Assembly (NCBI RefSeq): GCF_000155735.2
Contig: NC_020908.1
Location: forward strand, 2,237,001 to 2,301,000
Direction of reading: 5' to 3'
Origin: Octadecabacter arcticus 238
Lineage (GTDB): Bacteria; Pseudomonadota; Alphaproteobacteria; Rhodobacterales; Rhodobacteraceae
DNA length: 64,000 bases
Shown: piece after piece, positions 1 through 64,000 of the stretch
Numbering within the stretch: position 1 is the stretch's first letter
How the letters are laid out: each line of letters opens with the position of its first letter
Notes under the pieces: model-generated
Told to the model about the DNA's origin: nothing
Databases searched by the model: none
What the model saw: only the letters and a program-made list of their open reading frames with translations
Program-made: the position numbers and the translations under genes

Positions 1-84
1 GTCTATACGCTGATTGTCCCAACCCCAAAGTGGCAACATTTTGCGCTGACCTTTGGCTCACTTTTACTCTGCCGTTGACAAATA

Positions 85-330
85 ATGTCACGAGCAAGCA
101 AGCACACAAAGATTGGCGAGACCTTGCGTAGTCAAGGACTTGTCATGCTACCACCCCTCTGGATCCAGGCAACCGATATGCCACAGATCCACGAGATCGC
201 TGGTAAAGCCACAGAACACGTCAACGAAGTGCGCAAGGAGCACCGTGAGTTTCAAAAAGCAGCCCCCCATCCTACAACATCCAAGGAAGACGCCTGGAAA
301 CAGTTTGAAAAGTTAAGGGAGTCGTCATGA
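85..330 (+). CDS. Small hypothetical protein in integrated element
   Basis: An 81-residue hydrophilic, charged protein with no signal peptide or membrane segment; I do not recognise the family. The ATG at 85 has no clear ribosome binding site. An in-frame ATG at 145 is preceded by AAGGA with good spacing, so a 61-residue product starting MLPPLW is the likelier form. Its stop overlaps the start of the next gene in an ATGA arrangement, suggesting translational coupling of the two. It lies in the end of an integrated element whose integrase is encoded on the opposite strand just downstream. Being a real gene is moderately supported by the coupling; function is unknown. Confidence 0.45.
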   Translation: MSRASKHTKIGETLRSQGLVMLPPLWIQATDMPQIHEIAGKATEHVNEVRKEHREFQKAAPHPTTSKEDAWKQFEKLRESS

Positions 331-569
331 CTAAAATGGAAATTGTAGAAAGCGACACGCTTTTAGAGATCAGAGCTGAACTTGCAGCTCTGAACAAGCG
401 TCTCGACAGTGTAGATATGGTGCCTAAATCACAATGGTTAACCATTGTAGATTACGCCTCAAAGGTCGGTAAAAGCACTGACACAGTCCGTCGTTGGATC
501 CGTGGTGGATTGCTCGAGACTAAGACCGAAGGACATACAAGGTTGATACTTTTCAATCCAGGCGCTTAG
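327..569 (+). CDS. Small helix-turn-helix protein, excisionase-like
   Basis: An 80-residue protein with an N-terminal coiled-coil-like stretch (residues about 10-30) and a C-terminal MerR/excisionase-type helix-turn-helix (about residues 38-72), in which DYASKVGKSTDTVRRWI reads as the DNA-binding helices. A GGGAG sequence precedes the ATG at 327. The gene is coupled to the upstream hypothetical gene by a 4-base overlap, and its last 17 bases overlap the 3' end of the convergent integrase gene. Small winged-helix proteins beside tyrosine integrases are often excisionases or element regulators; that role is inferred from position and fold only. Confidence 0.55.
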   Translation: MTKMEIVESDTLLEIRAELAALNKRLDSVDMVPKSQWLTIVDYASKVGKSTDTVRRWIRGGLLETKTEGHTRLILFNPGA

Positions 570-1000
570 CTAATTCCTCAGCGGTAGCATTGTAATAAAT
601 CATGAGCATCTTCAGATCCCTATGACCAACCATCCGAGCCAAATCCAAAACATCAAGCTTTCGAGCCAGTCTTGTGATCGCCTCGTGCCTGGAGTCATGG
701 AATCTAAGATCAATTACAGCCGCACGATCTCTCAGCTTTCGCCATAAAGCATCGAGCAAAGGGCTGCTAAGATTAAAGACTGGATCACTCTTGGGTAGCT
801 CCTCGATCAACCGCATAGCCTCAGAAGAAAGAGGGACGTCTCTGGATGTTCCGTTTTTCGTCATTGGTAAACGTACAAATCGCTTTTCAAAGTTGATATC
901 TTTGGTTCGCAGGCCAACGATCTCACCGGCTCTCATAGCGGTCTCTATTGCAAACAAGAACGCATGGAACGCTCTAGCCGTGGAATTGTTAAGGTCGTGT

Positions 1001-2133
1001 TGAATAAGTTCAGATAGATGTGAGACAAAATTTTGTTGCCAAGATTTAGGCGACCTCGGAGACTGAGAATTGAAAGAAACCAGCTCACGAGGCCAATATG
1101 CAAATCATCGGACTGCACAAGAACGTTTATAAACTTTATGCTTGGGCGCGGACACAAGAATGTTTGGACGTGTACCGTATCAAATACGAAGGTCAGGTTC
1201 GGCAATGGGACGACTTACGTACAGAGGGCGTTTCTCTATCAAAGTGCGCTGAATTCGTCGGCATCTCGCGCGCGACATATTACCGTCACAAGCGTATTTT
1301 GAAGGATTTGGCGCAGGCAATCATACCGCCTTCAAAGGCTCCCAAACGCTGCAACAAGTCACAGTGGGGCGAGGCAGAAAAGCAATTGGTGCTTGAGGCC
1401 CGCCGCGACAATGAAACCTACGGTAAGGAGAAAATAGGGGCCATCTTGCGTCGCGACAAAAAGCAAACCATGAGCGATAGCACCGTGGGGCGCATTTTGA
1501 GCTTTCTAAGGAAAAAAGGCCTGATCACACGATCAAGATCTGCGCCCCAAAAGCGCAAGCGTAATTTTTCCAAGGGGCATGCCAAGGGATGGAAATATAG
1601 GGATTACAAAGATATTGTGGTTGGCGAGCGTGTGCAGATCGATCATATGACTGCCACGAAGAACGGCGTCACGTGCAAACACTTTCAAGCCTGGGAGAGG
1701 TGTAGCAAGCATATCCACGCGCAAGTTTATTCGAATGCCACGGCACGCTCTGCCAAACGGTTTTTGCAAGAACTCGTGGAAATAGCTCCCTATAAGATCA
1801 TCTCAATTCAAGTCGATGGCGGGTCTGAGTTTATGGCCGATTTTGAGACAGCGTGCGAACAGATGGAGATCCCGCTCATTGTGCTGCCGCCAGCAAGGCC
1901 AAAATACAACGGTGGTGTCGAGCGCGGTAACCGCACCTTCCGCGAAGAGTTCTATGCATGTCGTGATCTCATTGCCGACAGCATAGGAGCGATGCGGTTT
2001 GAACTTCGAAAAGCCGTCAATAAATACAACACATTCAGGCCTCATCATGCCTTGAAAGGCAAGACACCAATGGAGTACATTCGAATCACTCAGGCCAAAG
2101 TCGTGTGAGTCTCAAAACACCTGAACCTATACA
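1001..2133 (+). mobile_element. IS481-type insertion sequence (1133 bp)
   Basis: Both ends can be read. The 13-bp terminal inverted repeats are TGAATAAGTTCAG on the left (1001-1013) and CTGAACCTATACA on the right (2121-2133), matching at 11 of 13 positions. The element is flanked by a 4-bp target duplication, GTGT at 997-1000 and at 2134-2137. It carries a single transposase gene. Length, single open reading frame and short duplication fit the IS481 family. It disrupts the integrase gene. Family assignment is from overall organisation and the transposase motifs; I could not search an IS database. Confidence 0.88.
1098..2108 (+). CDS. IS481-type DDE transposase
   Basis: A 336-residue transposase. 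The N-terminal part has a helix-turn-helix (CAEFVGISRATYYRHKR, about residues 50-66), followed by a second HTH-like region and an rve integrase core. The likely DDE triad is Asp in QIDHMTA, Asp in QVDGGSEF and Glu in GGVERGNRTFREEFY. The C-terminus has the usual RPHHALKGKTPMEY motif of rve transposases. It appears full length and intact. It fills most of the element between the inverted repeats, so it should be able to mobilise it. IS3-type OrfB proteins share this core, but there is no separate OrfA here. Confidence 0.9.
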   Translation: MQIIGLHKNVYKLYAWARTQECLDVYRIKYEGQVRQWDDLRTEGVSLSKCAEFVGISRATYYRHKRILKDLAQAIIPPSKAPKRCNKSQWGEAEKQLVLEARRDNETYGKEKIGAILRRDKKQTMSDSTVGRILSFLRKKGLITRSRSAPQKRKRNFSKGHAKGWKYRDYKDIVVGERVQIDHMTATKNGVTCKHFQAWERCSKHIHAQVYSNATARSAKRFLQELVEIAPYKIISIQVDGGSEFMADFETACEQMEIPLIVLPPARPKYNGGVERGNRTFREEFYACRDLIADSIGAMRFELRKAVNKYNTFRPHHALKGKTPMEYIRITQAKVV

Positions 2134-2666
2134 GTGTCCAGCAGATATCTTTAGGGCTTGTAGCTCAGCCTCAGATACACGTCTGTCACGGTGTGGTGGC
2201 TCACGCGGCCTGCGCACGTCAGATAACGGGTTGCCCTCAATAAGCCTCCACTCCCGTCGCGCAACAGACAGGATACCAGACAGAAGTGTCATTTCACGGC
2301 TAACTGTTCCGTTTGATACTTCGCGCATCCGTGCATCACGCCACATTGAAAAATCTGTCGAGGTTAAATCACGTAGAGCAATCTTGGCAAATCTGTCGTT
2401 ACAGAACCTTTTTAGCCTTTTGGTCTCCCAAAGCTCACCTCGCTTAGTCGGGCTCACCTCACGGGCATACCTTACCATTGCGTCACCAAAGGTAGTCTTG
2501 TCTTCACTCGAGGATTTTGTAAGTATCTGCCTCTCAGCGAATGCCGCCCAATCCTTTGATTCCTGCTTGGTGCCGAAGACCTTAGACGTCCTCTTACCAT
2601 CTCTGGAAATCTCTTCGCGCCACTTGCCCGTAGGCGTCTTCCTAAATGTAGCCATACCAACTCCAG

Positions 2667-2736
2667 TTACGCATCGTGCGTAAATTATGCGTAACTGGTT
2701 GCGTAAAAGTGCGTAATAAGCAAGTGCAAAGCGTAA
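2667..2736 (+). repeat. TGCGTAA repeat array, probable integrase/excisionase arm sites
   Basis: Between the integrase start codon and tRNA-Leu the heptamer TGCGTAA occurs at 2677-2683, 2688-2694, 2700-2706 and 2710-2716. There is an inverted copy (TTACGCA) at 2667-2673 and a degenerate AGCGTAA ending at 2736; shorter GCGTA matches continue to 2800. Tyrosine integrases bind short direct repeats (arm-type sites) flanking the attachment core, and excisionases bind similar clusters. The placement here fits either role. The repeats also lie in the likely integrase promoter, so they may serve in autoregulation. The repeats are seen directly; the function is inferred. Confidence 0.65.
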
Positions 2737-2806
2737 ACGGTACCCAGCCCAGTAAGCGTATATGCCCAGTAAAATAAGGTTTTGTGTGTATAGTCGCGTA
2801 TGCTGT

Positions 2807-2892
2807 TGGTACCGGTGGCCGGACTCGAACCGGCACAATGTCACCATCGGGGGATTTTGAATCCCCTGCGTCTACCATTCCGCCACACCGGC
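2807..2892 (-). tRNA. tRNA-Leu (anticodon CAA)
   Basis: An 86-base class II tRNA on the minus strand. The acceptor stem GCCGGTG pairs with CACCGGT, the discriminator is A and CCA is encoded. The anticodon stem GGGGA/TCCCC closes the loop TTCAAAA, giving anticodon CAA and leucine identity. The variable arm is long, and the T loop is GGTTCGAGTCC. The first pair of the acceptor stem is G:T rather than G:C. The 3' end faces the integrase gene and TGCGTAA array, so this tRNA is the likely attachment site of the integrated element to the left. Confidence 0.95.
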
Positions 2893-3439
2893 ATACGCGA
2901 CGGGGACCGAATACCCCTCGTCCCGCGCGGCGTCAACGGCCATAACGCACCTGCGTGTCAATTACAGGGTATTGGCCTCGAATGTATTGCAGGCGGTGAT
3001 CTGCGGGGTGTCATATCCGGTTTGAAACCTGCGTTGGCGCTGCTCGGATGTGCCATAGGTAAACCTATGCGGCTGCACGGTGCGTCCTGCGTTACGCTGC
3101 AGCGTGTCGTCGCCAATCTGGGCGGCCGCATTCATCGCCTCTGCGATGTCACCGCTCTCAAGACTGTCGAACCTTTCTTGCGCGTAGCACGCCCAGATGC
3201 CTGACAAACAATCGGCCTGCAATTCGATTTGCACTGAAATCATGTTGCTATCGCGTTCGCTGACTTGTGCACGCAGACGGTTCGCTTGCCCCAGGATGCC
3301 CAATTCATTTTGCACGTGATGCGCGACTTCATGGGCAACCACGTAGGCAGCGGCGAAATCACCGCCTGCACCCAGACGCTCATCCAGCGCCACAAAGAAC
3401 GCGGAAGATAGGCTTTATTGTCGCCGAGACACTGAACGA

Positions 3440-3874
3440 CTACCGGCTGACGCCGGTAGGTTCCCTTTTTGAATGTAATTCAAGATACTGAAGTATGACA
3501 GCGTCAGTGACATTGCCGCTGGTTGTTGAGAAAAATCCGCGAGCCCAAAACCGCTGGCCCCAGTACCGTTTGCGCAGTTCGGGAAACTCGCGCTGTATCT
3601 TATAAGACGAGCGTCCCTTGATCCGCATCATCACCTTTGACAAAGCTATCTAAGGCGGGACCGATATGAACATGTGGACGTGATCGGTCGACAATACGCC
3701 CGTCTCAATATGCACGCCAAGTTCTTGGCATGTTTGGATAATGATTTCACGGATACGCTCACGCATTTCACCGCGCATAACTTTGTATCGGTATTTTGTT
3801 GTCCAGACGACGTGAAATCGGTGATAAAATTTGGTATGGCTTCCTGTGGAATAGATCATAATCTTCCCTCTCAT
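3440..3874 (-). pseudogene. tnpA: IS200-type Y1 transposase with nonsense codon
   Basis: Nearly identical to the intact 144-residue transposase at 20853-21287. The HUH motif (DHVHMF, residues 64-69) and the presumed catalytic Tyr130 (ILQYLEL) are both encoded, but codon 75 is TAG here where copy 2 has CAG. Translation therefore ends just after the HUH motif and the catalytic tyrosine is lost. Only a few other substitutions separate the copies (for example Ile44 here against Thr44 in copy 2). This copy should be inactive on its own but could still be mobilised in trans by copy 2. Confidence 0.88.
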
Positions 3875-3920
3875 TTTTAAGACCCTTACCGCTTCGCGGG
3901 GTCTTAAAAATGAGAGGGAA
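3864..3920 (-). promoter_or_regulatory. Long hairpin over the tnpA start, IS200-type expression block
   Basis: Two 22-base arms (3864-3885 and 3899-3920) are perfect inverted repeats separated by a 13-base loop. One arm contains the first codons of tnpA (ATGAGAGGGAA), so the start codon would be buried in an RNA stem. In IS200 elements similar structures block outside transcription and sequester the translation start, keeping transposition rare. The hairpin is seen directly; the regulatory role is by analogy. The usable start may be the ATG six codons in (MIYSTGSH), which lies outside the stem. Confidence 0.7.
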
Positions 3921-4456
3921 AATTATAGTACATTACGCTAAAGCGGACCGGCTGGAAGCCGGTGGCTTTAATCCCGTTTGTGGAAAGTAAAACGGCCCAC
4001 TTTGTGCCATGGCACCGCCATAAGGCGACTGCGTCGCATCTTTGAACAACACCAACGTCGGCGATGTGTAGGTTCCACCGACCTGTGTTTCAAAAATCTC
4101 GTCCCAGATTTTTTCCGTATCAGCCAACGTCACGACACAAACTGCGCAGCACACTTGTTCGCTTGGGTGATTTCAGAGCTGGCCTGCGTTGCTCCACCGC
4201 GACCCAAATCAACGAATCCTGACGTGTCGAACCCGAAATAGATCCCGGCCAGCAGGATCAGCACGCCCGCAATACCACCAATGCCCCCCGCAGCCCGTCT
4301 GCCACCGCCGGATCGGCGATCTTCAATGTTGCGACTCCCACGTCTGCCTTGCCACTTCATCTGAAGACTCCCCAGCACGTTGTTGCGGTTGACCCTACTG
4401 TCTACTCATGGCCTAACAAATCTAGGCTTAACAAATAAAATATACGAGCAGTTCCC

Positions 4457-5029
4457 ATGATCCGTCGACTCTACAACTGGACCCTGTCCCTCGCGCATTC
4501 TCCTTATGCGCTTTGGGCGCTTGCGGCCGTCGCATTCATTGAAAGTTCGGTATTCCCGATCCCGCCAGATTTATTGATGATCCCGATGATTATTGCCGCC
4601 CCGCGCCGTGCCTTTGTGATCGCAGGGGTGGCGACAGTGGCGTCGGTGCTTGGCGGAGTGCTCGGCTACGGCGTCGGCATGTTCGCGTTCGACTCAATTG
4701 GTCAGCCAATTCTTCAGGCGCTCGGCAAGGCCCATTCGATGGAAGAATTCAGCACGCGGTTCAATGACATGGGCTTCTGGGCCGTGCTGGTCGCCGGCAT
4801 CACGCCGTTCCCCTATAAGGTCATCACGATCATGTCTGGCTGGACGGCGATGCCACTTGGCACGTTCATCGCAACATCCATCCTGGCACGCGCCCTTCGC
4901 TTCTTTATTATTGCAGCACTGCTTTGGAAATTTGGCGCGCCGATCCGCACCTTCATCGAAAAGCGCCTCGGCCTTGTGTTCACATTGTGTTGCATTGTGC
5001 TCGTTGGTGGTTTCGTCCTAGTGCGCTAA
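4457..5029 (+). CDS. YqaA/DedA-family membrane protein
   Basis: A 190-residue inner-membrane protein of the DedA/SNARE-associated superfamily, YqaA branch. It has about four to five hydrophobic segments, the family motif ESSVFPIPPDLL near residue 30, the FWAVLVAGITPFPYKVITIMSG re-entrant region around residue 115, and a C-terminal helix. DedA proteins are implicated in lipid flipping and proton-motive homeostasis; the role of the YqaA branch is not settled. Its stop is two bases before the dsbB start, so the two are almost certainly co-transcribed, a pairing that suggests an envelope function. Confidence 0.85.
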   Translation: MIRRLYNWTLSLAHSPYALWALAAVAFIESSVFPIPPDLLMIPMIIAAPRRAFVIAGVATVASVLGGVLGYGVGMFAFDSIGQPILQALGKAHSMEEFSTRFNDMGFWAVLVAGITPFPYKVITIMSGWTAMPLGTFIATSILARALRFFIIAALLWKFGAPIRTFIEKRLGLVFTLCCIVLVGGFVLVR

Positions 5030-5031
5030 TT

Positions 5032-5481
5032 ATGACCAAATCACAGCTCATCGCCCTCGCCGCCTTTGGCAGCTTCGCCCTCCTCGCAGGTGCATTCGTC
5101 TTTCAATGGCTCGGCTACGCGCCGTGCAAAATGTGTCTCTGGCAACGCTGGCCCCACGCGGTGGCCATCGTTATTGGTCTGTTGGCATTGGTTCTGACGC
5201 GGCTGCAAACCCAACTGGCACTTTTAGGTGGCCTCGCGGCGCTGACAACAGGCGCAATCGGCCTCTATCATACAGGCGTGGAACGCGACTGGTGGGAAGG
5301 TCCGACAAGCTGCTCCGGCTCGGGCGCATTGGACACAAACAACTTGCTCAGCACTGACATCACACCGATTGTCATGTGTGACGACGTGGTTTGGTCGCTG
5401 ATGGGCCTGTCGATGGCCTCTTTTAATGCGCTGATATCTCTGGCCTTGGTCACCGTCTGGATCGCCGCCGCCCGCCGCTAA
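5032..5481 (+). CDS. dsbB: Disulfide bond formation protein B
   Basis: A 149-residue inner-membrane quinone reductase that reoxidises the periplasmic thiol oxidase DsbA and passes electrons to ubiquinone. Four membrane helices are visible. The first periplasmic loop has the redox pair CKMC after FQWLGYAP, and the second loop supplies two further cysteines (TSCSGSG and VMCDDV), so all four redox cysteines are present. I chose the ATG at 5032, two bases after the yqaA stop; an upstream in-frame extension only reads through yqaA in another frame. No dsbA lies nearby in the window. Confidence 0.92.
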   Translation: MTKSQLIALAAFGSFALLAGAFVFQWLGYAPCKMCLWQRWPHAVAIVIGLLALVLTRLQTQLALLGGLAALTTGAIGLYHTGVERDWWEGPTSCSGSGALDTNNLLSTDITPIVMCDDVVWSLMGLSMASFNALISLALVTVWIAAARR

Positions 5482-5511
5482 ACCACTCTCTCACTGCCCT
5501 TGACCTTTGTC

Positions 5512-5560
5512 TCAAAAATATCCCGGGGAGCGCGCAGCGCGGGGCAGCGCCCCCCCCCCC
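5512..5560 (+). repeat. Shared intergenic motif with G-rich hairpin, copy 1
   Basis: TCAAAAATATCCCGGGG at 5512-5528 is followed by GC-rich self-complementary sequence (GCGC, CAGCGC, then GGGGCAGCGCCCC) and a C10 run. The same 17-base core occurs at 9104-9120, again just after a gene end and again leading into a G-run hairpin. It lies between convergent dsbB and the Lrp gene, where a bidirectional terminator or a dispersed repeat would be expected. The function is not known to me. Confidence 0.55.
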
Positions 5561-5628
5561 TGTCGGATTTGCAAAACAAATTCGATCCGCCCCTAACGCC
5601 TCGCGGGTCCTTAAATGGTTGCGTGTCC

Positions 5629-6057
5629 CTAGCGCCCCGCACGTCGCGTCGACAAAAGCAAACTGGTCTCCGAACGTGTGACACCATCCATGCGCCGAAC
5701 TGCAAACAACACAGCGTCCAGCGCATCTAGCGTCTCTGTTCCGATCTCGACAATCAAATCCCATGTGCCGTTCGTCGAATGGACCGCCTGCACCTCAACC
5801 ATCGCCGACAGCGCGCGCATGACCTTTTCGGTACCCCGCCCCTCAATCCCCAACATCATCAAACCCCGCACGGGATGGGCCACAACATCGGCGCGGGTCA
5901 AAACCGTAAAGCCCGCAATCTCGCCCGATGCTCGCAATCGGTCCATCCGCGCTTTGATCGTCGCCCGCATGACACCCAGATCCGCGCTGAGTTCGGACAC
6001 CGCAGCGCGCCCGTCACGCTGCAACGCCTTCACTAGCTTACTATCCAAATCGTCCAT
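5629..6057 (-). CDS. Lrp/AsnC-family transcriptional regulator
   Basis: A 142-residue regulator with an N-terminal winged helix-turn-helix (residues 1-60; DLDSKLVKALQRDGRAAVSELS, then MRATIKARMDRLRASG) and a C-terminal RAM ligand-binding domain. I start it at the ATG at 6057 (MDDLDSK), where family homology begins. It is divergently transcribed from the arginase operon across about 106 bases. Lrp-family regulators next to amino-acid catabolic genes usually sense the substrate amino acid, so arginine- or ornithine-responsive control of rocF-ctlX-ocd is likely. That link is inference from the arrangement. Confidence 0.88.
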   Translation of the reverse strand: MDDLDSKLVKALQRDGRAAVSELSADLGVMRATIKARMDRLRASGEIAGFTVLTRADVVAHPVRGLMMLGIEGRGTEKVMRALSAMVEVQAVHSTNGTWDLIVEIGTETLDALDAVLFAVRRMDGVTRSETSLLLSTRRAGR

Positions 6058-6163
6058 ATGATCTATCCATTTCGTGCAATTACCGCCCAGATTGCACAAT
6101 GCGCTGGCTTCCCCTCCACCACAACCCCCGTGATGATGCACCCAACAAGACAGGAGCCACCAC

Positions 6164-7096
6164 ATGACACCGCAAAACATCATTCTCATCGGCGCGCCCG
6201 TAGACAGCGGCAAAGACCGCAAAGGCTGTATCATGGGGCCGGACGCCTTTCGCACAGCACGTCTGGGCGACATCCTGACAGAGCTGGGCCATTCGGTGAC
6301 CGACCTTGGCAACCTCACGGCGCAAGACACCGACATCCCCGAACACGACCACCTGATCGCCCTGCCCCAAACAATTGGCTGGACGCGCACGTTAAAAAAA
6401 GCCGCCAAAGACGCAGCCCCCAAAGGCCTACCGATCTTTCTGGGGGGCGATCATTCCCTCGCGCTCGGCTCTGTGACTGGCATAGCGGATTACGCGGCTA
6501 GCATCGACAAGCCGCTGTTCGTTCTTTGGCTTGATGCGCACAGCGATTTTCATACACCGCAAACGACAGCCAGCGGCAACCTGCACGGCACACCAGTGGC
6601 CTATCTCAGTGGCCAGAGCGGGTTTGATGACTTTCCAATCGTGAGCAATCCGGTCCCGACAGAAAACATCTGCATGATCGGCCTGCGTTCCGTCGATCCC
6701 GCCGAACACGCCGCCCTTGCTAACACAGACGTCGAGATCGCCGACATGCGTGCCATAGATGAAGGCGGCATTCGCGCACCCTTGGCTGAATTCCTCGCCA
6801 AAGTTGAGGCCGCCGACGGCCTGCTTCACGTCTCGCTCGACGTTGATTTCCTTGATCCCGACATCGCGCCTGCCGTCGGCACGACAGTCCCCGGTGGCGC
6901 AACCCTGCGTGAGGCGCATCTGGTGATGGAACTGCTGCACGACAGCGCCCGCGTCACCTCGCTGGACCTGGTTGAGCTCAATCCGTTCATGGACGAACGC
7001 GGCAAAACCGCCTCTCTTTTGGTCGACCTCACCGCGTCCCTTATGGGCCGCCGCGTGTTTGACCGTCCAACGCGGTCGTTCGCGGGCGCTGTGTGA
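6164..7096 (+). CDS. rocF: Arginase
   Basis: A 310-residue manganese enzyme that hydrolyses L-arginine to ornithine and urea. All metal-binding motifs are visible: GGDHSLALG (His97), DAHSDFH (residues 124-130) and SLDVDFLDPD near residue 225, followed by the VPGG motif and a late VELNP glutamate. Length is normal. It is the first gene of an operon with a citrulline/arginine-type hydrolase and ornithine cyclodeaminase; its TGA overlaps the next ATG. Together they would channel arginine to ornithine and on to proline. Agmatinase is the main alternative for the family, but the ornithine cyclodeaminase neighbour favours arginase. Confidence 0.92.
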   Translation: MTPQNIILIGAPVDSGKDRKGCIMGPDAFRTARLGDILTELGHSVTDLGNLTAQDTDIPEHDHLIALPQTIGWTRTLKKAAKDAAPKGLPIFLGGDHSLALGSVTGIADYAASIDKPLFVLWLDAHSDFHTPQTTASGNLHGTPVAYLSGQSGFDDFPIVSNPVPTENICMIGLRSVDPAEHAALANTDVEIADMRAIDEGGIRAPLAEFLAKVEAADGLLHVSLDVDFLDPDIAPAVGTTVPGGATLREAHLVMELLHDSARVTSLDLVELNPFMDERGKTASLLVDLTASLMGRRVFDRPTRSFAGAV

Positions 7097-8043
7097 TGGG
7101 AATAACAAACACCCTTCAGGCCCCCCGCGCCGTTGTTATGGTGCAGCCCCACGCATTTCATCCCAACGCCGAAACCGCCAAGGACAACGCCTATCAGAGC
7201 CCGGCGAGCGATCAGCCCAAAGCGATAGCCGCCCGCGCGCTGGCCGAACATGGCGCCGCCGTCACCGCTCTGCGCGCCGCTGGCGTGACGGTACACGTTT
7301 TTGATGATGACGGCAGCCGCAACACGCCCGACAGCGTGTTCCCGAACAACTGGTTCTCCACCCATCCCGGCGGTGCAGTCGGTCTTTATCCGATGTTTCC
7401 CATCAGCCGCAGACGCGAACGGCGCGGCAATGTTCTGGACCTTCTCAAATCCAACTACCGCGTTGAAACCATTTACGATTACTCCGGCCTCGAACAGGAC
7501 GACCTGTTTCTCGAAGGCACCGGCGCCATGGTGCTGGACCACGTTGGCCGCATCGCCTTTGTGGCCCGCTCAAACCGCGCTGACGCGATTGTTCTTGAAC
7601 GGTTTTGCACGCACTTTGGATACGAACCCATTGTTTTCGACGCCTTCGATCCCGCGGGCGTCCCCGTCTATCATACCAATGTCTTCATGTGCATCGGCAC
7701 CGATTTCGCACTCGTCGGCCTGGACATGATCCCCGATCCGGCCCGCAGAGATGTGGTGCGCCGCCGCCTCGAAGAAACCGGGCGCGACGTGATCTCCCTC
7801 AGCGCAGACCAGATCGCAGATTTTGCAGGCAACGCCATTGAATTGACCGGCACACAAGGCCGCATACTCGCCCTCTCGTCGCGTGCCATGGCCGCACTCA
7901 CGGCTAACCAGCGCGACCGCATCTGCGCCAGCGCGACATTGCTCCCTCTCTCCTTGCCCACGATCGAATGCGCCGGCGGCTCGGCCCGCTGCATGATCGC
8001 AGGCGTTCACCTCACACCCCGCTCAAAGGTATCCCCATGTTGA
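7096..8043 (+). CDS. ctlX: CtlX-type guanidino/ureido hydrolase
   Basis: A 315-residue member of the pentein (guanidine-modifying) superfamily, resembling proteins annotated as citrulline-utilisation hydrolase CtlX or arginine-deiminase-related. Visible active-site features are FPNNWFSTH near residue 76, DLFLEGTGAMVLD near 137, VYHTNVFMCIG with the catalytic histidine near 195, and the nucleophilic cysteine in GSARCMIAG near the C-terminus. I use the ATG at 7096, which overlaps the arginase stop (TGATG). It sits between arginase and ornithine cyclodeaminase, so a substrate such as citrulline or a methylated arginine is plausible. The exact substrate cannot be read from sequence. Confidence 0.82.
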   Translation: MGITNTLQAPRAVVMVQPHAFHPNAETAKDNAYQSPASDQPKAIAARALAEHGAAVTALRAAGVTVHVFDDDGSRNTPDSVFPNNWFSTHPGGAVGLYPMFPISRRRERRGNVLDLLKSNYRVETIYDYSGLEQDDLFLEGTGAMVLDHVGRIAFVARSNRADAIVLERFCTHFGYEPIVFDAFDPAGVPVYHTNVFMCIGTDFALVGLDMIPDPARRDVVRRRLEETGRDVISLSADQIADFAGNAIELTGTQGRILALSSRAMAALTANQRDRICASATLLPLSLPTIECAGGSARCMIAGVHLTPRSKVSPC

Positions 8044-9080
8044 CCCCCTCAAAACTTGCCTATGTCCCCTTCGTATCAGTGCACAACATGATGCGCCTGA
8101 TCCATGCCAATGGGTTGTCCAGCATGCTGATCCGAATCGCTGACACCATAGAAGAAGATTTCCTGCGCTGGGACGAATTTGACAAAACCCCGCGCGTGGC
8201 CTCCCATTCCGACGTCGGCGTGATCGAACTGATGCCAACATCAGACGGCGAACTCTACGGCTTCAAATATGTGAACGGCCACCCGAAAAACACCGCCGAA
8301 GGGCTGCAAACCGTCACCGCCTTCGGCCTGCTCGCCGATGTGCAATCCGGTTATCCGGTTCTGCTATCAGAAATGACAATGCTCACTGCGCTGCGCACGG
8401 CCGCCATGTCCGCGCTGGCCGCCAAACACCTTGCTCCCAAAGGGGCCACGACCATGGCGATGATCGGCAACGGCGCGCAATCGGAATTCCAATGCCGCGC
8501 GTTTCAGGCCATTTGCGGCATCACCCATGTGCGCCTCTATGACATCGATCCAGCCGCCACCAAGAAATGTGCAGCCAATCTGGAAAACAGCGGGCTGCAC
8601 GTCACTGCATGCGCAACCTCCGAGGATGCGGTCGCCGGTGCGCAGATCATCACGACCTGCACTGCAGACAAACAAAACGCTACAGTTCTGACCGACAACA
8701 TGATCGGCGCAGGTGTGCACATCAACGCCATCGGCGGCGATTGCCCCGGTAAAACCGAACTGCACTCCGACATCCTCTATCGCTCTGATATTTTTGTGGA
8801 ATACCCGCCGCAAACCCGCATCGAAGGCGAAATTCAAGCCCTCGACGCCCACCACCCCGTCATCGAACTGCACGACGTCTTCGCAGGTCGCCACGTTGGG
8901 CGCATCGCCGACAAACAAATCACCCTGTTTGACAGCGTCGGTTTCGCCATCGAAGACTTCTCTGCCTTGCGCTGTATCAAAGATGCCATTCAAGGCACTC
9001 CCTTTTTTGAGCCCCTCGACATGCTGGCCGATCCCGATGATCCCCGCGATCTTTACGGCATGCTGAACCGCGCCAAATAA
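8037..9080 (+). CDS. ocd: Ornithine cyclodeaminase
   Basis: A 347-residue NAD-dependent enzyme of the mu-crystallin family that converts ornithine to proline and ammonia. The substrate lysine region (HPKNTAEGLQTV), the nucleotide-binding turn MIGNGAQSEF near residue 142 and the family motif INAIGGDCPGKTEL near 235 are present. The start is the ATG at 8037, inside the end of ctlX (ATGTTGA overlap). The track-length extension upstream merely reads ctlX out of frame. It completes an arginine-to-proline route with the two preceding genes and is followed by a G-run hairpin. Confidence 0.92.
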   Translation: MLTPSKLAYVPFVSVHNMMRLIHANGLSSMLIRIADTIEEDFLRWDEFDKTPRVASHSDVGVIELMPTSDGELYGFKYVNGHPKNTAEGLQTVTAFGLLADVQSGYPVLLSEMTMLTALRTAAMSALAAKHLAPKGATTMAMIGNGAQSEFQCRAFQAICGITHVRLYDIDPAATKKCAANLENSGLHVTACATSEDAVAGAQIITTCTADKQNATVLTDNMIGAGVHINAIGGDCPGKTELHSDILYRSDIFVEYPPQTRIEGEIQALDAHHPVIELHDVFAGRHVGRIADKQITLFDSVGFAIEDFSALRCIKDAIQGTPFFEPLDMLADPDDPRDLYGMLNRAK

Positions 9081-9103
9081 CGCACTACAACCGCGTCTTT
9101 GCA

Positions 9104-9150
9104 TCAAAAATATCCCGGGGGGGGGGTCGCATTGCGACGGGGGCTGGCCC
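9104..9150 (+). repeat. Shared intergenic motif with G-rich hairpin, copy 2
   Basis: TCAAAAATATCCCGGGG at 9104-9120 is identical to 5512-5528 and runs into a G10 tract. A self-complementary GTCGCATTGCGAC hairpin follows (stem GTCGC/GCGAC), and then GGGGGCTGGCCCCC. It lies 24 bases after the ocd stop, consistent with a terminator or a dispersed intergenic element. The rest of the gap before gyrA (to 9277) shows no gene. Confidence 0.55.
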
Positions 9151-9277
9151 CCTCTTGATCGGATGGGCGTAGCCCATTCGAAAAGCCTCGTTGCACCCCA
9201 TCCCTAGCCTCTGATACACTCAGCGTAACAAGATATAGGGCGGCCCTACGGGCGCCAAATTTAGGCAGGCGGATCTC

Positions 9278-12034
9278 ATGAACGATACACCAGAAACTCC
9301 TGAAAACACTGAAGAAATGCCACCGGAGCGCCCCGTATACGACGGCCCGCAAATCTCCATCACAGCAGAGATGAAAACCTCCTATCTCGACTATGCCATG
9401 TCGGTGATCGTCAGCCGCGCCATTCCAGACCTGCGCGACGGTCTAAAACCGGTCCATCGCCGCATTCTTTATGCGATGTATGAAGCCGGAAACACCCATG
9501 ACAAACCCTACCGCAAATCCGCTCGCGCTGTGGGCGATGTCATGGGTAAATACCACCCCCACGGCGACAGCGCGATATATGACGCTCTGGCGCGGATGGC
9601 ACAGGATTTCTCGATGTCGCTGCCGCTTCTGGACGGTCAGGGCAACTTTGGCTCCATGGACGGCGACAATCCGGCCGCCATGCGCTACACCGAAGTGCGT
9701 ATGGACAAACCGGCGGCCTATATGCTCGCCGACATCGACAAAGACACTGTTGATTTTCAAGACAACTACGATGGCAAAGACCGTGAACCAACTGTCCTGC
9801 CGTCCCGTTTCCCGAACATGCTGGTCAATGGCGCGGGTGGTATTGCCGTCGGCATGGCCACCAACATCCCGCCGCACAACTTGGGCGAAGTCATTGATGC
9901 CTGCCTTGGTCTGATCGAAAATCCTGATCTGACATCTGAAGACCTGATCGAATACATTCCCGGTCCAGACTTCCCAACGGGCGGCATCATGTTGGGCCGC
10001 ACCGGTGCGCGCAAAGCCTACCTTGAAGGGCGCGGCAGCGTCATCACGCGGGCAAAAACCCACACCGAAGAAATTCGCAAGGACCGCTTTGCGATCATCA
10101 TCACCGAAATCCCCTATCAGGTGAACAAGTCGACGATGATTGACCGCATCGCAGAAGCGGCGCGCGACAAAAAGATCGAAGGCATTTCCCACGTCCAAGA
10201 CGAATCCGATCGCAACGGCGTGCGCGTGGTCATCGAACTCAAACGTGACGCAACCGCCGAAGTCGTGCTGAACCAATTGTTCCGCTTCACCCCGATGCAA
10301 ACCTATTTCGGCTGCAACATGCTGGCCCTAAACGGCGGTCGCCCCGAAACCCTGACATTGCGCCGCTTCCTGACCTCGTTCCTCGATTTCCGCGAAGACG
10401 TCGTGATCCGCCGCACCGCGTTCGAACTCAACAAAGCCCGCGACCGCGCCCATGTCCTCTGTGGTCTCGCCGTGGCGGTCAGCAATGTGGACGAAGTCGT
10501 CGCCACCATCCGCGCCTCGGCTGATGCGCCGTCAGCGCGCGCCGCCTTGATGACCCGCGCTTGGCCTGCCGCAGAAATCCTGCCGTTCATTTTGTTGATC
10601 GACGATCCGACCCATCCGGCCAATGCAGATGGCACCTACAACCTGTCCGAAATTCAAGCCCGCGCTATTCTTGAACTGCGTCTGCAACGCCTGACCCAGA
10701 TTGGCGTCAAAGAAGTCACCGACGAGCTGGAAGAGCTGGCCGGAAAAATCAAAGAATACCTCGCGATCCTCGCATCGCGCGAACGGATCATGCAGATCAT
10801 CACAGACGAGTTGGCAGAATGTAAAACCCTGTTCGCTGTGCCGCGTCGCACACAAATCGTCGACTGGTCCGGCGACATGGAAGACGAAGACCTGATCGAA
10901 TCCCAAGACATGGTCGTCACCGTGACCGAAACCGGCTACATCAAACGCACCGCTTTGGTTGATTTCCGCGCCCAAAAACGCGGCGGCAAAGGCGTTTCCG
11001 GTGGCAGCCTGAAAGAAGACGACGTCGTCACGACGCTGTTCGTGGCCAACACCCACACGCAGCTGTTGTTCTTCACAACCGACGGCATGGTTTACAAACT
11101 CAAAACATGGCGCCTACCGCAAGGGTCGCGCACGTCCAAAGGCAAGGCAATCGTCAACATCCTGCCGATCCCAACGGGCGTTTCCATTGCCGCGATCATG
11201 CCAGTGGATCGCGATGAAAAAGACTGGGACGACCTTCAGATCGTCTTTGCGACCTCTGCGGGCACCGTGCGCCGCAACAAACTGTCTGATTTCACCAAGG
11301 TCATGCGCAACGGCAAGATCGCAATGAAATTTGAGGGCGAGAATGAGGGCGTGCAACTTATCAACGCGCGCATCTGTTCGGACGATGATGACGTTATGTT
11401 GGTCACCAATTCCGGTCGCGCCATTCGCTTTGCCTCCACGGATGTGCGGGTCTTCAACTCGCGCGCCTCTTTGGGTGTGCGTGGCATCCGTCTCAAAGGC
11501 GACGACAAAATCGTGTCGATGTCAGTGATCCGCCACTTTGAAGCCGAATCCGACGAACGCGCCGCCTATCTCAAAATGCGTCGCGCCATGGCAGGTCTGG
11601 CTGATGACGCAGAAATCGAGGACGAAGACGTGACTGCGGGCAACATCACACAGGAACGTTACGCTGAAATGTCGGCCTCCGAAAATCTGATCCTGACCAT
11701 CACCGCTGGTGGGTCCGGAAAATTGTCCTCCTCGCACGACTATCCCCTGCGCGGACGCGGCGGCATGGGCGTGACGGCGATGGACAAAGCCATGCGTGGC
11801 GGCGAAATCGTCGCATCCTTCCCTGTGGAAATGGACGACCAGATCATGCTCGCCACATCCAAGGGCCAATCGATCCGCGTTCCGGTTGAAGGCATCTCAT
11901 TCCGATCACGTTCAGCTGGCGGCGTCAAAGTCTTCAACACCGGCAAGAACGAAATCGTCGTGTCAGTCGCTTATATCGCCGATCGAGCCGATGAGGACGG
12001 CGACGCCGATGAGACTGGTGCGGCTGATCACTAG
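9278..12034 (+). CDS. gyrA: DNA gyrase subunit A
   Basis: The 918-residue breakage-reunion subunit of DNA gyrase. The winged-helix domain includes the quinolone-resistance region [12 protein letters not shown] at residues 93-104, with Ser98 and Asp102 in the positions of E. coli Ser83 and Asp87, so the wild-type residues are present. The catalytic tyrosine is in AAMRYTE (Tyr137). The coiled-coil gate runs to about residue 530 and the C-terminal beta-pinwheel begins with the gyrase box QKRGGKG near residue 568. The C-terminus is acidic ([14 protein letters not shown]). An insertion of charged residues around 765-790 is seen in alphaproteobacterial gyrases. It appears to be transcribed alone. 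Confidence 0.98.
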
Positions 12035-12107
12035 GAATAGATTTGCGTTCCCGTTTTTCGACCCGCTAGGGGTGCGATACATCAGCTCTGACACACGAGT
12101 ATCCATT

Positions 12108-12603
12108 ATGTTCTGCAAGCCCCTTCTCACCGTCGTTGTTCTGGCAACCCTATCAAGCGCGGCTTGGGCACAATCGTTCACGGTCTGTATCACCTAGGCG
12201 ATCGTGCCTGCCTCGGCTTCTTTGCGGGCTAGGATTTCGCAGACACCCGAAGTGGGGCATTTTATGGCCTCGAAGGAGATTTTGAAACTGGTGCCTCTAC
12301 CGCTGAAGGCTATGTTTCCATCTACGACACTCAGAAAGCTCGACGGTTCTGGGTGTCAGCGGCGCTTATGAATTCAACCAGTCTGTTTCAGCCATTGCTG
12401 ATATTGGTTTTGTCGATGTTGCCAGTAAAGGCTATACACGGCTTAGCGCCGGTGCCGAATATCAGATTGTCGACGGTCACAGCATCTACGCAGAGATCGG
12501 CAATATCGACGGCGCAAATCAGGACAGTGGTTTTATCGGCTTGGGCGTAAACCTCGATTTCGGCGCAGAACGCGGCACGACCTTTGGCCGTCGCAGCAGC
12601 TGA
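12108..12603 (+). pseudogene. Small outer-membrane beta-barrel protein, frameshifted
   Basis: The ATG at 12108 opens a clean signal peptide (MFCKPLLTVVVLATLSSAAWA/QS), but the frame stops at 12195. Downstream, beta-strand-like sequence continues in other frames: first ADTRSGAFYGLEGDFETGAS, then GVSGAYEFNQSVSAIADIGF through a C-terminus GVNLDFGAERGTTFGRRSS ending at 12603. At least three frame changes or stops are needed to link them. The alternating pattern and the signal peptide point to a small porin-like outer-membrane protein. I cannot name the family with certainty. It lies between gyrA and trmFO. Confidence 0.65.
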
Positions 12604-12764
12604 AAAACAGCAAAGCTGGAGTTCTAATCGCCGGCCATCGCGCCACAGCTTTTGAAAATGTGTACATACAAGTTGTGTACAGCGTGTGCACCAATTGCGT
12701 ACGCCCTGTGCTGCCCTGAAATCCGCCCTTTTCAATGGTTCCGTTAAGCCCTATCTCGCAGGTT

Positions 12765-14120
12765 ATGACACAAACACTCCACATCATCGGCGGCGGAATG
12801 GCCGGATCTGAAGCAGCTTGGCAGGCGGCCAACCTTGGCGTGAACGTGGTGATCCACGAGATGCGCCCAAAGGTCGAAACCTTCGCGCACCAGACGGGCA
12901 ATCTTGCGGAAATGGTGTGTTCCAACTCGTTTCGATCCGATGATGATGAACAAAACGCCGTGGGTCTGTTGCACTGGGAAATGCGCACTGCTGGCGGGAT
13001 CATCATGACCACTGCTGACAAGCACAAACTGCCCGCAGGTGGTGCGTTGGCCGTTGATCGTGACCTCTTTGCGGAAGCTGTTACAGCGACATTAACCGTG
13101 CACCCTAACATATCGGTTTCATACGAAGAAATTGACAGCTTGCCTGACGATGGCCAGTGGATTATCGCCACAGGTCCGCTCACATCCGGCAAACTGGCCA
13201 CCGCGATCGCCGCCGAAACCGGCGCTGAAGCACTGGCATTTTTCGACGCAATCGCGCCGATCCTGTACCATGACAGCATCGATATGACCAAAGCCTGGAT
13301 GCAGTCGCGTTATGACAAGGGCGAAACGATCGAAGAGCAGACGGCCTACCTCAACTGCCCGATGACCAAGGACGACTATGAGGCCTTCATCGACGCCCTT
13401 CTCGCGGCCGAAAAAACCGAATTTAAAGAAGGCGAAACAGCGGGTTACTTCGATGGATGCCTCCCCATCGAAGTCATGGCCGAACGCGGACGAGAGACAT
13501 TGCGCTTTGGCCCGATGAAACCCGTCGGCCTTACCAATGAACACGACCCGCAAAACAAACCATATGCCGTCGTGCAGCTGCGCCGCGACAATGCATTGGG
13601 GACGCTTTACAATATCGTCGGGTTTCAAACCAAGATGAAGTACGGTGCGCAAACCGATGTTTTCAAACGCATTCCTGGACTTGAGAATGCGAACTTTGCG
13701 CGCCTTGGCGGCATCCATCGCAACACATTCCTGAATTCGCCAACCCTTCTTGATGGTCAAATGCGCCTGAAGTCCAAGCCAAATATCCGGTTTGCGGGTC
13801 AGATCACCGGCGTCGAAGGCTACGTTGAATCCGCCGCGATGGGTCTGCTTGCAGGTCGATTGGCGGTCGCTGAAATGCGCGGTGAAACTTTAGGGCCGGT
13901 GCCAAATACCACCGCAACCGGCGCGCTTGTCACCCACATCACCGGCGGCGCAGATGCCAAGACGTTCCAGCCGATGAACGTGAATTTCGGCCTCTTCCCC
14001 CCCGTTGACGGCTTGAAAAGTGGCCGTCGCGGGCGCAAGGATCGTTACAAAGCCTACACCGACCGCGCCAAAGTTGAATGGCAGGCATGGCTGGATCAAT
14101 CCGCGCTGGACGACAGCTGA
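12765..14120 (+). CDS. trmFO: tRNA (uracil-5-)-methyltransferase TrmFO
   Basis: A 451-residue FAD and folate-dependent enzyme that makes 5-methyluridine at position 54 of tRNA using methylenetetrahydrofolate. The N-terminal dinucleotide motif [14 protein letters not shown] is followed by the family motifs [18 protein letters not shown], the [14 protein letters not shown] stretch and [12 protein letters not shown] start at the ATG at 12765, six residues before the FAD-binding strand. An in-frame ATG at 12735 would add ten residues with no homology. A weak signal for its own promoter lies upstream, after the broken outer-membrane gene. Confidence 0.93.
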
Positions 14121-14168
14121 TTTGCACCCCTAGGCTGACAGCATGGAAAACCTATCCGACAGACGCCG

Positions 14169-15029
14169 ATGATCACGCGCTTTGCACCATCGCCAACGGG
14201 TCCATTGCACCTTGGCCACGCGTATTCAGCGCTCATGGCGCAGGACATGGCCACAGCCACGGGTGGCCAATTTCTCCTGCGAATTGAAGACATTGACCAA
14301 ACACGGGTGCGTCCGGAGTGGGAGGCGCAGATATTTGAGGACCTGCACTGGCTTGGTCTGTCGTGGCCCCAGCCTGTGATGCGCCAGTCGGAACGACTGG
14401 CGCGTTACAGCGAAAAACTCGACTGGTTGTGGGCGGGTCACCACGTCTTTGCCTGCACATGCAGCCGTCGCGATGTGCTCGACGCCCTCGCCGCACCGCA
14501 AGAAGGCGCAGACCTGCCCACCGGACCCGATGGCGTGATTTACCCCGGGACCTGTCGCAGCAATCAGGCAATATCTGCGAACGAACACGCACCCAAGGAC
14601 GCAGCGTTGCGGCTTTTGATGACATCCGCCGTCGCTCAGTCCTGCTTTTCGTTTCACGAAACTGGCCACGGCCCGAACGGCGAAACCGGCCTGATCGAAT
14701 TCACCGCTGAGGACGCGATCCGTGATATCGGTGACATCGTGCTGGCACGGCGATATATGGGCACATCGTATCATTTATCCGTCGTGTTGGATGACGCAGC
14801 GCAGGACGTCACCCATGTGGTTCGCGGCGAAGACCTGTTTGAGGCCACAAAAATCCATGTTATTTTACAAAAACTTATGGGTCTTCCAACGCCGATCTAC
14901 CATCATCATCAATTGATCCGCGACGGTGCTGGCAAACGGTTGGCCAAACGAGACGATGCGCGCGCCATCGCCAAATATCGCACCGAGGGTGCCAGCCCGG
15001 ATGATGTCCGACGTATAGTCGGGCTTTAA
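14169..15029 (+). CDS. gluQ: Glutamyl-Q tRNA(Asp) synthetase
   Basis: A 286-residue truncated paralogue of glutamyl-tRNA synthetase that attaches glutamate to queuosine in the wobble position of tRNA-Asp. It keeps the Rossmann catalytic core only: FAPSPTGPLHLGHA (HIGH motif, residues 5-18) and GKRLAKR (KMSKS equivalent, near residue 258). The zinc-binding cysteines CTCSRR and CRSN are present. The anticodon-binding domain of GluRS is absent, which separates it from gltX. The gene begins 48 bases after trmFO, so two tRNA-modification genes sit together, and it ends convergently with hisI. Confidence 0.92.
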   Translation: MITRFAPSPTGPLHLGHAYSALMAQDMATATGGQFLLRIEDIDQTRVRPEWEAQIFEDLHWLGLSWPQPVMRQSERLARYSEKLDWLWAGHHVFACTCSRRDVLDALAAPQEGADLPTGPDGVIYPGTCRSNQAISANEHAPKDAALRLLMTSAVAQSCFSFHETGHGPNGETGLIEFTAEDAIRDIGDIVLARRYMGTSYHLSVVLDDAAQDVTHVVRGEDLFEATKIHVILQKLMGLPTPIYHHHQLIRDGAGKRLAKRDDARAIAKYRTEGASPDDVRRIVGL

Positions 15030-15385
15030 TCCTGCGGCGTCATCAACTCGACCTCGTTGCCAGATGTCACGGACGTGTAAAAACACGACCGTCGGTTGGT
15101 GTGGCACGCCGCCCCGATTTGACGCACGACGGCCAGCAAACAATCGCGATCACAATCAAGACGTAGATCGATCAGTTCCTGCGTGTGTCCCGACGTTTCC
15201 CCCTTGATCCAGAACGCCTGACGCGACCGCGACCAATACGTCACGCGTTTGGTTTGCAAGGTCATCGCCACCGCGTCTGCATTCATCCACGCCATCATCA
15301 ACACCTCTCCGGTGTCGTCTTGTTGCGCAATACACGGGATCAAGCCGTTGTAATCATACGTCAAAGTCGATGGATCGAAGGACAT
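15026..15385 (-). CDS. hisI: Phosphoribosyl-AMP cyclohydrolase
   Basis: A 119-residue zinc enzyme for the third step of histidine biosynthesis, opening the purine ring of phosphoribosyl-AMP. Characteristic motifs are visible: MMAWMNADAVAMTL, TYWSRSRQAFWIKGETSG, the metal-binding DCDRDCLL and the CHTNRRSCFY zinc site. Length fits the stand-alone enzyme without the HisE domain. The last four bases overlap the convergent gluQ end. No other histidine genes lie nearby, which is common in this group. Confidence 0.95.
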   Translation of the reverse strand: MSFDPSTLTYDYNGLIPCIAQQDDTGEVLMMAWMNADAVAMTLQTKRVTYWSRSRQAFWIKGETSGHTQELIDLRLDCDRDCLLAVVRQIGAACHTNRRSCFYTSVTSGNEVELMTPQD

Positions 15386-15456
15386 AGCAGGTTTTCCTTT
15401 GGCAAGTTGGTCTCGCGAGACTATCTATGGAGAATACACGCGAAAGGCAAATTTCC

Positions 15457-15909
15457 ATGACGACTGATAGCGACCTGATCAACCTATATTCGACCCGTAT
15501 TTTGGGTCTTGCGGCGGATATTCCTCATCGCACTCGTCTCAGTGCGCCGGACGGAACGTCCAAGCGCCGCTCGCCGCTGTGCGGGTCGACGGTGACCGTT
15601 GATTTGGCGCTAGACGGCGACAAGATCGTCGGATTCGGGCAAGATGTGAAAGCCTGTGCGCTCGGTCAAGCCTCTGCGGCGGTGGTCGGGCACAACATTG
15701 TCGGTCGATCCGAGGCCGAAGTGCAGACCGGACGGGATCAGCTGTTCGCAATGCTAAAATCTGGCGGACCAACGCCAGATGCGCCCTTTGACGGGCTTGA
15801 GGTTCTTGGCCCTGCGTCTGAGTACAGGAACCGTCATGCGTCGATTCTGCTGGCATTTGATGCCACACTAGATGCTTTCGTTGACGCACGCACATCTAAA
15901 TCCGCCTAA
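15457..15909 (+). CDS. IscU/NifU-like iron-sulfur scaffold protein
   Basis: A 150-residue protein of the NifU N-terminal/IscU family, involved in assembling or delivering iron-sulfur clusters. Two of the scaffold cysteines are visible, in SPLCGSTV and KACALGQAS. The third canonical cysteine near the C-terminus is not obvious; the region RHASILLAFDATLDA occupies its place. The ATG at 15457 is chosen because family homology starts directly after it; upstream in-frame sequence from 15427 does not look like the family. It is divergent from hisI. Whether it acts as a true scaffold without the third cysteine is uncertain. Confidence 0.82.
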   Translation: MTTDSDLINLYSTRILGLAADIPHRTRLSAPDGTSKRRSPLCGSTVTVDLALDGDKIVGFGQDVKACALGQASAAVVGHNIVGRSEAEVQTGRDQLFAMLKSGGPTPDAPFDGLEVLGPASEYRNRHASILLAFDATLDAFVDARTSKSA

Positions 15910-15929
15910 ACAACTGACCAGAAAAAAAA

Positions 15930-15961
15930 CCGCCGCTTTCCGGGACAGAGGAAAGCGACGG
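15930..15961 (-). terminator. Intrinsic terminator for the small minus-strand gene
   Basis: On the minus strand, CCGTCGCTTTCC and GGAAAGCGGCGG form a 12-bp stem with one mismatch and an 8-base loop, followed by eight T residues. It lies downstream of the 40-residue membrane protein gene ending at 16115 and close after the convergent IscU-like gene. Confidence 0.8.
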
Positions 15962-16114
15962 TAGGTATGCGTTTCGTGTGGGACCGGTTCAATATTGGAA
16001 CGGCAGGTTCCTGATTGGGTCGATGACAGGCAGTGTCGGACGTCAACAGATCAAACTTTGGGACAGAGGATCTGAAGGCACCGGCACGAAACGCGGGATA
16101 GGCAGACAGGTAAC

Positions 16115-16237
16115 TTAAAAGATATTCGGTAGGCTCAAAGCCGCAAAAAGCATCACCATGAGGGCCGCCATGCCAAGTGCATCTGCAACGATCGTATCGG
16201 ACGACCGAACGAGTACGTTTTTGATTTCCTTGGCCAT
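16115..16237 (-). CDS. Small single-span membrane protein (40 aa)
   Basis: A short gene easily missed. It starts at 16237 behind AAGGAGCAGCAAA, an excellent ribosome binding site, and encodes 40 residues. There is a charged N-terminus (MAKEIKNVLVRSSDTI), one hydrophobic span (about residues 18-36, rich in Ala, Met and Leu) and a short tail ending PNIF. A strong terminator follows at 15930-15961, so this looks like a single-gene transcript between the IscU-like gene and recG. No known family comes to mind. The ribosome binding site, membrane span and terminator together support it as real. Confidence 0.72.
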   Translation of the reverse strand: MAKEIKNVLVRSSDTIVADALGMAALMVMLFAALSLPNIF

Positions 16238-16345
16238 TTTGCTGCTCCTTATGCTGTTCTCTTTGTTGCCTCTTTGTTCTCATTAACCGATTCATAAAGC
16301 AAGAACTTTTTAGGAACAAAAGTGATCAAAAAGGTCACGACCAAC

Positions 16346-20709
<4,364 letters not shown>

Positions 20710-20852
20710 TCATCCCCAATACGCACTTGAACGCCTCGCATCTGGCTCGTGCGAATATGGGTATTAGTAGGTCTGTGGTGACGGCAGGTCCAGCCCTGTC
20801 CCCAACTGACGTGATCAGTCGCAATCCAAAGTGCCCGCACGAAACTGAACGA

Positions 20853-21287
20853 CTACCGGCTGACGCCGGTAGGTTCCCTTTTTGAATGTAATTCAAGATA
20901 CTGAAGTATGACAGCGTCAGTGACATTGCCGCTGGTTGTTGAGAAAAATCCGCGAGCCCAAAACCGCTGGCCCCAGTACCGTTTGCGCAGTTCGGGAAAC
21001 TCGCGCTGTATCTTATAAGACGAGCGTCCCTTGATCCGCATCATCACCTTTGACAAAGCTATCTGAGGCGGGACCGATATGAACATGTGGACGTGATCGG
21101 TCGACAATACGCCCGTCTCAATATGCACGCCAAGTTCTTGGCATGTTTGGATAATGGTTTCACGGATACGCTCACGCATTTCACCGCGCATAACTTTGTA
21201 TCGGTATTTTGTTGTCCAGACGACGTGAAATCGGTGATAAAATTTGGTATGGCTTCCTGTGGAATAGATCATAATCTTCCCTCTCAT
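20853..21287 (-). CDS. tnpA: IS200-type Y1 (HUH) transposase
   Basis: An intact 144-residue Y1 transposase of the IS200/IS605 family, which cuts and joins single-stranded DNA. The HUH motif is His65-Val-His67 (DHVHMF), the catalytic tyrosine is probably Tyr130 (ILQYLEL), and the family motifs FHVVWTTKYRY and VMMRIKGRSSY are present. The start shown (ATG at 21287) lies inside a long inverted repeat; the ATG at codon 6 is an alternative. This is the only intact transposase for this element in the window and could serve copy 1 in trans. Confidence 0.9.
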   Translation of the reverse strand: MRGKIMIYSTGSHTKFYHRFHVVWTTKYRYKVMRGEMRERIRETIIQTCQELGVHIETGVLSTDHVHMFISVPPQIALSKVMMRIKGRSSYKIQREFPELRKRYWGQRFWARGFFSTTSGNVTDAVILQYLELHSKREPTGVSR

Positions 21288-21333
21288 TTTTAAGACCCTT
21301 ACCGCTTCGCGGGGTCTTAAAAATGAGAGGGAA
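21277..21333 (-). promoter_or_regulatory. Long hairpin over the tnpA start, copy 2
   Basis: The 22-base arms at 21277-21298 and 21312-21333 repeat the structure seen at 3864-3920 and again enclose the first codons of tnpA. Conservation in both copies, including full base pairing of both arms, suggests it matters for expression control of the transposase, as known for IS200. Confidence 0.68.
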
Positions 21334-21343
21334 GATTATAGTA

Positions 21344-22534
21344 TACTCCCGCGCCTGAATTGACCTGAGGTTTTCCCCTCAAATCACTTTGTATTCCTTG
21401 AGCGATATGACGCGGAAGTTGTCGGTGACGGTGTCGCGGAACTCTGGCTATTTTTCTCGCAGGGTCTTGCGGAAGAAGTCGAAAATGGCCTCTGTGAATT
21501 GGTTGAACGTTGCATAGTGCCGATTGTGGGTGACCCATTTGTGCATAACACCCCAAAGACGCTCGATCGGGTTGAGGTGCGGGGCATATGCTGGCAAGAA
21601 ATGCAACTTCACCCGACGTTCTGGGCTGTCCAGCCATGGCTGTAGTATCTTGGCATGATGATAGCGGGCATTGTCGACAAAGACGTGGATGGCCGTCTTG
21701 GTTTGGTTGTTGCGTTCCAACTTTTCCAGCATCTGTCGGGTTGTCTGGGCATTGATCTTCTCGCCTTCCACAAAGGTGAACTGGAAAGTCTCAAGGTCAA
21801 GCGCGCCCTGAATGTTGAGCCGCTTGCGCCCTGATGTCGCCTTCAGGGCCGTCTTTTGTCCCTTGGGGAACCAACCATGGGCGGGGCGGCTCTGGTGTTC
21901 GGGGTGGACAGCGTCCGAAAAGACAACCATCTCATCTGCGGCCAACCCGTTCATCAGGGCCTCATATTTGGCAATAAACGCAGCCTGCTTGGCTTCATCG
22001 GCCTGTGCAGGCAGCAATTGTGGTTTCTTATACGCGAACCCCAGGCGGCGCATCAGCTTGGCGGCTCCCGACGTGCTGTAGTTTTGGTCGCACTCGGCTA
22101 GAACATAGGCACAGACCTCATCGGCATTGCGGGCAGGCTGCGCGGTGAAATGGGCTCTCACCGCCTGCTCTTGCACGACGGACAAATGACCCTGACGCTG
22201 GCTGTAGTCCTTCAGACCGAAAAACGATAGTCCCACACCGGCAAAGGCAAATCGCCACTCCGTCAAAACTGTCGGGCCAATATCCAAAATCCGGCAAACC
22301 GTTCCGGCGTCTTCTCCTGCGTCCAAAAGAAGAAACGCGCGCCCGTTTCCAAACAAGGGCGTCAACTTTGCGGCGGCGGCAAAGCGCTTCAAGTGCTATG
22401 CGCTGCTCGTCGGATAAGGAGACTGTTTTGTATTGCTTGCTCATAAACTCAAAATACAGACTGAACCGCCTTTGGCCATGCGACGAAGTGAATCGCAGGC
22501 CCAAAATCGTCAGGTCAATTCAGGCGCAGGAGTA
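21344..22534 (-). mobile_element. IS630-type insertion sequence A (1191 bp), nested
   Basis: The terminal inverted repeats are TACTCCCGCGCCTGAATTG at the left and its complement with one mismatch at the right (ending GGAGTA at 22534). The target is a TA dinucleotide, now at 21342-21343 and 22535-22536. Comparison with the uninterrupted copy 1 (sequence ATAGTACATTACG) proves the insertion point and the TA duplication. It carries one transposase reading frame, now broken. Both the TA target and the transposase motifs fit the IS630/Tc1-mariner group. Confidence 0.9.
21379..22444 (-). pseudogene. IS630-type transposase, frameshifted and truncated
   Basis: The probable original start is the ATG at 22444 (MSKQYKTVSLSDEQRIALEAL). 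The frame is lost near 22345, where a GC-repeat indel separates LVWKRAR from AFLLLDAGEDAG. The long remaining frame (22392-21448) holds the catalytic core: Asp in VVFSDAVHPEH, Asp in HVFVDNARYHHAK and Glu in HLNPIERLWG. A TAG then replaces what looks like a TGG codon after TLREK, removing about 22 residues (PEFRDTVTDNF to the end). Two lesions make this copy unlikely to be active. Confidence 0.85.
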
Positions 22535-22573
22535 TACATTACGCTAAAGCGGACCGGCTGGAAGCCGGTGGCT

Positions 22574-23368
22574 TTAATCCCGTTTGTGGAAAGTGAACGC
22601 CGTTCCGCGACGGGGATGCCGCCATATCTCTGGATCTCTCGAAAGGCGCTCTAGGCGCCGATCGCCAGTTTTCCGTCTCGTGCTGGGCCCTCGGTTCGGG
22701 ATCGCGCAGTACGTAGCCGCGGCCCCAGACGGTTTCGATGTGATTGCCCCCCCCGTCGCCTCCGTCAGTTTCTTACGCAGCTTGCAGATGAACACATCGA
22801 TAATCTTCAACTCAGGTTCATCCATGCCACCATACAGATGGTTTAGGAACATCTCTTTCGTCAGTGTCGTCCCCTTACGCAGGCTCAACAGTTCGAGCAT
22901 TTGGTACTCCTTACCCGTCAAGTGCACAGGGCTACTATCAACCTCGACAGTTTTCGCGTCCAAATTCACCGCGATCACACCGGTTTTGATGATAGACTGG
23001 GCGTGGCCTTTTGAACGCCGGATGATTGCATGAATGCGCGCCACCAGCTCTTCGCGATGGAACGGTTTGGTCATATAGTCATCCGCGCCAAACCCGAACC
23101 CCTTAAGCTTACTTTCAGTTCCGTCTTCGCCAGACAGAATCAGGATAGGAGTTTCGATCCGACTGAGTCTGAGTTGGCGAAGCACCTCATGGCCGTTCAT
23201 GTCCGGCAGATTAATGTCCAAAAGGATCAGGTCGTAATCAAACAGCTTGGCAAGATCGATCCCTTCTTCACCAAGGTCAGTTGAATAGACGTTCAGGTTC
23301 GCATGGCTCAACATCAGTTCGATGCTCTTCGCCGTCGATGGGTCATCTTCTACCAGCAATACTCGCAC
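22574..23368 (-). pseudogene. ctrA: Response regulator CtrA with C-terminal frameshift
   Basis: The cell-cycle/motility master regulator CtrA. The receiver domain (residues 1-115) has the phosphorylation site Asp51 in [10 protein letters not shown], and the OmpR-type DNA-binding domain runs to [15 protein letters not shown] start follows GGAGAAG. At 22747-22754 there is a run of eight G (minus strand). Immediately after, the expected wing sequence [17 protein letters not shown] is encoded in another frame, so one G appears to be missing. The encoded frame instead runs 60 unrelated residues to 22574, inside the IS200 element. The wing that contacts DNA is lost unless the frame is corrected. 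This could be a true mutation, tract slippage or a sequencing error. Confidence 0.85.
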
Positions 23369-23418
23369 TACACTTCTCCGCTTATTCGATGTCTATAATG
23401 ACCCTACGGTAACAATGG

Positions 23419-23433
23419 TTAACCACACGTTAA
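23419..23433 (-). promoter_or_regulatory. CtrA-binding box TTAA-N7-TTAA upstream of ctrA
   Basis: TTAACCACACGTTAA is a perfect match to the full CtrA consensus (TTAA, seven bases, TTAA). It lies 51 bases upstream of the ctrA start codon, between ctrA and sciP. CtrA autoregulates its promoter through such boxes in Caulobacter. The site is intact although the ctrA reading frame is not. Confidence 0.75.
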
Positions 23434-23460
23434 TGGACATATAGAGGTTTTCAACTCTCC

Positions 23461-23739
23461 TTAAGGTTGTCGATACTTTTGCAATACCGTAGCTTTGAGC
23501 GCCACTTCGCCGTGGTCGCGCACGGCCACTTCCCATTCAGACAGCTCTTCGTCGGACAACCCGTAAGTGTCTTTGGCTTCGTCACGTGACACCAACCCAT
23601 AAGCAACGGCGCGCACGACACAGGCTTTGCGCGATGCAACCCATCGCCGCGTTTCGCGCGGAGGCAGGTCTGCCCGTGTCATAGTGGACCCATCTGGCAA
23701 CTTCACTGATCGTGGCCCGTCTATCTTCTTTAAATACAT
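23461..23739 (-). CDS. sciP: SciP-family CtrA inhibitor (DUF1153)
   Basis: A 92-residue protein matching the SciP/DUF1153 family: MYLKKIDGPRSVKLPDGS at the start, RADLPPRETRRWVASRK in the middle and a C-terminal ALKATVLQKYRQ. In Caulobacter SciP binds CtrA and blocks transcription activation at CtrA-dependent promoters, restricting it to the right cell-cycle phase. Here the gene lies 92 bases upstream of ctrA on the same strand, with a CtrA box in the gap. The pairing of inhibitor and target gene suggests joint control. The reading frame is intact although its partner is frameshifted. Confidence 0.9.
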   Translation of the reverse strand: MYLKKIDGPRSVKLPDGSTMTRADLPPRETRRWVASRKACVVRAVAYGLVSRDEAKDTYGLSDEELSEWEVAVRDHGEVALKATVLQKYRQP

Positions 23740-23869
23740 CTCTCACACCCCTATGTGGACATTCATGTTTCGCCTTGTGACGCCCGCGACCTAAGGAGAA
23801 GTAAAGCTGCCCCTTGAGAGTAATTACACTTTTCCTATATTTACTCATAAATCTCCGTTAGGACGCCCT

Positions 23870-25009
23870 ATGCCCCTTGATCACCCCCTCAATTCGCTCG
23901 GCTTTGCCAAGCCGCCCTCCCAAACCCGCGTCGTCGTTGCGATGTCTGGCGGCGTGGACAGTTCTGTTGTCGCCGCACAACTGGCTGAGGAAGGCTATGA
24001 TGTGGTTGGTGTCACCCTACAGCTCTACGATCATGGTGCGGCGCTGGCCAAAAAGGGTGCCTGTTGTGCTGGGCGCGATATTCATGATGCCCGCCGCGTC
24101 GCCGAAGATATGGGGTTTCCACACTATGTCCTTGATTATGAAAACACGTTTCGGGAAGCGGTGATTGATGAATTCGCCGACAGCTACCTTGCTGGCGCGA
24201 CCCCCGTGCCGTGTATTCGCTGCAACGAACGGGTCAAATTCAAGGACCTGCTGGAAACAGCAAAAGATCTGGACGCCGACTGCATGGCGACTGGGCACTA
24301 CATACAACGCAAAATGGGCGCGCGCGGCGCGGAGCTGCATTGCGCCGAAGATGCCAACCGCGATCAAAGCTATTTCCTGTTCTCCACCAAGCCGGAACAG
24401 CTCGATTATCTGCGCTTCCCGCTGGGACATCTCCCGTCCAAGGATGCCACCCGCGAATTGGCACGCAAATACGGGCTGGCGCTTGCAGATAAACCCGACA
24501 GCCAAGATATCTGTTTCGTTCCCAACGGCAATTACGCAGCGGTGATCGAAAAACTGCGCCCCGGTGCGGCGGAACCCGGTGATATCGTCGACACAGACGG
24601 TTCAGTTCTGGCGCAGCATCGTGGCGTCATTCACTACACCATCGGACAACGCCGTGGCCTTGGCATCGGTGGGTTGGCCGATCCGCTGTATGTGGTAAAG
24701 CTGGACGTGGACAAGAAACACGTGATCGTTGGCCCCAAAGAAATGCTGACCACCCGCACGGTGCCTGTGCGTGAAATCAACTGGCTGGGCGATGACGCGT
24801 TCGATGCGGTGGCTGAACGCCACATCTCTGTCAAAATCCGGTCCACCAAACCCCCGATGGAGGCGATCGTGCGTCCCTTGTCAGCTACAACTGCCGAAAT
24901 CGAACTGCTCACACCCGAAGAAGGCGTCGCCCCCGGGCAAGCTTGCGTGTTTTACGACAACGACAGCAGCCGGATCTTTGGCGGCGGCTGGATTTGGCGC
25001 GGGTATTGA
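23870..25009 (+). CDS. mnmA: tRNA-specific 2-thiouridylase MnmA
   Basis: A 379-residue enzyme that adds sulfur to U34 of tRNAs for Lys, Glu and Gln. The ATP-binding PP-loop SGGVDSS is near residue 26, the catalytic cysteine lies in [12 protein letters not shown], the second active-site cysteine is in SQDICFVP, and the motif [11 protein letters not shown] is typical of the family. It is divergent from sciP. Length and motifs are normal. It is the third tRNA-modification gene in this half of the window but is not physically linked to the others. Confidence 0.96.
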
Positions 25010-25141
25010 CAGGATCGCTGGTGACGGTCGGCTGACAACCCATTGTGATGGATGCTGCCACACCAACGAATGATGGCTTTTTTCAAAGAGGCAAAGTCAG
25101 GTCATCACGTATCGGATGACCTGACCAATTTGGTTTCAATA

Positions 25142-26272
25142 TTACGACGCGATAGCAACGTCGATCTTGCGCGCCAAAAGCCGCAGACGCGAAAAGAATT
25201 CGCCGCGATCGACATAGCACCCATGCAGATGTCGAAAGCCAGTGGATGGATCAAAAGAGTCGCGGCCATGCAGAATACGCCTGTTGTCGAAGACGACCAT
25301 CTCGCCCGCTTTCAACTTCAAGGTCAGGCGGTATTTTGAATCTCGCGTTTTTGCCATGTAAGCGCGGTAAGCGCGATAATAGGCGGGCATGATCTCTGCT
25401 GGCATATCGAAAATTCCAGCCAAATGCGCATTATAACGGATCTCGATGACTTCGCCTTTTGACCCCAACGTGATGACTGGCCTGTGAACCCTGATATCCG
25501 CGCTATCATCATGAAAACGGAACGGAATGGCGACGTCGCATAGCAGGCGAAACGCGTCAGGGTCTTCAGCCCTTAGGTCTACTGCCATCGCAAACCCGTC
25601 CGCAAACAGCGATCCACCGCCTGTCGCCTCGTTGGCGAGGCAATGCAAGAATTGATAGCCCGGAGGCACCTCCTGATTGGGCAAGTCAGTGTGCAGTGGC
25701 AGGGCAACCGACGTGTAAGCGAGGTTGTTTGGATCTGGTTTGTTGACGACCTCAAAGGTGCTACCGAAGTTTGTGGCCCGCAAGAACCCGATCAGTTCAG
25801 CGATCTCGACGCCCGCATCGGTGCGATCCTGCAGGTGATTAATAATTGTAAGACCGAATTCAGCGGTGTCTTGCATCCAGTTCTTCAGCGCAAGTTCACC
25901 CGAAAGGATAGGTGCCGCCGCGTGACGCGCAATGTTTGCAGCCCCGTGGTCCGCACGCCAAAGCCGCGCTGGGACATCGCCCGCATCAACCGCAGGCTGA
26001 CCAGGACGATGCGCCGTCATCAATGAGATCGGCAAGCGGCTGATATGACCGTCTGCAAATTCAAGCACGGCAGTATTGCCGTCGAGAGACGCCGAAATCA
26101 GCACTGGCGTTTCGTCAATTGCCAACAAATCAAGCAAGCGTTCATGGGTGTCTGGATGTAAACCAGAGGGGCAATTGTCACGCAGCCAAATCGTTGGAAA
26201 TGTCGCGGTGGTGCCGTCCGTCCAAGCCACGACAAGCTTGTCAGTGCGGACCGTGAGGGTCGTTGCAGTCAT
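25142..26272 (-). CDS. Gamma-butyrobetaine dioxygenase-like enzyme
   Basis: A 376-residue Fe(II)/2-oxoglutarate dioxygenase. The N-terminal DUF971-type domain (residues 8-90) has the motif IWLRDNCPSGLHPDTHERL. The TauD/TfdA catalytic domain has the facial triad His194-Thr-Asp196 (LPLHTDLP) and a late histidine in NRRILHGRDSF. The architecture matches gamma-butyrobetaine hydroxylase, the last step of carnitine synthesis, and its bacterial relatives that act on trimethylammonium compounds. Marine roseobacters commonly degrade such osmolytes. The substrate is not certain from sequence. It has no close operon partner; mnmA converges on it. Confidence 0.85.
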   Translation of the reverse strand: MTATTLTVRTDKLVVAWTDGTTATFPTIWLRDNCPSGLHPDTHERLLDLLAIDETPVLISASLDGNTAVLEFADGHISRLPISLMTAHRPGQPAVDAGDVPARLWRADHGAANIARHAAAPILSGELALKNWMQDTAEFGLTIINHLQDRTDAGVEIAELIGFLRATNFGSTFEVVNKPDPNNLAYTSVALPLHTDLPNQEVPPGYQFLHCLANEATGGGSLFADGFAMAVDLRAEDPDAFRLLCDVAIPFRFHDDSADIRVHRPVITLGSKGEVIEIRYNAHLAGIFDMPAEIMPAYYRAYRAYMAKTRDSKYRLTLKLKAGEMVVFDNRRILHGRDSFDPSTGFRHLHGCYVDRGEFFSRLRLLARKIDVAIAS

Positions 26273-26758
26273 AGGGATACCTATTCGTTTGATGTTTTGG
26301 GAATTAGTGGACGCAGATCAGGTGAAGGGCGGCGGCCACCACTCCTGCGTCTTTCCGTATGGCGACCCTGTGGCGCGCCCTCCGGACATAACGTGAAAAA
26401 AATCAAACTTCATCGGACGGTTGATAGGGGGCTATCAAACTTACGGCAACCCGCACCATCCTGATCGATGCGGGTTACCAAGCCATTACACTCCGCAAGG
26501 CGGCCTTGGGCTCATCGCGGACTTGCGCAGGCGCAGAAAAGGCCGGTTCGCGCGTATTTTGACTGTCAAATTTTGAACCCTTTGCACAACGTGTTCGCAT
26601 TACATGTTCGCGCTTCACACCGCATATCGAACGCACCCTAGAATGACGGGTCTTTGTGCAGGCGCAGCGAAATGGTGGCAAATTGCGTACAGCCAACTTC
26701 CAACAAAACGCTTCTCTTTATGGACAAATAGAACCTGATTTAACGGGGGCACAATAAC
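26273..26758. other. Intergenic region without a supported gene
   Basis: About 490 bases. An 8-bp stem, AACCCGCA/TGCGGGTT with a 13-base loop, lies at about 26447-26475. There are no good ribosome binding sites or family-like reading frames. A 73-codon minus-strand frame at 26475-26696 is rich in Arg and Cys and looks spurious. The part next to 26272 should hold the promoter of the dioxygenase gene. Confidence 0.5.
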
Positions 26759-26785
26759 GACAGGCGGAAACACGTTCCGCCTGTC
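26759..26785 (-). terminator. Hairpin terminator after the cupredoxin gene
   Basis: GACAGGCGGAA and TTCCGCCTGTC form a perfect 11-bp stem with a 5-base loop, 27 bases after the cupredoxin stop on the minus strand. The following T content is low, so termination strength is uncertain. Confidence 0.6.
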
Positions 26786-26811
26786 TTATCTGCTGTATCA
26801 ATGCATCGCGA

Positions 26812-27345
26812 TCAGCTGAGATGATCAGCTCCGATTGTGACCACACCTTCCATTCCTGCTACGCGGTAGCCAGGAACGTTGCAGGCGATAATAAGTTCGT
26901 CCTGCTCACCACTAAAGGTCCAAATCAATTCAGCGGTTTCATCCAGCGCAAGCAGGCGCGCGTTCGCATCCACGTGCATCATTCCGGAGGCAAGCATACG
27001 ATCATGTCGCAGGATGCGTGTGGTCATCATACCTTCACGCAACATCACGTTCATTTCCTGCTCATGGACATTTTGCGTTTCTTCGGTGCCAATGGCGAAT
27101 TCATGAACCATACGGCCACTGTTCACTAAGATGAACTTAACCGTCTCGCCCCTTTCGAAGGCAAAATTGTCCGGGCAAAAATACATTTCGCCCATGTCGA
27201 CTTCTATCACCTGATCAATATGGGAAACGTCGCCAACCTGCCCAAGACCGGGCAACTCGTCGTGATCTGGATCCGCCATCGCCGCCGTAGTCCCAAGCAT
27301 CATCAAGGGAACTAAGATTACACGTGGTATTGATTGCGTAATCAT
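26812..27345 (-). CDS. Periplasmic cupredoxin-like protein
   Basis: A 177-residue exported protein with a signal peptide (cleavage after TAAMA) and a cupredoxin domain like CopI-type copper-tolerance proteins. Expected type 1 copper ligands are His in MVHEFAIG, Cys in IIACNVPG and Met in VAGMEG. The second histidine of the usual CxxPGH loop is replaced by tyrosine (CNVPGYRVAGM, codon TAC), so the canonical site is incomplete. Several extra Met and His residues (RMLASGMMHVD) could bind copper differently. An IS630-type element is inserted 19 bases upstream of the ATG and separates the gene from its original promoter region. Confidence 0.82.
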   Translation of the reverse strand: MITQSIPRVILVPLMMLGTTAAMADPDHDELPGLGQVGDVSHIDQVIEVDMGEMYFCPDNFAFERGETVKFILVNSGRMVHEFAIGTEETQNVHEQEMNVMLREGMMTTRILRHDRMLASGMMHVDANARLLALDETAELIWTFSGEQDELIIACNVPGYRVAGMEGVVTIGADHLS

Positions 27346-27365
27346 CAGAATTTCCCCTCATAATA

Positions 27366-28528
27366 CCAACGGCCGAATTAAGTGACCCTTGCCCATTCTC
27401 GATCTGTGATTGAACTTATTCGCTCTGGGTCGTTCGCAAAGAAGTTCCAAGCTTGTGCACATTTGTCGAGTATTTCGTCATAGGTGTCGAAAACTGTGAT
27501 TGCGAGTTTATTGGCTCGCAGATAAGCCCAGACGTTTTCCATGGGGTTCAGTTCGGGTGAATACGGTGGCAGCTTAACGAGCGTAATTTTATCTGGCACC
27601 TGCAAACATTTTGCGCCATGCCACCCCGCCCCATCAACAATCAGCAAGGCATGTGAGCCGGGTGCGACAGCTTTTGCGATCTCATCAAGATGCAGCCCCA
27701 TAGCCTCGGCGTTGACGTAGGGCAGGACGAGACCTGCGGCGGTACCACGTGCGGGACAAGCGGCACCAAAGATATAACTCCATTTGAAGCGTATATCACG
27801 GGGTGCGCGCGGGCGAGTTCCACGCTTGGCCCATTTACGGGTGAGTGTCCCCTGTTGTCCAACGCGGGCTTCATCTTGGAACCATACCTCAAGAGGCTTC
27901 CCCTTTGCATGTTCTGGCAGAGTATCGTTTACGAGGCTGGTAAAGTTTTTTTAAAAGTCTGCTGCGCTTCGCGATCAGTTTTCGGATGCTCTGGACGCAC
28001 AGACAGGCGGCGAAAGCCATGCTTGGTTAGATATTTCCCAATCGTACGCACATGCAGTTTCACGTCGAACTCCTCTTCAACACGAGCCTGCAAGTCGACA
28101 CAACGCCATCGTACTACGCCATCTTTTACTGGGTCGGGCCCGGCCTCCACCCAAGCCACAAATTGCGCCTGTTGCTTGGGCGACAACCGTGGTTTTGCCC
28201 CCTTGCCATTCCGATCCGATAACCCCTCAATGCCTTCTGCGTTAAAGCGATGCGCCCAATCCCGAAGTGTTTGTCGATCCATACCACTGCTGCGGGCAGC
28301 CGTTTCACGATCCACCCCATCAAGCACCAGCGCTATGACCAGTAGTCGCCGTACAACCCGCCCATCCTTGGTTCGCTTTGCCGCACGGCGCAAATCTTTC
28401 GCAGACATATCCGTGCGCGTAATTTTTATGGCTCCACCCATGAGCACCTCCCAATCTATGGAGGTCATTGATTCAGAGTTTGCCAAAAATTAAAACCAAA
28501 AAAATGAGTCAGATATTCTGGCCGCTGG
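27366..28528 (-). mobile_element. IS630-type insertion sequence B, copy 1 (1163 bp)
   Basis: The ends are CCAACGGCCG at the left and CGGCCGCTGG-like sequence at the right, flanked by TA at 27364-27365 and 28529-28530. An almost identical copy of exactly the same length lies at 56445-57607 in the opposite orientation. It carries a transposase in two overlapping frames joined by an A7 tract. It sits between the cupredoxin start and its upstream FNR-like site. TA target and transposase type fit IS630. Confidence 0.9.
27378..28441 (-). CDS. IS630-type transposase in two frames (copy 1)
   Basis: The first frame starts at ATG 28441 behind GGGAGG (MGGAIKITRTDMSAKDLRR). It holds a helix-turn-helix domain pair (RETAARSSGMDRQTLRDW, about residues 45-62) and stops at 27929. 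A -1 shift at a run of seven A gives FKKNFTSLVNDTLPEH and continues into the catalytic half: Asp in WFQDEARVG, Asp in LLIVDGAGWHG and Glu in ELNPMENVWA, ending at 27378. The fused product would be about 354 residues, normal for IS630. Both copies share the arrangement, so frameshifting during expression is more likely than decay. Confidence 0.85.
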
Positions 28529-28642
28529 TATAATCAGCTACTTGATCTATCTATTGGTCAATATGGGACGGATTGTGTTTGTCGTCGCCTCCGCCGATCG
28601 TCTGTAGCTGGGATCAGTGTATTCTAATCCGCCAGAGCTATT

Positions 28643-28656
28643 ATGACTTAGATCAA
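28643..28656 (-). promoter_or_regulatory. FNR-like box, formerly upstream of the cupredoxin gene
   Basis: On the minus strand the sequence is TTGATCTAAGTCAT. The first half matches TTGAT exactly and the second half (GTCAT) matches ATCAA at three of five positions. Removing the IS630 element would place it about 130 bases upstream of the cupredoxin start. The 28529-28811 stretch shows no gene and is best read as this displaced promoter region. Function is inferred. Confidence 0.4.
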
Positions 28657-28811
28657 CCCAGCAAAAGTGTCGCACCACGTGCCGCGACTGCCCTGTTCGG
28701 AAACTCGAACATCAAATCAGGGGCATTCGAAAAATGATTGGGGCAGCTGCGTGTTAGCGTTTTGCGACCGTTTTTCCGCCAAAGGGCTTTGCGATCTTAT
28801 GCGTTAAAACC

Positions 28812-30416
28812 GTAACTCCCAAGCACCCCAGCCGATAACGGGTTTTTGTCAGTTTTGATGTGAGTCTCCTTGGCCATTAGGCGCATGAATTTTCTGTTGT
28901 GGTCTGAATTTCGTGGCGCTGTGACGATTTCTCTGAATCATTGGTGGAATGGACCAAGTTACTGCTCTTGAACAACTCCTCGCCACGGCTCTGCGCAGGA
29001 TCGCCGAGTTGGAAGCCGCGTTGGCGAGCATGGCGCAAGAGAATGCGGATCTGCGGCGTCAGTTGGCCAAGAACAGCAGTAATAGCAGCAAGCCGCCTTC
29101 GAGTGATGGGTTGAAGAAGCCGGTACCGCGTAGCCTGCGTGGTAAGTCCGGTAAGAAAAGTGGTGGCCAAGTTGGCCACCGAGGCGACACCCTACGTCAG
29201 ACAGCAACGCCTGACTTTGTGGAGCGACATGAGGCTGAGGCCTGTGGCACCTGTCAGCATGGCTTGACGGCTGGGATGATCAAGGCGGTGGAGAGGCGTC
29301 AGGTTTATGACATACCGGTGCCGCGTCTGGAGGTCACAGAGCATCAGGCAGCGATTTATTGTTGTGGCCATTGCCGAGCCACGACGACAGCCACCTTTCC
29401 CGATGGCGTGAATGCACACGTGCAATACGGTAAGCGCATTCGGGCGGCGGCGGTCTACTGCAATGTTCAGCAGCTGATCCCCGAGGATTGGGTCTGCCAA
29501 CTCCTGCGTGATTTGTTTGGTGCCACCAGCCTATGCGCGGCCAGCGTGACCAACTGGGTGAACGGCACAGCGCGTACCTTGGGTGGCGTCGTCGAACACA
29601 TTCTGGCCCGGCTCAATGAAGGCGGCGTTCGGCATCTGGATGAGACCGGACTTCGTGTTGCTGGTAAGCTGCACTGGCTGCACTCAATCAGCGATCTCGC
29701 CTTCACGCATTATCGCATCAGCGCCAAGCGCGGTGCTGTTCCATCCTTCCTGACCGGCGGGACAATTGTTCATGACCACTGGAAGTCCTATTACGCCCAT
29801 ATGAGTGGGGTGGACGCGCACGCCCTGTGCGGGGCGCATCATTTACGGGAACTCAAGGCCATCGAAGAAATCGAAAAGGAGCCGTGGGCGTGCGCGATGA
29901 GCGTGCTGCTCAACAGCGCCAATCAGCTCAAGTGCGCGGCTCAGGGGCGAGGCGAGACCGAACTCCCCACGTCGGTTCACCACGGCATCCTCACCAAATA
30001 CATGGCTATCCTCACCGAGGGCCTCGCCTTCCATGAGCGACAAGACCCACTGGCTAGACGCACTGGTGCGCGAGGCCGAAAAGCCAGGCGGCCAGGCCAT
30101 AACCTTCTGGTCCGCTTGCGCGACTACCGTGATGACGTCCTAAGGTTCCTTACGGACTTCACAGTTCCCTTCACCAACAATCAGGCCGAATGGGACCTGC
30201 GCATGATGAAGTTGCGCATGAAAATCTCGGGAACTTTCCGCACCCTCGAGGGCGCGCAGGTCTTCGCTGACATCAGATCCGTCATCTCGACGGTCAGAAA
30301 ACACGGGGGCAATATCCTCGAAACACTCACCCTATCACCACAACAGATCATCGCGCGGCTCTAACGTCGCAAGGGCAACACAAAACCCGATATCCGATGG
30401 GGTCCTTGGGAGTTAC
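28812..30416 (+). mobile_element. IS66-family insertion sequence (1605 bp)
   Basis: The terminal inverted repeats begin GTAACTCCCAAG (28812) and end CTTGGGAGTTAC (30416), with further matching to about 35 bases (ACCCCA and CGGGTTTT blocks). An exact 8-bp target duplication, TTAAAACC, lies at 28804-28811 and 30417-30424. Eight-base duplications and a TnpC-type transposase identify IS66. There are no tnpA or tnpB genes, as in the single-gene (ISBst12-like) branch. It landed just beyond the terminator of the methyltransferase operon, so it probably breaks nothing. Confidence 0.93.
28949..30364 (+). CDS. tnpC: IS66-family transposase (TnpC type)
   Basis: A 471-residue transposase. The N-terminal leucine-rich coiled coil (residues 3-45) is followed by the family motif KNSSNSSKPPSSDGL. 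A zinc-finger region comes next (CGTCQHG and CCGHCRA), then the DDE core with Asp in VRHLDETGLRV, Asp in TIVHDHWKSYY and Glu in PFTNNQAEWDLRMMKLR, and the C-terminal ISGTFRTLEGAQVFADIRS motif. It appears intact and fills the element. Confidence 0.94.
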   Translation: MDQVTALEQLLATALRRIAELEAALASMAQENADLRRQLAKNSSNSSKPPSSDGLKKPVPRSLRGKSGKKSGGQVGHRGDTLRQTATPDFVERHEAEACGTCQHGLTAGMIKAVERRQVYDIPVPRLEVTEHQAAIYCCGHCRATTTATFPDGVNAHVQYGKRIRAAAVYCNVQQLIPEDWVCQLLRDLFGATSLCAASVTNWVNGTARTLGGVVEHILARLNEGGVRHLDETGLRVAGKLHWLHSISDLAFTHYRISAKRGAVPSFLTGGTIVHDHWKSYYAHMSGVDAHALCGAHHLRELKAIEEIEKEPWACAMSVLLNSANQLKCAAQGRGETELPTSVHHGILTKYMAILTEGLAFHERQDPLARRTGARGRKARRPGHNLLVRLRDYRDDVLRFLTDFTVPFTNNQAEWDLRMMKLRMKISGTFRTLEGAQVFADIRSVISTVRKHGGNILETLTLSPQQIIARL

Positions 30417-30430
30417 TTAAAACCAAAAAA

Positions 30431-30450
30431 GCCCGCGACGGTGCGCGGGC
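30431..30450 (-). terminator. Intrinsic terminator of the methyltransferase operon
   Basis: On the minus strand GCCCGCG/CGCGGGC form a 7-bp stem with a 6-base loop followed by six T residues. It lies 26 bases after the methyltransferase stop codon and immediately before the IS66 target duplication. Confidence 0.88.
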
Positions 30451-30475
30451 CTTTGCTGTAATACTTTATCTTAAA

Positions 30476-31558
30476 TCAACTCGCGCGGCGACGTCCACCA
30501 ACACGCCCTGCCCGCCCGCGGCCTTCTTGGCCAGCTTTCGGGGCTTCGCGGTTCATCGCGATCCAAGCAGCACCACCGTCGTCATTGTTGGTCAGGAAGT
30601 TGGCAGCTCGGATGGCTTCCATTTCCTTGCCCGCGCGCGGTTTGGTTGATCCCAGACCAAACAGCGTCACGAATGTCTCATCATCAATGTCGTCTGGCAG
30701 GATAATGCCTGCGGCCTCGATCTGCGCTTTTTTCTCAGCGATTTTCAGCGGGCCGACTGGCAGCGCGACAGGGTTCATAATCGCAGACGTCATGCCCGCC
30801 GCCATCGCCATTGGCAGGAACGCGTTGTTAATGCCGTGACGGTTGGGCAGACCGAATGAGATGTTGGACGCGCCGCAGGTCGTGTTCACGCCGAGTTCTT
30901 CGCGCAGGCGGCGCACAAGGGCGAAAACCTGAAGTCCAGCAGTGCCCATCGCACCAATTGGCATGACCAGCGGATCAACGACGATGTCATGGGCCGGAAT
31001 GCCAAAATCCGCCGCCCGTTGAACGATCCGTTTTGCCACTTCAAAGCGCACGTCAGGGTCTTCGGAAATACCGGTGTCGTCGTTTGAAATCGCAACCACT
31101 GGCACGTTGTATTTCTTGACCAGCGGCAGGACCAATTCCATCCTGTCTTCTTCGCCTGTGACCGAATTCAGCAGCGGGCGACCCTCTGCAGCGGCTAAAC
31201 CATTTTCCAGCGCACCGGGAACCGAACTGTCAATGCACAGCGGGGTGTCCACAATTGCCTGCACCCGTTTTACCAATTCGGCCATCAGCCCGGGTTCAAC
31301 AAAGTTGTTGTCCGCGTAGCGCGGGTCTTCGGCCATCTTGTTGGAAAACACTGCTCCGGAATTGATGTCCAGCACCGTTGCACCCGCCAAAGTCTGGGCA
31401 ATCGCATCCGCTTCAACGCGGGAAAAATCACCACGCTCAAGCTCTTCGTTCAGGATCTTGCGACCTGTCGGATTGATCCTCTCCCCGATGACGCAGAAAG
31501 GCTGGTCAAAGCCGATGATGGCGGTCTTGGTTTTGGATTCGATAACGGTGCGGGTCAT
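30476..31558 (-). CDS. Methyltetrahydrofolate:corrinoid methyltransferase
   Basis: A 360-residue pterin-binding TIM-barrel protein like the folate domain of cobalamin-dependent methionine synthase and AcsE. It has GERINPTGRKIL at the start, the repeated barrel motifs DINSG, CIDSS, NSVTGE and ISNDDTGI, and GASNISFGLPNRHGIN near the C-terminal side. The last 30 residues are an Arg/Gly-rich basic tail. It is the last gene of an operon with a MetF-like reductase and a virulence-factor family protein. In roseobacters such stand-alone domains are known parts of a split methionine synthase; that is the likely role here, though demethylation of methylated amines is an alternative. Confidence 0.85.
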   Translation of the reverse strand: MTRTVIESKTKTAIIGFDQPFCVIGERINPTGRKILNEELERGDFSRVEADAIAQTLAGATVLDINSGAVFSNKMAEDPRYADNNFVEPGLMAELVKRVQAIVDTPLCIDSSVPGALENGLAAAEGRPLLNSVTGEEDRMELVLPLVKKYNVPVVAISNDDTGISEDPDVRFEVAKRIVQRAADFGIPAHDIVVDPLVMPIGAMGTAGLQVFALVRRLREELGVNTTCGASNISFGLPNRHGINNAFLPMAMAAGMTSAIMNPVALPVGPLKIAEKKAQIEAAGIILPDDIDDETFVTLFGLGSTKPRAGKEMEAIRAANFLTNNDDGGAAWIAMNREAPKAGQEGRGRAGRVGGRRRAS

Positions 31559-31567
31559 ATCAGGTCC

Positions 31568-32518
31568 TTAAGACGGGTTTGCGGGTACGGCGGACGCCCC
31601 ACCATTTTCAATGGCCCAGGTTGCATTGGTTTTGATGCCGCCAAGGGGGAAGAAGTGAACTTTTTCGATGTTGAAATCGGGGTTGGCGGCCTTGTGGGCT
31701 GCCAGTTCGCTCAAAACGGTTGTGGGTTCGAACGGCAACAACAGCTTGGTGACATCCTTGGCGCGCTTTTGCAGCACTTTAAGGGATGGACCAACGCCGC
31801 AGGCAATCGCAAATTTGATCATGGTCTGCAGCTTGGCTGGACCCGCGATGCCGATATGGACCGGAATATCGATGCCAGCCTCTTTCAGGCTGTCGACCCA
31901 TGCGATGATCGGCTTGGCCTCAAACGCGAACTGCGTGGCCAGCGCCATTTTCGCATCTGTCGTGTCGCTGAATCTCTGCTTCCAGCGCAGGGCGTCATTG
32001 ACGTTTGTCATGCCACCTTTGGGGTCGATATCTTTGTTGCCTTCGGGATGGCCCGCAACGTGCAGGGCTTTAAATCCTGCGCGATCAAATGCGCCGTTTT
32101 CCAGCAACTGCATGGAGCTTTCAAAATCACCGTGCGGCTTGGTCACACCGCCCGCCAGAAGCAAAGCCTGATCGACGCCTGCTTCGCCTTGATACATGGC
32201 GATCCAGTTTTCCAGCATTGCTGCGTCTTTGATGATACGCGCGGGAAAATGCGGCATGACCGGATATCCGTCGCTGGCCAGTCGTTTCGCCGTCGCGACC
32301 ATGTCCTCGATCGGGGTGCCTTCGATATGGGCGACATAAACCCGCGTGCCTTTGGGAAGCAGGGCGGTGAAATCTTCGACCTTTTCGGCGGTGCGCGGCA
32401 TCACTTCGATGGAATAACCATCCAAGAACGCCTCAAGCTGTGGATTCACGCCTGATGGCGCGTCAACTTTTCTGCGAAAATTCAAAAGCGCCATAAGTTT
32501 CTCCTTCAGCGCGCTCAC
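31568..32518 (-). CDS. Methylenetetrahydrofolate reductase-like protein
   Basis: A 316-residue MetF-type FAD TIM barrel, divergent from classical MetF. Recognisable points are SIEVMPRTAEKVEDF near residue 35, VMPHFPARII near 87 (the usual ITH/HL region), LLLAGG near 120, HVAGHPEGN near 153 and HIGIAGPAKL near 222. It probably supplies methyl-tetrahydrofolate to the neighbouring methyltransferase. Its start codon overlaps the end of the preceding small gene by four bases, and it is followed nine bases later by the methyltransferase, so the three are translated together. Confidence 0.85.
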   Translation of the reverse strand: MSALKEKLMALLNFRRKVDAPSGVNPQLEAFLDGYSIEVMPRTAEKVEDFTALLPKGTRVYVAHIEGTPIEDMVATAKRLASDGYPVMPHFPARIIKDAAMLENWIAMYQGEAGVDQALLLAGGVTKPHGDFESSMQLLENGAFDRAGFKALHVAGHPEGNKDIDPKGGMTNVNDALRWKQRFSDTTDAKMALATQFAFEAKPIIAWVDSLKEAGIDIPVHIGIAGPAKLQTMIKFAIACGVGPSLKVLQKRAKDVTKLLLPFEPTTVLSELAAHKAANPDFNIEKVHFFPLGGIKTNATWAIENGGASAVPANPS

Positions 32519-32838
32519 GCGCGGGTGTCATTCTCGTGCGTGTCCGCGCGGCCATCATTATTAATCAGGATCATAAGTCGGTCCTTGTCGAACTCCATCT
32601 CAAGGCGCGCGGCCTCTGCTGTGGCCACGTCTACGTCAGACCCGTCAACGGGATAGGATGCGGCCTTGCGCCAATCCGCGAGGTAGTCGTCCGTGCTGGC
32701 AGCACCGGATTTCATCGCAGCGCGGTCAATCGCCTGTTCAAACCGTTCGCTCAGCTGGATCTTGGTCGCCCGCCGACCTTTGCCAACGATGACCTGCGCG
32801 GGGATGTCCCGCCAATAAACAACCACTACATCTGCCAT
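32515..32838 (-). CDS. Virulence-factor family small protein in C1 operon
   Basis: A 107-residue soluble protein of the family named virulence factor (PF13769-like). It has an N-terminal beta-rich start (VVVVYWRDIPAQVIVGKGRRATKIQLSE), a helical middle and an acidic C-terminus. Despite the family name no virulence role is established. Its consistent neighbourhood in this group is folate/corrinoid methyl transfer, and here it is translationally coupled to the MetF-like gene by a 4-base overlap. A role in assembling or regulating that system is a reasonable inference. Confidence 0.78.
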   Translation of the reverse strand: MADVVVVYWRDIPAQVIVGKGRRATKIQLSERFEQAIDRAAMKSGAASTDDYLADWRKAASYPVDGSDVDVATAEAARLEMEFDKDRLMILINNDGRADTHENDTRA

Positions 32839-33041
32839 GCGATTCCCTTTGCCATCCGTGTGTCGGGTTACACCTAAACAGGTTCAATATTCTACGATGC
32901 CTATTTTCGACATCGCACAGGCATTTGGCGACCCCTGTTGGCGATCATTATCTTCATCATGACTGTGAGGACGATGACAAGCCTTGCGCGGGCACTGCCG
33001 CGTGCATACGTTAAACGTAACTCAAAATGGAGGGCGTTAAA

Positions 33042-34154
33042 ATGACGCCCAAGCGTCCCAACGGTGCGGGCGCGTTCCCAATTCCGGTAGAGCACCCCGT
33101 GCCGACACCGCCCGATCCATCCGCGCTTTATGCCGCGTTGGATTTGGGCACGAACAGTTGCCGCATGCTGATTGCCCAACCCAAGGGCAGCCAGTTTCAC
33201 GTGGTCGACAGCTTTTCCAAATCTGTCCAGCTTGGGCAGGGATTGGAACTGACTGGCAAATTGTCCCGCGCCTCCATGGCGCGAACGATTAATGCTATGC
33301 GCGTATGCCGCCAAAAGTTGCAGCGCCACAACGTAAAGAACATGCGGCTCGTCGCGACCGAAGCCTGCCGGCGTGCCCGCAATTCTCACCATTTCATCCA
33401 ACAAGTGAAACGCGAAACCGGCCTCACACTCGAGATTATCGAGCCGGAGGAAGAAGCCCGTCTTGCGGTGATTTCGTGCGCGCCATTGGTCAGCACCAAG
33501 ACCGATCAATTGCTGGTCGTGGACATCGGTGGTGGATCAACGGAACTTGTCTGGATAGACCTCACCAACGTGCCGTCCCGAGAGCGGCCGCGCGCGATCA
33601 TGCGGCTGCATTCAGGCTTTCGCCAAGACCCCGGACCATTTGCGGCCGCCAAAGTCGTCGACTGGATTTCCGTGCCGCTGGGCGTGGCGACTCTGCGCGA
33701 CCAGTTTGCGGACGTGGAAGACGATTCAGCGCGGTTTGCACTGATGTCGTGGTTTTTTGAGGAGAGCTTGGAAAAGTTCGCACCGTCCGCGCAAGAACAG
33801 GTCCGCGAAGGGTTCCAGATCGTCGGCACCTCCGGAACGGTCACGACAGTAGCGGCCAGTCATTTGGGACTGCGGCGCTATGATCGCACCAAGGTCGACG
33901 GGCTGCGCATGACGTCAGATCAGATTAATTCGGTGATCCACGGCTACCTCAAACTTGGCGAAGCGGGGCGTAAAGCCGACCCGCGCATCGGCAAAGACCG
34001 CCAAGCGCTGATCATGTCTGGCGCGGCGATCCTGCAAACGCTGATGCGGCTTTGGCCAACGGACCGTTTGTCTGTCGCGGATCGGGGTTTGCGCGAGGGA
34101 TTGCTGTACCAACAAATGTCGGCCCATGGCGTTTTAGAAGACGCGCCCTATTAG
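33042..34154 (+). CDS. ppx: Exopolyphosphatase/guanosine pentaphosphatase
   Basis: A 370-residue ASKHA-fold phosphatase of the Ppx/GppA family, acting on polyphosphate or pppGpp. Phosphate-binding motifs are LDLGTNSCRML (near residue 37), VDIGGGSTELVW (near 166) and GTSGTVTTVAA (near 265). I start at ATG 33042 because GGAGGG lies eight bases upstream; the ATG at 33027 overlaps that site. It is short compared with E. coli Ppx and lacks the C-terminal HD-like domains, as is usual in alphaproteobacteria. It is divergent from the one-carbon operon and followed by a hairpin. Confidence 0.9.
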   Translation: MTPKRPNGAGAFPIPVEHPVPTPPDPSALYAALDLGTNSCRMLIAQPKGSQFHVVDSFSKSVQLGQGLELTGKLSRASMARTINAMRVCRQKLQRHNVKNMRLVATEACRRARNSHHFIQQVKRETGLTLEIIEPEEEARLAVISCAPLVSTKTDQLLVVDIGGGSTELVWIDLTNVPSRERPRAIMRLHSGFRQDPGPFAAAKVVDWISVPLGVATLRDQFADVEDDSARFALMSWFFEESLEKFAPSAQEQVREGFQIVGTSGTVTTVAASHLGLRRYDRTKVDGLRMTSDQINSVIHGYLKLGEAGRKADPRIGKDRQALIMSGAAILQTLMRLWPTDRLSVADRGLREGLLYQQMSAHGVLEDAPY

Positions 34155-34164
34155 GGAATAAGAC

Positions 34165-34195
34165 GATCTGCACCTGCCATAGGGAGGTACAGATC
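34165..34195 (+). terminator. Hairpin between convergent ppx and aldolase genes
   Basis: GATCTG-C-ACCT and AGGT-A-CAGATC pair around a 9-base loop (stem 10 bp with one internal mismatch). It lies 10 bases after the ppx stop and before the convergent HpcH/HpaI gene, and could end transcription from both sides. Confidence 0.55.
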
Positions 34196-34251
34196 TCAAA
34201 TCTTTGCGTGATTGATTAAATTAAGGCTTAGGTGTTTTTGAACAAACGGCG

Positions 34252-35028
34252 CTAGGGCGCTTTAGCAGCCAAAGACCGCAGCGATTTTTGTAACAAATAA
34301 ACGTCACCACCCAGCCCCAAGAACGTCACCCCCCTGTCGATCTGGTTCTGAAAGTCCTTTTCATCAAACACAATCGTGCCGACGATCTTACCGGCGGCCT
34401 TGGTGCGGGCATAAACGTGGTCAATAGCGACAATAACCTCTGGCGCATCCATTTGGCCGACAAATCCCATATCCGCACTCAGGTCTGCGGGGCCAACGAA
34501 CACCCCGTCCACCCCGGGTGTTGCGGCGATGGCATCGACATTCGCGACCGCTTGCGCACTTTCGATCTGCACGAACAGAAAAATCTGTTCATTGGCGGAA
34601 CTGACATAATCGACAATCTCACCATATCCTGAAGCGCGCGCCAGCACCGCTCCCATGCCCCGTGATCCCGCACCAGAATTTGAATTGGGGTAGCGAACCG
34701 CAGCGGCGACTTGCGCGGCCTGTTGGGCGGTGTTCACCATCGGCACCACGACCGTCTGCACTCCGAGGTCGAGCACCTGTTTAAGCATCCAGTCTTCTTG
34801 CATCGGCACGCGCACCACTGCGTGTGCAGGTGTACCAGCAAGCGCGCGCAGCTGCGTAGCAATCGTGGTGAGCGTGTTAGGCCCGTGTTCGGCGTCAATC
34901 AAGCACCAATCAAAGCCAGCCTTGCCCGCGATTTCGGCGACCGTCCCATTGGCAAGCGCGAGCCACAGACCACATTGCGTGTCACCGCGCTCAAGCGCGG
35001 TCTTCAAATCGTTTATCGGTGCCGGCAT
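34252..35028 (-). CDS. HpcH/HpaI-family class II aldolase
   Basis: A 258-residue metal-dependent aldolase of the HpaI/CitE superfamily, which cleaves 4-hydroxy-2-oxo acids to pyruvate and an aldehyde. Metal and substrate motifs are IDAEHGPN (near 45), VQIESAQAV with the metal glutamate (near 150) and VGPADLSADMG with the metal aspartate (near 176). The ATG at 35028 is preceded by AGGAGAG. It could act on 4-hydroxy-2-oxoheptanedioate or a related sugar-derived acid; no neighbouring pathway genes narrow this down. Confidence 0.88.
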   Translation of the reverse strand: MPAPINDLKTALERGDTQCGLWLALANGTVAEIAGKAGFDWCLIDAEHGPNTLTTIATQLRALAGTPAHAVVRVPMQEDWMLKQVLDLGVQTVVVPMVNTAQQAAQVAAAVRYPNSNSGAGSRGMGAVLARASGYGEIVDYVSSANEQIFLFVQIESAQAVANVDAIAATPGVDGVFVGPADLSADMGFVGQMDAPEVIVAIDHVYARTKAAGKIVGTIVFDEKDFQNQIDRGVTFLGLGGDVYLLQKSLRSLAAKAP

Positions 35029-35061
35029 CACTCTCTCCTAAGGGTTATGTGTTGTTTGCGA

Positions 35062-36198
35062 CTAAAGACGCGCGAGCACGGCGCGTGCGGCCCGCAGACC
35101 CGGCGCATCACCGCCACGCCCCAAACGATCCATCGTCAGATCAAGCGCGGCAAGTTGTGCAGTGGGGTCAGACTGGACCGCCAGCAAGGCAGCCGCGATC
35201 TGGTCAGACTGACAGTTCACGCCGATAAACTCCGGCACCACACGGGTGTCACTGACCAAATTGACCAGCGTCACCGTGTCTATCAGCAACATACGGCGGA
35301 TGATCTGGCGGCTGATCCAATTCATGTCATAGGCGATCACCATCGGGGTGCGAACTGCGGCCAGTTCTAGCGACACGGTTCCAGATGCGGCAAGCGCTAT
35401 ATCCGCGCGCGCCATAGCGACAAGTCTGGTCCGTGCGGCCTGCGCGGCATCACCCCGCGCGGCACCGATGATCACGGGCGAAAGCGGCGCGAATAACTCG
35501 GCCACGCGATCTGCGAGATGGGGCAGCGTCGGGATCACCACTTGATGTGCCAGACCCGACGCCTGCGCGGCCGCGACAAACGTCCCTGCCAACCGTTCAA
35601 TTTCGGACCTCCGCGACCCGGGCAAGACCACCAAGACTGGCCCGTCTAAACCCAACGCATCCATTTCTGCTGTCGTCACAGGCGGTTCGGCGGCCACCGG
35701 ATGGCCAACAAAATCACACGCCATTCCTGCGGCCTGCATGTAGGGTGGTTCAAACGGAAACAACGCAAGCACATGATCAATAAAGCGCGCCATTTTTGCC
35801 GCTCGTTTCGGGCGCCATGCCCAGACAGTTGGGGCAACGTAATGCACACAGCGCACGTTCGATCCCGCCTTCACCAACTGTGCCACACGCAGGCAAAAGT
35901 CAGGACTGTCTATGGTGATCAAAACGTCTGGATTGGCGGCAAAGACCGCGTCGGCAGTCTGGCGAATGCGGCGTTTCAGATGGCGGTATTTCGGCAAAAT
36001 CTCCGCAATCCCCATCAGGGACAACTCGTCCATCGGGAACAGGCTCTCAAGGCGCAAGTCTTGCATCAAAGGCCCACCGATGCCCTCAAACTCGACGTCC
36101 TCCGGCACCTCGTTGATAAGCCCGTCCATCAGTGCCGCGCCAAGTTTGTCACCAGAAGGTTCGCCCGCGATCATGAACACCTTCAAGGTGTGACCCAC
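35062..36198 (-). CDS. lpxB: Lipid-A-disaccharide synthase
   Basis: A 378-residue GT-B glycosyltransferase that joins UDP-diacylglucosamine and lipid X to form the lipid A disaccharide. Motifs are VFMIAGEPSGDKLGA at the N-terminus, IDSPDFCLRVA, HYVAPTVWAWRPKRA, FVGHPVA, VLPGSRRSEI and AASGTVSLELA. The GTG at 36198 is used because homology begins at once; it overlaps the end of lpxI by 16 bases. An internal ATG eight codons later is the alternative. Last gene of the lipid A segment. Confidence 0.95.
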   Translation of the reverse strand: MGHTLKVFMIAGEPSGDKLGAALMDGLINEVPEDVEFEGIGGPLMQDLRLESLFPMDELSLMGIAEILPKYRHLKRRIRQTADAVFAANPDVLITIDSPDFCLRVAQLVKAGSNVRCVHYVAPTVWAWRPKRAAKMARFIDHVLALFPFEPPYMQAAGMACDFVGHPVAAEPPVTTAEMDALGLDGPVLVVLPGSRRSEIERLAGTFVAAAQASGLAHQVVIPTLPHLADRVAELFAPLSPVIIGAARGDAAQAARTRLVAMARADIALAASGTVSLELAAVRTPMVIAYDMNWISRQIIRRMLLIDTVTLVNLVSDTRVVPEFIGVNCQSDQIAAALLAVQSDPTAQLAALDLTMDRLGRGGDAPGLRAARAVLARL

Positions 36199-36983
36199 AA
36201 ATACAGACCGTGCGTATCAAGGGTTGCCACGACTTGCGGCAGGTCTAGAACCAACACGCTCCCTTGTGGGATCACGATGCCCGCCAACCCAGCGTCAGCG
36301 GCTTGCAGGGCTGTTTCGGGACCGATCAGCGGCATGTCAACGCGCATGTTCTGGTTTGGCTTGGGGGCTTTGAACAAGGTTACACCAGCCCCGTTGCCAT
36401 GCGTTTTAACATCTTGCAGCATGGCCGCGGTGCCGCGAACGTCTTCGCGTGCGATAACATCACTGCCACGAAGCAGCATCGCTTGGCCAAGGTCGATCTG
36501 ACCCATATCATCCAAAGCAACCTGCGCTGCGGCGATACCTGCCGTCAAATCAGGCGGCGCGACCTGCGTGTGAACCCCCGCCATCGGCAGCAAATCAGGC
36601 GCGATGGCATGGGCACCAACGACCGCAAATCCCTGTTCCTCAAAGAGCGCGACAACCGCACTCAGCGTGCCATCATCGCCTTTGGCCATGGCGGCCATCA
36701 ATCTGGGCACCAGCGGCATGGTGGCCGCATCAATGAGGGATGGATCGACTTTGGGGCGCTGAATGGCACCCGCCATGCAAACCTCGGTCACGCCAGCGGT
36801 TTTCAGATCCGCCAGAAATGTACCGAGCGTTTCAAACCTGAACGTGATGCGGTGAAAATCACCCGTCACCTCGGACACAAATCCATGCATTTCACAGACG
36901 ATCACAGCGCGTTTCGGCACCTGCAAGGCGGCCACCAAAGCGGTCGGCAGCCCACCCAATCCAGCGATCAATGCAAGTGTCAT
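36183..36983 (-). CDS. lpxI: UDP-2,3-diacylglucosamine pyrophosphatase LpxI
   Basis: A 266-residue enzyme that hydrolyses UDP-2,3-diacylglucosamine to lipid X. LpxI replaces LpxH in alphaproteobacteria and is unrelated to it. The N-terminal domain starts LALIAGLGGLPTALVAAL. The catalytic C-terminal domain has VVALFEEQGFAVVGAHAIAPDLL, RGSDVIAREDVRGT, KAPKPNQNMRVDMP and the IGPETALQAADAGLAGI stretch, which contain conserved acidic residues. Its position between lpxA and lpxB is the usual alphaproteobacterial order. Confidence 0.94.
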   Translation of the reverse strand: MTLALIAGLGGLPTALVAALQVPKRAVIVCEMHGFVSEVTGDFHRITFRFETLGTFLADLKTAGVTEVCMAGAIQRPKVDPSLIDAATMPLVPRLMAAMAKGDDGTLSAVVALFEEQGFAVVGAHAIAPDLLPMAGVHTQVAPPDLTAGIAAAQVALDDMGQIDLGQAMLLRGSDVIAREDVRGTAAMLQDVKTHGNGAGVTLFKAPKPNQNMRVDMPLIGPETALQAADAGLAGIVIPQGSVLVLDLPQVVATLDTHGLYLWVTP

Positions 36984-36990
36984 CGCCGCA

Positions 36991-37770
36991 TCACCTCGGC
37001 GTCAGGAAATTACGATCAGTATCGCCCAAAATGAAATCCACCATTTCGGACACATGCTTGCTGTCACTTTCAGCACCCAATCGACGGGCGCGATCCATGA
37101 ACGATCCCTCCCCATCTTTCAGGGTTTGGAACGCCACACGCAGCGCTGTGATGTCTTTGCGATCTACACCGCGACGTTTCAGCCCGACAAGGTTCAGCCC
37201 GTCCAATTCACCGCGCGGCCCCATGACCAGTCCGTGCGGAATGACGTCGTTGGTGACCATCGACAGCGCGCCAATAATCGCGCCGCGCCCAATCCGTACA
37301 AACTGGTGGATGCCGCACAACCCACCGATGATGACATCGTCTTCGATGATGCAATGCCCTGCGACGGCGGATTGGTTGACTATAATCACCCGATCGCCAA
37401 TGCGCGCGTCATGCGCCACGTGGCACCCAGCAAGAAAAAAACCGTCATCGCCAATAGAAGTTATCCCTCCACCGCCTTCAGTTCCAGGGTTCATCGTCAC
37501 ATGCTCGCGGATGCGGTTGCGTTCACCGATGACCAGCTTGGCCGCCTCACCTTTGAATTTCACATCCTGCGGGATCTCACCGATGCAGCAGAACGGAAAG
37601 ATCGTGGTGTCCGCTCCGACCTGCGTGTCACCTGTTACGACGACGTGGGATTTAAGCTGAACCCTGTCCCCAAGCACAACCTTGGTCCCGACAATACAGA
37701 ACGGGCCAATCGAAACATCCACGCCAATCTGGGCACCGTCTTCGATAATCGCTGAGGAGTGAATCGCCAT
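36991..37770 (-). CDS. lpxA: UDP-N-acetylglucosamine acyltransferase
   Basis: A 259-residue left-handed beta-helix enzyme catalysing the first step of lipid A synthesis. Hexapeptide repeats fill residues 3-180 (IHSSAIIEDGAQIG, VSIGPFCIVG and so on). The catalytic histidine lies in CHVAHDARIGD near residue 123, and the C-terminal helical domain begins after GLNLVGLKRRG. It lies three bases after fabZ, so the two are translated in tandem and compete for hydroxyacyl-ACP. Confidence 0.97.
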   Translation of the reverse strand: MAIHSSAIIEDGAQIGVDVSIGPFCIVGTKVVLGDRVQLKSHVVVTGDTQVGADTTIFPFCCIGEIPQDVKFKGEAAKLVIGERNRIREHVTMNPGTEGGGGITSIGDDGFFLAGCHVAHDARIGDRVIIVNQSAVAGHCIIEDDVIIGGLCGIHQFVRIGRGAIIGALSMVTNDVIPHGLVMGPRGELDGLNLVGLKRRGVDRKDITALRVAFQTLKDGEGSFMDRARRLGAESDSKHVSEMVDFILGDTDRNFLTPR

Positions 37771-37773
37771 AGG

Positions 37774-38235
37774 TTAAGCCTGCATATCCATCATCGCGGT
37801 AAATTCCGCTTCTGCCGCGAGTTCACCATCAACCGTCGCGACGCCTTTGAATTTCCAGACCTTGCCACCGGGTTTGCCGCGCGTTGTTTTCACCGTCATG
37901 CGCAACACGTCACCGGGAACCACCTTGCGGCGGAATTTGCAGTTATCAATGCCCATGAAATAGATAAGCATGTTCTTGTCCATGAGCCCCATCGTCGCGC
38001 CAACCATCACGGCAGAGGTTTGCGCCATCGCCTCGATGATCGTCACACCGGGCATGATTGGCGTGCCAGGGAAATGGCCCTGAAAATGCGGCTCATTCAT
38101 GGTGACGTTCTTGATGCCTGTCGCAGTTGTTGTGCCGACGATATCGACGACCTTGTCGACCAAAAGGAACGGGTACCGGTGTGGAATAATCCGTTGAATC
38201 ATCTGGATATCGGCTGAGGTAATGGGATCTGACAT
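37774..38235 (-). CDS. fabZ: 3-hydroxyacyl-ACP dehydratase FabZ
   Basis: A 153-residue hot-dog-fold dehydratase of fatty-acid synthesis. The catalytic histidine is in [17 protein letters not shown] and the catalytic glutamate in [23 protein letters not shown] near the start is typical. I use the ATG at 38235 (MSDPIT), which follows GGAG at good spacing; the frame opens nine residues earlier. It shares the substrate pool with the adjacent lpxA. Confidence 0.95.
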
Positions 38236-38317
38236 GTTTGTCTCCATTTGAATGTGACGCATCCAGTGTTATCGTTCAGTCTGACTAGCTTGCGCGCTAC
38301 GCCACGGCAAGGCGGGT

Positions 38318-38941
38318 CTAGTTTTCAGGTGCGGTGTCCGAACCCAAATCGGGACCCGTTTCCAGTAAGGCATCTGCCCCGTCCCCAATCTCGGCGTCAA
38401 TCCGTGCAATGGCATCATCGGTGACATCGATGCTGCCCAGCGACAACAGAACCGACCTGCGATCCAGAATAGCTAAAGCCCCGCGATCAACCATCAACTG
38501 GCCCAAGATCGGGCGCGTCACCTCAAGAAATTGATCACGCCCTTGCACCAACGTGTCTTCGAGCGCACGTTCTTTGGCATCTTGCGCGCGGCGAATGCTC
38601 TGGGCTTTCTCGTCGAAGGCTTCGGCTTCGGTGCGGAACACAGACGCAGCCATCTCTGCACGCTGCGTTGCCAAAGCAAGTTCTTCTTTGCGCAAAGCAG
38701 CAGCGATACTGCTGTTCTCATTTGCAAGCGCTTCTCGCTCTGCCGCGTAGCCTTGCGCGACGCGTTGCCCGAACTGGGATTGCGAAAACAGTCGGTCAAT
38801 GTCCACGGTCACAATGGCCGTCACGACCTCGCCTGCGGTCACCTCAAATTCCTGTGGTTCAATATTTTGCTGCGCACCAGCTGCCCCCGCTAGGGCCGCT
38901 ATCATGAGGCTAGCAAGCAAGCGTAACGTCGTTGCAATCAT
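38318..38941 (-). CDS. OmpH/Skp-family periplasmic chaperone
   Basis: A 207-residue exported protein with a signal peptide (MIATTLRLLASLMIAALAGAAGA). A long charged coiled coil (about residues 60-125) forms the tentacle region, and short beta-strand segments with the VTVDIDRLF-type start and the GALAILDRRSVLLS end form the base. Skp traps unfolded outer-membrane proteins on their way to the Bam complex. Its ATG overlaps the TAA of bamA (TAATG), the standard bamA-skp coupling. Confidence 0.88.
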   Translation of the reverse strand: MIATTLRLLASLMIAALAGAAGAQQNIEPQEFEVTAGEVVTAIVTVDIDRLFSQSQFGQRVAQGYAAEREALANENSSIAAALRKEELALATQRAEMAASVFRTEAEAFDEKAQSIRRAQDAKERALEDTLVQGRDQFLEVTRPILGQLMVDRGALAILDRRSVLLSLGSIDVTDDAIARIDAEIGDGADALLETGPDLGSDTAPEN

Positions 38942-41280
38942 TAGAAGTCCGTCGAGATCGTCACATCAAACTGCTTGGTCTGGTCGTTTTCCTGCACATC
39001 CAATGGTTCGGTGTAGTTGAATCGCAGTGGGCCGATTGGTGTGTCCCAGAAGATCGACACACCGGCAACCGTGCGCGGCGTGAAATCATCATACTCTACC
39101 GGACCGAAGCTGCTGCCCACATCCCATACGGAGCCGTAATCAAGGAACACACCGCCCGAGATGCCGTATTCCTCCGGCAAACCCAGCGGAAATTCCGCAT
39201 CAAGGCGCACGACTGCAAAGGCATTGCCGCCAAGCGCGTCATCGGACGAGGCATCGCGTGGGCCAACACCGCCCGGCTCGAAACCACGCATGGTTCCGCT
39301 GCCTAGGAAATAACGGTCAGTGATCCGACTGTCGCCACTGGCGTAGCTGAGAAGGCCACCCTCAATCGCCGCGCGCAATATCACTTCTTCGGACAGCACG
39401 CGGGTCTGGGCCGTTACATCAGCGGTTGTGTCGATGAAGCGGCTATCACCAAAGCCAAATTCCTGACCGAAGCGGAACAAAACGCCCGCATTTGGGTTCA
39501 GCCCCGTACGGCGGGTGTCATAGCTGTAGCTGTAGCCAAGCGCACTGGTGCCGATCCCACCCTGCAACACGTCCTCTTCAATGAATGGTGACGGTTTCGA
39601 AGGATCGGCGGAATTATAGTCTTTCACCTCGATGTAATCATATGCATAATATAGGGTAAGAAGGCCATTTTCGCTGATGGGAAATCCAATGCGTGGGCGC
39701 AGCGATGCACGCGCCGTATCGTACAGCGCGTTTTGATTGTTGTTGGTTGACTTAAAACTGGCATCTATACCAAAACTCAAATCACGCCCCAGAAGACGTG
39801 GTTCTGTAAAGCTGAACGAGAGGTTTTGATTGTCCGAGCCAGCTTGGACGCTGAAACTCAGCGATTGACCACGACCCACGAAATTGCCCTGTTTGAAACT
39901 GGCCAGCAGGCTGAACCCGTTGTCTGTTGAAAAGTTACCACCAAACGACAATGATCCTGTCGGCGCCTCTGTGACGTCAACATCGATCACCACCTGATCG
40001 GGGCTGGACCCTTCACGGGCATCTACGTCTGCATTGCCAAAGTAGCCCAATGCGCGGATGCGTTCTGCACTTTCACGGATCTGGCGGGGATTGAACGGAT
40101 CGCCCTCAACTACATCAAAACGCGACCGGATTACTCTATCCAGTGTGGTGTTGTTTCCCTCAATATCAATGCGTTCAATAAAAATACGCGGGCCATTCAC
40201 CAACGCGAATTCAACATCAAGCGTCAATGTGCGGTCATTTCGAGTGACCCTTGGGTCAACGCGTACAAAGTTCAATTGCTGGTGCAGTGCAAGAAGCTCC
40301 AAACGCGAGATGTCACGTTCAATCAATTCCGGCGAATAGGTCACACCCGTGCGCAAACGCAGCGCGTTCTCGAATATGGCAGGATCCGCGCCGGTCACTT
40401 CGGATGTGACGGAAAGAATGCCAAATTCGAACTGCTGCCCCTCTTGGACATTAAACGTAATGAGGTAAGCGTCGCGTTCGCGCGTCAGGGACACGTCAAC
40501 GTTTTGCACTAGGAAATCAACGTAACCGCGTGACTGATAAAAGTCGGTCAACACCTGTTGGTCGAACGCGACACGGTCGGCAATGAACGTATCGCGGCTG
40601 ATTACAGCGCGCAGAAGGCCTGCTTGCTTGGTTTCCAACACACGGCGCAGACGGCTTTCGCCGTAAGCGCGGTTGCCCACAAAGCTGATGCGCTCCACCT
40701 CGGTCAAGCCACCCTCGAAAACCTCAAAGATCAGGTCGATGCGGTTGTCGGATCGCTGAATGATGCGCGGCGTGACTGTCGCGTTGATGCGGCCTTGGTC
40801 GGCATAAACCTGCGTGATCGCGGCGGTATCTGACTCTGCCTGGCTCGGGCTATAGACGCGGCGGGGTTGGCTGCGCACAGCGGCACTCAATTCGGCGTCG
40901 CGAATGCGGGAGTTGCCTTCAAATGTGATCTGGTTGATCGTTGGGAATTCGACCACGCGAACAATCAAGGTGCGCCCTTGCGCGACGACATCAACACTTT
41001 CAAACAGACCCGTCGCCCGAATCCGTTGGGCGGCATCGTTCACTACACCGGCCGTGACGGCTTCGCCCTGACCAAATCCCAAATACGTCAGGATTGTCGC
41101 GATTTCGATCCGCTGGTTGCCTTCGACAGAAACGTTGGAAAAGTTAAAATCCTGTGCAGAAACAGGGGTGGCGAGCGCCGTCATCCCTGACACAAACAGG
41201 GTGGCAATAAATGCCCACCCGCGGGTCATGACCCGCAGACGTTCCAAAATTACATTCACAGCGTGTAGTGTATTGTTCAT
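38941..41280 (-). CDS. bamA: Outer membrane protein assembly factor BamA
   Basis: A 779-residue Omp85 protein that folds and inserts outer-membrane beta barrels. After the signal peptide (cleavage after TPVSA) come five POTRA domains (about residues 45-440), beginning NVSVEGNQRIE and including QITFEGNSRIRDAEL and IDIEGNNTTLDRV. The 16-strand barrel contains the lid motif RGFEPGGVGPRD and ends in phenylalanine (TISTDF), as barrel substrates do. The start at 41280 is shown; an internal ATG at residue 18 (MTRGWAFIA) would give a more standard signal peptide. Confidence 0.96.
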   Translation of the reverse strand: MNNTLHAVNVILERLRVMTRGWAFIATLFVSGMTALATPVSAQDFNFSNVSVEGNQRIEIATILTYLGFGQGEAVTAGVVNDAAQRIRATGLFESVDVVAQGRTLIVRVVEFPTINQITFEGNSRIRDAELSAAVRSQPRRVYSPSQAESDTAAITQVYADQGRINATVTPRIIQRSDNRIDLIFEVFEGGLTEVERISFVGNRAYGESRLRRVLETKQAGLLRAVISRDTFIADRVAFDQQVLTDFYQSRGYVDFLVQNVDVSLTRERDAYLITFNVQEGQQFEFGILSVTSEVTGADPAIFENALRLRTGVTYSPELIERDISRLELLALHQQLNFVRVDPRVTRNDRTLTLDVEFALVNGPRIFIERIDIEGNNTTLDRVIRSRFDVVEGDPFNPRQIRESAERIRALGYFGNADVDAREGSSPDQVVIDVDVTEAPTGSLSFGGNFSTDNGFSLLASFKQGNFVGRGQSLSFSVQAGSDNQNLSFSFTEPRLLGRDLSFGIDASFKSTNNNQNALYDTARASLRPRIGFPISENGLLTLYYAYDYIEVKDYNSADPSKPSPFIEEDVLQGGIGTSALGYSYSYDTRRTGLNPNAGVLFRFGQEFGFGDSRFIDTTADVTAQTRVLSEEVILRAAIEGGLLSYASGDSRITDRYFLGSGTMRGFEPGGVGPRDASSDDALGGNAFAVVRLDAEFPLGLPEEYGISGGVFLDYGSVWDVGSSFGPVEYDDFTPRTVAGVSIFWDTPIGPLRFNYTEPLDVQENDQTKQFDVTISTDF

Positions 41281-41435
41281 TTTATTGCCCGTTTGACGAT
41301 CACAAGTATGTTCGGTCTACCCGTGCCGTGGGGCCTTGTCAAAAGTAACAAACGCGCCAATCAGAACCAACTGACGGACGCGTCACAAAATGTCATACAA
41401 ACTAGATATTGTGGATCGTCAAGTCGGCCCCACTA

Positions 41436-41561
41436 TTACAGCGATCCGACCCACGCACCAAGGCCAAGGGCGGCAATAATCATACCAAGATAGATCAGGC
41501 GATCCCAATTTAGGTTCACAAGAAGGCTTACGCCTTGGTATCCAGCTGAAATCGTTTGCAT
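41436..41561 (-). CDS. Small single-span membrane protein (41 aa)
   Basis: A short gene in the gap between rseP and bamA. The ATG at 41561 lies eight bases after GAGG; an in-frame ATG two codons upstream (41567) is less well spaced. The product is 41 residues: a short polar N-terminus (MQTISAGYQGVSLLVN), then NWDRLIYLGMIIAALGLGAWVGSL with one membrane span. It is on the same strand as the envelope operon. I know of no named family. Clear spacing, good codon use and a tidy membrane span support it; its placement in a Bam/RseP operon hints at an envelope role. Confidence 0.68.
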   Translation of the reverse strand: MQTISAGYQGVSLLVNLNWDRLIYLGMIIAALGLGAWVGSL

Positions 41562-41673
41562 CGTCATAGCCTCGTTTGGATTAACTCAATCCCAACGTGC
41601 CACAAGAATGTGGCAATATATTGGCATCCAACGAAATTTCTGTGGTTTTTCAATTGGTTTTTGTAAGGCGACG

Positions 41674-43008
41674 TTACGGGCAGAACAACAAGTCATTGCC
41701 GATGGCAAACAACATCAGCGTGCCGATCAATGCCAGCCCGATCGCCATGAGGATCCGCAGGGCCCCGTCGCTTGGCATTTTGCCTGTCACCGCTTCATAG
41801 GCGTGAAAACAAAGATGCCCACCGTCCAGTATCGGAATTGGGAACAGGTTCAGCATGCCCACCGCCGTCGACAAGACCGCAATAAAACTGATGAAAGCCA
41901 ACGTGCCTTGGCTGGCCATGGACCCTGACGTTTCGGCGATACCCACTGGCCCGCTCAGATTGCAGGTGTTGATGTTGCCAACGATCATCTGTTTGAGCCC
42001 GTTGAGGGACTGTTTGATGATGAACCAGACTTGTTGAATCGCCAACTTCATGGATTCGCCGATGCCGACATCTGTTGTCGCTGGTTCAAAGAACAGCCCG
42101 CCATTGCCAATGCCAAGCTTGGGTTCATCCATCATCGACCCGTCCGCTTGCAGGATCGCCATCAGGCGCGGTGTCAAAGTGGTCGTGAACGTTTCTCCGT
42201 CGCGCCAGACAACCAGTTCGATCGGTTGCGCGCGTGTCTCATTCACAATTTCAACCATATCGCCAAACTGGAACACCGGTGCGCCATTCAAGCTGACGAT
42301 CACGTCGCCAATCCGTAAATCAGCGTCATCTGCCGCAGATCGCGGCGTTATCGATTGCACATAAGCCGGCTGCGGCTGCGGGCCGCGCACCAACATGCGC
42401 TCCCCGTCCCGCTGAACTTCATATTCAACCGATGGCTGCGACGGCACATTGGCAACGGCCGCACTGAACCCGTCCGGATAATTCAACGCCACGCCTTCCA
42501 CCTTCAAAACGCGGTCGCCAGGTTCCAGTTGTTGTTCAATGTTCTCGGGAAAGCCCGGCAAAGCCGATACGGTCAGCGGAGTAATCGGTTGGCCTTGAAA
42601 CAGCAAGATTCCGGCAAATACGATGAATGACAGGATGAAATTGAAAATTGGCCCCGCCGCGACCGTGGCAGAACGGGCCCAAAGCGGCGCTCCGAGCATT
42701 GTGTCGCGCCCTGATACGACATTTTCATCGCCGCCCACGGACGCCGCGTTGCTGTCGCCCTTGAATTTAACATAGCCGCCAAAAGGCAAGGCTGCGATCT
42801 GCCAAACCGTGCCGTGTTTGTCAGCACGGCTCCAGATGACCTTACCAAAGCCGATAGAAAACACGTCCGCATGAATGCCAGACCATCGCCCGACGATGTA
42901 GTGACCGTACTCGTGGATCGCCACGATTACCGACAAGGCGATCACAAAGAACAGCATTGTAAAGGCGATATTCCCAAAGGACGGGATCAGGTTGGTCATA
43001 AAATCCAA
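41674..43008 (-). CDS. rseP: RIP metalloprotease RseP (site-2 protease)
   Basis: A 444-residue intramembrane zinc protease. The first transmembrane helix has the zinc motif VAIHEYGHYIVGR near residue 31. PDZ domains span about residues 125-290 (SITPRSAADDADLRIGDVIVSLNG), and the last membrane region has the third-ligand motif NLFPIPILDGGHL. It cleaves anti-sigma factors and signal-peptide remnants. The gene lies between dxr and bamA in the conserved order. The C-terminus appears complete. Confidence 0.95.
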   Translation of the reverse strand: MDFMTNLIPSFGNIAFTMLFFVIALSVIVAIHEYGHYIVGRWSGIHADVFSIGFGKVIWSRADKHGTVWQIAALPFGGYVKFKGDSNAASVGGDENVVSGRDTMLGAPLWARSATVAAGPIFNFILSFIVFAGILLFQGQPITPLTVSALPGFPENIEQQLEPGDRVLKVEGVALNYPDGFSAAVANVPSQPSVEYEVQRDGERMLVRGPQPQPAYVQSITPRSAADDADLRIGDVIVSLNGAPVFQFGDMVEIVNETRAQPIELVVWRDGETFTTTLTPRLMAILQADGSMMDEPKLGIGNGGLFFEPATTDVGIGESMKLAIQQVWFIIKQSLNGLKQMIVGNINTCNLSGPVGIAETSGSMASQGTLAFISFIAVLSTAVGMLNLFPIPILDGGHLCFHAYEAVTGKMPSDGALRILMAIGLALIGTLMLFAIGNDLLFCP

Positions 43009-43011
43009 GGT

Positions 43012-44184
43012 CTAGCTTTCTCGTTTTGCGATTTCTTCGCCGGTTAGTGCGCGCGCAATCGCGTCCGCTTCGTCTACGCTATCTAGTGTGATCGTGGCAT
43101 TTTGCAGCCCCTCGTTGGACAACATCACGTCAACCACACGATCAACGATACGCGCCATATCGGTGAAACTGCACGCGCCTGCAAGGAACCCATCCAACGC
43201 GCGCTCCTTGGCCGCGTTGAAAACCGCACCCGTCAGACCTCCCGCCTCCATCACTTTTTGGGCAATCAAAAGGGCTGGATACCGCGCCGCTTCGGGTGCG
43301 CGAAAGTTCAGTTGGCCGATCTGCGCGAGGTCGAGACGTTGCACAGGAAGGGCTTTTCGCTTCGGCCAGTTTAACGCAAAGCCAATCGCATGGCGCATGT
43401 CATGTGGGCCAACATGGGCCATCAAGGCGCCATCGTTGAAGCCAACAAGCGCGTGGATCAGACTTTCCGGATGAATGATAGTCTCAATTTGGTCAGGCCT
43501 AACGCCGAAAAATTCTTTTGTTTCAATCAATTCCATCGCTTTGTTAAACATGGATGCGGAATCAATCGTGATACGTTGCCCCATGTCCCAGTTCGGATGA
43601 TTTGATGCTTCGTCCACTGTGACGTGGTCCAAGGCAGACAAAGGGTGGTCGCGAAACGCGCCGCCGCTGGCCGTGATAATGATGCGTTCCACCGAGGACA
43701 TGTCTTCGCCGACCAACGCTTGAAACACCGCCGAATGCTCTGAATCAACTGGAAGAACTGTGGACCCTAACCGTTTGGCTTCGCTCATTAAAAGCGGGCC
43801 AGCAGTGACCAAAGATTCCTTATTAGCCAGTGCCAAAACTGTGCCATGCTTCAGGGCTTCCAATCCCGGTCGCAGGCCCGCGGCGCCAACTATAGCCGAC
43901 ATAATCCAATCGGCAGGACGCGCCGCCGCTTCGATCAAGGCGCCGTCACCTGCCGCAGCTTCGACGCCAGATCCTGCCAACCCGTCACGCAATTCTACTA
44001 GCCGTGCGGGATCAGATGTAACGGCAACTTCGGCCCGTAACGCCTTGGCGTCTTTAATTAATTGCGGGATATTCTGTGACCCTGTCAGGGCCACGACATG
44101 ATAGTCATCTCTACTGCGGCGGATCAGATCAACCGTGTTTTGACCAATCGATCCCGTCGCCCCGAAAATACTGATCCGCCTCAA
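43012..44184 (-). CDS. dxr: 1-deoxy-D-xylulose 5-phosphate reductoisomerase
   Basis: A 390-residue NADPH- and metal-dependent enzyme, the committed step of the non-mevalonate isoprenoid pathway. The N-terminal nucleotide-binding motif is [16 protein letters not shown]. The catalytic region has [23 protein letters not shown] and [10 protein letters not shown], then [24 protein letters not shown]-like sequence and [11 protein letters not shown]. It overlaps cdsA by four bases and ends just before rseP. With uppS two genes upstream it feeds undecaprenyl phosphate for the cell wall. Confidence 0.96.
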   Translation of the reverse strand: [390 protein letters not shown]

Positions 44185-44972
44185 AAGGCGACGCCTGGCA
44201 CATCAAAAACGCTCGCGAAAAGAAGCATAAACAAGGACGCACCAAGCAGCGCATCAAAGCGATCAAACAAGCCACCATGCCCTGGAATAAGGGTCGAGCT
44301 GTCTTTCACACCTTGGCGTCGTTTTAGCGCACTTTCCGCGATATCACCCATTTGACCCGCAAAGCTCATCACGACGGACAGCAGGATAATGGTCCAGCTT
44401 GCATCCGTGAGCATGACAAAAGTAACTCCGACAAGTGCTGCGCCAATCCAGCCACCAATCGTGCCGCTCCATGTTTTTTTGGGGCTGATCGAGGGCCAGA
44501 ATTTCGGCCCACCAATCGACTTACCCACAAAATATCCCGCAATATCAGTCACAACAACAATACTGACGAGCCAGATCAACCACGTGAATCCGAAATCAAT
44601 CCGGAAATGTACAAGTCCGTAACCAGCAATTTGCACGCCCAAGGAGAAAATGAAAAACGTGATGCGTTCGCGTTTTAGCACAGCCGCGCCAATGATCGGC
44701 ACCACAAGGAAAAGCACCAGAAATTCATAGTTCTGCGCGCCGCCAAAGACCTGCGCAGACAAGATTGACGCAACAGCAGCGGCCAACAACATGCCAGAGG
44801 TCGGCGATGCCCCACGGATCATGATCCAGCATTCCCAGACCATCACAGCGGTCACAAAAATGGCAAGCATCTGGAACCAGACCCCACCGACAATAATCGC
44901 ACCAATGCCGATGACAGCCATCCACGCGCCCGACGTCAGGCGCACTTTCAGATCATCCCAATCAGCAGCCAT
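44181..44972 (-). CDS. cdsA: Phosphatidate cytidylyltransferase
   Basis: A 263-residue inner-membrane enzyme that makes CDP-diacylglycerol from phosphatidic acid and CTP. It has seven to eight hydrophobic segments. The signature near the C-terminus is partly visible: DIAGYFVGKSIGGPKFWPSISPKKTWSG, then GDIAESALKRRQGVKDSSTLIPGHGGLFDRFD. The gene sits between uppS and dxr with minimal spacing, in the standard order. Confidence 0.94.
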   Translation of the reverse strand: MAADWDDLKVRLTSGAWMAVIGIGAIIVGGVWFQMLAIFVTAVMVWECWIMIRGASPTSGMLLAAAVASILSAQVFGGAQNYEFLVLFLVVPIIGAAVLKRERITFFIFSLGVQIAGYGLVHFRIDFGFTWLIWLVSIVVVTDIAGYFVGKSIGGPKFWPSISPKKTWSGTIGGWIGAALVGVTFVMLTDASWTIILLSVVMSFAGQMGDIAESALKRRQGVKDSSTLIPGHGGLFDRFDALLGASLFMLLFASVFDVPGVAF

Positions 44973-44973
44973 A

Positions 44974-45693
44974 TTAGACCTTTACCGCGCCAAAGCGGCG
45001 GTCGCGCGCCTTAAAACCAGTCAGGACCTTGGCGAAAACCTCCGGCGTGAAGTCCGGCCAAAGTGTGTCGATAAATTCATATTCCGCGTAGGCCGATTGC
45101 CAAAGCAAGAAATTCGAAATCCGTGCTTCGCCGCTGGTGCGGATCACCAAATCGGGGTCGGGTAAAAAACACGTGTCGAGGTATTTTGGCAAGGTTTCAT
45201 CGCCAACATCAGCAGGCATAAGCTTACCCGCAGCCACATCAAGGGCCAAACGCCGCGCGGCACGCGTAACTTCATCGCGGCCACCATAGTTAAGCGCCAC
45301 CGTAAGGTGCACACGGTCGTTTTGCGATGTCAGCAGTTCCAGCTCATCCATCAGGCGCACAAGTTTGTCGTCCAGCCGCACGCGGTCACCGATAAAACGC
45401 ACGCGAACGCCATTGGCCAATAAATCACGTGCTTCGCGCTGAATATAACGGCGGAACAATTTCATTAGACCGGCAACTTCGGTCTGGGTCCGTTTCCAAT
45501 TTTCGGTCGAAAACGCGAAGACTGTCAGGTATTTAACGCCCTCAGCCGGGCACGCCTCAACGATTTCACGCACACGGCGCGCGCCCGCATGATGGCCAAA
45601 CAAACGCGGCCGATTGCGCATCTGCGCCCAGCGACCATTGCCATCCATTATAATTGCGACGTGATTTGGTCCGACGCTGCTGTCTTTGGCCAT
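44974..45693 (-). CDS. uppS: Undecaprenyl diphosphate synthase
   Basis: A 239-residue cis-prenyltransferase that makes the C55 lipid carrier for peptidoglycan and O-antigen. Motifs are HVAIIMDGNGRWAQ with the catalytic aspartate near the start, HHAGARRVREIVEAC, TVFAFSTENWKR, ALNYGGRDEVTRA and the C-terminal PDLVIRTSGEARISNFLLWQ. I start at ATG 45693 (MAKDSS); the ATG at 45717 would add eight unconserved residues. It follows frr in the operon. Confidence 0.95.
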   Translation of the reverse strand: MAKDSSVGPNHVAIIMDGNGRWAQMRNRPRLFGHHAGARRVREIVEACPAEGVKYLTVFAFSTENWKRTQTEVAGLMKLFRRYIQREARDLLANGVRVRFIGDRVRLDDKLVRLMDELELLTSQNDRVHLTVALNYGGRDEVTRAARRLALDVAAGKLMPADVGDETLPKYLDTCFLPDPDLVIRTSGEARISNFLLWQSAYAEYEFIDTLWPDFTPEVFAKVLTGFKARDRRFGAVKV

Positions 45694-45763
45694 ATTTGCG
45701 GCCCCCGTTCTACTCATTCACGCCCCGAAACACAGGGGCTTTGGTCCGGCCCGCGATTGCGGA

Positions 45764-46327
45764 TCAGACTTGCATGATCTCCGCCTGCTTGATCTCAAGC
45801 TGGTCATCAACACGCTTAATATAGTCGTTGGTCATTTCCTGAACGGCGCCTTCCCAAAACTTCTGGTCGTCCTCCGACATGCCATCGTTCTTGGCTTTCT
45901 TGACCTGATCCATTCCGTCACGGCGCACATTGCGGATCGAGACCCGCCCGTTTTCAGCGTAGGTACCGGCAACTTTGGTCAGCTGCGTGCGGCGTTCTTC
46001 GTTTAATTCGGGGATTGGCAACATAATGATCGTGCCGTTGAGCTGTGGATTAATCCCAAGGCCGCTTTCGCGGATGGCCTTTTCAACCTTACTTACAAGA
46101 CCTTTGTCCCAAACATTGACTGTGACCATGCGCGATTCCGGCACGTTGACGGTGCCGACCTGGTTGATCGGGGTCTGTGAGCCATAAGCGTCGACCATGA
46201 TCGGCTCCAGAATCGATGCGGATGCACGTCCGGTTCGAAGGGACGCGAATTCAACGCGTAAATTGGCAATTGCTCCGTCCATGCGGCGGGTCAAATCGTC
46301 GGTATCAAGGATGAAATCATCTGACAT
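45764..46327 (-). CDS. frr: Ribosome recycling factor
   Basis: A 187-residue factor that splits post-termination ribosomes with EF-G. The three-helix bundle begins [25 protein letters not shown]. The [22 protein letters not shown] domain II and the [18 protein letters not shown] segment are typical, as is [14 protein letters not shown]. It lies 106 bases after pyrH; the gap contains the palindrome TGTGCAC-GAG-GTGCACA near 46393-46409, of unknown significance. Confidence 0.96.
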
Positions 46328-46433
46328 ATGTGCTGCTCTTTTCGAATTGTTTTGTTTAATATACCGTTATCGGCACGCATTTGTATACAACGCCTGTGCA
46401 CGAGGTGCACAAGTTCGCCGATTTTGGGTCAAT

Positions 46434-47159
46434 TCAGGCGACCACTGTCGTCGATGTGCCTGTTCCGTCAAGGATCGCGCGGAACCCTCCTGGTTCATCA
46501 AGACTGAAGACGATGATTGGCAGGCTGTTTTCACGTGCCAACGCAATCGCGCTGGCGTCCATCACGCCAAGGTGCTGGGCCAACACTTCGTCATAGGTGA
46601 TTGTCTCATAGCGTTTGGCATCGTCGTGTTTATTGGGGTCTTTGTCATAAACCCCGTCAACTTTGGTGCCCTTGAAGATCGCCTCGCAGGCCATTTCTGA
46701 CGCCCGCAGCGTCGCGGCTGTGTCTGTGGTGAAATACGGGTTGCCTGTTCCGGCGGCAAAAATGCAGATCCGCTTCTTTTCCAAATGGCGTACAGCACGC
46801 CGGCGAATGTAGGGTTCGGCGACTTCGTTCATTGTGATTGCAGAAATAACACGGGTGTGAATTTTAAGCCCTTCGAGGGCGGCCTGCATTGCCAGTGCAT
46901 TCATCACCGTCGCCAGCATGCCCATATAGTCCGCCGTGGTGCGTTCCATTCCCTGCGCGGATCCTTGCAGCCCGCGGAAAATGTTGCCACCTCCGATGAC
47001 CATGCAGATTTCAACACCCATTTCTTGGACTGATTGAACTTCACGCGCAATGCGCTCGACAGTTGGCGGATGTAGACCATATCCTTGATCGCCCATCAGG
47101 GCCTCACCGGAAATCTTCAGCATGACCCTTTTATACACGACTTTTTCGGGTTCAGGCAT
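46434..47159 (-). CDS. pyrH: UMP kinase
   Basis: A 241-residue amino-acid-kinase-fold enzyme that phosphorylates UMP to UDP. Motifs are [73 protein letters not shown] and a [16 protein letters not shown] stretch. It heads the long minus-strand envelope operon, with its promoter in the short gap shared with divergent miaA. Confidence 0.96.
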
Positions 47160-47253
47160 GACGGGCTCCAGTGCTACTTTGCGTTCGGCGTAAAATGTCG
47201 CAAAAGGGGCTTGGGTGCAACGTCAAATGGGGCGTTGTGCAATAGGACAACCG

Positions 47254-48156
47254 ATGATTGAACTCTCGCAAATCCACCCCGACAAGCCGGTGCTGATCTA
47301 TGGGCCGACCGCGTCGGGCAAATCCGGTCTGGCTTTGGAGATTGCGCGACGCCAAGGCGGTGTAATCGTTAACGCCGATGCGTTGCAGGCTTATCAGGGC
47401 TGGCCGATCTTGACCGCTCAACCAAGTGCCGCGGATTTGGACCGCGCGCCGCATCACCTTTATGGTCACCTTGCGTTTGATGCGCCCTATTCTGTTGGCG
47501 ATTGGCTACGCGATGTCGCGCCGTTTCTGAAACGGCCATATAAAACGGGGGCGCGGCCAATCATTGTTGGTGGCACCGGGCTTTACTTTACTGCCCTGAC
47601 CGAAGGGCTGGCCGAAATCCCGCCAACCCCTGCCGGTATCAGGGCCAAAGCTGATGCAATTCCCCTGCCCGATCTGGTATCCGCACTCGATCCTGCGACC
47701 GCAGCTGGCCTTGATCTGAACAATCGCGCCCGCGTGCAGCGCGCGTGGGAGGTGCAGCAAACGACTGGACGTTCTATTCGCGACTGGCAAGATGCGACAC
47801 CGCCGTCGCTATTGGCGCTGGAGGAGTGTACCGCGCTTGCGTTGATGCCCGACGTGGAGTGGCTGAACGCGCGAATCCAAACGCGGTACGCCATAATGAT
47901 GGACGCTGGCGCCATGGCCGAGGCCAAAGCAATGGTGCCAAACTGGGACCAGACCGCACCATCGTCCAAAGCCATAGGCGCAGCAGAAATGATCCAACTG
48001 ATCGGGGGAGATATCACCCCTGATTCGGCACGCGAGGCGATCATCATTGCAACACGGCAATACGCCAAACGACAACGCACATGGCTGCGGTCCCGTATGA
48101 AGCGCTGGCAGACCGTTGCGCTACCAAATGTGGATGATGTCATTTTATCCACATAA
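47254..48156 (+). CDS. miaA: tRNA dimethylallyltransferase
   Basis: A 300-residue enzyme adding a dimethylallyl group to A37 of tRNAs reading U-starting codons. It has the P-loop IYGPTASGKSGLALEI, the motif NADALQAYQGWPILTAQPS, VGGTGLYFTAL and the AARQYAKRQRTWLRS-like motif near the C-terminus (TRQYAKRQRTWLRSRM). I use the ATG at 47254 (MIELSQ) because homology starts there. It is divergent from pyrH. Confidence 0.94.
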   Translation: MIELSQIHPDKPVLIYGPTASGKSGLALEIARRQGGVIVNADALQAYQGWPILTAQPSAADLDRAPHHLYGHLAFDAPYSVGDWLRDVAPFLKRPYKTGARPIIVGGTGLYFTALTEGLAEIPPTPAGIRAKADAIPLPDLVSALDPATAAGLDLNNRARVQRAWEVQQTTGRSIRDWQDATPPSLLALEECTALALMPDVEWLNARIQTRYAIMMDAGAMAEAKAMVPNWDQTAPSSKAIGAAEMIQLIGGDITPDSAREAIIIATRQYAKRQRTWLRSRMKRWQTVALPNVDDVILST

Positions 48157-48226
48157 ATTTGGTTGATTAAAGTATAAATTCCAGAGAAATTGTCTAAATC
48201 GAACAGCAATCAGGAATTGAACGCCA

Positions 48227-49045
48227 ATGATGAGTGACCCGCAAAACCGCCTCGCGTTGACATCGATCGGCCAGAACGCGGGTCAGGGTCGCTGGCGCAC
48301 CGAGACGATGCGCTCTCATACATCGCCACGCCTTATTTTTGTTGGGCGCGGTCAAGGGCGAATCACCGTGTCCGGTCTGACCAGCGGCTACGGCGCCAGC
48401 AACCTGATCTATATCCCCGCCGGAACCATGTATGGTTTCGAGGTTGGCCAGACCGTGTTTGGCGTAATGCTGACAATCCCGTCCGCCATGGCAACCGAAT
48501 GGCCGATGGTTCCAGTTCATCTGCGCCTGCGAGATGTTGTCGTTCAAAAAGAACTGGCCGGACAGATGGATGCCTTGGAACGCGAATTGAAGTCGACCCA
48601 GTTGGGCCAGTCCCGCGCCGCCCATTACCACCTCGGCCTTCTGTCGATCTTCTTTGAACGTCAATTGGCGCAACGCCCTGAAACGCCGGCGGATGCCCGC
48701 GTCAATACCGCCGCTGCCCGATTGGTGGCGGCCTATACTGACCTAATTGAACGCGACTACCACCAAAATGCGGGTGTCGCGGATTATGCCGCCAATCTTG
48801 GTGTCACCCCGACCCACCTTGCGCGCTGTTGCAAGCAGACCAGCGGAAAATCTGCACTGTCCCTTCTGAATGACCGAATCCTGTTTGAGGCGCGGGTGAT
48901 GCTGCGCGACAGCAAAACGCCCGTGCGACAGATCGCAGGGGATCTTGGCTTTGGGTCTGCCGCCTACTTTTCCCGCGCATTTCAAGCCCATACAGGTTTG
49001 ACACCGTCGCAGTTTCGCAAAAAAGGCCCCCTTGTTGAGGCCTGA
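48227..49045 (+). CDS. AraC-family transcriptional regulator
   Basis: A 272-residue regulator with an N-terminal cupin-like sensing domain (residues 10-110; IYIPAGTMYGFEVGQ) and a C-terminal pair of helix-turn-helix motifs. The first HTH is VADYAANLGVTPTHLARCCKQTSGKS; the second is PVRQIAGDLGFGSAAYFSRAFQAHTGLTPSQFR. The ATG at 48230 is an equally good start. The GAGG-loop-CCTC hairpin with a T run at its stop suggests a single-gene transcript. It precedes a peptide-type ABC operon on the same strand, which it might regulate, but nothing in the sequence proves the link. Confidence 0.88.
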   Translation: MMSDPQNRLALTSIGQNAGQGRWRTETMRSHTSPRLIFVGRGQGRITVSGLTSGYGASNLIYIPAGTMYGFEVGQTVFGVMLTIPSAMATEWPMVPVHLRLRDVVVQKELAGQMDALERELKSTQLGQSRAAHYHLGLLSIFFERQLAQRPETPADARVNTAAARLVAAYTDLIERDYHQNAGVADYAANLGVTPTHLARCCKQTSGKSALSLLNDRILFEARVMLRDSKTPVRQIAGDLGFGSAAYFSRAFQAHTGLTPSQFRKKGPLVEA

Positions 49046-49278
49046 AACCTCTTTTTATTGGCTGTTTACGCTGCAACGCAGAAACGTAGGCATTTGCCTT
49101 ACAGGCAATTTACGACGACGAAAACGTCGCAAATGTGATATCACTTGCCGATTACAGCCGTTGACCGCAGGGTAGAAACCCTGCCCTAATGTAATTTCTC
49201 GTGGGGGGCGCAAACGGCGTTCGCCGCCAATGCCAAACACCCCGCTAGTAATAAAACGTGTCATCAGGGAGAACACGA

Positions 49279-50946
49279 ATGACCAATAAAACACTCACAG
49301 GCGCACCGCTACATCCTGCAGTCGGCATCTATGTGAAAGACGCCAACGCCGGCAAACTCAGCCGTCGCGAATTCATCACACGCACGACTGCACTGGGCGT
49401 TACGTCCGCAGCTGCATATGGCCTTTTGGGTCTGACCCAACCCGCCGCCGCCGCTGGCCACGCCCAACAGGGCGGCACATTGCGCGTCTCGATGTCCGTC
49501 TATGCGTTGAAAGATCCGCGCACATATGACTGGACCGAAATCGCACATGTTTCCTCGGGTTGGCTGGAATACCTCGTTGAATACAACTCCGACGGTTCGT
49601 TCGAGCCAATGTTGTTGTCCAGCTGGGAAGTCAGCGCTGACGCGAAGACCTACACATTGAACGTCCGCAGCGGCGTTAAGTGGAACAATGGCGACGATTT
49701 CACTGCTGAAGATGTTGCACGCAACATCGCAGGTTGGTGTGACAAGGCTGTTGAAGGTAACTCTATGGCCGGTCGTATGGCCGTCCTGGTTGATGCTGAT
49801 TCCGGTCAGGCTATCGAAGGCGCCATAGAAGTTGTTGATGCTCTGACAGTAAAGTTGAACCTGCCAGCACCAGACATCTCACTGATTGCGGGCATGTCAG
49901 ATTACCCGGCTGCCGTTACCCACGCAACCAATAACGTCGAAGACATGATGTCCACACCGATCGGCACTGGGCCTTACCTGCCTGAGCAAGTCGACGCGGG
50001 TATCAAAGCCGTCAACGTTCGCAACGAAGGCCATGAATGGTGGGGCTACGCGGAAGGCAAAGGCGCTTATCTGGATCGCATCGAATTCATCGATTACGGC
50101 ACCGACCCGTCCTCGACTGCGGCCGCTGTTGCATCTGATGAAATCGACATGATCTATGAAACTATCAGCGACTTCGTTGACGTCATCGACGGTCTGGGCT
50201 GGGAGCGCTCAGAGATCGCATCTGCAGCGACGATCGTTGTTCGTCCCAACCAGCTTGCCGAAGTCGGCGGGATGAAACCCTACGAGGACGTGCGCGTGCG
50301 CAAAGCCATCGCCATGGCCGTCAGCAATGACATCTGCCTTGAGCTTGGGTACGGTGGTCGCGGTGCTGCTGCACGCAACCAGCACGTGGGTCCGATGCAC
50401 CCTGAATGGGCTGACGTTCCAGGCACCCCTTATGATCCAGAAGGTGCGCTTGCGTTGCTGACCGAAGCAGGCATGCAGGACTATGAATTCGATCTGATTT
50501 CGATTGATGACAGCTGGCTGCGCAACACGAATGACGCTGTCGCCGCACAGATGCGCGATGCAGGGTTCAACGTGAAGCGCACAATCATTCCAGGCTCTAC
50601 GTTCTGGAACGACTGGACGAAATATCCGTTCTCCTCGACCAACTGGAACCACCGCCCACTTGGCGTCCAGATCCTTGGTCTGGCCTATCGTTCCGGTGAA
50701 GCGTGGAACGAAGCCGGTTTCGCGAATGCAGAGTTTGATGATCTGTTGAATCAGGCCAACGCAATTGCCGACGCTGACGCGCGCTCTGAAATAATGGCCA
50801 AATTGCAGACGATCATGGTTGACGAAGGCGTGACGATCCAGCCGTACTGGCGCTCGATCTATCGCCATGCCCGTCCGGGTTTGGTCGGCTGGGATATGCA
50901 CATCGCGTACCTGCCACAGTACTACAAGATAGGCTTCGCAGCCTAA
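49279..50946 (+). CDS. Peptide-type ABC transporter substrate-binding protein
   Basis: A 555-residue class C (SBP_bac_5) binding protein. The N-terminus carries a twin-arginine signal ([23 protein letters not shown]), so export by Tat with cleavage after PAAAA is likely. The mature domain begins [10 protein letters not shown] and has the family signature region around [16 protein letters not shown]. It is the first gene of an importer operon with two permeases and a fused ATPase, separated from them by a strong hairpin. The ligand could be a di- or oligopeptide, an opine or another solute; sequence alone does not decide. Confidence 0.92.
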
Positions 50947-50960
50947 ACACGACGACTTAG

Positions 50961-50988
50961 AGGGCCGCCCGATCACTCGGGCGGCCCT
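50961..50988 (+). terminator. Attenuator hairpin after the binding-protein gene
   Basis: AGGGCCGCCCGA and TCGGGCGGCCCT form a perfect 12-bp stem with a 4-base loop, followed by TTTCC. It lies 14 bases after the binding-protein stop and before the permease genes. Such hairpins stabilise the upstream message and limit read-through, giving excess binding protein over permease. Confidence 0.75.
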
Positions 50989-51053
50989 TTCCGCATACTG
51001 AATAGCAAAGACTGCGCGGCACGAACCGCGCGGCATAGCCAACAGGGACTTCT

Positions 51054-52103
51054 ATGGGATTGTTTATTCTGCGCCGCCTCGGATTGATGATACTTACGGC
51101 GTTGTGCCTAACCTTCATCGTCTTTTGGCTTACCAACCTTTTGCCGAACCTCGAAAAACTCGCCAAAACCCAAGGCAACGCCCGCATGTCGGACGAAGCC
51201 GTGGTAAGCTGGCTTGAGAACCGTGGATACGGGCAGCCCACATTGATCAAATACGGTGAATGGCTCGGCGTGTTGCCCGGCTACGTGATCGAAGGTCAGG
51301 ATGGTACCGTGCGTGCACGCTGTGCTCCGGTAGGTGCCGAGGTCGATGATACCACACCCGCATTCTGCGGCGTGCTTCAAGGTGACTGGGGACAATCCAC
51401 AGTCTTTAGGAACCCTGTCAGCGAAATTATTGCCACACGGCTTGGCCTGACGGGTAAGTTGATGGGCTTTGTTTTGCTTCTCATGATCCCGGGCGCACTG
51501 ATTATTGGTGTGCTGGCGGGGATGCGTGAAGGGTCACGGCTTGATCGTGGTCTGTCAACGGTATCTATCATGTCGACGGCGACGCCTGAATATGTGTCCG
51601 GTGTTGTTCTGATCGCTGTTTTTGCCACCCCGACGTTCGGGATGCAATTTTTCAAAGGCACCGCGACAAGCGCCATGGACAATGCAACCTTCGAGAATTT
51701 CCTTTTGCCTGTCGTGACAATCGCGCTTTATGGCATGGGCTATATCGCCCGTATGACCCGCGCATCCATGACCGAAGTGATGACCGCGCAATACGTCCGC
51801 ACCGCCCGCCTTAAGGGTGTGAGCTTTACCAACATTGTCATGAAACACGCCCTGCGCAACGCATTGATCGCGCCGTTTACGGTCATCATGTTGCAAGTGC
51901 CATGGCTGCTCAACGGCGTTGTGATTGTTGAAACCTTGTTTAACTACAAGGGCTTCGGCTGGACGCTTGTACAGGCGGCCTCGAACAATGACATCGAATT
52001 GCTTTTAGGCGTCTCGGTGGTCTCGGTGTTTGTGGTGCTCTTCACGCAGCTGATATCTGACGTCGGCTATGTGTTCTTAAACCCACGCATTCGCATCTCT
52101 TAA
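51054..52103 (+). CDS. Peptide-type ABC transporter permease (DppB-like)
   Basis: A 349-residue inner-membrane permease with an N-terminal anchor helix (FILRRLGLMILTALCLTFIVFWL). A periplasmic loop contains three cysteines (ARCAPV, AFCGV). The binding-protein-dependent transport domain includes the EAA-like coupling motif RTARLKGVSFTNIVMKHALRNAL near residue 250. The loop between helix 1 and 2 is about 95 residues, normal for DppB. It pairs with the next gene to form the channel. Confidence 0.93.
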   Translation: MGLFILRRLGLMILTALCLTFIVFWLTNLLPNLEKLAKTQGNARMSDEAVVSWLENRGYGQPTLIKYGEWLGVLPGYVIEGQDGTVRARCAPVGAEVDDTTPAFCGVLQGDWGQSTVFRNPVSEIIATRLGLTGKLMGFVLLLMIPGALIIGVLAGMREGSRLDRGLSTVSIMSTATPEYVSGVVLIAVFATPTFGMQFFKGTATSAMDNATFENFLLPVVTIALYGMGYIARMTRASMTEVMTAQYVRTARLKGVSFTNIVMKHALRNALIAPFTVIMLQVPWLLNGVVIVETLFNYKGFGWTLVQAASNNDIELLLGVSVVSVFVVLFTQLISDVGYVFLNPRIRIS

Positions 52104-52115
52104 AGGAGCCAGACT

Positions 52116-53594
52116 ATGGAAGAACTGTCTTGGACCGGCTCCTTCGGGAGCACCCTCATCCCCGCCATCACAATCGCATCTGCGGTGTTTTTGGCTGGCG
52201 TCATTTTGCAACTCATCATGGACTTCTTTGCGCCCGAGGTGAAGTTGCAAGCCAATACCGACGGCACTCTACAATCGCGCGGCGGCCTGCTTGGGCAACT
52301 TGAAAAGATCAACGGTCAGGTGTTTGGGCTGATCGTTCTGCTTGGTGCTGCGATCATCGTTGTGTCGTGGTTCATGCCCTACGGCAAAGCCGGTATTCTG
52401 GGCGAGATTTCAAAACGGTTCCTGCCCGTCTGGATCGCTCTGATCGTGACCTTCGCGGCTTCGATCACGTTCAAACGCAAACTCGGCCTTTACGGAAAAC
52501 TGTTCGACTCAACCATCGGCATGATCGGCTTTGCGCTGGTGATGTTCTGGGTGTTCACGGCCATTTTCGTCGGGCTGTTCGACCTGATCGCAACCTTTGA
52601 TCCTGTGTCCCAACCCACCGACTTGCAGATCGCACGGTCCTTGAAGAACGGCGTGCCGGGATTGTTGTACGGCGAAGGTCTGGGCAATGGCGACGCGGCC
52701 TATGCACACTACCTGCTGGGCGGCGACAACCTTGCACGCGACATCTTTAGCCGCATGGTCCACGGGTCCGTCATCGTGATGATCATCGCACCGCTAGCCA
52801 CCGTCTTTGCCTTTATGGTCGGGATCACCTTGGGCCTGCCCGCTGGCTATCATGGCGGAAAACTCGACACGGTGTTGTCGTTCGTTGCCAACCTGATCCT
52901 CGCCTTCCCAGTCATCTTGCTGTTCTACCTGCTGGTGACACCGGAAATTGTCGCGACGGGTTTGCCGAACTTCATGGGCGCGTTTCTGTTCATATTTCCG
53001 CTGATCTTTTGCGGTGTGCTGATCAATTCGCGCTACAAAACCCAAGGCAGCAAAAACACTTTGTATCTGGCCGTCGTCTTGGTTCCACTGGTGCTGATCT
53101 ATCTCATGGTCATCAGCGACACCGCGAGCCCGCTGGTCGTCTGGCCACCAGCGCTCGATTTCATCACCATCCCAAGCGGCATCCTTGTGGTGTTCGTGTC
53201 AGTGGTCTTTGTGAACTCACCAACAGTGTTTCGTATCGTGCGCGGATTGGCACTCGACATCAAAACCCGCGACTACGTGGCGGCGGCGCAAACGCGCGGC
53301 GAAGGCACGTGGTACATCATGCTGTGGGAAATTTTGCCCAACGCACGTGGCCCGCTGATCGTCGATTTCTGTCTGCGCATCGGCTACACCACTATTCTGC
53401 TTGGCACATTGGGCTTCTTTGGCCTTGGCCTGCCACCTGAAAGCCCCGACTGGGGCAGCACGATCAATGAGGGTCGCAAACTGCTGCTGATCTACGCGCA
53501 CCCTGCCCTGCCACCTGCGATGGCGCTGCTGTCGCTGGTACTCGGTCTCAACCTTCTCGCAGACGGTCTGCGTGAAGAAAGCTTGAAGGATTAA
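52116..53594 (+). CDS. Peptide-type ABC transporter permease, extended DppC-like
   Basis: A 492-residue permease. The canonical DppC-like core starts near residue 130 and includes SRMVHGSVIVMIIAPLATVFAF and the coupling motif RTYVAAAQT-like DYVAAAQTRGEGTWYIMLWEILPN. The core itself is enlarged by extra hydrophobic segments around residues 300-360. The first 130 residues add about three further membrane segments not present in ordinary DppC of some 300 residues. This long form is seen in some proteobacterial importers; what the extra segments do is unknown. Confidence 0.9.
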   Translation: MEELSWTGSFGSTLIPAITIASAVFLAGVILQLIMDFFAPEVKLQANTDGTLQSRGGLLGQLEKINGQVFGLIVLLGAAIIVVSWFMPYGKAGILGEISKRFLPVWIALIVTFAASITFKRKLGLYGKLFDSTIGMIGFALVMFWVFTAIFVGLFDLIATFDPVSQPTDLQIARSLKNGVPGLLYGEGLGNGDAAYAHYLLGGDNLARDIFSRMVHGSVIVMIIAPLATVFAFMVGITLGLPAGYHGGKLDTVLSFVANLILAFPVILLFYLLVTPEIVATGLPNFMGAFLFIFPLIFCGVLINSRYKTQGSKNTLYLAVVLVPLVLIYLMVISDTASPLVVWPPALDFITIPSGILVVFVSVVFVNSPTVFRIVRGLALDIKTRDYVAAAQTRGEGTWYIMLWEILPNARGPLIVDFCLRIGYTTILLGTLGFFGLGLPPESPDWGSTINEGRKLLLIYAHPALPPAMALLSLVLGLNLLADGLREESLKD

Positions 53595-53598
53595 GCCC

Positions 53599-55689
53599 AT
53601 GGAAAAGACATCCCCTGAGGAAAGCTATTCCGGCCCGATCCTTGAGATCGACAGGCTCTCGATCAGCTTCTTTACCCGCCTGCGCGAGATCCCTGCGGTG
53701 ATGAACTTTTCGGCCTCGCTGCAACCCGGTGAAGCGCTGGGTATTGTTGGCGAATCCGGTTGTGGCAAATCCACCGTTGCGCTGGGGGTCATGCAAGACC
53801 TCGGCGTTAACGGCCGCATTGTTGGCGGATCAATCAAGTTCAAGGGCCGGGAGATGAACACCATGACGCGCGAAGAATTGCGCGACATTCGTGGGTCTGA
53901 AATCGCGATGATCTACCAAGAACCCATGGCGTCGCTCAACCCCGCCATGCGGATCGGCAAACAGCTGATGGAAGTCCCGATGATACACGAAGGCGTCTCC
54001 AAAGACGTGGCCTACGCCCGTGCGCTCGAAGTCGTGACGGACGTGAAACTGCCCGACCCCGAACGCATGCTGAACTCGTTCCCGCACCAATTGTCCGGCG
54101 GACAACAACAGCGCATCGTGATCGCGATGGCCCTGATGTCAAAGCCGTCACTGTTGATTTTGGATGAACCGACAACCGCGCTTGACGTGACGGTCGAGGC
54201 TGCCGTTGTCGAATTGGTCAAAGACCTTGGCAAAAAGTACGGCACGTCGATGCTGTTTATCAGCCATAACCTCGGCCTTGTGCTGGAAACCTGTGATCGG
54301 ATTTGCGTCATGTATTCCGGCGAAGCGGTTGAACGCGGCACAATTGAAGGCGTGTTTGATGAAATGCGCCATCCTTATACACAGGCGCTGTTCCGCTCGA
54401 TCCCATTGCCCGGGGCCGACAAAAACGCGCGGCCCTTGGTGGCCATTCCGGGCAATTTCCCACTGCCCCATGAACGCCCGAACGGGTGTAATTTCGGCCC
54501 ACGCTGCGATTATTTTGAGGCCGGGCGCTGCGATCAAGGCCATATCTTCATGGAAGACGCAGGGCTAGATCACGAGACCCGATGTCTGCGCCAGGCGGAA
54601 ATTGACTGGAACGCGCCGCTTGTCGCCGGTGCCCAAACAGAAAAACCTGCCCCCGGGCGTGTGGTTATAAAAATGGACAACCTGAAAAAATACTACGAGG
54701 TCGCGGCATCCGCCCTGTTCTCGGGCGGCAGCACGAAGGTTGTTAAGGCCAACGAAACCCTAACGTTTGAAGCACGTGAATCCGAAACGCTGGCCATTGT
54801 TGGTGAATCCGGCTGCGGTAAATCGACCTTCGCCAAAGTTCTTATGGGGCTTGAAACGGCGACGTCTGGCGAAATCTTGCTCGATAACAAAAGCATCGGC
54901 GATATCCCGATTGAAAAGCGCGACACCAAAACGATTGCTGACGTGCAGATGGTGTTCCAAAATCCGTTCGACACACTGAACCCGTCGATGACGGTCGGGC
55001 GTCAAATTATGCGCGCGCTTGAGATTTTCAAGATCGGGAAAAATGATGGCGAACGCCGTGCCCGCATGCTCGAATTGCTTGATCTGGTGAAACTGCCGCG
55101 CGAATTTGCTGGCCGTATGCCACGTCAATTGTCGGGTGGTCAGAAACAACGTGTCGGTATCGCGCGCGCCTTTGCAGGTGATGCGCGGATCGTGGTTGCG
55201 GACGAACCTGTGTCAGCGCTTGATGTGTCCGTGCAGGCCGCTGTGACCGACCTGTTGATGGAAATTCAGCGGGAACATAAAACCACGCTGCTGTTCATCA
55301 GCCACGACCTGAGCATCGTGCGCTATCTGTCTGATCGCGTTATGGTAATGTACCTTGGGCACGTGGTCGAAATGGGCACGACAGATCAGGTCTTCAGCCC
55401 ACCGTACCACCCCTATACCGAAGCATTGCTGTCGGCCGTGCCTATTGCGGACACCAAGATCAAGAAAAAGCACATCGTGCTTGAAGGCGACATTCCGTCG
55501 GCGATGAACCCACCACCCGGTTGCCCGTTCCAGACGCGATGCAACTGGAAAGACAAAGCCGGTCGCACCAAGTGCGAAACCGAGGTGCCGATTGTGCGGA
55601 CTCTGGGCAATGGCCACCAGATAAAATGCCACCTCAGTGATGCAGATATGGCAGAAATGGAGCAGGTTATTCAGATGGCCGCAGAATAA
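53599..55689 (+). CDS. Fused dipeptide-type ABC ATPase (DppD-DppF)
   Basis: A 696-residue protein with two complete ABC domains. The first has Walker A GESGCGKSTVAL (near residue 52), signature LSGGQQQR and Walker B LLILDEPTTALD. The second has GESGCGKSTFAK (near 400), signature LSGGQKQR and IVVADEPVSALD. Each is followed by the oligopeptide C-terminal domain with clustered cysteines (NGCNFGPRCDYFEAGRC; GCPFQTRCNWKDKAGRTKC), which can hold an iron-sulfur cluster in related proteins. It starts four bases after the permease stop and completes the importer. Confidence 0.94.
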   Translation: MEKTSPEESYSGPILEIDRLSISFFTRLREIPAVMNFSASLQPGEALGIVGESGCGKSTVALGVMQDLGVNGRIVGGSIKFKGREMNTMTREELRDIRGSEIAMIYQEPMASLNPAMRIGKQLMEVPMIHEGVSKDVAYARALEVVTDVKLPDPERMLNSFPHQLSGGQQQRIVIAMALMSKPSLLILDEPTTALDVTVEAAVVELVKDLGKKYGTSMLFISHNLGLVLETCDRICVMYSGEAVERGTIEGVFDEMRHPYTQALFRSIPLPGADKNARPLVAIPGNFPLPHERPNGCNFGPRCDYFEAGRCDQGHIFMEDAGLDHETRCLRQAEIDWNAPLVAGAQTEKPAPGRVVIKMDNLKKYYEVAASALFSGGSTKVVKANETLTFEARESETLAIVGESGCGKSTFAKVLMGLETATSGEILLDNKSIGDIPIEKRDTKTIADVQMVFQNPFDTLNPSMTVGRQIMRALEIFKIGKNDGERRARMLELLDLVKLPREFAGRMPRQLSGGQKQRVGIARAFAGDARIVVADEPVSALDVSVQAAVTDLLMEIQREHKTTLLFISHDLSIVRYLSDRVMVMYLGHVVEMGTTDQVFSPPYHPYTEALLSAVPIADTKIKKKHIVLEGDIPSAMNPPPGCPFQTRCNWKDKAGRTKCETEVPIVRTLGNGHQIKCHLSDADMAEMEQVIQMAAE

Positions 55690-55709
55690 TTATCTTGCGT
55701 TACCAATAC

Positions 55710-55740
55710 CTAAGGCGCCACTGTTGATGTGGCGCCTTAG
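55710..55740 (+). terminator. Hairpin terminator of the ABC operon
   Basis: CTAAGGCGCCAC and GTGGCGCCTTAG form a perfect 12-bp stem around TGTTGAT, 20 bases after the ATPase stop. There is no long T run; it may also serve the convergent transglycosylase gene. Confidence 0.65.
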
Positions 55741-55826
55741 GATTCAGGATGCCTTAACTTCTGAGTGTGGACGCATTTGAGCAAGCTCAAACGCTGCCTC
55801 ACACCAGTTTAAAACGCTGCGCGTTT

Positions 55827-56413
55827 TTAACTGCCCCAAATGACCCTGACGTAATTGCGGGTCTCGCGATAAGGCGGAACGCCACCATGTTGCTGCACCG
55901 CACCGGGTCCGGCATTGTAGGCCGCCAGCGCCAAACGCCACGATCCAAATTCGTCATATTGTTTTCGCAGATACCGCGCCCCACCGTCGAGGTTTTGATA
56001 GGGATCACGGGCATTTACCCGCAGGTATCGTGCGGTTCCGGGCATCAGTTGCGCCAGCCCCATCGCCCCCGCTGATGACACCGCATTCGGGTTCCATGCA
56101 CTTTCTTGTTGGACCAATCGCAGGAACAAATCTTCGGGCACATTATTACGACGCGCCGCTGACTTCGCCATGTCTAGAAATTGTCCGCGGTAGTTGCCGC
56201 TGTATTGCGGACCGGTGTCTCCCGCGGATGGAATGTCGACACGTGGCGGCTGCAAGCGGATCGAATTGGCGTATTGCGACGACGCGCGACCGTCCAAACA
56301 TCAAGTTGTGAGCTAAAAAGCGTCGTGCGATTGCGGGTCGACAGGCTATCCGCCGCCAGAGGCATACTGGACACCACCATGGCAAATCCGGCCAAAATTC
56401 CCAACACTCGCAT
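55827..56413 (-). pseudogene. Lytic transglycosylase with N-terminal frameshift
   Basis: The start at 56413 encodes a signal peptide (MRVLGILAGFAMVVSSMPLAA), but the frame breaks at a short T run near 56295. SSQLDV continues as [11 protein letters not shown] only after adding one base. Downstream the SLT domain is complete: catalytic Glu in [27 protein letters not shown], then [13 protein letters not shown] and [12 protein letters not shown]. Without the first part the enzyme would not be exported. It could be a true frameshift or a one-base sequencing error. An IS630-type element lies 31 bases upstream of the start. Confidence 0.85.
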
Positions 56414-56444
56414 GAAATAGCCCCCACGTTTCGGAAAACTTATA

Positions 56445-57607
56445 CCAGTGGCCATAATATCTGACTCATTTTTTTGGTTTTAATTTTTGGCAAACTCTGA
56501 ATCAATGACCTCCATAGATTGGGAGGTGCTCATGGGTGGAGCCATAAAAATTACGCGCACGGATATGTCTGCGAAAGATTTGCGCCGTGCGGCAAAGCGA
56601 ACCAAGGATGGGCGGGTTGTACGGCGACTACTGGCCATAGCGCTGGTGCTTGATGGGGTGGATCGTGAAACGGCTGCCCGCAGCAGTGGTATGGATCGAC
56701 AAACACTTCGGGATTGGGCGCATCGCTTTAACGCAGAAGGCATTGAGGGGTTATCGGATCGGAATGGCAAGGGGGCAAAACCACGGTTGTCGCCCAGGCA
56801 ACAGGCGCAATTTGTGGCGTGGGTGGAGGCCGGGCCCGACCCAGTAAAAGATGGCGTAGTACGATGGCGTTGTGTCGACTTGCAGGCTCGTGTTGAAGAG
56901 GAGTTCGACGTGAAACTGCATGTGCGTACGATTGGGAAATATCTAACCAAGCATGGCTTTCGCCGCCTGTCTGTGCGTCCAGAGCATCCGAAAACTGATC
57001 GCGAAGCGCAGCAGGCTTTTAAAAAAACTTTGCGAGCCTCGTAAACGATACTCTGCCAGAACATGCAAAGGGGAAGCCTCTTGAAGTATGGTTCCAAGAT
57101 GAAGCCCGCGTTGGACAACAGGGGACACTCACCCGTAAATGGGCCAAGCGTGGAACTCGCCCGCGCGCACCCCGTGATATACGCTTCAAATGGAGTTATA
57201 TCTTTGGTGCCGCTTGTCCCGCACGTGGTACCGCCGCAGGTCTCGTCCTGCCCTACGTCAACGCCGAGGCTATGGGGCTGCATCTTGATGAGATCGCAAA
57301 AGCTGTCGCACCCGGCTCACATGCCTTGCTGATTGTTGATGGGGCGGGGTGGCATGGCGCAAAATGTTTGCAGGTGCCAGATAAAATTACGCTCGTTAAG
57401 CTGCCACCGTATTCACCCGAACTGAACCCCATGGAAAACGTCTGGGCTTATCTGCGAGCTAATAAACTCGCAATCACAGTTTTCGACACCTATGACGAAA
57501 TACTCGACAAATGTGCACAAGCTTGGAACTTCTTTGCGAACGACCCAGAGCGAATAAGTTCAATCACAGATCGAGAATGGGCAAGGGTCACTTAATTCGG
57601 CCATTGG
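56445..57607 (+). mobile_element. IS630-type insertion sequence B, copy 2 (1163 bp)
   Basis: The same element as 27366-28528, inverted, with ends CCAGTGGCC and GGCCATTGG. It is flanked by TA at 56443-56444 and 57608-57609. The length is identical and only scattered substitutions separate the copies. It lies between the divergent transglycosylase and ssb genes, about 100 bases upstream of ssb, so it occupies their shared promoter region. Confidence 0.9.
56532..57595 (+). CDS. IS630-type transposase in two frames (copy 2)
   Basis: Organised as copy 1. The first frame starts at ATG 56532 after GGGAGG and stops at 57044. The A7 tract at 57021-57027 allows a -1 shift that joins FKK to NFASLVNDTLPEHAKGK and the catalytic half (WFQDEARVG, LIVDGAGWHG, ELNPMENVWA), ending at 57595. 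It differs from copy 1 by a few residues (for example LLAIAL against LLVIAL). Retention of the same frame arrangement in both copies supports programmed frameshifting or transcript slippage rather than damage. Confidence 0.85.
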
Positions 57608-57712
57608 TATTAGCCTAAACCAAGCTGCAATTCCATACATTATGGGGTTATTTACCAGTTTCAGGTGAGGTAACAATCTACAACGCAAATCAGATTCTAT
57701 AGGAGGCTCACC

Positions 57713-58273
57713 ATGGCCGGCTCGCTTAACAAAGTCATGATTATCGGCAATCTGGGTCGTGACCCGGAAGTGCGCAGCTTTCAGAACGGCGGCAAGGTGT
57801 GCAACCTGCGCATCGCCACGTCTGAGACTTGGAAAGACAAAAACACCGGTGAGCGGCGCGAGAAGACCGAATGGCATTCCGTTGCGATCTTTCAAGAAGG
57901 GTTGGTGCGCGTGGCGGAACAATACCTCAAGAAGGGCTCAACCGTTTATATTGAGGGGAAATTGCAGACCCGCAAATGGCAGGACCAATCCGGCGCTGAC
58001 AAATATTCGACCGAGATCGTGTTGCAGGGCTATGACGGCGTCATGACGATGATTGGCGGTCGCAATGATGGTGGCTCCGGTGGCGGCGGCGGTGGATATT
58101 CCGGCGGCGATCAGGGCGGCGGTTACGGCGGTGGCGACCAAGGCGGTAATAGTGGTGGTTACGGTGGCGGCGATCAGGGCGGTAATAGTGGTGGTTACGG
58201 TGGTGGCGATCAGGGCGGTAGCCAAGGTGGCGGCGGTGGCAGCAGCGACATGGATGATGAAATCCCGTTCTAA
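57713..58273 (+). CDS. ssb: Single-stranded DNA-binding protein
   Basis: A 186-residue SSB. The OB fold (residues 1-112) has [29 protein letters not shown] and [15 protein letters not shown] glycine-rich linker of tandem repeats follows, then the acidic protein-interaction tip [13 protein letters not shown] precedes the ATG. It coats single-stranded DNA and recruits repair enzymes, including RecG encoded elsewhere in the window. IS630-B copy 2 lies about 100 bases upstream; the remaining leader should still hold a promoter. Confidence 0.97.
58118..58222 (+). repeat. 36-bp tandem repeats in the ssb linker
   Basis: Three units start at 58118, 58154 and 58190 and encode [12 protein letters not shown] (the last diverges after GGDQGG). 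The DNA is nearly identical between units 2 and 3. Repeat number may vary between strains and change only linker length. Confidence 0.85.
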
Positions 58274-58300
58274 AGACCCCCAACGACACAAATATATTTG

Positions 58301-58332
58301 AAACCCGCGTCGCCCTTGGCTGTCGCGGGTTT
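58301..58332 (+). terminator. Intrinsic terminator after ssb
   Basis: AAACCCGCG and CGCGGGTTT form a 9-bp stem with a 14-base loop, followed by CTTCGTTT. It lies 28 bases after the ssb stop and before the convergent aroB. Confidence 0.7.
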
Positions 58333-58367
58333 CTTCGTTTGCGGTTTCTAGTTTAGCGGCGCGTGGT

Positions 58368-59507
58368 TTAGCGGGTAGCCAAAGCGTCGCGCAGCACCGA
58401 CAGCACAGTATCGGCGGGGACGTCTGCTGTCATGAACGCGTCGCCGATTCCACGGGCCAGAATGAACCGCAGCTGACCATCGACAACTTTTTTATCCTGC
58501 CCCATCAACGCCAACAGCGCGTCGGCATCCGGCAGGGCGCCATTGATGTCGGCCAGATCAGTCTTCATGCCCATATCTTTGAGGTGGGCACGCACGCGGC
58601 TGGGGTCTTCTTGACTGCACAGACCCATCCGCGCTGACACTTCAAACGCAAGGGCGCAGCCAATCGCCACGCCTTCGCCGTGCAAAAGCCGATCACCATA
58701 TCCTGTCGCGGCCTCAAGCGCGTGACAGAATGTGTGGCCGAGGTTGAGAAGCGCGCGGTCGCCCTGTTCGGTTTCATCGCGTTCCACGATACGGGCTTTC
58801 ATTTCAACGGATCGCTTGACCGCCCTGACCCGCGCCGCAACAATCTTATCCGCGGATAAGGTGTTCGTTAACAAAGGCTTAAGGTTTTTACCCTCAATTT
58901 CAAGCCATTCAAAAAACGCGACGTCCCCCAACAGGCCATATTTTACGACTTCGCCGTAGCCCGACAAAAAGTCCCGCGTCGTGAGCGTGTCGAGCAAGGA
59001 CGTGTCGGCCAGAACCAACGTCGGCTGATGAAATGCGCCGATCAGGTTTTTTCCGTTTGGCGAATTGATCCCAGTTTTGCCGCCCACAGAGCTATCGACC
59101 TGTGCGAGCAGCGACGTCGGTATCTGCACGAACCGCACGCCGCGCCGCACTGTGGCGGCCGCAAAGCCCACCAAATCGCCAATCACCCCGCCCCCAAAGG
59201 CCACCACGACATCGCCGCGTTCTACCTTTTGGGACAGGAGCCATTCAACAGTTTGTTTAAGAAACGGCCAGCTTTTGGTACCTTCGCCCGCAGGCAGCAC
59301 GAGAGCGTCACAGGCAATTCCTGAAGCAGCAAGCCCAGACTTCAGCGCGTCAAGATGCAGGGCCGCGACGTTTTCTTCGGTCACGATCACCACGCGTGGG
59401 CGTTTCAGGAATGGCATTATCCGTTCGCCGGCCTGCGCCAGCAATCGCGGCCCGATCACCACGTCATAGGCACGACCGGGGAGATCAACATGGATGGTTT
59501 CAATCAT
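58368..59507 (-). CDS. aroB: 3-dehydroquinate synthase
   Basis: A 379-residue NAD- and metal-dependent enzyme, second step of the shikimate pathway. Motifs are VVAFGGGVIGDLVGFAAATVRRGVRFVQIPTS-type sequence around residue 105, DSSVGGKTGIN, the NLIGAFHQP loop, and the zinc ligands in RALLNLGHTFCHALE and LHGEGVAIG. It overlaps aroK by four bases, so the two shikimate genes are coupled. Confidence 0.96.
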   Translation of the reverse strand: MIETIHVDLPGRAYDVVIGPRLLAQAGERIMPFLKRPRVVIVTEENVAALHLDALKSGLAASGIACDALVLPAGEGTKSWPFLKQTVEWLLSQKVERGDVVVAFGGGVIGDLVGFAAATVRRGVRFVQIPTSLLAQVDSSVGGKTGINSPNGKNLIGAFHQPTLVLADTSLLDTLTTRDFLSGYGEVVKYGLLGDVAFFEWLEIEGKNLKPLLTNTLSADKIVAARVRAVKRSVEMKARIVERDETEQGDRALLNLGHTFCHALEAATGYGDRLLHGEGVAIGCALAFEVSARMGLCSQEDPSRVRAHLKDMGMKTDLADINGALPDADALLALMGQDKKVVDGQLRFILARGIGDAFMTADVPADTVLSVLRDALATR

Positions 59508-60085
59508 GTCACAGGCTCCAGCACGTCCGCACGGGTGGCCAGCACGCGCAGCACCTCGACAGTCATCTCATCAATGGAAAATTCAGGCTTCGCTTCGACG
59601 CGTAGATCGGCCATTTGATAAATCGGCGCGCGATCTTTGAAAATTTCGCCTAGGGTTTTGCGTGGATCAGGCGTGCGTAAAAGCGGACGCGTGTCCTTGT
59701 GTTGAACCCTCTCCCAGAGAAGATCAAGATCGGCGTCCAACCACACCGCTACGCCGTGCTTGGAAATTGCAGCACGGTTGCGCTCTGCCAGATAGGCGCC
59801 GCCACCTGTAGACAACACACAAGGGTCCGATTGCAGCAAACGCGCGATAACTTCAGCCTCGCGGTTGCGAAAAAATGGTTCTCCCGAGCGGGCGAAAATC
59901 TCTGCGATGGTGGCATTGGCGGCGGCTTCGATTTCAGCATCAGAATCGACGTAAGGCACACCCAATTTCATCGCCATGGCCCGACCGATGGCAGTTTTGC
60001 CCGATCCCATCATGCCCACAAGGACCACAGTGGCGCGCAAATGATACGCTGGCTGGGTTGTTTGAGCGTTCTCAAGGTTGTCCAT
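59504..60085 (-). CDS. aroK: Shikimate kinase
   Basis: A 193-residue P-loop kinase phosphorylating shikimate. It has Walker A GMMGSGKTAIGRAM near residue 25, the substrate motif YVDSDAEIEAAAN, FFRNREAEVI and the STGGGAYL loop. The ATG at 60085 (MDNLENAQ) is chosen with GGGACG upstream; an in-frame ATG ten codons earlier is possible. First gene of the aroK-aroB pair. Confidence 0.94.
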   Translation of the reverse strand: MDNLENAQTTQPAYHLRATVVLVGMMGSGKTAIGRAMAMKLGVPYVDSDAEIEAAANATIAEIFARSGEPFFRNREAEVIARLLQSDPCVLSTGGGAYLAERNRAAISKHGVAVWLDADLDLLWERVQHKDTRPLLRTPDPRKTLGEIFKDRAPIYQMADLRVEAKPEFSIDEMTVEVLRVLATRADVLEPVT

Positions 60086-60305
60086 CGTGGCATTCGTCCC
60101 TATTTTTGCCCGCATTCTCAGCCACTTAATGGCTCGACCCTGGCCCAAATAGAGACCAAAATCGGCAGCCCCCCGCCGGTCTAAAAATATTTACGACGTG
60201 ATGGCGTGATCTTGCAGTGAAGGACATATATAACGAAAGGCAAAGCAGCAACTGAAGCTGTGTATTTCGGCCAGAAATATGGCCGAGGAAAAAGGGGCGA
60301 ATTCC

Positions 60306-60458
60306 ATGTGGCGATTGATCAAATTCTTGTTTGTGCTCGTGGTTTTGGCGGCAATTGCTTTTGTGGGCTATGCTTATTTGGGTCCGATTTTCATGCCCAA
60401 TGATTTTGCAGCCCCCGTGCAAGAGATTGTCGTCCCTGTGACGTTGGGCGGAGATTGA
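60306..60458 (+). CDS. Small single-span membrane protein (50 aa)
   Basis: A 50-residue protein starting at 60306 after AGGAAAAAGGGG. One membrane span (MWRLIKFLFVLVVLAAIAFVGYAYL) is followed by a short periplasmic-side tail (FMPNDFAAPVQEIVVPVTLGGD). Its TGA overlaps the ATG of the next gene (TGATG). No named family comes to mind. Coupling to the exported protein downstream and xerD, together with a good ribosome binding site, makes it a convincing gene. Confidence 0.78.
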   Translation: MWRLIKFLFVLVVLAAIAFVGYAYLGPIFMPNDFAAPVQEIVVPVTLGGD

Positions 60459-62029
60459 TGGTTTTACGCGTGACCATGGTTGGTGTGTTTTTGTCGTGTG
60501 CTGTCCCAGTTTGGGCCCAATCCAAGCAAGATGCCCCCCAAGAAGCCCCCCTGTCGGCCATTGACTGGCTGTCCGAAAGTGTCAAGCAGCCCGACGTCTT
60601 GGCAGCCGCCCCTGTTCTTGGCACCCAAGCGACCCGCACGCCCGATGCCAATGAAGCCCCCGTGGCCAATTCCGCGATCACGCCGGATGTGTCCGTCCAA
60701 GCATTGAGCGGTGCGGCACCACGTGTGCTGGGTTTATTGCCTCCATCCTCGACGGGTCTGCCGGCTGATTTATGGGATGGCAGCGATGCTGCGACCTTGA
60801 TTGCGCTGTTGCGGGCGGAACAGATCGACACGCTGCCTGCGGTGCAGGATTTGTTGATCACGCTGGCCATCACCCAAGCCAATCCACCGCGTGAAGCCGC
60901 AACATCGAATGGGTTTTTCTTGGCCCGTGTGGACAAACTGCTCGATTTTGGGGCGTTGGAGCCCGCGCAGGCGATGCTTGAGGCGGCAACACCGGACACA
61001 CCGGAATTGTTTCGTCGCTGGTTTGATGTGTCCTTGTTAACCGGCACCGAAGATGCTGCGTGTCGTGCGTTGAGCACGAAGCCCGATGTGGCCCCGACCG
61101 CGTCGGCGCGTATTTTTTGTCTGGCGCGCTCTGGCGATTGGTCTGCGGCCGCATTGACGTTGAACACCGGACTGGCCCTTGAGGATATTGACGCCGACTC
61201 CGGCGCTTTACTGGCGCGGTTTCTTGATCCGGATTTGTATGAAGGCGAGCGGGCGCTGCGGCAGCCTGCGCGTGCCACACCGCTGACGTTCCGGATGTTT
61301 GAAGCGATTGGATCGCCGCTCACGACGGCTGGTTTGCCGCGCGCTTTTGCCCATGCAGATCTGCGCGCCAACGTCGGCTGGAAGGCCCAGCTTGAGGCGG
61401 CGGAACGCCTGTCACGGGCAGGCGCGATTTCGGACAATGCGCTTCTCGGTCTTTATACGGCGCGGGTTCCGGCGGCATCGGGTGGTGTTTGGGAGCGTGC
61501 AAAGGCGGTGAACGCGCTCAACACCGCGTTGGCGGGAAATGATCCTGAAATCACGTCGCGTGCGGTATCGGACCTTTGGACCGAGGCGCGCCCTGTCGGC
61601 GTGGCCGTGCCTCTTGCGCGGGTGTTTGCGCGCCAGTTGATTGACGCGGACCTGGGCCGCGCGCCGGCAGTTGCGTTCACGTTACTGCTGTTGTCGGATC
61701 AATACGAACAAGCCGCGCTGAACGAAGACTTCGCGGCGACCGATCCGTTCCTTGCTGCCGTTGCGCGTGGTGATCCATCCGGCGCGTCGCCCGTCCGTGC
61801 AAGTTACCCGCTGATACAAGACGCCTTTGCCGCCGATCCCGACGCAGCACTGGTGGCGATGGCCAGCCAAGGCCGAACCGGAGAGGCGATCTTGCGCGCC
61901 CTTGCGACATTGCAGCAGGGCATCGACGGTGACCAAATTGCGTTCAAGGAAGGCTTCGCGACCCTGCGTGCCTTAGGACTTGAAGACGTGGCGCGGCGTG
62001 TGGCACTGCAATATCTGTTGTTGCCATGA
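60458..62029 (+). CDS. Exported protein of unknown function upstream of xerD
   Basis: A 523-residue protein with a Sec signal peptide (MVLRVTMVGVFLSCAVPVWA/QS). It has a low-complexity proline- and alanine-rich start to the mature part, then alternating helical segments (for example GALEPAQAMLEAATPDTPELF). The pattern suggests a helical repeat (TPR-like) solenoid, but no repeat consensus is firm. It begins on the stop of the 50-residue membrane protein and its end overlaps the xerD start by four bases, so three genes are translated in series. The function is unknown to me. Confidence 0.8.
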   Translation: MVLRVTMVGVFLSCAVPVWAQSKQDAPQEAPLSAIDWLSESVKQPDVLAAAPVLGTQATRTPDANEAPVANSAITPDVSVQALSGAAPRVLGLLPPSSTGLPADLWDGSDAATLIALLRAEQIDTLPAVQDLLITLAITQANPPREAATSNGFFLARVDKLLDFGALEPAQAMLEAATPDTPELFRRWFDVSLLTGTEDAACRALSTKPDVAPTASARIFCLARSGDWSAAALTLNTGLALEDIDADSGALLARFLDPDLYEGERALRQPARATPLTFRMFEAIGSPLTTAGLPRAFAHADLRANVGWKAQLEAAERLSRAGAISDNALLGLYTARVPAASGGVWERAKAVNALNTALAGNDPEITSRAVSDLWTEARPVGVAVPLARVFARQLIDADLGRAPAVAFTLLLLSDQYEQAALNEDFAATDPFLAAVARGDPSGASPVRASYPLIQDAFAADPDAALVAMASQGRTGEAILRALATLQQGIDGDQIAFKEGFATLRALGLEDVARRVALQYLLLP

Positions 62030-62967
62030 CGGCTGCGGACCGCCCAAATGCCCATTGGATACAGGCGTTTCTAGAAGCACAAGCGGCGGAGCTTGACGCG
62101 GCCACCAACACACAGCTCGCCTATGCCCGCGACCTGATGGATTTTTCAGATTGGCTGGCGGACACCCATTTTGCCGCTGTCGCGCAAGACCATGTGGAAA
62201 AATATCTAATCTGGTGCGACGCGCAGGGTTTGGCCAAGGCGACCCGCGCGCGACGGCTGTCGGCGATCAAACAATTGTTTCGGTTTGCGTTTGAAGAAGG
62301 CTGGCGGGTCGACAATCCGGCGATCCAGATATCTGGCCCGGGTCGCGACAAACGTCTGCCAAAAACGCTCAGCCATAGTGAAGTCGACGCACTTCTTAAC
62401 GCGGCCCGCGATGCCAAAAAAGACCCGCTGCGCACGACCTGTTTGATGGAACTGTTGTATGCCACGGGCATGCGCGTCACAGAATTGGTGTCTCTGCCAG
62501 TGTCAGCAGCACGGGGCGATCCACGCATGTTGTTGGTGCGCGGCAAGGGCGACAAAGAACGCATGGTGCCGCTGTCGCCGCCCGCGCGCGCCGCCACGGC
62601 CGTCTGGCTGAAAACCCGCGACAAAGCAGAAGACGCCACTTTCAAAGATGGCACACCACGCTCAAAATTTCTGTTTCCGTCGCGCGGTAAACTTGGCCAT
62701 TTGACGCGGCAAAGCTTCTTTAACCTAATCAAAGATCTTGCCACAGCGGGTGGCGTGACACGCTCCAAAGTAACGCCGCACACGCTGCGCCACGCCTTTG
62801 CCACCCATCTGCTTGAGGGCGGCGCTGACCTGCGATCGATCCAGACGCTTTTGGGCCATGTGGACGTGGCCACGACCGAAATATACACCCATGTGCTGGA
62901 TGAGCGGCTGAAACAACTTGTGCTCGAACATCATCCACTTGCGCAAAATAGGGTGCAAGACGATTGA
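62026..62967 (+). CDS. xerD: Tyrosine recombinase XerD
   Basis: A 313-residue chromosome dimer resolvase. The N-terminal SAM-like core-binding domain (residues 8-95) contains TRARRLSAIKQLFRFAFEEGW. The catalytic domain carries the Arg in LYATGMRVTELVSL, HTLRHAFATHLLEGGAD, the GHVDVATTEIYTHV region with histidine and nucleophilic tyrosine, and a KGDKERMVPL strand. It acts with XerC at dif near the terminus. It is translationally coupled to the exported protein upstream, an arrangement not needed for its known role. Confidence 0.93.
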   Translation: MTAADRPNAHWIQAFLEAQAAELDAATNTQLAYARDLMDFSDWLADTHFAAVAQDHVEKYLIWCDAQGLAKATRARRLSAIKQLFRFAFEEGWRVDNPAIQISGPGRDKRLPKTLSHSEVDALLNAARDAKKDPLRTTCLMELLYATGMRVTELVSLPVSAARGDPRMLLVRGKGDKERMVPLSPPARAATAVWLKTRDKAEDATFKDGTPRSKFLFPSRGKLGHLTRQSFFNLIKDLATAGGVTRSKVTPHTLRHAFATHLLEGGADLRSIQTLLGHVDVATTEIYTHVLDERLKQLVLEHHPLAQNRVQDD

Positions 62968-63031
62968 GTGCCCCTTGAACGTGGCCCCCCGCCCCTACAT
63001 ACAAGCGGCAAATGACAAAGATTGATCCCCA

Positions 63032-64000
63032 TGCTTGATGCTGCTTTCTGGACCACCGTTGGTGCGATCCTGTTCCTTCTTGTGCTGTCCGGCTTCTTTT
63101 CGGGATCCGAAACGGCGCTCACGGCTGCATCACGCAGTAAACTGCGGGCCAACGCCGAAAAGGGCGACATGGGCGCGAAAAAGGCGTTTGAAGTGACCGA
63201 AGACCGCGAGCGGCTGATCGGATCGGTTCTGCTTGGCAATAATTTGGTTAATATCCTTGCAACATCGCTGGCGACGACGATGTTCCTGCGCCTGTTTGGC
63301 GAAAATGGCGTGGCGCTGGCAACGATTATCATGACGCTGCTGGTGTTGGTGTTCGCCGAAGTGCTGCCCAAAACCTACGCAATCACAAACCCCGAACGCG
63401 CCGCCAGCCTTGCAGCGCGCCCTATCGGAATTATTGTCACCGTCTTTGCGCCGATGGTTGCAGCGGTGCGCATGTTGGTGCGCGGCGTTCTCAGCTTGTT
63501 TGGGGTTCAGACCGACCCTGACACCAACATCCTCGCGGTGCGCGATGAAATCGCGGGTGCGTTGCAGTTAGGCCATTCCGAAGGTGTGGTGGAAAAAGAA
63601 GACCGCGACCGGATTTTGGGCGCGCTTGATTTGGCCGAACGCACGGTCGAAGAAATCATGCTACACCGCAAAGAGATTGAGATGATCGACGCCGCCCTGC
63701 CCGTCGCGGAAATCCTGCGCCTGTGTCTGGACAGCAATCACACCCGGCTGCCGCTGTATCGCGATGAGCCGGAAAATATCATCGGAACCCTGCACGCCAA
63801 AGACCTGCTGCGTGCGTTGCACAAAATGCTCGGCGACGGACGGATTGAACCGCGAGAAATGGATGACTTCGATATCCTGACAGTGTCGATGGCACCGTAT
63901 TTCATTCCTGAAACCACGACGTTGGATGATCAGATGCGCCAGTTTCTGGCGCGGCGCACCCATTTCGCGCTGGTGGTGGACGAATACGGCACCTTGCAGG
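63032..64000 (+). CDS. CorC/HlyC-type CNNM-CBS protein, cut by window end
   Basis: The first 323 residues of a membrane protein of the CNNM/DUF21 plus CBS family (often called hemolysin or magnesium/cobalt efflux). Three hydrophobic segments in residues 1-145 include GFFSGSETALTAASR and LLGNNLVNILATSLAT. A CBS pair begins near residue 205 (EEIMLHRKEIEMIDAALP) and the second near 290 (PETTTLDDQMRQFL). The C-terminal CorC_HlyC domain lies beyond 64000. Members affect magnesium export or acid tolerance; hemolytic activity is rarely real. Confidence 0.88.

Follow-up and report, generated by a model that had tools for sequence, protein, structure and literature searches.

We present an analysis of the broken ctrA gene of Octadecabacter arcticus 238, which lies in a window of 64,000 nucleotides (the whole stretch of DNA that was analysed). 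The gene persists as an open frame of 264 amino acids (22574-23368, minus strand) in which 207 CtrA residues are followed by an out-of-frame tail of 57 residues. Taken as a whole, its decay is probably one step in a loss of the CckA-ChpT-CtrA phosphorelay in polar Octadecabacter that followed replacement of the native flagellum. The decay of ctrA and of the relay is well supported, and the flagellar cause is what we infer from three related genomes. Pseudogenes as such are familiar; the noteworthy part is that a single relay shows a series of different lesions in genomes whose flagellum has also changed.

The translation leaves the CtrA fold after KKLTEATGG, inside an exact run of eight G (C on the plus strand) at 22747-22754, where alignment with relatives gives nine bases, in codons like GGTGGTGAC, against eight in O. 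arcticus; the expected wing sequence continues in a second frame past this run. Alignment and protein ends place a second one-base deficit in an A run at 22669-22672, ahead of the conserved C-terminal end, and the old stop (22651-22653), which follows KLAIGA and at which near-identical intact proteins end, now lies out of frame in the third frame. The Pfam profile Response_reg is matched to its end (residues 3-112), D51 of the receiver is invariant in 16 aligned sequences and the recognition helix is intact up to KKLTEATGG. Trans_reg_C is matched over profile positions 3-60 of 77, as against 3-77 in the intact protein P0003, and by this profile comparison the winged-helix DNA-binding domain is incomplete. 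AlphaFold models of the two proteins, both built on shallow alignments and of low confidence (mean pLDDT 48 and 55), give P0003 wing strands at 210-214 and 218-222 and show no such strands in the frameshifted CtrA, the out-of-frame tail of which is modelled as unstructured (pLDDT 25-31); the loss of the wing is accepted because of the sequence comparison, the models being secondary.

The sequence-only reading had claimed the frame break at the G run, an intact receiver with Asp51 and recognition helix, and a lost wing, all of which were borne out by alignment, by Pfam and by the intact genes of relatives. It had also described a second and weaker frame change; the change is real, and the adjective did not hold, as comparison with near-identical intact proteins shows the second lesion no less plainly than the first. 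The loss of the normal end is therefore not explained by G-run length alone. Having lost the wing, O. arcticus CtrA should not bind CtrA boxes, and its receiver could still accept phosphate from CckA-ChpT, whose genes are open. At E<=1e-40 it is the single CtrA of the genome, which has nine Trans_reg_C matches. Exact G8 runs number 61 in the genome, so that such a run is not rare as such; longer ones in the window, C11 at 5550-5560 and G10 at 9117-9126, stand apparently at or beyond gene ends.

At the same threshold (E<=1e-40) ctrA was detected in 16 of the 19 Octadecabacter genomes, O. arcticus counted, and two genomes that yielded neither ctrA nor mnmA (G011 and G018) are unsampled for it. 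The 3' end is intact in all 15 other same-genus genes and in all 14 more distant genes whose loci were fetched. Neither O. arcticus lesion occurs in any of the 15 same-genus orthologues, no G run is present at the site in any of them (codons like GGTGGTGAC stand there instead), and their proteins end in the conserved (K/R)(L/I/M/V)A(I/V)(G/N)A. The short ctrA of G024, considered as a truncated gene, was rejected, its frame stopping at a contig end.

Among the best 120 of 7,223 CtrA relatives, three are shifted out of the wing (the O. arcticus protein P0001, P0079 and P0102), two (P0077 and P0113) end within the wing, possibly at contig ends, and P0003 and P0004 are intact with one difference in 207 residues from the O. 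arcticus protein. Over 207 codons ctrA differs from that of the nearest genome, G017, by 32 synonymous changes and 2 nonsynonymous ones, so the breakage is recent. Residue 43, a tyrosine in every one of the 15 other same-genus proteins, is phenylalanine in O. arcticus CtrA (Y43F), and F43 was unseen in the 119 other homologues listed among those best 120. With residues 196-264 as query only the O. arcticus protein itself was matched, and relatives with the same tail, which the sequence-only reading had named as counter-evidence, were not found; the tail of P0079 likewise matched P0079 alone. A conserved alternative CtrA tail, tried as a candidate, was rejected on these tail-only searches. P0079 and P0102, CtrAs of other lineages, leave the family frame within one or two codons of the O. 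arcticus break as judged from protein only; P0102 is labelled Cereibacter sphaeroides and lies on a 3.19-Mb contig. P0016 reads TGGGN in frame at the G8 site, that is, three glycine codons, again as judged from the protein.

The gene is orthologous to its counterparts by neighbourhood. An open mnmA (23870-25009, plus strand), recognised by its ORF and by comparison, adjoins ctrA in all 15 other same-genus loci. Between the two lies an open DUF1153 gene (23461-23739, minus strand; Pfam and ORF comparison), whose family we take to be that of the CtrA antagonist SciP, and on the other side of ctrA stands an open gene that is presumably ligA (18454-20706, minus strand); this DUF1153 and ligA arrangement is common to O. 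antarcticus 307 (G006) and G017. A candidate CtrA-type box, TTAA-N7-TTAA, is found about 65 bases upstream of ctrA (23419-23433), and a motif scan found GTAA-N7-TTAA in each of the 15 other same-genus ctrA promoters, at positions from -62 to -66. The window holds a further exact TTAA-N7-TTAA site at 58868-58882 and, at 51680-51858, an Rfam match to the Ruegeria Cis52 sRNA family (97 bits).

Beyond the old ctrA stop, an IS200-like element on the minus strand starts after about 50 bases (from 22598 downward). Its end (22535-22598), identified by blastn against a copy in the gene transfer agent (GTA) cluster, encodes approximately the final seven residues of the 264-aa frame, and its remainder (20844-21343) contains a Y1 transposase ORF at 20853-21287. 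Inside this copy sits a further element (21341-22537, minus strand), which we take to be of the IS630 type, with terminal inverted repeats of 34 nt and a DDE_3/HTH_33 transposase ORF at 21448-22392.

The remaining relay genes, cckA and chpT, are open in O. arcticus. Each was found in 16 genus genomes, for chpT with O. arcticus included and one copy cut by a contig end; G004, G007 and G018 are unsampled for chpT, and G004, G007 and G013 for cckA. Only O. antarcticus 307 among the 16 same-genus chpT copies carries an internal stop (G006:C2:2626213-2626827, by comparison with the 15 other copies), which replaces the Lys/Arg codon before (F/L/M/Y)(L/M)R(L/M)AFG, and the CtrA of this strain is intact. 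Apparent stops in chpT of G010, G014 and G015 and in cckA of O. arcticus (G000), G006, G015 and G017 were rejected as lesions, their positions being upstream of the gene starts. A third genome, G007, yielded no CtrA at E<=1e-40, though its MnmA is 97% identical. Its interval from mnmA to the ligA start has 64% identity to that of O. antarcticus 307, with many indels through DUF1153 and ctrA, and on this alignment its ctrA and DUF1153 gene together are a decayed in-place remnant between an open mnmA and the ligA start. The absence of chpT and cckA from G007 was left unused, because the bin has a completeness of 88% and also lacks the main proA, the neighbour of chpT.

A tree of 975 mnmA bases pairs O. 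arcticus with G017 (support 0.83) and O. antarcticus 307 with G007 (0.97), and it unites all four in a single clade (1.0). In G032, which belongs to the same family outside the genus, open mnmA and ligA lie about 220 bases apart with neither ctrA nor DUF1153 between them, and a FlhA search of that genome gave no match.

Codon changes were also counted along single branches as nonsynonymous/synonymous, in counts that take in spurious antisense frames: cckA has 14/20 in O. arcticus against 5/19 in G017, and chpT 4/1 against 0/0. Changes at otherwise-invariant residues number 7 in CckA, 3 in ChpT, 2 in CtrA and 0 in MnmA of O. arcticus, the corresponding figures for G017 being 1, 0, 0 and 0; genomes with longer branches have up to 10 such changes in CckA and 7 in ChpT. 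For ligA, with 308 codons compared, the own-branch counts are 25/10 in O. arcticus and 2/9 in G017. Relaxed selection on O. arcticus cckA and chpT would agree with the expected direction, but the signal is not specific, ligA and other genes of this genome being raised too.

The O. arcticus GTA cluster (C1:1122000-1141999), compared with O. antarcticus 307 and G017, carries several lesions. A terminase-like gene has a nonsense codon, and a capsid-like gene combines a deletion of 13 bases with a duplication of 10. The GTA_TIM gene shows both an IS200-like insertion (with a nested 1.1-kb repeat) and a frame change, and the gene next to it changes frame as well; apart from GTA_TIM, the gene names are our presumption from known GTA order. 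The counterparts in O. antarcticus 307 and G017 run through, the stop at query residue 6 of the O. antarcticus capsid-like row being upstream of the gene. GTA_TIM was matched in 6 of 7 genus genomes searched, and G016, which gave no match, has an open relay. In its nonsense codon, small indels and IS insertion the O. arcticus cluster is like other degrading GTA clusters; a difference is that the genome paper, in its accessible text, counts GTAs as conserved features of the two Octadecabacter strains (PMC3646047).

The relay lesions coincide with a second difference between genomes, namely the type of flagellum. FlhA of O. arcticus, O. antarcticus 307 and G007 is 82-95% mutually identical and about 36% identical to the type usual in the genus. 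Over 19 genus genomes, three have this other type, 14 the genus type (with identity checked for G001, G003, G005, G012, G017 and G018 and the rest assigned by score and profile range), and in two, G008 and G013, FlhA was not found; ctrA is kept in the latter two. The O. arcticus gene of the other type sits on the 118-kb plasmid, one of the three replicons (5.2 Mb, 118 kb and 160 kb) given in the accessible text of the genome paper (PMC3646047). Its flagellar cluster includes an rpoN copy, a sigma-54 activator, FlgT- and FlhF-like proteins, flagellin and export genes; that of O. antarcticus 307 has two sigma-54 activator-like genes, and that of G007, read on a 14-kb contig only, shows FlhA and a FlgT-like gene. 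Scans of the flagellar clusters found CtrA boxes enriched in neither type and more sigma-54-like promoter sites than expected in both. When plasmids were searched for the other FlhA type, nothing at >=60% identity turned up in 472 records. In G027, a member of the same family (C3:2540097-2542075), FlhA is split across two overlapping frames.

For the genes found, relay lesions are present in every one of the three genomes that carry the other flagellar type and in none of the 16 others, in a comparison where the three lesion-bearing genomes are close relatives and the flagellar grouping was made after seeing the data. The tracking of lesions with flagellar type is in consequence a strong lead and not a test. 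G017, the closest relative of O. arcticus, has genus-type FlhA and an open relay, and its place on the mnmA tree implies that the flagellar swap, or a reversal, happened more than once.

A functional tie between relay and flagellum is described in related bacteria. In Phaeobacter inhibens, cckA, chpT and ctrA are among eight motility genes outside the flagellar cluster, and the core function of the Rhodobacterales relay is named as flagellar control in the accessible text of that study (PMC12363192). Likewise, the native flagellar set of Rhodobacter sphaeroides requires CckA-ChpT-CtrA, and its second set was probably acquired horizontally, according to the corresponding text of PMC7277832. Both Octadecabacter type strains are described in the accessible text of the genome paper as non-motile although flagellar gene clusters are present (PMC3646047), which is compatible alike with lesions that came first and with a flagellar swap that came first.

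The sequence of events that we favour runs as follows. One base lost in the G run removes the beta-hairpin wing after the recognition helix, and a second base lost downstream removes the conserved CtrA C-terminal end, as one part of a phosphorelay that has probably been lost piecemeal across the polar Octadecabacter clade. O. arcticus, O. antarcticus 307 and G007 lack the flagellar cluster typical of the genus, homologues of which depend on CtrA, and carry the other type instead. We infer that CtrA lost its main job because the native flagellum was replaced, and with that target gone CtrA would have become dispensable. A second classical CtrA target, the GTA cluster, is wrecked as well in O. 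arcticus. The lesions of ctrA and chpT would be parallel events. Counter-evidence to such a loss of the relay comes from O. antarcticus 307, whose CtrA is intact and whose GTA cluster runs through. G008 and G013, with ctrA kept though FlhA was not found, and G016, with an open relay though GTA_TIM gave no match, weigh on the same side.

The explanation in which ctrA is a real pseudogene yet a private accident of one strain, part of a general pseudogene load with no tie to the flagellum, is unlikely but deserves weight. The genome paper's accessible text gives O. arcticus 411 pseudogenes and O. antarcticus 361, of which about 20% have no link to transposable elements (PMC3646047), and O. arcticus genes unrelated to the relay show an excess of amino-acid change; against it stands the distribution of relay lesions, three of three genomes with the other flagellar type and none of 16 others for the genes found. 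That the strain's ctrA is intact, one or both bases having been lost in homopolymer base-calling or finishing, is in our judgement quite improbable. Each deficit is indeed a single base in a run (G8 and A4), and near-identical CtrAs in public data (among the best 120 of 7,223) are intact. That the genome was built from Sanger reads, its gaps closed and its sequence polished by hand, as its paper's accessible text reports (PMC3646047), can be entered on the same side, although Sanger data finished by hand also make an error unlikely. Against it, a single gene would have to hold two mistakes separated by about 80 bases, and one of these would fall in a run no longer than four. Moreover, 23 G017 frame rows from three sampled regions around ctrA, chpT and cckA were matched in O. 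arcticus, and the 22 besides ctrA are unsplit, with four short ends, two stops near the start and one row that is probably no gene among them. The 13-base deletion, the 10-base duplication and the IS insertion in the GTA cluster are unlike base-calling faults, and Y43F departs from a tyrosine that all 15 other same-genus CtrAs share.

Two further explanations would leave the gene with a function. A wingless CtrA might act as a phosphate sink or an altered regulator, or frameshifting or transcript slippage might yield some full-length protein; receiver and recognition helix are near-unchanged with few amino-acid changes accrued, and P0079 and P0102 depart from the family frame within one or two codons of the same place on the evidence of protein only. 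Yet the tail is unconserved (searches with those of P0001 and P0079 found only themselves), its end derives from an insertion element, it is modelled as unstructured at pLDDT 25-31 and relatives are without the G run, all of which makes this explanation very unlikely. On/off switching of CtrA in the population by a slipping G run, as the sequence-only reading had proposed, fared worse and has a very slight probability. A run of eight G is prone to slippage, a matter of general knowledge, and the three-glycine-codon variant TGGGN of P0016, known from protein only, is in frame. None of the 15 other same-genus genes has a G run there, however, the second lesion alters the C terminus whatever the length of the G run, and the genome has 61 exact G8 runs. 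The same reading's remark that loss of CtrA is tolerable in Rhodobacterales agrees with the accessible text of two papers (PMC4046655, PMC8116508), the former of which also notes CtrA sites at O. antarcticus quorum-sensing genes. The literature covered on Octadecabacter and roseobacter CtrA, ctrA pseudogenes and phosphorelay loss, in text without supplements, contained no report of the ctrA break.

In Caulobacter, CtrA is the essential master regulator of the cell cycle; in those Rhodobacterales that have been examined it did not prove essential. The O. arcticus system is like the CckA-ChpT-CtrA relay of Phaeobacter inhibens, Dinoroseobacter shibae and Ruegeria sp. KLH11 in having a ctrA ortholog beside mnmA with DUF1153 and ligA, a CtrA-type box at its own promoter and open cckA and chpT; it is unlike them in the cut winged helix and the lost C terminus, with chpT or ctrA broken in two relatives. 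In Cereibacter (Rhodobacter) sphaeroides, the acquired flagellar set is controlled by sigma-54. The same species, with a native set under CckA-ChpT-CtrA beside the horizontally acquired one, both described in the accessible text of PMC7277832, offers a parallel in P0102, the CtrA under its label that is shifted near the same place as that of O. arcticus. The difference is that genus-typical FlhA is absent from O. arcticus and only the other type, which may or may not belong with the acquired C. sphaeroides set, is left.

Natural CtrA losses at differing stages would reveal what selection retains the relay for. For the puzzle of the genome paper, non-motile strains with flagellar clusters, the relay lesions may help to explain the lack of motility, or a CtrA-independent cluster may have made the relay dispensable. 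More tentatively, and at somewhat less than an even chance, parallel and differing lesions would mark the dismantling of the relay, brought about when a cluster gained by horizontal transfer, with sigma-54 activators of its own, took the place of the flagellum under CtrA control; if true, the flagellum would be what keeps CtrA in Rhodobacterales genomes.
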